Shown one piece after another: positions 1-33,744 of a DNA stretch of 33,744 nucleotides. This DNA comes from Methanobacteriota archaeon (lineage in GTDB: Archaea; Thermoplasmatota; Thermoplasmata; RBG-16-68-12). The stretch covers positions 1-33,744 of the forward strand of contig VBMB01000140.1 in assembly GCA_005878525.1 (NCBI GenBank). The letters run 5' to 3'. Made by a program: the position numbers and the translations under genes. The notes under the pieces are model-generated. The model ran no database searches and had not been told where the DNA came from. It saw nothing but the letters and a program-made list of their open reading frames with translations. Every line of letters begins with the position of its first letter. The first letter of the stretch is position 1.

Positions 1-54
1 CCTCGATAGCCGGATTAGAAATCCGGTGCCCTATCCGTGCTAGGCGACGGGTCC
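1..54 (-). tRNA. tRNA-Arg (anticodon TCT), 3' end cut by the window edge
   Basis: Read on the minus strand from position 54, the sequence folds as the 5' two-thirds of a tRNA. It has a 7-base acceptor strand (GGACCCG), a D stem GCCT/GGGC around a loop with GG and the usual A14, and an anticodon stem CCGGA/TCCGG closing the loop TTTCTAA, which gives anticodon TCT (Arg, AGA codons). A 5-base variable region and the first four bases of the T stem follow before the window ends. There is no intron in the anticodon loop. The T loop and 3' acceptor strand lie outside, so acceptor pairing cannot be checked. Confidence 0.9.
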
Positions 55-75
55 GGCGTGGGCACAGAACGGCAT

Positions 76-86
76 CCTAATAAACC
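76..86 (-). promoter_or_regulatory. TATA-like box for tRNA-Arg
   Basis: The minus strand reads GGTTTATTAGG here. Its centre is about 26 bases upstream of the tRNA 5' end, the standard archaeal spacing for a TATA box that starts transcription at the mature 5' end. Confidence 0.6.
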
Positions 87-144
87 ATCGACCTCCAGCT
101 CAGATGATTGCTCTTGACGCCGAAGACTCTTCCGAGAGACGTCG

Positions 145-1128
145 TCAGCGGTCCGTGAATCCCGGGACGCCACCCAGAGTCGCCGCAGCACGGACGGCGT
201 TCACGGCGGCGCGCGCGACCTCTCGAACCGTGGCATGATGCAGGACGTCGAACGCTCGGTAGTCAAGGCGAGGTCCCTTGGGCGTTCGCGCTGTGAATCC
301 GAGGATCGTGTCTCCGTCGGTCGACATGTGGGCCGGCCGCACCGCGAGGGCGATTCCGTCGTGGGCGAGCTCGACGAGCCGTGCGAGCTGTTCGTGATCC
401 AACGGCGCGTCCGTTCCGAGGACGCCAATCGTCGTCCCGGATCGCGTCTTCGAACGCTTCAGGTATTCTTCGGCGACGTCGTCCATCTCCCGATATCCGG
501 TCCCGCTCTTTCGAAGGGTGCCGCCGATTGTTCGGCTCTCGAACGGATCATAAACGTTGCCGACGCAGTTCGTCACGACGACAGCGCCGACGGTCCACGA
601 GCCGACCCGAGCGGCGCTGCTCCCGAGCCCTCCCTTCGTGCCGCCCGTCTTCCCGAAGAACGGTCCCACCGTGGCCCCGGTCCCCGCGCCGACGTTTCCC
701 TGGGCCACCGGTCTCGTCGACGCATCCACGCACGCCTCGTACCCGAAGTGCGTGTAGTCGAGTCCGTCCGTGTCGGCGAACTCAAGGTCGTAGATGTTCG
801 TCCCCATGATGGCGGGCATGGCGCCCCCACCTTTCGGGGAAGCCAGCTTGTGTTCCAGAAGGAAGCGGCGAATCCCCCGGACTGCGTCGAAACCGTAGAC
901 GTCGCCGCCGGTGAGGAGGAGCGCGTGGCGTTCGATGAACGTCTTCCCGAGGTCCGAAGCGGCCGTATCGTAGGTTCCTGGCCAGCCGCCTCGCGCGTCC
1001 GCAAACGCCATCGCGGGAGGCTCCAAGAGGACCACGGTTGTCCCGGTCCTTCGCCGGATGTCTTGCGCGTGGCCCACCCGTACGCCTCGGATTGCGGTGA
1101 GCGTTGAGTTCGCGGCGATCGCCTTCAC
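145..1128 (-). CDS. P1 family peptidase (S58, DmpA/NylC-like aminopeptidase)
   Basis: This 327-residue protein belongs to the P1/S58 family of N-terminal-nucleophile hydrolases, which includes the DmpA aminopeptidase and the nylon oligomer hydrolase NylC. It has the family's N-terminal TAIRGVRVGH segment, the glycine-rich GNVGAGTGATVG stretch (residues 145-155), GGLGSSA (166-172), and SGTTIGVLGTDAPLD (230-244). In relatives the precursor cleaves itself just before the nucleophile; here that predicts cleavage between Gly231 and Thr232, with Thr232 as the nucleophile. No signal peptide is visible, so it is probably cytosolic. The start is a GTG that sits about 33 bases downstream of a TATA-like box. 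Substrate unknown; peptides, amides or beta-peptides are all known in the family. Confidence 0.85.
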   Translation of the reverse strand: MKAIAANSTLTAIRGVRVGHAQDIRRRTGTTVVLLEPPAMAFADARGGWPGTYDTAASDLGKTFIERHALLLTGGDVYGFDAVRGIRRFLLEHKLASPKGGGAMPAIMGTNIYDLEFADTDGLDYTHFGYEACVDASTRPVAQGNVGAGTGATVGPFFGKTGGTKGGLGSSAARVGSWTVGAVVVTNCVGNVYDPFESRTIGGTLRKSGTGYREMDDVAEEYLKRSKTRSGTTIGVLGTDAPLDHEQLARLVELAHDGIALAVRPAHMSTDGDTILGFTARTPKGPRLDYRAFDVLHHATVREVARAAVNAVRAAATLGGVPGFTDR

Positions 1129-1155
1129 CCGGAACTTCGAAGGGACCGCCGGGGC

Positions 1156-1166
1156 CGTATTTAACG
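1156..1166 (-). promoter_or_regulatory. TATA-like box for the P1 peptidase
   Basis: The minus strand reads CGTTAAATACG, centred about 33 bases upstream of the GTG start at 1128. This would give a very short leader. It is an isolated AT-rich element in GC-rich sequence. Confidence 0.5.
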
Positions 1167-1189
1167 GATGTGCGACGGCCTCGCAAAAC

Positions 1190-2302
1190 TCAGCCAGGAA
1201 GATCCGCGACGGTGAACGAGACCTCGCGCGCGGCGAGCTCCGGCACTACGACATCCGTCGGAAGTTCTTCCGGGGCGAGGACGCCCGCAGTCGGCAGGCG
1301 TTTCGAGTGGATCATCATCACCGCGGCGGCGGACGCCGCTGCGGTCAGGAAACGTTCCGCGGTTGTCCCGCGACGGCGGTTGGCCTCCCGGTGTTCCATC
1401 GTGAGCGAGGCCCGCGCGCCGGATTTCGTGCCGTCGGCCTTCGTGCCATGCACCTCGACGACAATCCCGAGCGCCCCCGGAAGTGGCCCGATCAGGGTCG
1501 ACGGCTCCGGCATCGCGGCCATGAACGCATCGCGGAACGGGATCTGCGTGACGCCGACCTTCACCTTGTGGTCCGGTATCAGGAGGCCCAGGGCATCGAA
1601 CGCATGGATCGCCCGCTCGAGTTCTGGGTTGACGTCGTGCTTGTAGTCCACCCAGCCCACCGGCTTGCCAAGGTGAGTTGGCAACGTGAGGACCTCCTCG
1701 TGCCAGAACCAGTGCACGCGCCGCTTCCCGATCGGCGGCGGGAACTCGTAGAGCTCGTCCCCGCTCGCGGGCTCCTGGAGCGGGAAGCCTTCCGTGGCCT
1801 TCTCTCCGGTCGCCGCCTTGCGGATCAGAATCCGGTCGATGTCGGTGAAGCGGTCCGCCGCCACGCGCGCCATGACGTTCGAGATCCCCGGATCCGAACC
1901 CATCGAGACGATCGCGCTGATGTCACGATCCCTCCATCTCGAGTCCAACGCGAGCTGTTCGAGGACCCCGCTCTTCTCTCCCGCCACGGGGGGGCTGTAT
2001 CCCGCGCTGTCGACGTAGCTGCAGCCGGCCTCGAAGCACGCCTCCATGACGCGGAGGTTGTGCGCCGGTAGCGTCGCATTCACCGCGACGTCCACGCCCG
2101 AGAGAATCCGATGCAGCGCCGCCGCGTCCGTGACGTCCGCCTCGAGGGCCGTGAGCGAGGCTGTCTTGCCGAGCGATTGCAACGCGCGGGAGCGGTCCCC
2201 TCGCTTGTCGACGATTACAATCTCATCGACGCGCCGGTCGGCCGCGAGTTCCAGGGTGATGATCCGCCCGAGTCCGCCCGTCCCGAGGACCGCGGCCTTC
2301 AC
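1190..2302 (-). CDS. saccharopine dehydrogenase-family NAD(P)-dependent oxidoreductase
   Basis: The 370-residue product starts with a Rossmann fold (VLGTGGLGR near residues 5-13, followed by an acidic strand end IVIVDKRGD), typical of the saccharopine dehydrogenase/Lys9 superfamily. The later segments CSYVDSAGYSPPV and SMGSDPGISNVMAR match the part of these proteins that lines the active-site cleft. The family includes saccharopine reductases, homospermidine/carboxynorspermidine synthases and many enzymes of unknown substrate, and nothing nearby decides between them. The start is a GTG at 2302, preceded by a weak AT-rich element about 28 bases upstream, so the message is probably leaderless. 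The next gene downstream on this strand is the P1 peptidase, beginning about 60 bases after this stop with its own TATA-like box. Confidence 0.75.
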   Translation of the reverse strand: MKAAVLGTGGLGRIITLELAADRRVDEIVIVDKRGDRSRALQSLGKTASLTALEADVTDAAALHRILSGVDVAVNATLPAHNLRVMEACFEAGCSYVDSAGYSPPVAGEKSGVLEQLALDSRWRDRDISAIVSMGSDPGISNVMARVAADRFTDIDRILIRKAATGEKATEGFPLQEPASGDELYEFPPPIGKRRVHWFWHEEVLTLPTHLGKPVGWVDYKHDVNPELERAIHAFDALGLLIPDHKVKVGVTQIPFRDAFMAAMPEPSTLIGPLPGALGIVVEVHGTKADGTKSGARASLTMEHREANRRRGTTAERFLTAAASAAAVMMIHSKRLPTAGVLAPEELPTDVVVPELAAREVSFTVADLPG

Positions 2303-2377
2303 GCGTGCATCGAAGCGGCTTTGCGACCTTAGAAGTTTCGACGCGGTTCTTCACTTGCCGACGATCGGTGACCCAGG

Positions 2378-3250
2378 TCACCTGGGGTCCATCTCGGTCA
2401 ATCCATTCGCGACTCGCTCGCGACCCGCGTAGACGTTGAATCGCCCTCCGCGAGCGAAGCCTACCAGCGTCATGCCGAACTCGTCCGCGAGGGAGATGGC
2501 GAGGCTGGACGGTGCGCCGACCGCCACGACGATCGGGATGCCCGCGACGGCGGCTTTCTGCATGATCTCAAAACTCGCTCGTCCGCTCACCGCTAGGGTC
2601 CGATCGGAGAGTGGCACACGGTCCGCGAGAAACGCCTCTCCGATCACCTTGTCGACGGCATTGTGTCGCCCGACGTCTTCCCGCAGGCCCAGCAGCCTCC
2701 CGTGGGTGTCGAAGAGACCCGCGGCATGGAGGCCGCCCGTCTCGGAGAAGAGGACCTGGTCGTCGCGCAGTCGCTCCGGCATCGAAGAAATCGTTTCTCG
2801 GTTGACCCGTGGACTCCCTGGTGGGATTGGATGACGGGCCGCCACGCGAACCGCCTTGAGGGACGTCTTTCCACAGACTCCGCACGACGAGGTCATGTAG
2901 AAATGGCGGCTCAAGACGTCTGCATGAAACGCAACATCGGGACGCAAGACCGCGCTCACAATGTTGTATTCCTGTGCGATTCCTGGGTCGGTGCAGTATT
3001 CGAGCCGCACAATGTCTCGCTTCCGGTCCACGATGCCCTCGGTGAGAAGAAAGCCGGCGGCGAGTTCGAAATCATTCCCCGGCGTGCGCATTGTGACGGA
3101 GAGCGAGGTCGTGGTTCGATCATTCTTTCCTCCCGTCTCAACCCGAATTTCCATCGGCTCCTCGGCGGCGATGACGTCGGTTTCCTCCGTGGCGAGGTCG
3201 CTTCGAATCTTCCAAACCTTGGCTCGAGTCGTTGGACCCGGTCTGTTCAT
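2378..3250 (-). CDS. fdhD: FdhD, sulfurtransferase for formate dehydrogenase maturation
   Basis: FdhD (290 residues) passes sulfur from a cysteine desulfurase to the bis-MGD molybdenum cofactor of formate dehydrogenases, activating them. The redox-active pair is visible as SSCGVCGK (Cys123 and Cys126), followed by the conserved [17 protein letters not shown] and [12 protein letters not shown] blocks. The ATG at 3250 overlaps the stop of the upstream molybdopterin oxidoreductase in an ATGA arrangement, so the two are very likely co-transcribed and translationally coupled, which also ties FdhD to its client. The reading frame stays open further upstream, but those codons lie inside the oxidoreductase gene, so I use the overlap start. 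Confidence 0.93.
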
Positions 3251-5430
3251 GCGTTCCCCTTCGCCGCCGCCGCGGGAGCGATCCGCACGAGCGCGTTGTA
3301 GTCCGGCATCTCGCACTGCGGGTCGACGATCCCACGGCGAATGAGGACGTTCCCTTCCGGCCAATAGGTCTGCACATTCCGCGGCAGGATCGGGGCAATG
3401 TGCACCTGCCCCCGATACGAGCCGAGGTCGTTCGAAATGAGGACCTCGTCTTCGTCCGCCACGCCGAGCTCTTTCGCATCCTCCGCGGACATGAGGACAT
3501 CGCTCCGGCGTGCGCCGAGCAGGAAGTCGAGCTCCCCGTGGATCATTGAGTTGAATTGTTTGCCGCGGCGCGTGCTGAGGAGGAATTGTCCGGGAGGGAT
3601 GTCCCCGTCCGGCAATGCAATGACCGAGAATCGGGCCCTCCCGTCCGGCATCGGGAACATTCCGCCCTCGCACAGTCGCGGGCCACCGTACTGGAACGCA
3701 TCGCGTTTGGCGCTCAGTTTCTCGATGCCCTGGTACGTCGGGATGGCTTTCGCGATTTCCCGGCGGATTGCCGCGGCGTCGTCAAAATGGATCAGGTGGG
3801 CCGAATCCGGGAGCGACTGCTCCGCGACGTGCATGAAGATTTCCCATTCCGGTCGGCTCTCCCCGATCCGGCGACCCGGGATCTCGGGGGAGAAGTAGAC
3901 GCGGCGTTCCGTAGAAGTCTCCGTGCCTCCTCCGCGCTGTTCGTATCGAGTCTGCGCGGGAAACAGCAGGACAGTCTCCTCGGGTTCGACGAGCATTTGA
4001 CTCGTGAGGACGAGATCTTGATGGATCCGGAGCGGAATGCGTTCAAGAGCCGTGCGGACGTACTCCGGCTCCGGCAACGTCTCAAGGAAGTTGCCGCCCG
4101 CGAGGTACAGGACATCGAGGCGGCGCTCGTGGGCCGCATCGATCATACCGACCGCCGTCATGCCCGGCATCGTCGGAGGCCGGAAGCCCCAGATCTTCGC
4201 GAACCGATCCGCGTGTTCATCGTCGACCGGGAAGCCGAGGCCGTACGCCGCGGGCTGCGCCCCCATCTCGGAGCCGCCTTGGACGCCGCTGTGGCCCCGG
4301 ATTGGCATGAGGCCACACTTCTCCCGCCCGACGATCCCGTGCGCGAGCCCGAGGTTCACGATCGCTTTGACGTTGTCCACGCCGAACCGGTGGTGGGTGA
4401 TGCCCATGCTCCAGACGAAGATCGCAGACTTGGCTTCGTGGTACATCCGGGCGAAGTCGAGCATCCGATCCTTCGAGACGCCCGACTGCCGTTCGAGCTG
4501 TTCCCACGTTTGCGACGCGACCTCCACGCGCACCGGATAGAAGCCCGTCGTGTGTTTCTCAATGAAATCCTCATCGACCCAGTGGTTCTCGATCAGGTGT
4601 CTCAGGACGCCGTTGATGAAGGCGATGTCGCCGCCCGTGTGGATCGCGAAGAACTCGTCGGCGAAGCGCGTGCCGAACAGCGCGCTGCCGGGGACAGAGG
4701 GCACCCAGTACCGTTCGAGCCCAGGCTCCCGCATCGGATTCACGACCGCGACCTTCGTGCCCTGCTGCTTCGCGTAGTACAGATACTTCATCGTCACCGG
4801 CTGGTTGTTTGGCACGTCCGAACCGAAGAAGACGATCAGGTCGCTCCCGATCCAATCCGAGTACGAGCAGGTGGAGGCCGCGACGCCGATCGTGTCCTTC
4901 AGACCGGTGGTACTCGGCGAATGGCAGGGCCGGCTGGAATTGTCGATGTGGTTCGTGCCCAGGAACCGCGCCACTTTGTTTGCGACGGAGTACGATTCGT
5001 TCGTCATCCCTCGGGACGTGATGAAGAACGCGAGCCGGTCCGGGCTCGTGGCCCGGATCTGTCGGGCCGCAAATTGGAGCGCGTCGTCCCAGGAGATCCG
5101 CCGAAAGCCACGGTTCCCTCGGTGGCGAATCATCGGGTATGGCAGGCGGCCGAGTTCCCGAAGGTCCCGGGATGACTTCGATCGCAACGACTTGACGTCC
5201 TCGAGTCGCCGGACGCGCAGGGGCCCCATCGTGTTCAGCGGGAGCAGGTCGAGGCGGACCGTGCAGAGATGGATCCCTTCCATCGTGAAATCGCGCAGGC
5301 CCGTGGTCCCGAGGGCGCAGCCGTCACAGACGCCATCGCGGAGGATGCGCATGGTGAAGAACGGCCGACGCTTGTTGTTCCAAGCGGACCGGAAGACTTC
5401 GCGGTAGTTGTGGGGCTTCGTGAATCCCAT
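3247..5430 (-). CDS. FdhF/YdeP-family molybdopterin oxidoreductase (formate dehydrogenase-like alpha subunit)
   Basis: This large molybdopterin enzyme (727 residues from ATG 5430) resembles the YdeP branch of formate dehydrogenase alpha subunits. Near the N-terminus CDGC (Cys35, Cys38) and HLC (Cys56) match the family's iron-sulfur region. [11 protein letters not shown] places Cys169 where FdhH has its molybdenum-bound selenocysteine, so this would be a cysteine-type enzyme. [14 protein letters not shown] and [14 protein letters not shown] are further YdeP-like landmarks, and the C-terminal domain ([15 protein letters not shown] onward) is the usual molybdopterin dinucleotide-binding barrel. 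No twin-arginine signal is seen, so it is probably cytosolic. Alternative starts are GTG 5451 and GTG 5487; the latter is 28 bases from a TATA-like box. True formate dehydrogenase activity is not established for YdeP relatives. Confidence 0.85.
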
Positions 5431-5686
5431 CCCGAAAGGGACCGCGCTCACGCGCCGGACGCCCTTCCGCCGCCCGCGGGAGGCCACGTGCCGAGGAAGC
5501 GTCGACGGGCTTATCTTCTTGTCTCCGCCAGGGGAATCTAGCGAAGGAAGATTGCACCGAGACCTTCTCGGCGTAATCCGCCCTTCGAGTCTGGACGACA
5601 AAGGTTCTCTCGTCTCCAGTGAACCGTTAAATAGCCTGCTTATGCTCCAAGCAGACGGAAGTCGAGACGTGCAGGAGACCCGTGGA
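5431..5686. promoter_or_regulatory. divergent promoter region between the FdhF-like and MoaD-like genes
   Basis: This 256-base gap lies between divergent genes. On the minus strand AAGAAGATAAG (5510-5520) is a TATA-like element for the oxidoreductase. On the plus strand GTTAAATAG (5626-5634) is a TATA-like element for the MoaD gene, followed by a GGAG ribosome binding site about 10 bases before its ATG. No other element stands out. Confidence 0.5.
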
Positions 5687-5980
5687 ATGGGCGACGCATC
5701 CGGTGGTTCGATCGAGGTGTATGTGCCGTATCCTCTTCGTGGACTCACGAACGGAATCGGGACCGTCGAGATCCGTGCGGCCGATCTGGGACAAGCGATC
5801 GCCGAGTTGAATCGTCGATTCCCCGGGCTCGCCTATCGGATCCTGGACGACCAGGGTCGACTCCGGCGATTCGTGAACGCGTTCGTCAACGATGAGCCCG
5901 TGTCGCATCTCAGTCCCAATGATGTCCCGCTCCGCACGGGCGATGTGGTGACGATCCTTCCCTCCGTGGCAGGTGGTTGA
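5687..5980 (+). CDS. MoaD/ThiS-family sulfur carrier (ubiquitin-like small modifier)
   Basis: The 97-residue protein has the beta-grasp pattern of MoaD/ThiS and archaeal SAMP proteins. It begins [13 protein letters not shown], carries FVNDEPV in the middle and [17 protein letters not shown] at the end, with the C-terminal Gly-Gly needed for adenylation and thiocarboxylate or isopeptide formation. Its role could be sulfur donation to molybdopterin, fitting the fdhD, FdhF-like and mobA neighbours, or protein modification. The ATG at 5687 is chosen because a GGAG site lies about 10 bases upstream and a TATA-like box about 55 bases upstream; an in-frame ATG at 5642 is less well placed. The stop is one base before the ATG of the beta-propeller gene. 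Confidence 0.88.
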
Positions 5981-5981
5981 C

Positions 5982-7100
5982 ATGGCGGCGGTGAAGAAAG
6001 GCGATACGGTGGTGCTCGTCGGGACTCGAAAAGGTTTGTTCCTCTTCCATTCGCGGGATCGGAAGCGGTGGTCGTCGCGGGGTCCGTACTTCGAAGGCGA
6101 CACGATCCGTCACGCGATTTTGGATCCGGACAAGGGGAAGACCGTTTTCGCCGGGGTGACGAGCGAGCACTGGGGACCCGTCGTGGCTCGGAGCACGGAC
6201 TTCGGGGGAAAGTGGAGCATCCCGAAGGAAGGCCCGCGGTTCTCGAAGGAGTCGGGAATCAGTGTGACGAAACTGTGGCAGCTCCAAAAAGGTCCCGAGG
6301 ACGATCTGTATGTCGGCGTCGAACCGGCGGGATTGTTCCGGAGCGAGGACGATGGCGCCACATGGTCGTCCGACGACGGGTTGAACTACCGCGAGGGCCG
6401 CGAGAAGTGGGAACCGGGGGGCGGCGGCCTCTGCCTCCACACGATCCTCCCGTACCCGGGCGATTCCAAGCGCATGCTCGTCGGCATTTCGGCGGCGGGC
6501 ATCTTCGCGACGAAGGACGCAGGCGAGTCCTGGTCGATGTACGATGCCGGGATCCGCTGGTACGGAAAGCAGAAGCTCTACGACCGAGAGGACCTCAGCA
6601 CCTGCGTCCACAAGATGGTCCGGGACCCCCAGGACCCCGCCATCGTGTACCAACAGAACCACGCCGGCATGTACCGGCGCACGAGGGGAGATCCCGCATG
6701 GAAGATCATCGAGAACGGCCTGCCGATTTCCAAGAGCACGGGCGGCGCCTTCGGGTTCCCGATTGCGGCCCATCCGCACGATCGCGCGACCGCCTATGCG
6801 GTGCCCCTCGTAGGCGACTACAACCGCGTGACGCCGGGCGGCGCGATGGCCGTGACCCGCACGACGGATGGCGGGAAGCACTGGACCAAGATGACGAAGG
6901 GGCTTCCGCAACGGGGTGCGTGGTTCACGGTCCTGCGAGAGGGACTTCGCACGGATTCGAATGATCCGGCGGGAGTGTACGTGGGCACAACGACAGGCCA
7001 GTTGTACAACTCTCGCGACGACGGCAATTCATGGCAGCTGATGGCCGACCACCTGCCGCAAGTCCAGAGCGTCGAAGCCGGCATCGTCGGCGGTCGATGA
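5982..7100 (+). CDS. Asp-box (BNR) beta-propeller protein, sialidase-like fold
   Basis: The 372-residue protein contains five Asp-box motifs: STDFGGKW (71-78), SEDDGATW (121-128), TKDAGESW (177-184), TTDGGKHW (294-301) and SRDDGNSW (344-351). These mark successive blades of a BNR/sialidase-type beta-propeller. I do not see the arginine triad arrangement needed to call a sialidase, and there is no signal peptide or membrane anchor, so an intracellular role is likely and the substrate is unknown. The ATG at 5982 follows the MoaD stop by one base, with GGTGG just upstream serving as ribosome binding site inside the end of moaD. The two proteins are therefore probably made together in similar amounts. 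Confidence 0.8.
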   Translation: MAAVKKGDTVVLVGTRKGLFLFHSRDRKRWSSRGPYFEGDTIRHAILDPDKGKTVFAGVTSEHWGPVVARSTDFGGKWSIPKEGPRFSKESGISVTKLWQLQKGPEDDLYVGVEPAGLFRSEDDGATWSSDDGLNYREGREKWEPGGGGLCLHTILPYPGDSKRMLVGISAAGIFATKDAGESWSMYDAGIRWYGKQKLYDREDLSTCVHKMVRDPQDPAIVYQQNHAGMYRRTRGDPAWKIIENGLPISKSTGGAFGFPIAAHPHDRATAYAVPLVGDYNRVTPGGAMAVTRTTDGGKHWTKMTKGLPQRGAWFTVLREGLRTDSNDPAGVYVGTTTGQLYNSRDDGNSWQLMADHLPQVQSVEAGIVGGR

Positions 7101-7148
7101 CTAGCTCCGTCGACGGCTCTTTTGAACGCTGCGGCCATTCCGGGATCC

Positions 7149-7760
7149 GTGGACACGGCGCTGATTCTCGCGGGCGGATCGTCCCGGCGTTTTGGTCGGC
7201 CTAAGGCTCTGGAGGTCGTCGCAGGGACGACCATCGTGGAGCGGGTGGTCGAAGCCGTCGCTCCTTTCGCCGCCGAACTCGTCGTCTCGATCGCCGAGGC
7301 ACCGATGGCCGAAACCTTGCGGCGTTTGATTCCGACCGCGGCGTTCGTGATCGATCGTCGACGCGGGAAAGGCCCGATCGAAGGAATCATCTGCGGAATG
7401 GAGGTGGCTCGCGGCGAACGGCTTCTGGTGGCGCCCTGTGACGCCCCCCTCCTTCGGCCCGAATTGTACCGTCTCCTCCTGGCATCCCTCGGCGCCCACA
7501 ACGCCGCCGTCCCCAAGCTCGACGTCTTCGATCCCGTCCGAGCGGTCTATCGCACCGCGGCCCTTCGTCGCATCCTTTCGGGTCCGAAGGCAGACTTGCC
7601 CTCGCCGTCTTCCCTGGTTGATCGGCTCGACGCCGTGTTCGTCCTCGAAGATCAGTTGCGCACGGTCGATCCGCGACTGGACTCCTTCCTGGATGTGAAC
7701 GACGCGTCAGACCTCGAGGTGGTCCTCGCTCGCATCAGCTCAATTTCACGTTCCGCGTGA
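7149..7760 (+). CDS. mobA: MobA-like molybdenum cofactor nucleotidyltransferase
   Basis: The 203-residue product carries the nucleotidyltransferase signature LILAGGSSRRFGRPKA near residues 5-20 and a metal-binding CDAPLLRP (Asp98), as in MobA, which couples GMP to molybdopterin to make the dinucleotide form used by the formate dehydrogenase/DMSO reductase superfamily. That fits the FdhF-like enzyme upstream. The related MocA (CMP transfer) and CofC-like guanylyltransferases share this fold and cannot be excluded. GTG 7149 is preferred because an AT-rich element (CTCTTTTGAA) lies about 28 bases upstream, giving a leaderless message; a TTG at 7122 is possible. Its 3' end overlaps the convergent dioxygenase gene by 26 bases. 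Confidence 0.82.
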   Translation: MDTALILAGGSSRRFGRPKALEVVAGTTIVERVVEAVAPFAAELVVSIAEAPMAETLRRLIPTAAFVIDRRRGKGPIEGIICGMEVARGERLLVAPCDAPLLRPELYRLLLASLGAHNAAVPKLDVFDPVRAVYRTAALRRILSGPKADLPSPSSLVDRLDAVFVLEDQLRTVDPRLDSFLDVNDASDLEVVLARISSISRSA

Positions 7761-8463
7761 TCGGTGACACAGTCTCGACGTACCCCTTCGGTTCCGTGTT
7801 CGCCAAGAGGTCGCGGAGGAGTTTGGTCCGTTCTTTCTCGGGTACGCGATCGAGGAACTTCCGCTTCTTGCCCGTCTTCTCCCACTCGCGGAATTCCTCT
7901 TGCTTCGACACGTACAGCGACTTGACCGTGTTCTGGACGAACTGCGTGCCGCCCACGCCGAGATTGTCGGCGTCGTAGTCGCGCTGCACGAACTCGATGA
8001 AGAACCATTCGTTGTCGAAGAGCTCGCGGGTAAAGGACTGGAGGAGCGGCCCGAACGAATCCTTGTCCTTGTAGATCGGCGTCAAGAACTCGGCGCCCTT
8101 CGATTCGAGATACGACTTCAACTTCTCGATGTCGGTCGTCCGGAGGGCGAGGTGCTGCATGTAGGTCTGCGCGTCCTTCTGCGGCTTCCCCGCGAATCCG
8201 TACGCAAACGGCGCCTGCGCGTGGGACACCTCGTTCGGCGCGCTCATCCCGAGCACGACCGCGAGCCGTTCCCCGGTCAGCGGATTCAGGCATGCGAACG
8301 TCGCCATCGCGGTCTTCTCCTCGCCGACTCGCTCTGTCTCGTACACCGGCGAATATCCGCTGTTCAACAGGAAATCCCGCAGCGCGCGGTACGTGTTGAC
8401 ATCTCGGCACAGGACCGTCTTGTGGTCCACTTTGAGCTTCAAGAACGCGGGAAGGGCCGCCAT
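7735..8463 (-). CDS. HPPD-like VOC-superfamily dioxygenase
   Basis: The 242-residue protein resembles the catalytic half of 4-hydroxyphenylpyruvate dioxygenase. The 2-His-1-Glu iron ligands can be placed at His14 (KVDHKTV), His104 (YMQHLALRT, the usual QHIAL block) and Glu157 (WFFIEFVQR, matching the FFEIIQR block), with LLQSFT upstream of the glutamate. Full-length HPPD has about 350-400 residues with two VOC modules; this one lacks the N-terminal non-catalytic module. With homogentisate dioxygenase and an FAH-family gene 2-5 kb away, conversion of 4-hydroxyphenylpyruvate to homogentisate is the natural hypothesis, but another aromatic or 2-oxo acid substrate is possible. ATG 8463 follows an AT-rich TTATCG element by about 35 bases; the frame continues upstream to 8580. 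Confidence 0.68.
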   Translation of the reverse strand: MAALPAFLKLKVDHKTVLCRDVNTYRALRDFLLNSGYSPVYETERVGEEKTAMATFACLNPLTGERLAVVLGMSAPNEVSHAQAPFAYGFAGKPQKDAQTYMQHLALRTTDIEKLKSYLESKGAEFLTPIYKDKDSFGPLLQSFTRELFDNEWFFIEFVQRDYDADNLGVGGTQFVQNTVKSLYVSKQEEFREWEKTGKKRKFLDRVPEKERTKLLRDLLANTEPKGYVETVSPITRNVKLS

Positions 8464-8583
8464 CTGCTCATCGGCTGCGAATCGAAATGTGGGACGATAA
8501 CCCTTTCGTGGCACGGGGTCACACGGAACCTCGCTACTACGTCGCAGGTCCTTGGACTGAATCGGAGGTCCGCGACTCAACTA

Positions 8584-8594
8584 CATTAATATCC
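8584..8594 (+). promoter_or_regulatory. TATA-like box for the MFS transporter
   Basis: CATTAATATCC is the most AT-rich element in the 163-base divergent gap between the HPPD-like gene and the transporter. Its centre is about 38 bases upstream of ATG 8627, predicting a leader of roughly ten bases. Confidence 0.5.
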
Positions 8595-8626
8595 GAAGGT
8601 CTACGCGGCCGCGCTCGGGCTTGCGA

Positions 8627-10054
8627 ATGCAATACAAGTACGTCGTGCTGACGAACACGACCATCGGGACGTTCATGGCGTTGCTCGACTCGAACATCGT
8701 CCTGATCTCCCTCCCGACGATCATCCGTGACCTCCCTGGGACCACGACCGTCGAGGGGATCTGGATCATCCTGGGCTACGTGCTAGTGACGGCGAGTCTC
8801 CTCCTGACGATCGGCCGACTGGCGGACCTGTACGGCCGCGTCCGCCTGTACAACCTCGGCTTCGCCGTCTTCACGATCGGCTCGGGGCTCTGCAGCCTCT
8901 CTCCGAACGGCCAGAGCCTCGTGCTGTTCCGGCTCGTCCAGGGGATCGGGGCGGGCCTCCTCTTCGCGAACAGCGCCGCAATCCTGACGGATGCGTTCCC
9001 GGTCGCCGAGCGCGGGCGAGCCCTGGGGCTGAACCAAGTGGCAGGGACCGGCGGCGCCCTGATCGGCCTCGTCGCCGGGGGCGTCCTCACCGCGTATCTC
9101 GGGTGGCAATCGATCTTCTGGATCAACGTCCCGGTCGGTGTCTTTGCCACGATCTGGGCGTACCTCCGGCTGAAGGAGCTCGGGCCCCATCCGGGCCGCG
9201 AGAAACTCGATCCGGCGGGAAATCTTCTCTTCGCGGGCGGCCTGTCCCTCGCGCTCCTCGGCGTCACGCTCGGCGCGATTTCCGGTTGGGCGACGATCGA
9301 CCTCATCATGCTGTTCGCGGGCGTCGCGTGCCTCGTCGCCTTCGTGCCGATTGAGCGGGTGGTGCCGTCTCCGATGATGGACCTCGCATTGTTCCGAAAC
9401 GGCGCGTTCTCCGCCGGTGTCCTGAGCAACCTCCTCGCGTCGACCGCTCGGGGGGCCGTCGGCCTCGTCCTCGTGTTCTACTTCCAAGGCGCGCTCGGCC
9501 TCGACGCGCTGACGGCGGGCGTGCTCCTGATCCCGTTCTCGCTGGCCTTCGTGAGCATCGGTCCCATCAGCGGATACCTGTCGGACAAGTACGGCCCTCG
9601 CGGCTTCACGACGGCCGGTCTTCTCATCTCCGGAGCGTCGTACGTCTGGTTCGCGACGCTTCCGTACAGGGCCTCGTACTCGATCCTGGTCCTGCCGATG
9701 ATCCTCGCGGGCATCGGAGGTGGCTTGTTCATCGCCCCGAACGTGGCGTCGATCATGAACTCGGTGCCCGTCGTGCGTCGAGGGGTCGCTGCCGGCATGT
9801 CGTCGACGCTCTTCAACGTCGGGTTTCTCGTGAGCCTCGGGCTGGCGTTCGCGATCATGGCGTCGCGCATGCCGCTTGCCGTGATGCAAGCGATTTTTGC
9901 CGGCCTTCCCGTGCCTCAGGGGCAGCTCGAAATCGGGGCGTTCATGGACGCATTCCACCAGATCTTCTACGTCATCGCGGCAATCAGCCTGATCGGGGCG
10001 ATTCCGGCCTCCATCCGGCGCCGGAGGGCCGCGGACGCCGTGGGCGTCGAGTAA
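8627..10054 (+). CDS. MFS drug:H+ antiporter-like transporter (DHA2, 14-helix type)
   Basis: This 475-residue integral membrane protein has the landmarks of EmrB/QacA-type transporters: MALLDSNIVLISLPTI in helix 1, GRLADLYGRVRLYN (motif A) between helices 2 and 3, RLVQGIGAGLLFANSAA, and the motif C region VAGTGGALIGLVAGG in helix 5. Length and hydrophobic spacing fit 14 helices. Such proteins export hydrophobic or organic compounds using the proton gradient; the substrate here is unknown. It sits between the HPPD-like gene and the homogentisate genes, so export or uptake of an aromatic acid is conceivable but unproven. ATG 8627 is chosen over TTG 8621. Confidence 0.88.
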   Translation: MQYKYVVLTNTTIGTFMALLDSNIVLISLPTIIRDLPGTTTVEGIWIILGYVLVTASLLLTIGRLADLYGRVRLYNLGFAVFTIGSGLCSLSPNGQSLVLFRLVQGIGAGLLFANSAAILTDAFPVAERGRALGLNQVAGTGGALIGLVAGGVLTAYLGWQSIFWINVPVGVFATIWAYLRLKELGPHPGREKLDPAGNLLFAGGLSLALLGVTLGAISGWATIDLIMLFAGVACLVAFVPIERVVPSPMMDLALFRNGAFSAGVLSNLLASTARGAVGLVLVFYFQGALGLDALTAGVLLIPFSLAFVSIGPISGYLSDKYGPRGFTTAGLLISGASYVWFATLPYRASYSILVLPMILAGIGGGLFIAPNVASIMNSVPVVRRGVAAGMSSTLFNVGFLVSLGLAFAIMASRMPLAVMQAIFAGLPVPQGQLEIGAFMDAFHQIFYVIAAISLIGAIPASIRRRRAADAVGVE

Positions 10055-10055
10055 A

Positions 10056-10065
10056 GGCATAAACG
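10056..10065 (+). promoter_or_regulatory. TATA-like box for the CBS-domain gene
   Basis: GGCATAAACG immediately follows the MFS stop codon. Its centre is 28-29 bases upstream of ATG 10089, so the CBS gene probably has its own leaderless transcript. Confidence 0.45.
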
Positions 10066-10088
10066 CCGCGGGCGCGGTACCTCCCCCA

Positions 10089-10520
10089 ATGGTCCTGTTC
10101 GCGAAGGACATCCTCGAACCGGAGTTCCTCTCGATGCGACCCGACACGACCCTTCTCGAAGCCGCGAAGGCGATGGCGGACCGCCACCACGGGTTCGTCA
10201 TCGTGTCGTCGCCCGAGGGACGGCCGATCGGCATCGTCACCGAGTGGGACATCGTCGCCAAGGTCGTCGCAGCGGGGCGAGACCCTGCGAAGGTCCGCCT
10301 CGAGGAATTGATGACTCGCCCCCTCGTCTACGTCGATGCGGGCGAAGGGATCGATCGAGTCGCGGCAATCATGGCCGAAAAAGGGATTCGGAGGGTCCTC
10401 GTGGAAAAGGACGGCCGGGTACTCGGCGTCATCCGCAATCAAACGATCGTTCGCCGGTTGCGCGACTACATCGACTCGATCAGCTCGCAAATCGCCCGGG
10501 CCCAGCTGCCGCCGCTGTGA
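10089..10520 (+). CDS. tandem CBS-domain protein
   Basis: The 143-residue protein consists almost wholly of two CBS domains. The first covers about residues 8-65 (FLSMRPDTTLLEAAKAMADR, then PIGIVTEWDIV) and the second about 75-130 (MTRPLVYVDAGEGIDRVAAI, then VLGVIRNQTIV). Paired CBS domains bind adenine nucleotides or S-adenosylmethionine and act as sensors. There is no fused enzymatic domain, so the partner is unknown. A TATA-like box 28 bases upstream suggests a leaderless message independent of the transporter. Confidence 0.88.
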   Translation: MVLFAKDILEPEFLSMRPDTTLLEAAKAMADRHHGFVIVSSPEGRPIGIVTEWDIVAKVVAAGRDPAKVRLEELMTRPLVYVDAGEGIDRVAAIMAEKGIRRVLVEKDGRVLGVIRNQTIVRRLRDYIDSISSQIARAQLPPL

Positions 10521-10565
10521 AGCCGTCGGTCGCCGTGCGGCGGCCTGCACGGCCTACGGTCCCTC

Positions 10566-11495
10566 TCACGCCGAGGCCGCGATGGAATTCTCGAGGACGC
10601 CGATTCCCTCGATCTCGATCTCGATGCGATCGCCCGGCTTGAGGTAGCGAGCGCGGTCGCCCCGCTCCAGCTCGCATCCTCCCGGAATCGTGCCGCTCCC
10701 CCAGACCTCGCCCGCGTGGATCGGCTGGAATCGGGAGAGGAACTCGAGCATCTCCGGGAACGACCAGAGGGCTCGCTGGCCTTCGCGGACCCACGGGTTC
10801 TCGTGGACGAGAGTGCGGTATCGATCGCGCAGCCGTTCCTCGTTGTTCACGCGCACGACGATCGCTTGGTCCCGCAGTTCTCCGAACTCGTCGCGGGTCA
10901 CGATGCACGGTCCGAGGGCGTTCGCCCAATCCTTCCCCGGAGCGGGCCCCATACCAGTGCGAGTCGCCGTCGCTTGCAAGTCCCGGGCCGAGAAGTCGTT
11001 GAAGATGGTGACACCGGCCGACGGGACGAGCCGCGGGGTACGTCCCTCGAACGTCTCGAAGCGCATTGGAGGGATGGCCTCCTTCGTCCCGACGACATTC
11101 AATGGATTGCCGTTGTAGTACGCAGGCAGCGCGTCCCACTCGGGCGGGATCTGGGCCCATGCGGCCGCCCGCGTGCGCGCGACATGGGCCCGAAACGCGA
11201 GGAAGTCTCGCAACAGCCGCGGAGCGATTGGCGAATGGATCCGCACGTCGCCCGGTCGAAACGCCCACAGCGGGGCGTCGGACTCGATCTTCTCGGCCTC
11301 GGCGAGCACCCGGAGCGCCCGGTCCCATACGTCGCCTTTCAACCCTGGACACGCATCGATGAACTCAAGCGTGTCCGCCGGGATGGCGGAATCCACCGCG
11401 GAGAGGTCGACGATTTTTTCCCAGTGGTCCCACCGGCCGAGGACCGCGCCCAGGCGCGGAGGTCCTCCCGCCGTCGAGAATCGCGCGAGCCTCAT
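10566..11495 (-). CDS. fumarylacetoacetate hydrolase (FAH) family protein
   Basis: The 309-residue product carries FAH-family motifs: LLRDFLAFRAHV (94-105), the metal and substrate loop IFNDFSARD (164-172) and GKDWANALGPCIVT (187-200). In tyrosine breakdown FAH splits fumarylacetoacetate into fumarate and acetoacetate, and the gene lies 70 bases downstream of homogentisate dioxygenase on the same strand, which supports that role. The family also contains acylpyruvases and 2-oxo-hepta-3-ene-dioate hydratases, so the exact substrate is inferred. ATG 11495 has a strong GGAGGTG ribosome binding site four bases upstream; GTG 11501 lies inside that site and is unlikely to be the start. Confidence 0.85.
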   Translation of the reverse strand: MRLARFSTAGGPPRLGAVLGRWDHWEKIVDLSAVDSAIPADTLEFIDACPGLKGDVWDRALRVLAEAEKIESDAPLWAFRPGDVRIHSPIAPRLLRDFLAFRAHVARTRAAAWAQIPPEWDALPAYYNGNPLNVVGTKEAIPPMRFETFEGRTPRLVPSAGVTIFNDFSARDLQATATRTGMGPAPGKDWANALGPCIVTRDEFGELRDQAIVVRVNNEERLRDRYRTLVHENPWVREGQRALWSFPEMLEFLSRFQPIHAGEVWGSGTIPGGCELERGDRARYLKPGDRIEIEIEGIGVLENSIAASA

Positions 11496-11565
11496 GCGCA
11501 CCTCCGCGCTCCTCGGTCCCCGAATCGAATCCGAAACTGCGGGAAGGTCACGGTTTCACCTCGGC

Positions 11566-12819
11566 TCAGGCGGAGGGCGATTCCCAGCCTTCGCCCGCGG
11601 GTTGGGCCCGTTGGACGTTCTCGGACCAGCTCAGGACGTATGCGGGATCACGGTACGCGAAGCCTTGGGTCGTGATCCGCATGCTCTCGAAGTACGTATC
11701 GAGCATGACCGCCAGGCGCGCTTGCACCTTCCCCCGGGCCGCGAGCGAGCGCTGCGCCGCGTTCCCCTGAGGACTATGGGGTGTCGCTCCGGGGTGGAAC
11801 GTGAACGAGCCCTCCTCGATGACGCCCTCGCGGGCGCCGTAGAAGGCGTTGCAGAAGAACATCAGCTCGTCCGAATCGACGTTGAAGTGTGCGTACGGAG
11901 CCGGGACCTCCTGCGGATGCCATCCGGCCATGACGGGGACGAAGGAGCACAGCGAGAAGCCGCTGTGGGGCACGTTGCCCGATTGGAACGTCTGGTGCAT
12001 CGGCGGGGCCGTGTGGATCTCCCGTGCGATTCCATGATGGCTCTTGATGTCGAAGACGAACGGATACAGTGCACCCTCCCATCCGACCAGGTCGAACGGG
12101 TGGTGGCCCAAGGTGATCCGGGTGATCTTCCCGCCGCTGTGCTTCACGTCGATCGGGAACTCCCCACGCTCGTCCCTGAATGGCGGCAAGTCCGGCGTCT
12201 CGATCTCCGTCTCGACGACGGGCGACATCAGGGTGGCCTGGCCTTCTTTGTTCAGGTAGTGCGGCGCGAAAGTGATCGGGTAGATCGACTCCACCAGGAG
12301 GAACCATGCCTTCGGCGACGTCACGTCGATCCGGTACGTCGTGCCCTTCGGGATCGCGACGTAGACATCTTTGCGGAACTTCAGGTCCCCGTACTCCGAG
12401 CGCACGACCCCCTCGCCGTTCTGGACGAAGTACACCTCGTGCCGCTCGCCGTTGCGGAAGAACGTGTCGTCCGGCATGGAGTCCATGGGCTTCGAGACCG
12501 AGATCGATGTGCGAGGCCCGTGGACGATCGGCTTCCGGGAGGAGAGCGCATCTCCTTCGAACGGAACCCGGCCGGTGAAGATGTGGTACGGCTGGAGGAC
12601 GTCGGCCTCCGGTGGGAAGTCAGGCACCAGATCGAAATCCCCTTTCCTCGGGGGCTTGACTTGTTCCGTCGGATAGAAACGGACATGGAGCTTCCTGGAC
12701 CAGGCTCCGCTGAAGCCGTACGACCCGTGGATTTCCTCCCTCGCGAGGACGTTCGGGATGGCGTAGAACTCCGTGTGAGGCGTCGACGGCACCGTGCCTT
12801 TCCGGACGATCATCGCCAT
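11566..12819 (-). CDS. hmgA: homogentisate 1,2-dioxygenase
   Basis: This 417-residue cupin-fold iron enzyme opens the ring of homogentisate to maleylacetoacetate. The likely iron ligands are His311 (PYAHFNVDSDELMF), Glu318 in the same segment and His348 (GATPHSPQG), with His342 six residues before, the same spacing as the human enzyme's His365/His371 pair. The middle segment GWEGALYPFVFDIKSHHG and the C-terminal LAVMLDTYF are also family features. Length fits the usual 400-450 residues. ATG 12819 has an AGGAGG site six bases upstream and a TATA-like GTTTAAGTC about 40 bases upstream. The FAH-family gene follows on the same strand. Confidence 0.9.
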   Translation of the reverse strand: MAMIVRKGTVPSTPHTEFYAIPNVLAREEIHGSYGFSGAWSRKLHVRFYPTEQVKPPRKGDFDLVPDFPPEADVLQPYHIFTGRVPFEGDALSSRKPIVHGPRTSISVSKPMDSMPDDTFFRNGERHEVYFVQNGEGVVRSEYGDLKFRKDVYVAIPKGTTYRIDVTSPKAWFLLVESIYPITFAPHYLNKEGQATLMSPVVETEIETPDLPPFRDERGEFPIDVKHSGGKITRITLGHHPFDLVGWEGALYPFVFDIKSHHGIAREIHTAPPMHQTFQSGNVPHSGFSLCSFVPVMAGWHPQEVPAPYAHFNVDSDELMFFCNAFYGAREGVIEEGSFTFHPGATPHSPQGNAAQRSLAARGKVQARLAVMLDTYFESMRITTQGFAYRDPAYVLSWSENVQRAQPAGEGWESPSA

Positions 12820-12855
12820 CGTGGCCTCCTCCGCCCGCGGAGATAACGGCGCCTC

Positions 12856-12864
12856 GACTTAAAC
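12856..12864 (-). promoter_or_regulatory. TATA-like box for hmgA
   Basis: The minus strand reads GTTTAAGTC in the 54-base gap after aconitase, about 40 bases upstream of ATG 12819. It suggests hmgA has its own promoter although it follows aconitase closely. Confidence 0.45.
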
Positions 12865-12873
12865 CCGCGGGGC

Positions 12874-14805
12874 TCACGCACGCCGACGGGATTGCGCGTA
12901 TCGGATGCCGCCTCCCGCGAGGAGGACCTCCCGCTGGTACGGCCGCAACTCCACGCGGACCGACGTCTTCGTGCCGCGCGTGAGATTTTCCACGGTCGCG
13001 TCGCCGCGTCCGCGGATCGCCGCGAGGAGGTTCGCGATCCGTAGGCGATCGCCTTGCTGGATTCCCACGTACGCTTTCGGGTCCACGAACGTGACGGGTG
13101 GGATGCCCGAGTTCACGAGGTTGTCCATGTGGATCCGTGCGAAGCCCTTGGCGAGGACCAAGTGGACTCCGAGGAACATCGGTGCGACTGCCGCGTGCTC
13201 TCTGGACGAGCCTTGCCCGTAGTTGTCCCCTGCAACGATGAAGCCGCCGCCCGCTTTCTTCGTGCGGTCCGGGAACGTCGGGTCGACGTACTCGAAGACG
13301 TGCTCCGCGATCGCAGGGATGTTCGACCGCAAGGGGAGGATCTTCGCTCCCGCGGGCATGATGTGGTCCGTCGAGATGTTGTCGCCGAGTCGGATCAGCA
13401 CCTCGCCTTCGATCGTGTCTTTCGGCGGCGCTGCGACCGGGAGCGGCGCGATATTCGGCCCACGGATGACTTGGACGGAAGCGCGGTCTTTCGGCGGCCA
13501 CTCGAAACCGGACGCGTCGACGGGATATTTCGCGGGCTCCTTCACCGCCGGGAACTTACCCAACTCCCTCGGGTCCGTGATGACGCCGCGCACCGCGGTG
13601 GCCGCGGCGGTCTCGGGGCTGCACAGATAGACGAGGTCGTCGGCGGTCCCGCTTCGCCCTTCGAAGTTGCGGTTGAACGTGCGGACTGACGGCCCTTTCG
13701 TCGGCGGCGCGAACCCCATCCCGATGCATGGGCCACATGCCACTTCGAGCTCCCGCACGCCGGCCTTGATGAGTTTCGTCATGAGGCCGCTGATCAACAT
13801 CAAGAGCAGCGTCTGCCGCGAACCGGGCGAGACGGCCATCGAAATCCCCGCGGCGACGTGCTTCCCGTCGAGCGCGTGCGCGACGAGGCTCAGATCTCGG
13901 AACGACGAGTTCACGCTGCTTCCCACGGCCACCTGGACGACCTCGGTTCCGGCGACTTCGCTCACGGCCTTCACGTTGTCCGGACTGGACGGACATGCGA
14001 TGAGCGGCTCAATCGTCCCCAAGTCGATGTCCACGGTGTCGTCGTACTCCGCGGCGTTGTCCGCGGCGAGCGGCTTGAAGTCCTTGCCCCGGGCCTGGGC
14101 GGTCAGGAACTGCTTCGTCATCCCGTCCGCCGGGAACACGGAGGCCGTCGCGCCGAGCTCCGTGCCCATGTTCGCGATCGTTCCCCGGGAGGGGACGGTC
14201 AGTTCCTTCAGTCCCGGCCCCGTGTACTCGAGGACCTTGTTCTTCCCCCATTTCACGTCGAAGCGGTGCAGGAGTTCGAGGATGACGTCTTTCGCGCTCA
14301 CCCAGGGTTTGAACTTCCCCGTCAGCTTGACGTTCACAACGTCGGGCATCGTGAGCCGGTACGGTTCACCCGCCATGACGCTCGCGACCTCGAAGCCCCC
14401 CGCCCCGATCGCGAGCATGCCGCAGGCGCCCGCGTGGGGCGTATGGGAGTCGCAGCCGAGCATCGTCTCCCCGGGCATGTCGAACCGCTCCATGTGCGCC
14501 CAGTGGCTGATTCCGTTGCCTGGTCCCGAGAAGAGGGCGCCGTACCGCTGGCAGACGCTCCGGAGGAACCGGTGGTCGTCCGCATTCTCATATCCCGTCT
14601 GGAGGATATTGTGGTCCACATACTGCGTGGCCTGCCGAATCGCGACGCGATCCTGGCCCATCTGTTCGAACTCGAGCCACGCGAGCGTGCCGGTCGCGTC
14701 CTGGAGGAGCGCCTGGTTCATCCGGATCGCGATCTCCTCGCCCGGATGCATGGCGCCTTCGGCGAGATGGGAACGAATCAGGTTGTGAGTGAGCGTTTCC
14801 CCCAT
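12874..14805 (-). CDS. aconitate hydratase
   Basis: The 643-residue protein is an aconitase, isomerising citrate and isocitrate through cis-aconitate in the citric acid cycle. The three cysteines that hold the [4Fe-4S] cluster are visible: Cys118 in MLGCDSHTPHAG, and Cys357 and Cys360 in ACGPCIGMG. The swivel domain shows NISTDHIMPAG and GDNYGQGSSREHAA with the catalytic serine-arginine segment. Length matches the mitochondrial-like/short bacterial form rather than the ~900-residue AcnA type. ATG 14805 gives MGETLTHNLIRSHL, the normal family N-terminus. An upstream ATG at 14874 lies only about 18 bases from the TATA-like box and is probably not translated. Homoaconitase-like activity is unlikely but not excluded. 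Confidence 0.93.
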   Translation of the reverse strand: MGETLTHNLIRSHLAEGAMHPGEEIAIRMNQALLQDATGTLAWLEFEQMGQDRVAIRQATQYVDHNILQTGYENADDHRFLRSVCQRYGALFSGPGNGISHWAHMERFDMPGETMLGCDSHTPHAGACGMLAIGAGGFEVASVMAGEPYRLTMPDVVNVKLTGKFKPWVSAKDVILELLHRFDVKWGKNKVLEYTGPGLKELTVPSRGTIANMGTELGATASVFPADGMTKQFLTAQARGKDFKPLAADNAAEYDDTVDIDLGTIEPLIACPSSPDNVKAVSEVAGTEVVQVAVGSSVNSSFRDLSLVAHALDGKHVAAGISMAVSPGSRQTLLLMLISGLMTKLIKAGVRELEVACGPCIGMGFAPPTKGPSVRTFNRNFEGRSGTADDLVYLCSPETAAATAVRGVITDPRELGKFPAVKEPAKYPVDASGFEWPPKDRASVQVIRGPNIAPLPVAAPPKDTIEGEVLIRLGDNISTDHIMPAGAKILPLRSNIPAIAEHVFEYVDPTFPDRTKKAGGGFIVAGDNYGQGSSREHAAVAPMFLGVHLVLAKGFARIHMDNLVNSGIPPVTFVDPKAYVGIQQGDRLRIANLLAAIRGRGDATVENLTRGTKTSVRVELRPYQREVLLAGGGIRYAQSRRRA

Positions 14806-14984
14806 GGAATATCCCCGGCAGGCGGTGAGAGCCTCGTCCCCTATGAAGGTTGATGCGTTCGGGGCGTGACACATGCGATGCGGTTAACCTTAAACAAGGC
14901 TGAACCCCGCCGCGTATCGAGTGCTCCCGCGGTGGGCAGCGTTATCTAACCCGAGTCACTACGTTTCCGGCGCGAGAGGCGTCG
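14806..14984. promoter_or_regulatory. divergent promoter region between aconitase and the epimerase
   Basis: This 179-base gap holds a minus-strand TATA-like element GTTTAAGG (14888-14895), next to GGTTAACC, for aconitase. On the plus strand GTTATCTAAC (about 14941-14950) lies about 40 bases upstream of ATG 14985. The predicted aconitase leader is about 60 bases long, longer than most in this window; I see no riboswitch-like structure in it. Confidence 0.45.
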
Positions 14985-15970
14985 ATGGCGAAGTATTTCG
15001 TGACGGGCGCCACGGGCTTCATCGCGGTCGCGTCGCGCGCCAGTTGGTCGCTGCCGGCCATGACGTCGTGGCGATCGCCCGCAATCCGGAAAGCGCGCGC
15101 GACCTGGAGTCGATCGGTGTCGATGTCCGTCGCGGAGACATCACGGATCCGGATTCGTTGCGCGGCCTAATGGCCGGCGTCGATGGGGTGTTCCACATCG
15201 CGGGCTGGTACAAGATCGGGTCGAGGGACCTGTCGGAGGGAGAGCGGCTCAACCTCGCCGGCACTCGCAACGTGTTGACCGCGATGAAAGAACTCCGGGT
15301 TCCGAAAGGAGTCTACACGAGCACGCTGGCGGTGTTCTCGGACACCCACGGTCGACTCGTCGACGAGACCTATCGACACAACGGCCGGTGGCTGACGGAG
15401 TATGACTGGACGAAATGGATTGCCTATTACGAGATCGCGGAACCGATGATCCGTGCCGGGCTCCCGCTCGTCATCGTCCAGCCCGGCGTCAACTACGGTC
15501 CCGGCGACACGAGCGAAATCCGGCCCACGCGTGCGGTACCTCCAGGGCGATCTTCGAGCCATCCCGAAACGGACCGCGTATTGCTGGGCCCACATCGAGG
15601 ATACGGCGCGCGCGCATCCTCGCGATGGAACGAGGGAGGGTCGGCGAGGCGTACATCATCGCGGGTCCGCCCCACACGCTGATCGATGCGTTCGACGTGG
15701 CCGAGCGGATCACCGGAATCCCAGCGCCCTGGTTCCACGCTTCACCCGGCTTCCTCCGCGCCATCGCCGCCCTGTCGCGGTCCGAGCGACTCCGAGATCT
15801 CGCGGGGGTGACGTATCTCGGGAACAACCAGAAGGCCCGCCGGGAACTTGGATTCGACCCGAGGCCTCTGGACGATGGCCTGCGCGAAACGCTGCAACAC
15901 GAGATTCGGTTGCTCGGAATCCATTCCGCCGCGAGCAGAGCCCGCTGCGTGAGGAATTCCTCAAATAAAC
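14985..15970 (+). pseudogene. NAD-dependent epimerase/dehydratase (extended SDR), frameshifted
   Basis: Three reading frames together encode one extended short-chain dehydrogenase. The first frame from ATG 14985 gives MAKYFVTGATGFI, the NAD-binding start. Near 15021-15025 one base appears to be missing, and the next frame reads GRVARQLVAAGHDVVAI through the catalytic YDWTK (YxxxK) to GVNYGPGDTSE. Near 15523-15536 a second shift leads to YLQGDLRAIPKRTAYCW and HIEDTARAH, and near 15603-15615 a third leads to ILAMERGRVGEAYIIAGP and the C-terminal helices ending near LQHEIRLLGI. It resembles dihydroflavonol-reductase-like epimerases. Either it is a decayed gene or this 1-kb stretch holds sequencing errors, since nearly every other gene in the window is intact. 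The end coordinate is approximate. Confidence 0.8.
15961..15970 (+). promoter_or_regulatory. TATA-like box for DmdA-like gene 1
   Basis: TCAAATAAAC lies about 40 bases upstream of the first methyltransferase-like gene. The same element and about 20 following bases recur in front of the second paralogue at 18138, which supports a real promoter. Confidence 0.55.
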
Positions 15971-16035
15971 GATGCGCGTTCCCGGCCCAATTCTCCGGAG
16001 GGGATGACATCCCGCACAACGAAGGCCAAAGCACC

Positions 16036-17160
16036 TTGTTCTTCGGGCCGTGGTATCGGAAGTCTCCGTTCTTCGAGGCCACGCAGCGTGCGGGCGCGAA
16101 GGCGTACGACATCTACAATCACATGTACCTCCCGGGGCTCTACACGGATCCGTTCGAGGAGTATTGGCATCTGATTAATCACGTGACCTTGTGGGACGTC
16201 AGCGTCGAACGCCAGGTCGAGATCAGCGGGAAGGACGGCGCGAAGTTCGCGGAGCTGATCACGCCGCGGGACCTGACGAAATGCAAGGTCGGCCAGGGGA
16301 AATACGTGGTCATCACGGACGAAAACGGCGGGATCATCAACGATCCCGTGTTGATCCGACTCGAGAAGAACCGATTCTGGTTGAGCCTCGCGAACTCGGA
16401 CACGCTCCTCTGGGCGAAGGGTCTCGCGGTGAATTCCGGGATGGACGTGGACATCTCTGAGCCCGATGTGTCGCCGCTCCAGGTCCAGGGACCGGATTCA
16501 AAGAACGTGCTGAAGGACCTCGTCGGCCCCGCAATCCTCGATCTCGGATACTACTATTTCATGAACACGACGATCGCCGGCATCCCCGTCGTGATCACGC
16601 GGACCGGTTGGACGGCGGAGGTCGGCTACGAGGTGTATCTGACCGATGGGCGGCGAGGTCTCGAACTCTGGGACCGGATCATGGAGGCCGGGAAGAAATA
16701 CGACCTCCGCCCGATCGCGCCGTCGGAGATTCGGCGGATCGAGGGGGGCATCTTGAACTACGGGTCCGATATGACACTCGAGAACAACCCGTACGAAGTG
16801 GGTTTGGGCTGGCTCGTGGATCTCGGCAAGAAAGCGGACTTCGTCGGGAAGAAGGCGCTCGCCAAGATCAAGAAGGAGGGCGTGAAGCGAAAACTGGTGG
16901 GCGTCGAGATTCAAGGCCCGCAGATTCACGCGTGGGCGACGGAGTTCTGGGACGTGAAGAAGAACGGAAAGAAGGTCGGCCATCTGACCGCTCTCACATA
17001 CTCTCCGCGCCTCGAGAAAAACATCGCCTACGCTTGGGTTCCGATCCGTCTCGCAAAGCTCGGCACGCGGCTCACGATCGCGACCTCCGCGGGGGAGCGC
17101 GACGCCACCGTCGTCAAGAAGCCTTTCGTGGACCCCAAGAAATCGATTCCGAAATCTTGA
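16036..17160 (+). CDS. DmdA/GcvT-like aminomethyltransferase-family protein, copy 1
   Basis: First of three tandem paralogues in the GcvT/DMSP-demethylase (DmdA) superfamily, which moves one-carbon groups from methylated substrates to tetrahydrofolate or a similar carrier. Visible family features are WYRKSPFFEATQRAG, YNHMYLPGLY, LWDVSVERQVEISG, GGIINDPVLIRL, VSPLQVQGPDSKNV, ITRTGWTAEVGYEVYL and RRIEGGILNYGSDMTLENNP. The C-terminus (VVKKPFVDPKKSIPKS) is almost the same in all copies. The start is uncertain: TTG 16036 is the first in-frame start after the promoter. ATG 16004, with GGAGGGG beside it, is out of frame by one base, and alignment with copy 2 suggests a one-base error or mutation there. 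The true substrate is unknown. Confidence 0.82.
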   Translation: MFFGPWYRKSPFFEATQRAGAKAYDIYNHMYLPGLYTDPFEEYWHLINHVTLWDVSVERQVEISGKDGAKFAELITPRDLTKCKVGQGKYVVITDENGGIINDPVLIRLEKNRFWLSLANSDTLLWAKGLAVNSGMDVDISEPDVSPLQVQGPDSKNVLKDLVGPAILDLGYYYFMNTTIAGIPVVITRTGWTAEVGYEVYLTDGRRGLELWDRIMEAGKKYDLRPIAPSEIRRIEGGILNYGSDMTLENNPYEVGLGWLVDLGKKADFVGKKALAKIKKEGVKRKLVGVEIQGPQIHAWATEFWDVKKNGKKVGHLTALTYSPRLEKNIAYAWVPIRLAKLGTRLTIATSAGERDATVVKKPFVDPKKSIPKS

Positions 17161-17206
17161 ACGGAATTCCAGCGTCGCACGAAGAGAGCCGCAATTCGTT
17201 CCGAGC

Positions 17207-18049
17207 TCACCATGAGCGAAGGACGGGCCGTGTCAGGCACGTCGCGCCGCCTTCGGCTTTGAGGGAAATTTCCTTTCCACGGTACGTCCGGACGCGACAG
17301 CCGACGTCTTTCAGTCGCGCTTCCGTGACCGGATTCCCTTCGAGCATGATGCAATCGCGCGGCGCGACTGCGAGCACGTTCGGCGCCATCGTCTGGAATT
17401 CCTCGTCAGGGACTTCGACGAAATCGAACCCGTGTTCCCGGAGGAACTTCCAGAACGGGACCGGGAAGAGACGCGGATAGACGACCGCGAGGTCGTCGTC
17501 CAGGAGGCTGACGAGCGACATCAAGTGCAAGCAGGCTTCCGGGCCTCGAAAGGATGGGAGGGGAACCGGCACCGCTTCGATCCCGATTGCCTCCACGGCC
17601 TCGCGAATCTGCCGCAGCCCTTCGTTGTTGGTCCGGAAGCCTTGGCCTACGGCGAGGGTGTCGTGGTCCACCCACAACAGATCTCCTCCCTCCGCGGTCG
17701 CATCGTTGTGCAGGGTCGCGAGGATCGGAACGCCGAACGATCCGAAGGCCCGTGCCATCGAGCCCTCTTCGCCGCGGCGGAGCTCTTTCCCCATCCGGAG
17801 GATGACCGCGCCGCGGTCTGTGACGATCGCCGGATCGTGCACAAAGATCGAATCCGCTTTCTCCGGCTGCGGCTCCTCGTGATACAGGACCTCAATTCCA
17901 GAGCGCTTGAGCAGTTCGACGAGTGCGTCGTGCTCTTTCTGAGCCGCGGTAAGGTCCGGTTTCGCCGCATAGCCCCATCGATTTGGGTCCGACACGGCGA
18001 ACGATGCGTCGGGTCGCCGCATGAGCACCGTGCGAAGCGGGTCCGACAT
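17207..18049 (-). CDS. arginine deiminase/DDAH-family amidinohydrolase
   Basis: The 280-residue product has the guanidino-group-modifying fold of dimethylarginine dimethylaminohydrolases (DDAH) and arginine deiminases. From ATG 18049, the landmarks are ADSIFVHDPAIV, EGGDLLWVD, GQGFRTN (the guanidine- or carboxylate-binding RTN motif), the catalytic histidine in CLHLMSLV (residue 175) and the nucleophilic cysteine in GGATCLTRP (residue 271) near the C-terminus. DDAH would release citrulline and dimethylamine from dimethylarginine; other members hydrolyse arginine or transfer amidino groups. It lies antisense between two DmdA-like genes, so a link to methylamine chemistry is possible but unproven. 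A GTG at 18076 is an alternative start. Confidence 0.82.
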   Translation of the reverse strand: MSDPLRTVLMRRPDASFAVSDPNRWGYAAKPDLTAAQKEHDALVELLKRSGIEVLYHEEPQPEKADSIFVHDPAIVTDRGAVILRMGKELRRGEEGSMARAFGSFGVPILATLHNDATAEGGDLLWVDHDTLAVGQGFRTNNEGLRQIREAVEAIGIEAVPVPLPSFRGPEACLHLMSLVSLLDDDLAVVYPRLFPVPFWKFLREHGFDFVEVPDEEFQTMAPNVLAVAPRDCIMLEGNPVTEARLKDVGCRVRTYRGKEISLKAEGGATCLTRPVLRSW

Positions 18050-18137
18050 GCTTTGGCTTCCGTAGGTGCGTGTCACGCTCGGCCTCGACGAGGAAGCGAC
18101 GCGGACCTCTTACCCTTTGGCCCCTCGAAGACGGGCG

Positions 18138-18148
18138 TCAAATAAGCG
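18138..18148 (+). promoter_or_regulatory. TATA-like box for DmdA-like gene 2
   Basis: TCAAATAAGCG, about 40 bases upstream of GTG 18182, matches the element at 15961 in front of copy 1, and the similarity runs on for about 20 bases into the leader. Confidence 0.55.
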
Positions 18149-18181
18149 CTCCGCATTCCGTTCGGATCGAGGGGACGACGC

Positions 18182-19336
18182 GTGGTCATCGAAGGCGGAC
18201 AGACGACGCTCTACTTCGGACCTTGGTACCGGAAGTCGCCGTTCTTCGATGCGGCCCAGCGCGCAGGCTGCTACGGGTACGACGTCTACAACAAGATGTA
18301 CATCCCGAGCAACTTCGCGGATCCCGTCGAGGAATACTGGCACCTCGTGAATCACGTGACCATCTGGGACGTGGGATGCGAACGACAGGTGGAGATCCGC
18401 GGTCCCGACGGGTACGAGTTCATGGAGTACCTCACGCCCCGGGACCTCAGCACGTGCAAGGTGGGCCAGGCGAAGTACGTCGTCCTGACGGACGAGCAAG
18501 GCGGTCTCGTCAACGATCCGGTCCTCACGCGCCTCGCGAAGAACCGGTTCTGGCTCTCCACGGCGGACAGCGACGTGCTCCTGTGGGCCAAAGGGGTCTC
18601 ATACCACTCGGACTTCGACGTCGAGCTTAGCGAACCGGATGTTTCGCCGATGCAAATCCAGGGCCCGAAATCGAAGCAGGTGCTCCGGTCGCTCGTGGGC
18701 CCGCGGGTCCTGGATCTCGAATATTATCACTTCCTGGAGGCGAAGATCGATGGCATCCCGGTACTCGTGACGCGGACGGGCTGGTCCGCCGAAGTCGGGT
18801 ACGAGATCTATCTCCGCGACGGCAGCCGCGGCACGGACCTGTGGGACCGTGTGATGGACGCCGGGAGGCCCTTCAACCTCCGGCCCACGGGCCCCTCCGA
18901 GTACCGTCGGATCGAGGCGGGCATCCTGAACTATCCCTCCGACATCAACTTGGAGTACAACCCGTACGAGGCGGGGCTCGGTTGGCTCGTCGACCTCGAG
19001 AAGAAACACGACTTCATCGGACGGACGTCGCTGAAGAAAATCAAGAAGGAAGGACCGAAGAGGAAACTCGTGGGCGTGGCAGTCCCCGGAGATGAGGTCG
19101 TCCGGCCTTGGCTCCCGCATCCGTGGCCGGTTCGGAAGGACGGGAAGGAGATCGGAATTCTCACGGCGCTCGCGATGTCGCCTCGACTGAAGAAGAACAT
19201 CGGATACGCGTGGGTACTGACCCCTGTGTCGAAACTGGGTACAGAAATGGAAATCGTCACGCCGGCCGGTTCGCGGAGAGCGATTGTCGTCAAGAGACCG
19301 TTCATCGATCCGAAAAAGGAAGTTCCGAAGTCGTGA
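18182..19336 (+). CDS. DmdA/GcvT-like aminomethyltransferase-family protein, copy 2
   Basis: The second paralogue (384 residues) starts at GTG 18182 with VIEGGQTTLYFGPWYRKSP. It keeps all the blocks seen in copy 1: YNKMYIPSNF, IWDVGCERQVEIRG, GGLVNDPVLTRL, VSPMQIQGPKSKQV, VTRTGWSAEVGYEIYL and RRIEAGILNYPSDINLEYNP, ending VVKRPFIDPKKEVPKS. The family fold binds a folate-like carrier; in true DmdA the substrate is dimethylsulfoniopropionate. Substrate-side residues differ among the three copies (for example YNKMYIPSNF here against YNHMLMPGLY in copy 3), so the copies may have different substrates. It has its own promoter, shared in sequence with copy 1. No gcvH, gcvP or dehydrogenase partner is nearby. 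Confidence 0.87.
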   Translation: MVIEGGQTTLYFGPWYRKSPFFDAAQRAGCYGYDVYNKMYIPSNFADPVEEYWHLVNHVTIWDVGCERQVEIRGPDGYEFMEYLTPRDLSTCKVGQAKYVVLTDEQGGLVNDPVLTRLAKNRFWLSTADSDVLLWAKGVSYHSDFDVELSEPDVSPMQIQGPKSKQVLRSLVGPRVLDLEYYHFLEAKIDGIPVLVTRTGWSAEVGYEIYLRDGSRGTDLWDRVMDAGRPFNLRPTGPSEYRRIEAGILNYPSDINLEYNPYEAGLGWLVDLEKKHDFIGRTSLKKIKKEGPKRKLVGVAVPGDEVVRPWLPHPWPVRKDGKEIGILTALAMSPRLKKNIGYAWVLTPVSKLGTEMEIVTPAGSRRAIVVKRPFIDPKKEVPKS

Positions 19337-19432
19337 TCTTTACCGAGTCACGAATTGCCTCGAGCGATTTTCCGGCATCGCCAAAACGCTCATCTAGCCT
19401 CCCACCTTCCCCGTCCCAAATCAGGAGGTGGT

Positions 19433-20632
19433 ATGATACCCGGCCACACGCGCGACGGTGTCCTGACGGAAGCGACGAACGACTACGCGGGTCCGATTCT
19501 CCCGGGATTCCGGGAGACGGCATGGATCCAGAAATCGCCGTACTTCCATCGGGCCGCCAAGCACGGCGTTCGGGCGTACGACCTCTACAACCACATGCTC
19601 ATGCCGGGCCTCTACACCGACCCCGTGGAGGAGTACTGGCATCTCGTCAACCACGTGACGTTGTGGGACGTCGGCGTGGAGCGGCAGGTCGAGATCGACG
19701 GCCCGGATGGACTCGAGTTCATGCAGATGCTCACCCCGCGAGACATGCAGAAATGCGCGGTCGGCGAGTGCAAGTACGTGCTCCTGACGACTCCTGACGG
19801 CGGGATCATCAACGACCCGGTCCTCCTTCGCCTCGGGCAGAACCATTTCTGGCTCTCGTTGTCGGACTGGGACGTGATCTTCTGGTGCAAGGGCGTTGCG
19901 GTCAATGCGGGCCTCGACGTCAACGTGCGAGAGCCCGATGTGTCGCCGCTCCAGTTGCAGGGCCCGAAGTCGAAGGACGTCATGGTGGCGCTCTTCGGCG
20001 AGGAAATCCTCGACCTCGAGTACTATCACCTGCGGGAGACGGAGCTCGACGGAATCCCGCTCGTCATCACGCGGACGGGCTGGAGCGCAGAGCGCGGCTA
20101 CGAGCTGTATTTGCGCAATTCGAAGTTCGGCGAGAAACTCTGGGATGCGGTCATGGCCGCGGGGACGAAGCACGATATCCGGCCCATCGCCCCGTCGGAA
20201 ATTCGTCGGATCGAGGCGGGCATCCTGAACTACAGCTCGGACATCATGCTCGACAACAACCCGTACGAGGTCGGGCTCGGATGGACCGTGGACGAAGACA
20301 AGAAATCGGATTATCTCGGGAAAGCGGCGCTCGGCCGAATCAAGGAGGAGGGCGTGAAACGGAAACTCGTCGGGATCGAGGTCGAGGGTTCGCCGCTCGG
20401 AGCCTGGATCCCGGACTATTGGGACGTCTACGCGGACGACCGGAAGGTCGGCCACGTCACCTCGTTGACCTATTCGCCGCGGCTCGAGAAGAATATCGGC
20501 TATGCACTCCTCGGGATTGATCACGCGAAGATCGGCACGAGGCTGCGGGTGTCGACGACGAAAGGGACCCGCGGCGCCACGGTGGTGAAGAAGCCGTTCG
20601 TCGACCCGAAGAAAGATATTCCGAAGTCGTGA
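19433..20632 (+). CDS. DmdA/GcvT-like aminomethyltransferase-family protein, copy 3
   Basis: The third paralogue (399 residues) has a longer N-terminus than copies 1 and 2 (MIPGHTRDGVLTEATND, then PGFRETAWIQKSPYFHRAAKHG). It then shows the shared blocks YNHMLMPGLY, LWDVGVERQVEIDG, GGIINDPVLLRL, VSPLQLQGPKSKDV, ITRTGWSAERGYELYL and RRIEAGILNYSSDIMLDNNP, ending VVKKPFVDPKKDIPKS. In the TGW block Ala-Glu-Arg replaces Ala-Glu-Val of the other copies. ATG 19433 has a strong AGGAGGTG site 3-4 bases upstream, unlike copies 1 and 2, so translation is controlled differently. The substrate is unknown; sarcosine, dimethylglycine, DMSP and methoxy-aromatics are all handled by relatives. Confidence 0.88.
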   Translation: MIPGHTRDGVLTEATNDYAGPILPGFRETAWIQKSPYFHRAAKHGVRAYDLYNHMLMPGLYTDPVEEYWHLVNHVTLWDVGVERQVEIDGPDGLEFMQMLTPRDMQKCAVGECKYVLLTTPDGGIINDPVLLRLGQNHFWLSLSDWDVIFWCKGVAVNAGLDVNVREPDVSPLQLQGPKSKDVMVALFGEEILDLEYYHLRETELDGIPLVITRTGWSAERGYELYLRNSKFGEKLWDAVMAAGTKHDIRPIAPSEIRRIEAGILNYSSDIMLDNNPYEVGLGWTVDEDKKSDYLGKAALGRIKEEGVKRKLVGIEVEGSPLGAWIPDYWDVYADDRKVGHVTSLTYSPRLEKNIGYALLGIDHAKIGTRLRVSTTKGTRGATVVKKPFVDPKKDIPKS

Positions 20633-20681
20633 GGTCGTCCGCGGTCAAGGTTGAAGTAGCGCGCGCGCCGTCGGTGCGGCG

Positions 20682-21509
20682 ATGAGCCTAACCCTTGGAT
20701 CTCGAGTCACGCTGAACGACGGGAACCAGATTCCAGTCTTGGGCCTGGGCATGTGGCAGGCCGGCTCCGGGAAGGCGACCCGGAACGCGGTCGCGGTCGC
20801 CCTCCAAATCGGATACCGCCTGTTCGATACCGCGAAGCTGTACGGGAACGAACGCGACGTCGGAGTCGCGGTCCGGGAAAGCGGGATTCCGCGGAAAGAG
20901 GTCTTCGTCACAACGAAACTCTGGAACAACGACCATGGCTACGAGTCGGCGTTGCGGGCGTTCGAAAAGAGTCGCCACGAACTCGGCCTCGATTATGTCG
21001 ATTTGTATCTCATCCACTGGCCGGTACCGGGCCTGCGACACGAATCGTGGAAGGCGTTGCTGAAGATCCACGACGAGGGGCTCGCCCGCTCGATCGGCGT
21101 CAGCAACTACACGATCCGCCACCTCGAAGAGCTGCTCCCGGCAACACCGATTCCACCCGCCGTGAACCAAGTCGAATTCCATCCCTTCCTGTACCAGAAG
21201 GACCTGCTCGAGTTCTGCGTGAAGCATCGGGTTCAGCTGGAGGCGTACAGTCCCCTCACGCGCGGACATCGACTCAACCATCCGGTCATCACTCAGGTGG
21301 CTGCGAAGTACGCGCGGACGCCGGCTCAGGTCCTGATTCGATGGAGCCTACAGCACGGGCTCGTCGTCATCCCGAAATCGATACGCCCGGACCGCGTTCG
21401 AGAGAACGCGGCCGTCTTCGACTTCGAGTTGAAGCGAGAGGACATGGAGCGCCTCGACTCGCTCGATGAGAGCTCGCACGTGGCGTGGAATCCCGAAGAC
21501 CTGCCGTGA
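20682..21509 (+). CDS. aldo/keto reductase
   Basis: The 275-residue NADPH-dependent aldo/keto reductase has the full catalytic tetrad: Asp49 and Tyr54 (FDTAKLYGNE), Lys79 (TTKLW) and His112 (LIHWPVPG). The cofactor site shows IGVSNY and IPKSIRPDRVRENAAVFDF. Length and motif order match AKR5-type 2,5-diketo-gluconate reductase-like enzymes, which reduce a broad range of aldehydes and ketones. It begins 49 bases after the third DmdA-like gene on the same strand and might be co-transcribed. One speculative role is clearing aldehydes such as formaldehyde-derived or dicarbonyl products. The ATG at 20682 gives a normal N-terminus. Confidence 0.92.
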   Translation: MSLTLGSRVTLNDGNQIPVLGLGMWQAGSGKATRNAVAVALQIGYRLFDTAKLYGNERDVGVAVRESGIPRKEVFVTTKLWNNDHGYESALRAFEKSRHELGLDYVDLYLIHWPVPGLRHESWKALLKIHDEGLARSIGVSNYTIRHLEELLPATPIPPAVNQVEFHPFLYQKDLLEFCVKHRVQLEAYSPLTRGHRLNHPVITQVAAKYARTPAQVLIRWSLQHGLVVIPKSIRPDRVRENAAVFDFELKREDMERLDSLDESSHVAWNPEDLP

Positions 21510-21567
21510 CGATTCCGACATCCCGCCCATCGGGGGAGGCTTTACCCGCGAGCCGCGATTCCCCGCC

Positions 21568-22374
21568 GTGGTCCGTCCGAACTATGAACTCCCGGACGAT
21601 CTCGGCCCCGCGTCCCTCGCGGATCGTCGGAGGTTCTACCGCGAATTGATGGACTTCCGCTCCGCGGCGAAGTGGATGGCGCGTCCCAACGGCGAGCGGG
21701 TGTACGCCCTCATCCTCGGACGGCATTCCGGAATCTATCCCCGGCGCTTCCGGCACCTGAAGAACGTTCCCCTGATCGTCGACGACGCCGGCGACGTGGG
21801 GGAGCTTCGTCCCTACCTCGTGAAGTACCTGCCGGAAGGCGTCTACTACGATCGGAATGTGTACACGTCCTTGGATGCGGCCCGCAAGGCTCGCCTCGAC
21901 TATGCACGCGCCTGGCGGAGTCCCCTGTTCCGGGGGCAAGAGCTCGCCTTCGATCTGGATCCGGAGAACCTGGACTGCCCGATCCACGGAGACATCGAGG
22001 CGAAGATGCGCCGCCATCAGGGCCTGTCGTTCTGCGATTGGGAGTTCGAAGAGGTCCGTCGTCAGGCGGTCGCGTTGTACGAGGAGCTCTCCGAACAATG
22101 GACCCGGCTAAAGCTCGTCTACTCCGGCCGCGGATTCCATGTCCACGTCTTCGACGACGACGCCTTTCACTTGTCGCGGAAGGAGCGAACCCGGATCGCC
22201 ACGCGGTTCGCGCAACGATATGCGATCGACGAATGGGTCACCTCCGGCGAGATGCGGCTCATCCGCCTCCCGTATTCCCTTCACGGAATGGTCTCCCGGA
22301 TCGTCATCCCGCTTCCCCGCGGTGATGTGTCGAAGTTCCGCTACGACGACCCTCGGACGGTCCCGCGCCTTTAG
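21568..22374 (+). CDS. compact PriS-like (archaeo-eukaryotic primase superfamily) protein
   Basis: The 268-residue protein has the catalytic core of the archaeal/eukaryotic primase small subunit. The metal-binding pair is ELAFDLDPEN (Asp129, Asp131). CPIH and SFCDW (Cys137, His140, Cys156) look like a zinc site. VYSGRGFHVHVFD (His191) is the nucleotide-binding motif, IDEWVT supplies the third acidic residue (Asp221), and RLIRLPYSLHG (His239) is the last conserved block. Canonical archaeal PriS has about 330-400 residues, so this is a shortened form or paralogue. No large-subunit gene is nearby. GTG 21568 is chosen because a TTTACCC element lies about 27 bases upstream, giving a leaderless start; the frame stays open back into the aldo/keto reductase gene. 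Confidence 0.8.
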   Translation: MVRPNYELPDDLGPASLADRRRFYRELMDFRSAAKWMARPNGERVYALILGRHSGIYPRRFRHLKNVPLIVDDAGDVGELRPYLVKYLPEGVYYDRNVYTSLDAARKARLDYARAWRSPLFRGQELAFDLDPENLDCPIHGDIEAKMRRHQGLSFCDWEFEEVRRQAVALYEELSEQWTRLKLVYSGRGFHVHVFDDDAFHLSRKERTRIATRFAQRYAIDEWVTSGEMRLIRLPYSLHGMVSRIVIPLPRGDVSKFRYDDPRTVPRL

Positions 22375-22381
22375 CTGCCGC

Positions 22382-22882
22382 CTACTTCTTCGCCTTCTTT
22401 TCCTTGCGGCCGGCGTAATAGGCTTTCTTCTTCGCGGCCTTCTTCGATTTCTTCTTCTTGGCCATCGACGTCCGCATGCGCCGCGGGGATTGAAGCCTTT
22501 CGCCTTGCGGAATGTAGGCGATGCCCTGGATCTCGACCTTCATGCCGAGGAGCAGATCGGCGCGGACCGTCGCCCGAGCCGGTCGAGGTTCTGCGGCGAA
22601 GGATTCCGAGTACACTTCGTTCATCCCGCGAAAGTCCTCGAGGTCCTTCAGATACACGGTCGTCGAGAGGACGTGGTCGAGGCTCGAGCCCGCGGCTTCG
22701 ACGACCTTTCGAAAGTTTTCCAGGGTCTTCCGAGTCTGGAACCGGACGTCCCCCTCGATGACTTTGCCATCCACGCCCAGGGGTCCTTGCCCCGCGACGA
22801 AGACGAGATCCCCGAACTTCACGCCCCAGGAGAACGGGAGTCCGATCGCGGGAAGGTCGGTCTGGATCGCTTCTTTGTGCAT
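22382..22882 (-). CDS. RidA-family enamine/imine deaminase-like protein with lysine-rich tail
   Basis: Residues 1-125 form a RidA (YjgF/UK114) domain: FVAGQGPLGVDG, FQTRKTLENFRKVVEAAG, VLSTTVYLKDLEDF and the terminal block RPARATVRADLLLGMKVEIQGIAYIP with the conserved Arg103 and Glu117. RidA trimers hydrolyse reactive enamines/imines made by pyridoxal enzymes, and some bind RNA or act as chaperones. After the domain comes a 41-residue extension whose last 27 residues (from Met140) contain 14 lysines. Such a tail is not typical of the family and could bind nucleic acid. ATG 22465 would allow the tail to be made separately, but it is in frame with RidA, so a fusion is the simpler reading. It converges on the PriS-like gene with a 7-base gap. 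Confidence 0.85.
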   Translation of the reverse strand: MHKEAIQTDLPAIGLPFSWGVKFGDLVFVAGQGPLGVDGKVIEGDVRFQTRKTLENFRKVVEAAGSSLDHVLSTTVYLKDLEDFRGMNEVYSESFAAEPRPARATVRADLLLGMKVEIQGIAYIPQGERLQSPRRMRTSMAKKKKSKKAAKKKAYYAGRKEKKAKK

Positions 22883-22925
22883 GGTCCGCCCGTACCTCCG
22901 TCTCCCGTAATGAGGGTTGACAACC

Positions 22926-22938
22926 CCGACTTAGTCGG
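22926..22938. repeat. small inverted repeat upstream of the RidA gene
   Basis: CCGAC-TTA-GTCGG, 5-base arms with a 3-base spacer, covers the stop codon of the alkyltransferase fusion gene and lies 44 bases upstream of the RidA ATG. It could be an operator or a hairpin. A repeat of the same 5-3-5 layout, CCGAT-CCA-ATCGG, lies in the tag promoter. Confidence 0.4.
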
Positions 22939-24157
22939 CGGGGTGGGATGACGAGCGAGGCGGGACCGCTTTTCTAGGACCGTCGTTCCGATTGCGCTCT
23001 GTGGATTGCGTCCTCATCGCGAGGGCCAAACTTGCCCCCTCTCGTTCAAGGAGCTTCCGCTTCGTCTCGGGGCCGCCCTCGGAGGAGTAGTTCCCGAGTC
23101 CGCCGGACTTCGGGACCACCCGGTGGCACGGAATGACGATGACCGCCGGGTTCCGCGCGCAGGCGGTCCCGACCGCGCGGCTCGCTCCCGGTCGACCCAG
23201 GCGCCGGGCGATCTCCCCGTACGTGATCGTCTCGCCCGGGGGAATCGTTCGCAGGAAATCGAGGACCTCCCTCTCGAACGGCGCGACCTCGAGGGCGACC
23301 GGAATGTCCCGCAGATCCCCGTTCCCCGTGTGGACATGTTCGAGGATCCGGGCTAGATATGGGTGGTCCGATCCTGCGGTCTCCGTCGGAGCCTTGCGGG
23401 CCAGCCTCACCGCGGCGACGCGATTCCCCAAGACCTCGAGCTGGACGTACAGCCCGAGTTCGCGACTGAACTTCGAGTAGACCTCCAACGCTTCGCCGTC
23501 TCCCCTGCCGGAACGCACACGGACCATCGGCAGCATCGCCCGGACCACATGATGCTCGGCCCGATTCAGGTGCTGTTCGAAGGTGCTCCGAGCGATGCCG
23601 AGAGAAAGGCTGACCTGTTCCGTCGTCGCCTTCCGTGGGAACTCGTAGTAGCCGGCTTCGTACGCCGCGAGGAGGGCCCGCGCCTGCTTCTCGGTGAGCG
23701 TGGGCAAGAACAGAGGGGACGAATAGGTGACTCGATCTCCGCGGCTCGGGACGGGGCGCCGCTTCGAAACGAGGCGGGCACCCGGGAACTGATCGAGCAG
23801 GGCTTGTGGGTCGGCCCCGTCCTCAAGGACCAAGGTCACCCGCGCTTCGCCACGCTGCCAACGAATCGGCGGGATGAGGTGCGCGCTCTGATCCGCGAGC
23901 GACGCGATGATTTCCTCCTCGCGGCCGGAGCCATCGAGCAATAGGGTGACCTCGTCCCCAGTCCTCGTTGCATGGAGGACCTTGCCGCCGGGGCCGTTAA
24001 TCTCGGTTGCCGCATCAATGCCGTCCACGTCTCCAAAGCACCGGAGGAGCAGGAGTCGGCCCAGAGGATACGCATCGATCGCGAGGCCCGGACGTCGTTC
24101 CGTGACTTCCTGGAGCGGCCCTTCGGAACGGGTCGCGAAGCTCATCTGGGTCGTCAT
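22931..24157 (-). CDS. Ada-like fusion: HTH_10 transcription regulator plus O6-alkylguanine-DNA alkyltransferase
   Basis: This 408-residue fusion has three parts. Residues 1-145 resemble the variable sensor-like N-terminal region of archaeal bacterio-opsin-activator (Bat/DmsR-type) regulators. Residues 152-207 are an HTH_10 domain: LPTLTEKQARALLAAYEAGYY, then TTEQVSLSLGIARSTFEQHL. Residues 225-375 are an O6-methylguanine-DNA methyltransferase with ITYGEIARRLG (Tyr313), the finger arginine in ASRAVG (Arg327), ARNP and the active-site IPCHRVV (acceptor Cys344). The design recalls bacterial Ada but with archaeal, unrelated regulator parts. The likely role is alkyl-damage repair coupled to gene control. 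ATG 24157 overlaps the stop of a possible 36-codon ORF and has a GAGGT site. Overlapping palindromes lie about 120 bases upstream. Confidence 0.87.
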   Translation of the reverse strand: MTTQMSFATRSEGPLQEVTERRPGLAIDAYPLGRLLLLRCFGDVDGIDAATEINGPGGKVLHATRTGDEVTLLLDGSGREEEIIASLADQSAHLIPPIRWQRGEARVTLVLEDGADPQALLDQFPGARLVSKRRPVPSRGDRVTYSSPLFLPTLTEKQARALLAAYEAGYYEFPRKATTEQVSLSLGIARSTFEQHLNRAEHHVVRAMLPMVRVRSGRGDGEALEVYSKFSRELGLYVQLEVLGNRVAAVRLARKAPTETAGSDHPYLARILEHVHTGNGDLRDIPVALEVAPFEREVLDFLRTIPPGETITYGEIARRLGRPGASRAVGTACARNPAVIVIPCHRVVPKSGGLGNYSSEGGPETKRKLLEREGASLALAMRTQSTERNRNDGPRKAVPPRSSSHPAD

Positions 24158-24264
24158 GCGACCTCATCCTCATCCGCGGAGCCGACCGTTCCGTGCTGAC
24201 CGGGCGCTTTCGCGGCTGGCTCGTTGGCCCGCATGCTTTCCGACAGGGCGGCCCAGGGCATCAT
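24154..24264 (-). CDS. possible 36-residue leader ORF before the Ada-like gene
   Basis: An ORF from ATG 24264 encodes MMPWAALSESMRANEPAAK and a tail ending SADEDEVA. Its stop overlaps the Ada-like ATG as ATGA, the kind of overlap used for translational coupling in this window (fdhF-like/fdhD, tag/repeat protein). I recognise no homology and it has no clear ribosome binding site, so it may be chance. If translated, it could act as a leader peptide. Confidence 0.25.
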   Translation of the reverse strand: MMPWAALSESMRANEPAAKAPGQHGTVGSADEDEVA

Positions 24265-24271
24265 TCTTGGG

Positions 24272-24296
24272 CCGGCGATCGCCGGTGATTCACCGG
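24272..24296. promoter_or_regulatory. overlapping palindromes, candidate operator of the Ada-like gene
   Basis: Two palindromes share a half-site: CCGGCGATCGCCGG (24272-24285, perfect) and CCGGTGA-T-TCACCGG (24282-24296, perfect arms around one base). They lie in the 222-base gap between the TfoX-N and Ada-like genes, just upstream of the possible leader ORF and about 20-50 bases downstream of a weak AT-rich CCAAATCAC. The layout fits binding of a dimeric regulator, possibly the HTH_10 fusion itself. Confidence 0.5.
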
Positions 24297-24379
24297 GCCG
24301 TGTGCGGGGCGTCGTGTGATTTGGAGGGATTCGATGCACGGCGTGCCCATCCGAATCGCACGGGATTCAGGTGCGCGGA

Positions 24380-24730
24380 CTACCGCTTCCGGCCTGGTCG
24401 CTTCTTTGGCAGCGACGACGCGAATCCGACCCCGCGCGCAACCCAAGTTTGGAGCGTGGCCTCCGTCCGGTATCCGGCCGGCGCCACGAGGAGCCAGCCT
24501 GCCATGGCACGGGCCCCGGCCAGGTCGAACGGTTTCGCGCCCGGTTCTTTCAACATCGCTTCGGTCGTCGCGGGCTCGATTCGCACAATGAGATCGTCGC
24601 CGTGGATGCCGACGCACATGTTGCCGCCGAGGAGGAAGGCGATTCCGCCGAACATTTCCTTCTCGGTGATTTCTTTGCGGCCCGCGAGCGCCTTGCGGAC
24701 TCGCGCGGCTTGAGACTGCGAATACGTCAT
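24380..24730 (-). CDS. TfoX N-terminal domain protein
   Basis: The 116-residue product matches the stand-alone TfoX/Sxy N-terminal domain: EITEKEMFGGIAFLLGGNMCVGI, then DDLIVRI and the late block ARAMAGWLLVAPAGYRTEATLQTWVARG, ending in a basic tail. In bacteria the domain occurs in competence regulators, but isolated copies are widespread in archaea and bacteria and have no settled function. ATG 24730 lies about 33 bases downstream of a TATA-like GGTTTTTGAAC. It is on the same strand as, and upstream of, the Ada-like fusion, with 222 bases between them holding the candidate operator. Confidence 0.85.
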   Translation of the reverse strand: MTYSQSQAARVRKALAGRKEITEKEMFGGIAFLLGGNMCVGIHGDDLIVRIEPATTEAMLKEPGAKPFDLAGARAMAGWLLVAPAGYRTEATLQTWVARGVGFASSLPKKRPGRKR

Positions 24731-24878
24731 GCGTTGCGGGAGGGCAAGCGCCCGCGGGTTCAAAAACCATGACCCGCCCGCGCGGCTCGTCGCTCCTTGG
24801 AAACAGGCGCTCCACGCACGACGTTCCCGGGCCGAATTCCGCACGTATTTCTACCCCCACCCCCTTCGGGCCGTTGGA

Positions 24879-25766
24879 ATGCCCACCCTCGAGGTCCGAG
24901 GGCTCAGCAAGTCCATCGACGGCCACCCGGTTCTGAAGGATGTGACCTTCGGACTTCAGGACGGCGAGTTGGCCGCGATTTTGGGTCCCTCGGGCGGCGG
25001 AAAGACCACCCTCTTTCGATGCATCCTGGGGGAACTGACGCCCGAGGCGGGGGAGATCTTCATCGATGGCCAGGAGGTCGGCCAGCTGCCGACGGAGCGC
25101 CGCGGAATCGGGGTCGTCTACCAGAGCTTCGCCCTCTTTCCGCACCTCTCCGTGGCGGACAACATCGGGTACGGATTGCGGGCCCGGCGGGTCCCGGCCG
25201 ACACCGCAAGTGAGCGGATCTCGGAGATGCTCGACCTCGTTCACCTGCAGGGAAAAGAAAATCGGTTTCCGCGTGAGCTCTCTGGCGGCGAACGGCAGCG
25301 GGTCGCCCTCGCTCGGGCGCTCTGCGTGGGTCCTAAGATTCTCCTCCTGGACGAGGCGTTCGGCTCGCTCGACGCGACGATGCGCACCCAAGTCGTGCAA
25401 GAAGTCCGATCGATCATCCGACGGCAGAAAGTGACGACCCTGTTCATCACCCACGATCAGGAAGAGGCGTTCATGTTCGCGCGGCGGATGATCGTGTTGA
25501 ACGACGGTCGGGTGGTCGCCTCCGGTTCCCCTGAGACGATGATGAAGCACTCAGACCCGTTCATCCAGGATTTCATGAAGATGGTGCTGTTCGCAGATGC
25601 CATCGTGCAGATGGGTCCGGACGGCGCCCCGTACATCACGCTCGACGGCGGCGCTAAGATTCCGGTGCACATCCCGGACGTCCGCGGGGGAGAGAAAGTC
25701 CACGTCATGGTGAAGAAAGGAGCTGAGGCCGAGCGGATCGAGGTGTGGCAACGCGATGCGAAATAA
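24879..25766 (+). CDS. ABC transporter ATP-binding protein
   Basis: The 295-residue importer ATPase shows Walker A GPSGGGKT (36-43), Q-loop Gln82, signature LSGGE (134-138), Walker B ILLLDEA (Asp158, Glu159) and switch His192 (ITHDQEEA). A C-terminal TOBE-like segment after about residue 235 (YITLDGGAKIPVHIP) places it in the CysA/PotA/FbpC/molybdate group of importers. ATG 24879 is about 30 bases downstream of an AT-rich CGTATTTCT, suggesting a leaderless message and the first gene of an operon. Its stop overlaps the binding-protein gene by 11 bases. The substrate is not apparent from the ATPase. Confidence 0.93.
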   Translation: MPTLEVRGLSKSIDGHPVLKDVTFGLQDGELAAILGPSGGGKTTLFRCILGELTPEAGEIFIDGQEVGQLPTERRGIGVVYQSFALFPHLSVADNIGYGLRARRVPADTASERISEMLDLVHLQGKENRFPRELSGGERQRVALARALCVGPKILLLDEAFGSLDATMRTQVVQEVRSIIRRQKVTTLFITHDQEEAFMFARRMIVLNDGRVVASGSPETMMKHSDPFIQDFMKMVLFADAIVQMGPDGAPYITLDGGAKIPVHIPDVRGGEKVHVMVKKGAEAERIEVWQRDAK

Positions 25767-26739
25767 GGTCCTCTCGATCGCCGCCCTCGTCCTGGCCGCG
25801 GGGCTCGCCCTGTCTCTCACGGACCTGTACAAAGTCCAGCAAGGGACCCTCGTCGTCTACACGACGCCCGCCCTCCGGGATCTGCTCGAGTCGCTGGTCG
25901 TCCCTCGGTTTCATGCGGCGACCGGCACGGACGTCACCCTCGTCTACGTGAGCGCGGGAGAGGAGTACAACCGGCTTCGGATGTCGGGCGGCCATCCGGA
26001 GGCTGATCTCTTCCTCCACGCGTCCCCGCTATACTTGGAAAAGGGATTCGCCGCGGGCTATTTCCTGCCGTTCCAAATCGGGCGGAACGCATCGGTCCCA
26101 CCGAATTTCGTGAGTCGGAGCGTGGCCGGAGGTCACCTGTGGTACGCGTTCGCCTGGAGTCCGCTCGCCCAGGTGTACGACCCCCAGCTCGGCGCCACGC
26201 CTGATCTCGCGTCCCTCGACACGACGTTCGGGTTTCCGCACCCCCTCTTGAGCAACAACGGCATCTATGCCGTCCTGTTCTTCGAGAATGTCTCGGCCGC
26301 CGCGGGGGCCCGAGCCTTGGCGCACACGGTCGTCCAGCCGGCCAACGCCCGTGCGAACATCCTCGGCGTCGCCGACGGAGCGTTCGACGTGACGTTGGGT
26401 TACGAAGGCGTCACATTGTTCTACCTGAAACAAGGGGCGCGGGTCGCGTTCGATCTCCCGGTCCTCGGGGGGCAACGGTTCCTGGTTCCCGTGATTTTCT
26501 CGGCGGGCATCGTCAAGGGCCATCCGAATCCGATGGCGATGGACTTCATCGATTTCCTGTACCGGGATGAGATTCAATCGAACATCAGCCGGTTCTACTT
26601 CCGCGCGGTCCTCCCGGGATTTTCCGACCCGCCGGGAGGCATTCCGCTCCCGGAGCCCGGGACGGTCGTCCTCAACTACGACTGGTCCCAATGGCGGACC
26701 CTGGAGTCCACGCTGCCGAAGTACGTCGTCGGGGGATGA
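25756..26739 (+). CDS. ABC transporter extracellular substrate-binding protein
   Basis: The 327-residue protein begins MRNKVLSIAALVLAAGLALS, a hydrophobic signal or membrane anchor (about residues 5-22) without a lipobox cysteine. It then has the first strand of a family-1 periplasmic-binding fold (GTLVVYTTPALRDLLESLVVPRF) and the hinge-like PEADLFLHASPLYLEKG. This resembles Fe(III), 2-aminoethylphosphonate or thiamine-type binding proteins that carry single ions or small charged solutes; I cannot choose among them. It would sit on the outer face of the membrane and deliver substrate to the adjacent permease. It overlaps the ATPase gene by 11 bases and is followed 28 bases later by the permease. 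Confidence 0.83.
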   Translation: MRNKVLSIAALVLAAGLALSLTDLYKVQQGTLVVYTTPALRDLLESLVVPRFHAATGTDVTLVYVSAGEEYNRLRMSGGHPEADLFLHASPLYLEKGFAAGYFLPFQIGRNASVPPNFVSRSVAGGHLWYAFAWSPLAQVYDPQLGATPDLASLDTTFGFPHPLLSNNGIYAVLFFENVSAAAGARALAHTVVQPANARANILGVADGAFDVTLGYEGVTLFYLKQGARVAFDLPVLGGQRFLVPVIFSAGIVKGHPNPMAMDFIDFLYRDEIQSNISRFYFRAVLPGFSDPPGGIPLPEPGTVVLNYDWSQWRTLESTLPKYVVGG

Positions 26740-26767
26740 CCGCGATTCTCGGGCGGAGGGGTTTTGG

Positions 26768-27616
26768 ATGAGATGGCCTTTCCGACGCACTGCGCTCGAG
26801 CGAACCATCTGGACCGTCATCGTCTGGTTTCTGTTCGGCCTGTTTGTGCTCGGTCCGTTGGCGACCGTCTTCGCCTTCAGCTTCACGTCGTCCGTGCTCA
26901 GCGGGACGGGGACCTTCACGCTGAAATGGTACGGCCAACTCTTCTCCCAACCGGGCCTCTACGGTCCGCTCATCCGCAGCTTCGAGATTGCGGTCATCGT
27001 CGTCGTCTTCCAGCTGCTGTTCGGGACGCTCATCGCCTACTCGACGGTCCGTGAGAAGGTCCTTGGCGCGAAGACGCTCGACACCCTGAGCAACATCACG
27101 ATCGCGGTGCCGAGCGTCGTGGTCGGGCTCGCCCTCCTATCGTTCTACGGTCCGTTCGGTCCGTTCGCGGCGATCACCCAATTCCTGTTCGGGAACCCCC
27201 TGTCGCTCACCTGGACGTTGTGGATCCTCGTATTCGCGCACATGATCGAAACGTTCCCGTATATGGTCCGCTCGATGGCGGCGGTGCTGGTCAAGCTGGA
27301 CACCCATCTGGAGAGCGCGGCCCGCAGTTTGGGAGCGAATCGCCTTCACGTCTTCCTGACGATTACGCTGCCGCAGCTGAAACCCGGGCTGGTCGCCGGA
27401 TCGGTCCTGGTCCTCTCTCGGAGCATTGCGGAGTTCGGGGCCACGATCATCGTCGTCTCGGCCGTACTCAAGACCGCACCGATCGCCATCTTCACGCAGG
27501 CCGAGGCGGGCTCCCTCGAGCTCGCGTCCGCGTACTCCGTCGTGCTGATGCTCGTGTCCTTCGTCGCGTATCTGTTGATGAGTCGATGGCTGCTCCGGGG
27601 CGAGACAATCGCCTAG
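26768..27616 (+). CDS. ABC transporter permease
   Basis: The 282-residue inner-membrane permease has about six hydrophobic helices. The cytoplasmic EAA loop at about residues 182-201 (LESAARSLGANRLHVFLTIT) docks on the ATPase. It is a single permease domain, like PotC or molybdate permeases, rather than the double-length FbpB form common with Fe(III) systems, so it probably works as a homodimer. ATG 26768 has a GGAGGGG site seven bases upstream. It is the third gene of the ATPase, binding protein, permease operon. Confidence 0.9.
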   Translation: MRWPFRRTALERTIWTVIVWFLFGLFVLGPLATVFAFSFTSSVLSGTGTFTLKWYGQLFSQPGLYGPLIRSFEIAVIVVVFQLLFGTLIAYSTVREKVLGAKTLDTLSNITIAVPSVVVGLALLSFYGPFGPFAAITQFLFGNPLSLTWTLWILVFAHMIETFPYMVRSMAAVLVKLDTHLESAARSLGANRLHVFLTITLPQLKPGLVAGSVLVLSRSIAEFGATIIVVSAVLKTAPIAIFTQAEAGSLELASAYSVVLMLVSFVAYLLMSRWLLRGETIA

Positions 27617-27626
27617 CCGCCGGTCT

Positions 27627-28085
27627 TCAGCCCCCGTAATGCCAGCCGAGCGATTCCAGAAAGATCGGCTTGCCCTTTCCTGGACCGACGTCGGCGACCT
27701 CGGCGAGGACGACCGGATGGTCCCCTTGGGGAATCTGATCGACCACATGACATTCGATCCAGCCCGCGCCATCCGCGAGCACGGGGAGGCCAGACGCGAT
27801 CCGCTCCGTCTTCACCTTTTCGAAGGCTCCATCGAGCACCAGTTCGGCGACATCCTGCGTGCCCTCTCGGAGAAATGAAACGGCGAAAGATTTGGATCGT
27901 CGGACATTCGCCAGGGTCCGGCTATCTTTGCGGAACGCGAACGCGACCAGTGTGGGCTTGAAGGACGTCTGCATCAGCCACGTTCCGAACATCAGCCAGT
28001 CCTTTCCATCCTCGGTCTGAGTGCCGACGATGTACGCGCCGTATGGAATTTGCTGGAGGACTTTCTTCTTCACTTTCTTGTCCAT
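27627..28085 (-). CDS. flavin reductase-like (split-barrel FMN-binding) protein
   Basis: The 152-residue product has the split-barrel flavin reductase-like domain: IPYGAYIVGTQ near the start, TWLMQTSFKPTLVAFAF (the S/T-rich FMN-binding strand), FAVSFL and the late HVVDQIPQGDHPVVLAEV. These proteins bind FMN and either reduce free flavin for a partner monooxygenase or carry out ferric or quinone reductions. No two-component monooxygenase is adjacent. ATG 28085 is chosen because GGTGGGG lies just upstream and a TATA-like TTGATTAG lies about 37 bases upstream; the frame stays open into the next gene. It converges on the ABC permease. Confidence 0.8.
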   Translation of the reverse strand: MDKKVKKKVLQQIPYGAYIVGTQTEDGKDWLMFGTWLMQTSFKPTLVAFAFRKDSRTLANVRRSKSFAVSFLREGTQDVAELVLDGAFEKVKTERIASGLPVLADGAGWIECHVVDQIPQGDHPVVLAEVADVGPGKGKPIFLESLGWHYGG

Positions 28086-28159
28086 TGCCCCACCGGTCCG
28101 CCAAACGGCTCCGTGGCTAATCAAGTCATGCGCACAAGCTTCGTCGGCCTTCCGTTCGT

Positions 28160-29122
28160 TCAGATCGATTCGTCGACTCGATTCAGCACTTGCAAGGCCT
28201 TCAGGGTGATCAGCTTGCTCGGCTCGCCGGGTTTCTCGAGGCCAAACGGCGTCGGCGCGTGCTTCGGATGCTTCGCGTACCATTCAGCCACGCCGCCCTC
28301 GGCGTCCGGATGGAGCGCGTCGAGGTTCCACTTCCCGTCCGGCCGCCTCTTCCCCCGGAGGAGATTCAGCGCGAATCGCAATCGGGGGTCCGCCCCGTAC
28401 CCCAGGGCGGTCATGAAATCGAGGCCGACGAGCAAATCGTAATAGTAGTGGACGGGGTAATGGAACCGGTACCACGGTGGGTATTCGGCGCCTTGTTTGT
28501 GTAGTTCTTTCCCCAGGTAATACTCGGCCCCGAGTTCGACCGCGCGCTTCATGCCCTCGGTCCACTTCTGTTTGGGATACACCGCGAAGGCGCTCATGCC
28601 CTCCCACGAGTCCAGGTTCCGACCAGTCCCAAAACAACTCCAGCCGCCGTTCTTGTCCCGATTCTTGACAAGCCACTCGAACGCCCCGCGGACCGCCGGA
28701 TGATCCGCGTAGCCGAATTGCACGAGGGCGCGCGTCGCGTTCCCGGTCGTGCAGAGGTGGCCCTTCTTGGAACCATCCATCGCGAACCCTCCATCATCCC
28801 TAGAGAATCGGTCGATCCAGAGCTCGCACGCCTTTTCGATTCGCGGATCGGCCTTGCTCAACCCGAGGTCCGCCAGCACGAGGAGCATCCAATTCGTGGA
28901 CAGATACTTCGGGTGGTAGAGGCTCTCTCCGCTCACCCACCATCCCGCAGGGTCCTCCTTCGTCAGGATCTGTTCGGCCCATCCTTTTCTCGTCATCATG
29001 TCTCTGGCGGCAACGACCACCGGGTCGTCAAGAGGTCTTCCGAGCAACCGAGTCAGCGTGAGATAGCGGACAGTCGGTTGGTCCTCTTCGAGCAGCCAGT
29101 CCAAGGCGCTTTTGGGCTTCAT
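28160..29122 (-). CDS. terpene cyclase/prenyltransferase-fold repeat protein
   Basis: The 320-residue protein is built of alpha-helical repeats with QW-like turns: RDDGGFAMDG (108-117), KNGGWSCFGTG (158-167) and PDGKWNLDAL (261-270). This is the alpha-alpha barrel seen in squalene-hopene cyclases, prenyltransferase beta subunits and related proteins. The acidic DXDD motif of true squalene cyclases is not visible and the protein is about half their size, so it is probably not a hopanoid cyclase. It has no signal or membrane segment. Its ATG overlaps the tag stop (ATGA), so it is translated with a DNA glycosylase; the functional link is unknown. Confidence 0.7.
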   Translation of the reverse strand: MKPKSALDWLLEEDQPTVRYLTLTRLLGRPLDDPVVVAARDMMTRKGWAEQILTKEDPAGWWVSGESLYHPKYLSTNWMLLVLADLGLSKADPRIEKACELWIDRFSRDDGGFAMDGSKKGHLCTTGNATRALVQFGYADHPAVRGAFEWLVKNRDKNGGWSCFGTGRNLDSWEGMSAFAVYPKQKWTEGMKRAVELGAEYYLGKELHKQGAEYPPWYRFHYPVHYYYDLLVGLDFMTALGYGADPRLRFALNLLRGKRRPDGKWNLDALHPDAEGGVAEWYAKHPKHAPTPFGLEKPGEPSKLITLKALQVLNRVDESI

Positions 29123-29736
29123 TTCCGGCGTGAGCCTCCTGGCCCGGGGCGCGTTCCCATGCCGTAGCGCTGATCGCTCCGGAAGCAGTCGGTGAGATGG
29201 TCGTTCACCATCCCGACCGCTTGCATGTACGCGTAGCAGATTGTCGAACCGACAAACTTGAAGCCTCGACTCTTCAGGTCCTCGCTCATTTCGTCCGATT
29301 CCTTTGTTCGTGCCGGGATTTGTTTCAAGGTCTTCCTCCGGCTCGGTTTCGGTCCACGACCCGCGAAACGCCAGATGTACGCGTCGAAGCTCCCGAACTC
29401 CTTTTCCACGATCAGGAAGGCTTTGGCATTTTCGATGGCGGCCGCGATCTTCGCTCGGTTCCGGATGATGCCGGCGTCGGCGAGGAGCGTCCGGACCTTC
29501 CTCGAATCGTATTGCGCGACTTTCACGGGATCGAATCCGTCGAAGGCTTTTCTGAACGCCTCGCGTTTCTTCAGCACCGTGAGCCAGGAGAGACCCGCCT
29601 GTGCCCCTTCCAGGACGAGGAATTCGAAAAGCTTGCGGTCGTCATGTTCCGGAACGCCCCACTCGGCGTCGTGATAGGCCAGGAGAGCCGGGTCCCCGAG
29701 AGCCCATTCGCACCGCTTGACCGAATCGTCGCGCAT
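29119..29736 (-). CDS. tag: 3-methyladenine DNA glycosylase I
   Basis: The 205-residue Tag-family glycosylase removes 3-methyladenine from alkylated DNA. The zinc-snap residues are present as Cys9 and His22 at the N-terminus and His180 and Cys184 (VNDHLTDC) at the C-terminus. The core has EWGVPEHDDRKLFEFLVLEG, AGLSWLTVLKKREAFR and FDGFDPVKVA, with a helix-hairpin-helix-like middle. ATG 29736 has AGGAG about six bases upstream; ATG 29751 and 29793 are alternatives, but the latter is too close to the TATA-like box. A small inverted repeat lies between that box and the start. With the Ada-like fusion 5 kb away, the region carries two separate activities against alkylated bases. Confidence 0.93.
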   Translation of the reverse strand: MRDDSVKRCEWALGDPALLAYHDAEWGVPEHDDRKLFEFLVLEGAQAGLSWLTVLKKREAFRKAFDGFDPVKVAQYDSRKVRTLLADAGIIRNRAKIAAAIENAKAFLIVEKEFGSFDAYIWRFAGRGPKPSRRKTLKQIPARTKESDEMSEDLKSRGFKFVGSTICYAYMQAVGMVNDHLTDCFRSDQRYGMGTRPGPGGSRRK

Positions 29737-29784
29737 CCGCGTCTCCTTCATCGCTGTCCGGGGCGCGCCGAAGCCAAACACCGC

Positions 29785-29809
29785 CCGATCCAATCGGTCA
29801 TATACAAAC
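29785..29809 (-). promoter_or_regulatory. tag promoter with adjacent inverted repeat
   Basis: The minus strand has a strong TATA-like GTTTGTATATG (29799-29809), followed immediately by the inverted repeat CCGAT-TGG-ATCGG (29785-29797). A repeat just downstream of the TATA box is where an archaeal repressor would block polymerase recruitment, so tag may be regulated. Confidence 0.5.
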
Positions 29810-29823
29810 TCCGCCGGATCGCC

Positions 29824-30714
29824 TCATCCGCTCGCATCGAGGAACTCGGACATGAGGTGCGCGGTCTCGCGGGGTTTCTCGACCATCGGGAAGTGTCCGG
29901 CATCGTCGATCACGGCGAACCTCGATCCTCGGATCCGTCGCGAAGCCTCCTCCGCCGACTGCCACGAGAACTGGGCGTCGTGGCGGCCGGAGAGGATGAG
30001 CGTGGGTGACCCGATTCGTGGGAAGTCCGCGTGCACGGAGGCGTCGCGTCGCCTCAACGCGAACCCCGTCGCCATGAACGCCCTTCGGCGGTCTCGCGGC
30101 ATCCACGCGGCGACGATCGCGTTCACCCAGGCGCCATCCGCGAACCGAGGGTCGTGGAAGACGGCGTTGGTCAGGAGTTTCCGAACGCTCTTCGGACCCG
30201 GTGCCCGGACGAAGCAGGGGAGGAGGAAGGGCAAATACATCCGGGCGGTCCGGCCGGGGAGTTTGGGCGTGAGTCCCGCGGCGTCGAGGAGGACGACCTT
30301 TGCCACGCGCGCCGGCCGGTCAAGGGCCAGCATGATCGCCAGGGTTCCACCCATTGAATTGCCAACGACCGCGAATCGGGGAAGATCGACGGCGTCGACG
30401 AATGCCGCGACGGCCTTGCGGTACGCCGTGAGCGTGCGGTCTTTTCCCGGGAGGGCGGAGCTGCGGCCCTGACACGGAAGATCGGGCGCAATCCAAGGAT
30501 GTCGAGCGCCGATCACCCAAGCGACCGGGAGCCAAACCTCCGCCCAGGTGGGCCACCCGTGGAGCAGAATGACGGGAAGTCCGCTGGTGGCGCCTCCCTG
30601 AAGATACCGGAACCGCACGCCGCCGGCTTCGACGAATCGTTCGGTCACCGAAGCCGGGAGAGGTTGTCCGGGGAGTGTGGCATCGGCCCGTGACGCGAGC
30701 GGTCCATCGGTCAT
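29824..30714 (-). CDS. alpha/beta hydrolase
   Basis: The 296-residue alpha/beta-hydrolase has the oxyanion-hole region LLHGWPTWAEVW (50-61), nucleophile elbow GNSMGG (Ser120), acid GRHD (Asp246) and catalytic His274 (DDAGHFPM). It lacks a signal peptide and is probably cytosolic. The family includes esterases, epoxide hydrolases, haloperoxidase-like and meta-cleavage product hydrolases, and nothing here chooses among them. ATG 30714 is the preferred start because it gives a normal 25-residue lead into the first strand; the frame continues upstream to 30915, overlapping the divergent sulfite-oxidase-like gene. Confidence 0.85.
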   Translation of the reverse strand: MTDGPLASRADATLPGQPLPASVTERFVEAGGVRFRYLQGGATSGLPVILLHGWPTWAEVWLPVAWVIGARHPWIAPDLPCQGRSSALPGKDRTLTAYRKAVAAFVDAVDLPRFAVVGNSMGGTLAIMLALDRPARVAKVVLLDAAGLTPKLPGRTARMYLPFLLPCFVRAPGPKSVRKLLTNAVFHDPRFADGAWVNAIVAAWMPRDRRRAFMATGFALRRRDASVHADFPRIGSPTLILSGRHDAQFSWQSAEEASRRIRGSRFAVIDDAGHFPMVEKPRETAHLMSEFLDASG

Positions 30715-30790
30715 GTTCTCGCGCGACGAAGGCCGGGTCTCAGATGAGCTTTCCTGTCCTCCGAGGTCGTCACGTCGGGCTGCTCTGACG

Positions 30791-31912
30791 ATGATTGCCA
30801 CGACGCTGACAACCGTCGACGCCAGCCAGCGAACCCTCGCAAGGCAAAAGACTCGGGAGGCCCTCCCGGGAGGCGGGAAGGAACGGGTGCGAATCCTCTC
30901 GGCCGAGCCACTCAATGCGGAGACGCCGCTCGAGGATCTCGGAGACGACCTGACCGCGCAATCTCAGTTCTTTGTGAGGAGTCACTTCCGCGGGCCAAAC
31001 CTGTCGCCGCGCGGGCACGTTCTGGAGGTCGTCGGTGCGGTCGAGCGGGCTCTACGGCTGAACCCGGCCGACCTCGAGGCGATGGGCACTCGCACCGTGA
31101 CGATGACGCTCGAGTGCGCGGGGAACGGTCGCACCGGACTCACGCCGCTCCCGTCGGGGGAGCCGTGGGGGCTCGGCGCGGTGGGCACAGCCCGATGGAC
31201 GGGCGTTCCCATGCGCGCCCTCCTGGAATTCGTACGCCCGAGACCGCATGCGGTCGAAATCCTCGCCATCGGCGCGGACCGAGGACGCCCACCGGACACC
31301 GTGGACGAGATTCCGTTCGCGCGGTCCCTCCCGCTCGCGAAGGCGAAGGACCCGGACACGCTCCTCGCCCTCCAGATGAACGGCCGGCCGATCCTCCCGG
31401 AGCACGGAGGGCCGGTCCGGCTGATCGTCCCGGGCTGGTACGGCATGGCGAGCGTGAAATGGCTCGAGCGGATCGAGGCTCTCGCGGAGCCGTTTCGCGG
31501 TTACTACCAGCTCGACCGGTATGTATACGATCACGCGGACGGCAACCCGCCGACCCCGGTTCGCACGATCCGCGTCCGCTCTGTCATCGTGTCTCCCCGG
31601 GACGGGGACGCCGCGCGCCGTGGCCAAGTGATCGTGCGCGGCAAGGCGTGGTCCGGCGAGGGTGTGGTCGTGAGAGTCCAGATCGGGGTGGACGGCGCCG
31701 AGCCGTCGCGGGACGCGACGCTCTTGCCTCCCATATCGCCGCATGCGTGGCGCGCGTGGGAATTCGCATGGGACGCAACGAACCCGGGCGGGCACGTCTT
31801 GCGATCCTATGCGACGGACGCGAAAGGCAATCGGCAGACCGACGTGGGCCGATGGAATCGATATGGTTACGGGAACAATGCCGCGCAGGCCGTTGTCGTC
31901 ACCGTGCAGTGA
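30791..31912 (+). CDS. sulfite oxidase-family molybdopterin oxidoreductase
   Basis: The 373-residue protein has the SUOX fold. QFFVRSHFRGPNLSPRG begins the molybdopterin domain, TLECAGNGRTG contains the molybdenum-ligand cysteine (Cys109), HGGPVRLIVPGWYGMASVKWL is the pterin-binding segment, and the C-terminal third (GKAWSGEGVVVRVQIGVDG, then EFAWDATNPGGHVL) is the Mo-co dimerisation domain. No heme domain and no twin-arginine or Sec signal are seen, so a soluble cytosolic sulfite or related oxidoreductase is likely. The cofactor would be the mono-pterin form, not the dinucleotide form used by the FdhF-like enzyme. ATG 30791 is used; GTG 30888 is an alternative closer to the conserved domain. 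Confidence 0.85.
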   Translation: MIATTLTTVDASQRTLARQKTREALPGGGKERVRILSAEPLNAETPLEDLGDDLTAQSQFFVRSHFRGPNLSPRGHVLEVVGAVERALRLNPADLEAMGTRTVTMTLECAGNGRTGLTPLPSGEPWGLGAVGTARWTGVPMRALLEFVRPRPHAVEILAIGADRGRPPDTVDEIPFARSLPLAKAKDPDTLLALQMNGRPILPEHGGPVRLIVPGWYGMASVKWLERIEALAEPFRGYYQLDRYVYDHADGNPPTPVRTIRVRSVIVSPRDGDAARRGQVIVRGKAWSGEGVVVRVQIGVDGAEPSRDATLLPPISPHAWRAWEFAWDATNPGGHVLRSYATDAKGNRQTDVGRWNRYGYGNNAAQAVVVTVQ

Positions 31913-32083
31913 CTGTAAGAAGGCCAGACGGCGACGATTGATGGCGACGCAATGCGGAAACTTCGCGTTCTCGGTCCGCAAACGGGGAAGCATGCGGACG
32001 AAGCGCGCACGGCCGCCTATCACGGCCGATAATTACCGGCGACGGGTTTATCGAACCCGGTGCGGCTTGGTTCGGCCAGAGCT

Positions 32084-33460
32084 ATGGGTGGCGTCCCTTT
32101 CGCAGCGTCAGCAGTGCTCCTGGCCCTCGTGTCGACGGCCCCCGAGGAGAGTGGGAAGTCGCCCGCCTCCCCGAAACTGCCCGGACGCGCCCGCGGGAAT
32201 CCGGCTCGGGAACCGAGCGAACTCGAAAAGTTCTTTCAGCTGAATCCGGAGGAGAAGTTCGACCTCGAGGCCACGAACCTCATTGACGCGCCGAAGCTCG
32301 TCGAAGAGGCCCGAGGTGAAAAGAGAGTCCTGCGAGACGTGTTGCGAACGGCGGAGGCGTTGTTGCCTCGAGTCCGCGCCGAGACGGAAGACCCGCTTCT
32401 GGTGAGCGCGATCCTCCGCAACAAGACGCTGGACTGGGTTCGTCGCAGCCCCTCCGATTCGAGTTGGGCGGAAACGATGCCGCTTCGATGGGGCGGAATT
32501 TTCTACGAGTCGAGGGTCCCTGGAGGCCGGCTGTGCCGGAAGCTCTCCACCCGATTGGCCGGTCTCATCACCCTATGTGTCGAGGCGAGTGGTGCGGTCG
32601 CATTTCTCCGCGCGGGAGTCACCGGCCTATTTCGAGGCTCGGCCATGATGGCGAAGATCGTGCAGTTCGGCCTCAGCTCCAAGCGACCGCGCCACGTGCA
32701 ACAGGTCGCCCAGGCCTATCTCGACGATCTCGCGGCGAACCGTTGTGTCGGCAAACAACCTCTTCCCCTGGAGCGCCTCAGCGAGGTCGCGCGGCGCACC
32801 GGATCGGCGGAGGTAAACATCACGCTGGTCGAGCTCTTCTCGCAAGAGGGCACGGGGACCCTCATCGTCCTCGACCCGCGGTTCCATCCGGGGATGGACC
32901 CCGTGACGATCCGCGTCGTCGCTCCGAAGACCCAAGACGATGCGGCGACCTACGACTTGGTCCACGGCGGAGTCCACGCGGTACGGGATTCTGCGGTTTC
33001 GGAGGACACGGCGGCCGAGTTGGCCACCGCCTCCCCCTGGGAACGATCAGACATGACGAAGAAAGAATGGCTCGAACTGTTCAAGGCGCTCGCGAAGCGG
33101 AAGGAACGGCTCGGGGCGCCCCCGCGGGAGAACTCCCGCGATCGCGAATCGTACAGCGGGCTCCGGGACCTGGTTTTGGCCGACGCGTCGGTGCGCCGAG
33201 CTTTTCTCGCGGTCCACTGGAAAGGCAGACCGAGTGGCCTTGCTCTCCTTGGTCAACTGCTCTCCGACGGCACACTGGTTCCGGAGTTCGACACGGACGC
33301 GGACTACCTCGAAGCGGAGTTGGAGCATCTCGGCCAGGGCCACGCGGACCATCGATCCAAAGACGGTCAGTGGAAGCTCGCTCACGGATGGACGGTGATC
33401 CGTGAAGTGGCCGACGGCAACGCGCGCACTTACAGGGCCAACGGCAAGTCGGCGGACTGA
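32084..33460 (+). CDS. hypothetical protein, 458 residues
   Basis: I do not recognise this protein. It starts with a short hydrophobic stretch (about residues 4-20, VPFAASAVLLALVSTAP), then a proline-rich linker and a charged helical region (about 48-120). A second hydrophobic stretch covers about 157-190 (LAGLITLCVEASGAVAFL), a helical middle follows, then a mixed alpha/beta part with TLIVLDPRFHPGMDPVTIRVVAP, and a charged C-terminus. It could be a membrane-attached protein. ATG 32084 lies about 35 bases downstream of GGGTTTATCG, a TATA-like element; GTG 32060 is an alternative. Codon usage looks like its neighbours. Its 3' end overlaps the convergent partial gene by about 31 bases. Confidence 0.65.
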   Translation: MGGVPFAASAVLLALVSTAPEESGKSPASPKLPGRARGNPAREPSELEKFFQLNPEEKFDLEATNLIDAPKLVEEARGEKRVLRDVLRTAEALLPRVRAETEDPLLVSAILRNKTLDWVRRSPSDSSWAETMPLRWGGIFYESRVPGGRLCRKLSTRLAGLITLCVEASGAVAFLRAGVTGLFRGSAMMAKIVQFGLSSKRPRHVQQVAQAYLDDLAANRCVGKQPLPLERLSEVARRTGSAEVNITLVELFSQEGTGTLIVLDPRFHPGMDPVTIRVVAPKTQDDAATYDLVHGGVHAVRDSAVSEDTAAELATASPWERSDMTKKEWLELFKALAKRKERLGAPPRENSRDRESYSGLRDLVLADASVRRAFLAVHWKGRPSGLALLGQLLSDGTLVPEFDTDADYLEAELEHLGQGHADHRSKDGQWKLAHGWTVIREVADGNARTYRANGKSAD

Positions 33461-33744
33461 CGGACCGTCGCGGTCAAGACCTGGTACACCTCGTCCCGAT
33501 CGAGGACACGAGGTAACACGGACTCGCTGAGGGCGCTCTCGAGGATGGCCCAGGTCGAGTCGGCCCGGACGCCTCTCGGGGCGACGACGAAGTTGAAGAA
33601 GTTGAGCGCGGAAGAGCGTGGGGCTTCACTGATGGCCGTCATGAGTGGGAGTCCACACCCCCAAGCCAGCAGTTCGTAGACCAGGTTGAGCGTCGCCATT
33701 CGGGCTTCGGCCGTCGTGTTCCGGCACAGGAGGAGGGTGCGACT
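33430..33744 (-). CDS. hypothetical protein, N-terminus beyond the window edge
   Basis: The frame is open from the right edge (SRTLLLCRNTTAEARMATLN and onward) to a stop at 33430. The visible 104 residues include a hydrophobic segment VYELLAWGCGLPLMTAI and an amphipathic C-terminus ending VRQSADLPLAL. I recognise no family. ATG 33699 could be an internal start, but the upstream codons look coding, so I treat it as truncated by the window. The overlap with the convergent 458-residue gene is about 31 bases. Confidence 0.5.
   Translation of the reverse strand, partial: SRTLLLCRNTTAEARMATLNLVYELLAWGCGLPLMTAISEAPRSSALNFFNFVVAPRGVRADSTWAILESALSESVLPRVLDRDEVYQVLTATVRQSADLPLAL

Follow-up and report, generated by a model that had tools for sequence, protein, structure and literature searches.

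In the textbook example of Ada, a repair enzyme doubles as the switch of its own gene, and the locus described herein raises the question of whether some archaea control a repair enzyme by comparable means. The window that we analysed, a stretch of 33,744 nucleotides from a thermoplasmatal archaeon, encodes an HTH_10 transcription factor that carries a predicted active O6-alkylguanine-DNA alkyltransferase (AGT) on the same chain (Table 1). A palindromic site is kept before this gene in some soil and methanogen-related archaea, from which we infer that the repair enzyme probably regulates its own synthesis. The combination of HTH_10 and AGT appears to be new, and the logic of joining repair to a switch is already known from Ada.

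Table 1. Features of the HTH_10-AGT gene and its upstream region (window coordinates).
Feature	Position	Strand	Basis
HTH_10-AGT fusion gene	22931..24157	-	single open frame; full-length homologues in three families
N-terminal domain, residues 1-135, as in other archaeal HTH_10 proteins	23753..24157	-	paralogue alignment; pLDDT ~90
HTH_10 domain, residues 154-205	23543..23698	-	PF04967
AGT N-terminal subdomain, residues 222-290	23288..23494	-	AlphaFold2 model; Foldseek match to solved AGTs spanning ~155 residues
AGT C-terminal catalytic and DNA-binding domain, residues 293-375	23033..23281	-	PF01035; invariant catalytic residues
Codon of the alkyl acceptor Cys344, within IPCHRVV	23126..23128	-	sequence; invariant
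Weak, possible BRE/TATA-like stretch immediately 3' of the palindrome	24256..24271	-	position, by comparison with f15, f25 and the second f1 type
Conserved 20-base block ACCGGCGATCGCCGGCCCAA, containing the palindrome	24267..24286	-	14/14 main-type genomes, 0/5 others
Perfect palindrome CCGGCGATCGCCGG, candidate operator of the fusion gene	24272..24285	.	kept in 13/13 aligned genus loci

The gene encodes 408 amino acids from an ATG whose position is nearly forced, as the open frame comprises only 410 codons. Pfam searches, run from residue 2 but reported here in full-protein numbering, identified HTH_10 (PF04967; 65.6 bits against a cut-off of 23.1, E 3.5e-18) and DNA_binding_1 (PF01035; 110 bits against a cut-off of 27, E 5e-32). 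Residues 4-216 align with an HTH_10 paralogue encoded in the same genome (29% identity, E 9.8e-16) whose N-terminal domain matches PF24280 (HVO_A0563_N), and the regulator half thus combines an above-cut-off PF04967 match with the N-terminal domain typical of the family. As judged from this alignment, the fusion joins a whole HTH_10 regulator, rather than a helix-turn-helix alone, to a whole AGT.

The C-terminal part is placed by NCBIfam in the ogt superfamily and scores 93.1 bits against TIGR00589, whose cut-off is 46.4. Along with this homology above the curated cut-off, it has the residues expected of an AGT, namely the tyrosine (Tyr313), the arginine finger (Arg327), the asparagine hinge (Asn336), the cysteine and histidine of PCHR (Cys344 and His345) and the glutamate (Glu373), all of which are invariant in 27/27 fusions. 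Their human counterparts are Y114, R128, N137, C145, H146 and E172, whose roles have been reviewed (PMC10779285). The AlphaFold2 model of the protein (mean pLDDT 87, from a 52-row alignment) has as its top Foldseek matches the Mycobacterium tuberculosis OGT, the C-terminal part of E. coli Ada (1sfe) and archaeal OGTs. The initial annotation had proposed a single chain with HTH_10, a complete AGT, the IPCHRVV motif and an acceptor at Cys344, and the domain matches, reading frame and homologues bear it out in each respect.

Comparison of close orthologues gave dN/dS values of about 0.03-0.15 for the N-terminal domain, about 0.04-0.07 for HTH_10 and 0-0.08 for the AGT C-terminal domain, such that HTH_10 is as low as the AGT; values were high only in the linker (residues 136-150) and the C-terminal tail. 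These low ratios indicate purifying selection on all domains of the fusion and argue that both halves are in use.

The genomes compared are draft metagenome assemblies, mainly from the phylum Thermoplasmatota, with non-exhaustive sampling of other phyla. The wider search for this architecture suggested by the initial annotation recovered fusions in three Thermoplasmatota families. Within the window's own Thermoplasmata genus, from which two types (the f1 types) derive, 17 of 19 genomes carry it: 14 have the main type, one of these split over two contigs, and three a second type, one of these truncated at a contig end. The two genus genomes that lack the fusion are 64% and 75% complete. In the other two families, f15 and f25, full fusions were found in 13/103 and 2/15 genomes, respectively, the f25 carriers being named Methanomassiliicoccus sp. 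An architecture kept in 17/19 genus genomes and in two further families is not a chance event. The close relatives of the window's genome are soil genomes named 'Euryarchaeota EA_*', which resemble those from the Angelo Coast Range Reserve behind Ca. Angelarchaeales, a placement that is tentative (PMC9038741). No fusion was found in the plasmid and viral collections searched, and in a scan of genome contigs the HTH_10 relatives of Halobacteria were unfused.

Within the genus the fusion seems to have taken the place of the ordinary AGT, allowing for incomplete genomes. Fifteen of the 17 fusion-bearing genomes have no second full-strength match to PF01035, the leftover match in these being weak, and in one genome (G014) it belongs to an ATL-type protein without the PCHR cysteine. 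This protein is an ATL-endonuclease V fusion (L271:1139-2083) that lacks the active-site cysteine and coexists with the HTH_10-AGT fusion. The remaining two carriers encode the fusion and a solo AGT together, and both fusion-free genus genomes encode a native solo AGT.

In a tree of the AGT half, every fusion falls into a single clade (96/87), which also takes in a few f25 AGTs that have no HTH half and is separate from the class's ordinary AGTs. The N-terminal and HTH halves likewise form one clade (98/97). Both trees resolve the same sub-lineages, comprising f15, the main f1 type, and the second f1 type with f25. Given this agreement, the simplest reading is a single old fusion event followed by spread and loss.

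Loss is best seen in f25, where five AGTs inside the fusion clade lack the HTH half and a sixth such sequence is truncated at a contig end. Most of these share a locus with the f25 fusions, as marked by a divergent URO-D gene or an amino-acid permease, and no HTH_10 gene was detected near them even at maximum HMM sensitivity. The shared locus and the absence of a neighbouring HTH_10 gene indicate that the HTH half was lost here, and that the gene was not split in two. Frameshift-split homologues, which the initial annotation had named as grounds for doubt, were accordingly looked for, and the HTH-less genes proved to be these products of loss. The survival of the AGT alone implies that the HTH half is dispensable in some f25 species. 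A URO-D-family gene lies divergent from the fusion or solo AGT at 7/8 f25 loci; it could encode a corrinoid methyltransferase-type protein, in relatives of methylotrophic methanogens.

Alignment of 13 upstream regions from the genus revealed a single block of strong conservation, ACCGGCGATCGCCGGCCCAA. It is kept although the genes lying upstream vary among these loci and include TfoX-like, Fic and malate synthase genes; a Fic/DOC-family gene lies directly upstream of the fusion in three species (for example L180:7740-8654), a place held in the window by the TfoX-like gene. Searched with at most one mismatch across the 19 genus genomes, the block precedes the fusion gene in every main-type genome and in none of the others (Table 1). 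In the main type, about 115 bp separate the palindrome within it from the ATG downstream, and a second, AAAACCTATTG-like conserved block that is absent in several genomes lies closer to the ATG.

Other lineages have palindromes of their own before the fusion gene, namely CCGAC-N4-GTCGG in f15, CCGAC-N4-GCCGG in the second f1 type and CCGGCATATGCCGG in one f25 fusion. A 14-bp common form, CCGRC-N4-GYCGG, is found exactly within about 220 bp upstream at 25/30 loci of the three families, a count that is descriptive since the form was derived from these same 30 loci; the exceptions include 4/13 f15 loci and 1/2 f25 loci. Independent checks came from random windows, a genome-wide search and the HTH-less loci. 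In random windows from the same loci the common form averages about 1%, and the six HTH-less f25 AGTs have nothing closer to it than two mismatches within 450 bp upstream. The site follows the HTH half, not the AGT half, and this is the strongest evidence that the palindrome belongs to the fusion protein. One Methanomassiliicoccaceae locus, where HTH half and operator were lost together, amounts to a natural experiment, and an operator-like palindrome kept upstream together with the HTH half makes the fusion protein very probably a regulator.

An AT-richer, BRE/TATA-like stretch comes immediately after the palindrome in the second f1 type and in families f15 and f25, an arrangement that would fit activation somewhat better than repression. 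In the recognition helix of HTH_10 (about residues 189-197), lineages with ARSTFEQH have mainly CCGGC half-sites and f15, with RSTAEEH, mainly CCGAC; the Phe/Ala position may possibly be linked to a change in operator specificity.

Strict motif scans of the draft genomes of the genus, in which weaker sites or missing parts may escape, detected no second recurrent promoter site. Most of these genomes have no second site or scattered ones, and in the window's genome the sole extra site lies inside an ORF. Extra matches in f15 were treated as chance rather than as targets, as fusion-free genomes have them too and their spacers are mostly of the GC type. These scans also gave no sign of a regulon shared with other repair genes. 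Directly 3' of the fusion at 12/13 f15 loci, on the same strand, is an EamA-type transporter gene that probably forms an operon with it. With strict scans pointing to its own promoter only, plus this f15 gene downstream, the fusion appears to be an autoregulator that acts on very few targets. The control of target genes envisaged by the initial annotation therefore narrows to the fusion's own promoter and, in one family, the EamA gene; a broad target set was not borne out.

Two further features of the surroundings deserve mention. A gene for 3-methyladenine DNA glycosylase I (Tag; PF03352, E 1.5e-81) lies about 5 kb from the fusion in the window (29119-29793, minus strand), and several genus genomes retain the linkage at a distance of 4-6 kb, with reversed orientation in one. 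A conserved operon with a repair gene was looked for and not found, and strict scans across the genus found no consistent palindrome at the tag gene. At window positions 15415-20632, three genes of the GCV_T (aminomethyltransferase-like) family lie beside an amidinohydrolase gene of the ADI/DDAH family (17207-18076, minus strand), which suggests methylated-amine or one-carbon metabolism near the repair gene.

Collectively, these data lead us to regard as likely a self-regulating AGT, built on an HTH_10 transcription factor and acting through its own upstream palindrome as a damage-responsive loop. The HTH_10 domain, presumably dimeric, would bind CCGRC-N4-GYCGG upstream of its own gene and so control its own synthesis, and in f15 probably that of the downstream EamA transporter as well. 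Lesion binding or irreversible alkylation of Cys344 would then alter DNA binding, activation or protein stability, and the altered state would adjust replacement of the suicide enzyme. An AGT is consumed by each repair, and a switch linking its synthesis to its own state is consequently a plausible benefit. Alkylation is known to destabilise AGTs (PMC10779285, PMC7216122). Binding of the palindrome by the fusion protein, the sign of regulation and the coupling to alkylation are inferred, as is the change of regulation upon alkyl transfer or lesion binding that the initial annotation suggested.

The candidate sensors are the lesion-bound AGT, alkylated Cys344 or a ligand of the N-terminal domain. 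We tentatively entertain, at somewhat less than an even chance, that the AGT active site is itself the damage sensor, with O6-alkylguanine binding or Cys344 alkylation directly switching HTH_10 at its own palindrome. If so, these archaea would have an adaptive response to alkylation that operates without the phosphotriester switch of Ada. A possibility that we take seriously, yet on balance doubt, is that the HTH_10 half sets the AGT level without sensing alkylation at all, either by plain feedback or through a small ligand at the N-terminal domain. That domain is under purifying selection and is common to HTH_10 regulators without an AGT, the operator evidence requires no damage sensing and only one target is apparent; however, separate genes would suffice for such control, which leaves the retention of one chain in three families unexplained, and the N-terminal domain has no known ligand.

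HTH_10 paralogues are numerous in these genomes, and one of them, or some other regulator, might bind the palindrome while the HTH half of the fusion aims elsewhere. We judge this improbable, given that the site tracks the HTH half of the fusion in three families and vanishes upon HTH loss at the same locus, and that the palindrome variants differ with fusion lineage. The same behaviour makes it quite unlikely that the HTH_10 domain merely adds general or local DNA affinity, targeting or tethering an enzyme that is no regulator: fusions of AGT-family proteins to other DNA-acting domains are known (AGT-EndoV and ATL-EndoV; PMC10779285), but a specific palindrome kept with the HTH half and gone without it is unexpected for a non-specific tether. 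Finally, while draft metagenome assemblies invite the suspicion of a frameshift, split-gene, assembly or annotation artefact, this is refuted by several observations: about 30 genomes from different species carry the fusion in a single unbroken frame, the trees of the two halves agree, dN/dS is low on either side of the junction and no HTH_10 gene neighbours the HTH-less homologues. For the self-regulating AGT that we favour, the candidate operator is defined, and one protein and one 20-bp site make it directly testable whether archaea respond to DNA alkylation by regulation, and through what sensor.

Among known systems, bacterial Ada (E. coli Ada; NF011964) is the closest in logic. Like the fusion, it carries on one chain a C-terminal AGT of the same fold and a transcription-factor domain, and the fusion, too, probably acts on a defined site upstream to control its own promoter. 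Unlike Ada, the fusion has HTH_10 and no AraC-type HTH (no AraC match in Pfam), has no match at E values up to 1 to the Pfam zinc-binding, methylphosphotriester-accepting domain, and shows no sign of a wider repair regulon in strict scans of draft genomes. Its Cys40 and Cys333 are not invariant among fusions, Cys344 alone being so, and against the Ada equivalog NF011964 it scores 75.8 bits, over the AGT part only, where the cut-off is 345. With two defining features missing, the zinc sensor domain and the AraC HTH, the fusion is Ada-like in logic, as far as sequence tells, and not a member of the Ada family; that it was assembled independently of bacterial Ada, as originally proposed, is supported by these absences.

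The fusion shares residues 4-216, with the common N-terminal domain and HTH_10, with archaeal HTH_10 regulators (PF04967; HVO_A0563-type, PF24280), but known members end after HTH_10 whereas the fusion continues into a complete AGT. Stand-alone enzymes such as the OGTs of Sulfolobus solfataricus and M. tuberculosis have the same fold and catalytic residues without the regulator half, and the fusion AGTs form a clade of their own. The AGT-endonuclease V and ATL-endonuclease V fusions reviewed in PMC10779285 are likewise archaeal and contain an AGT-family domain, and one genus genome encodes an ATL-EndoV, but there the partner is a nuclease and here it is a transcription factor. Ada-type adaptive responses are described from bacteria and fungi (PMC10779285, PMC7216122), and an HTH_10-AGT protein is absent from these two reviews and was not found in full-text searches of the literature outside subscription papers. 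If the self-regulating reading is true, the fusion would represent a second, independently assembled Ada-like solution, archaeal in origin, with an unrelated DNA-binding domain and no phosphotriester sensor.
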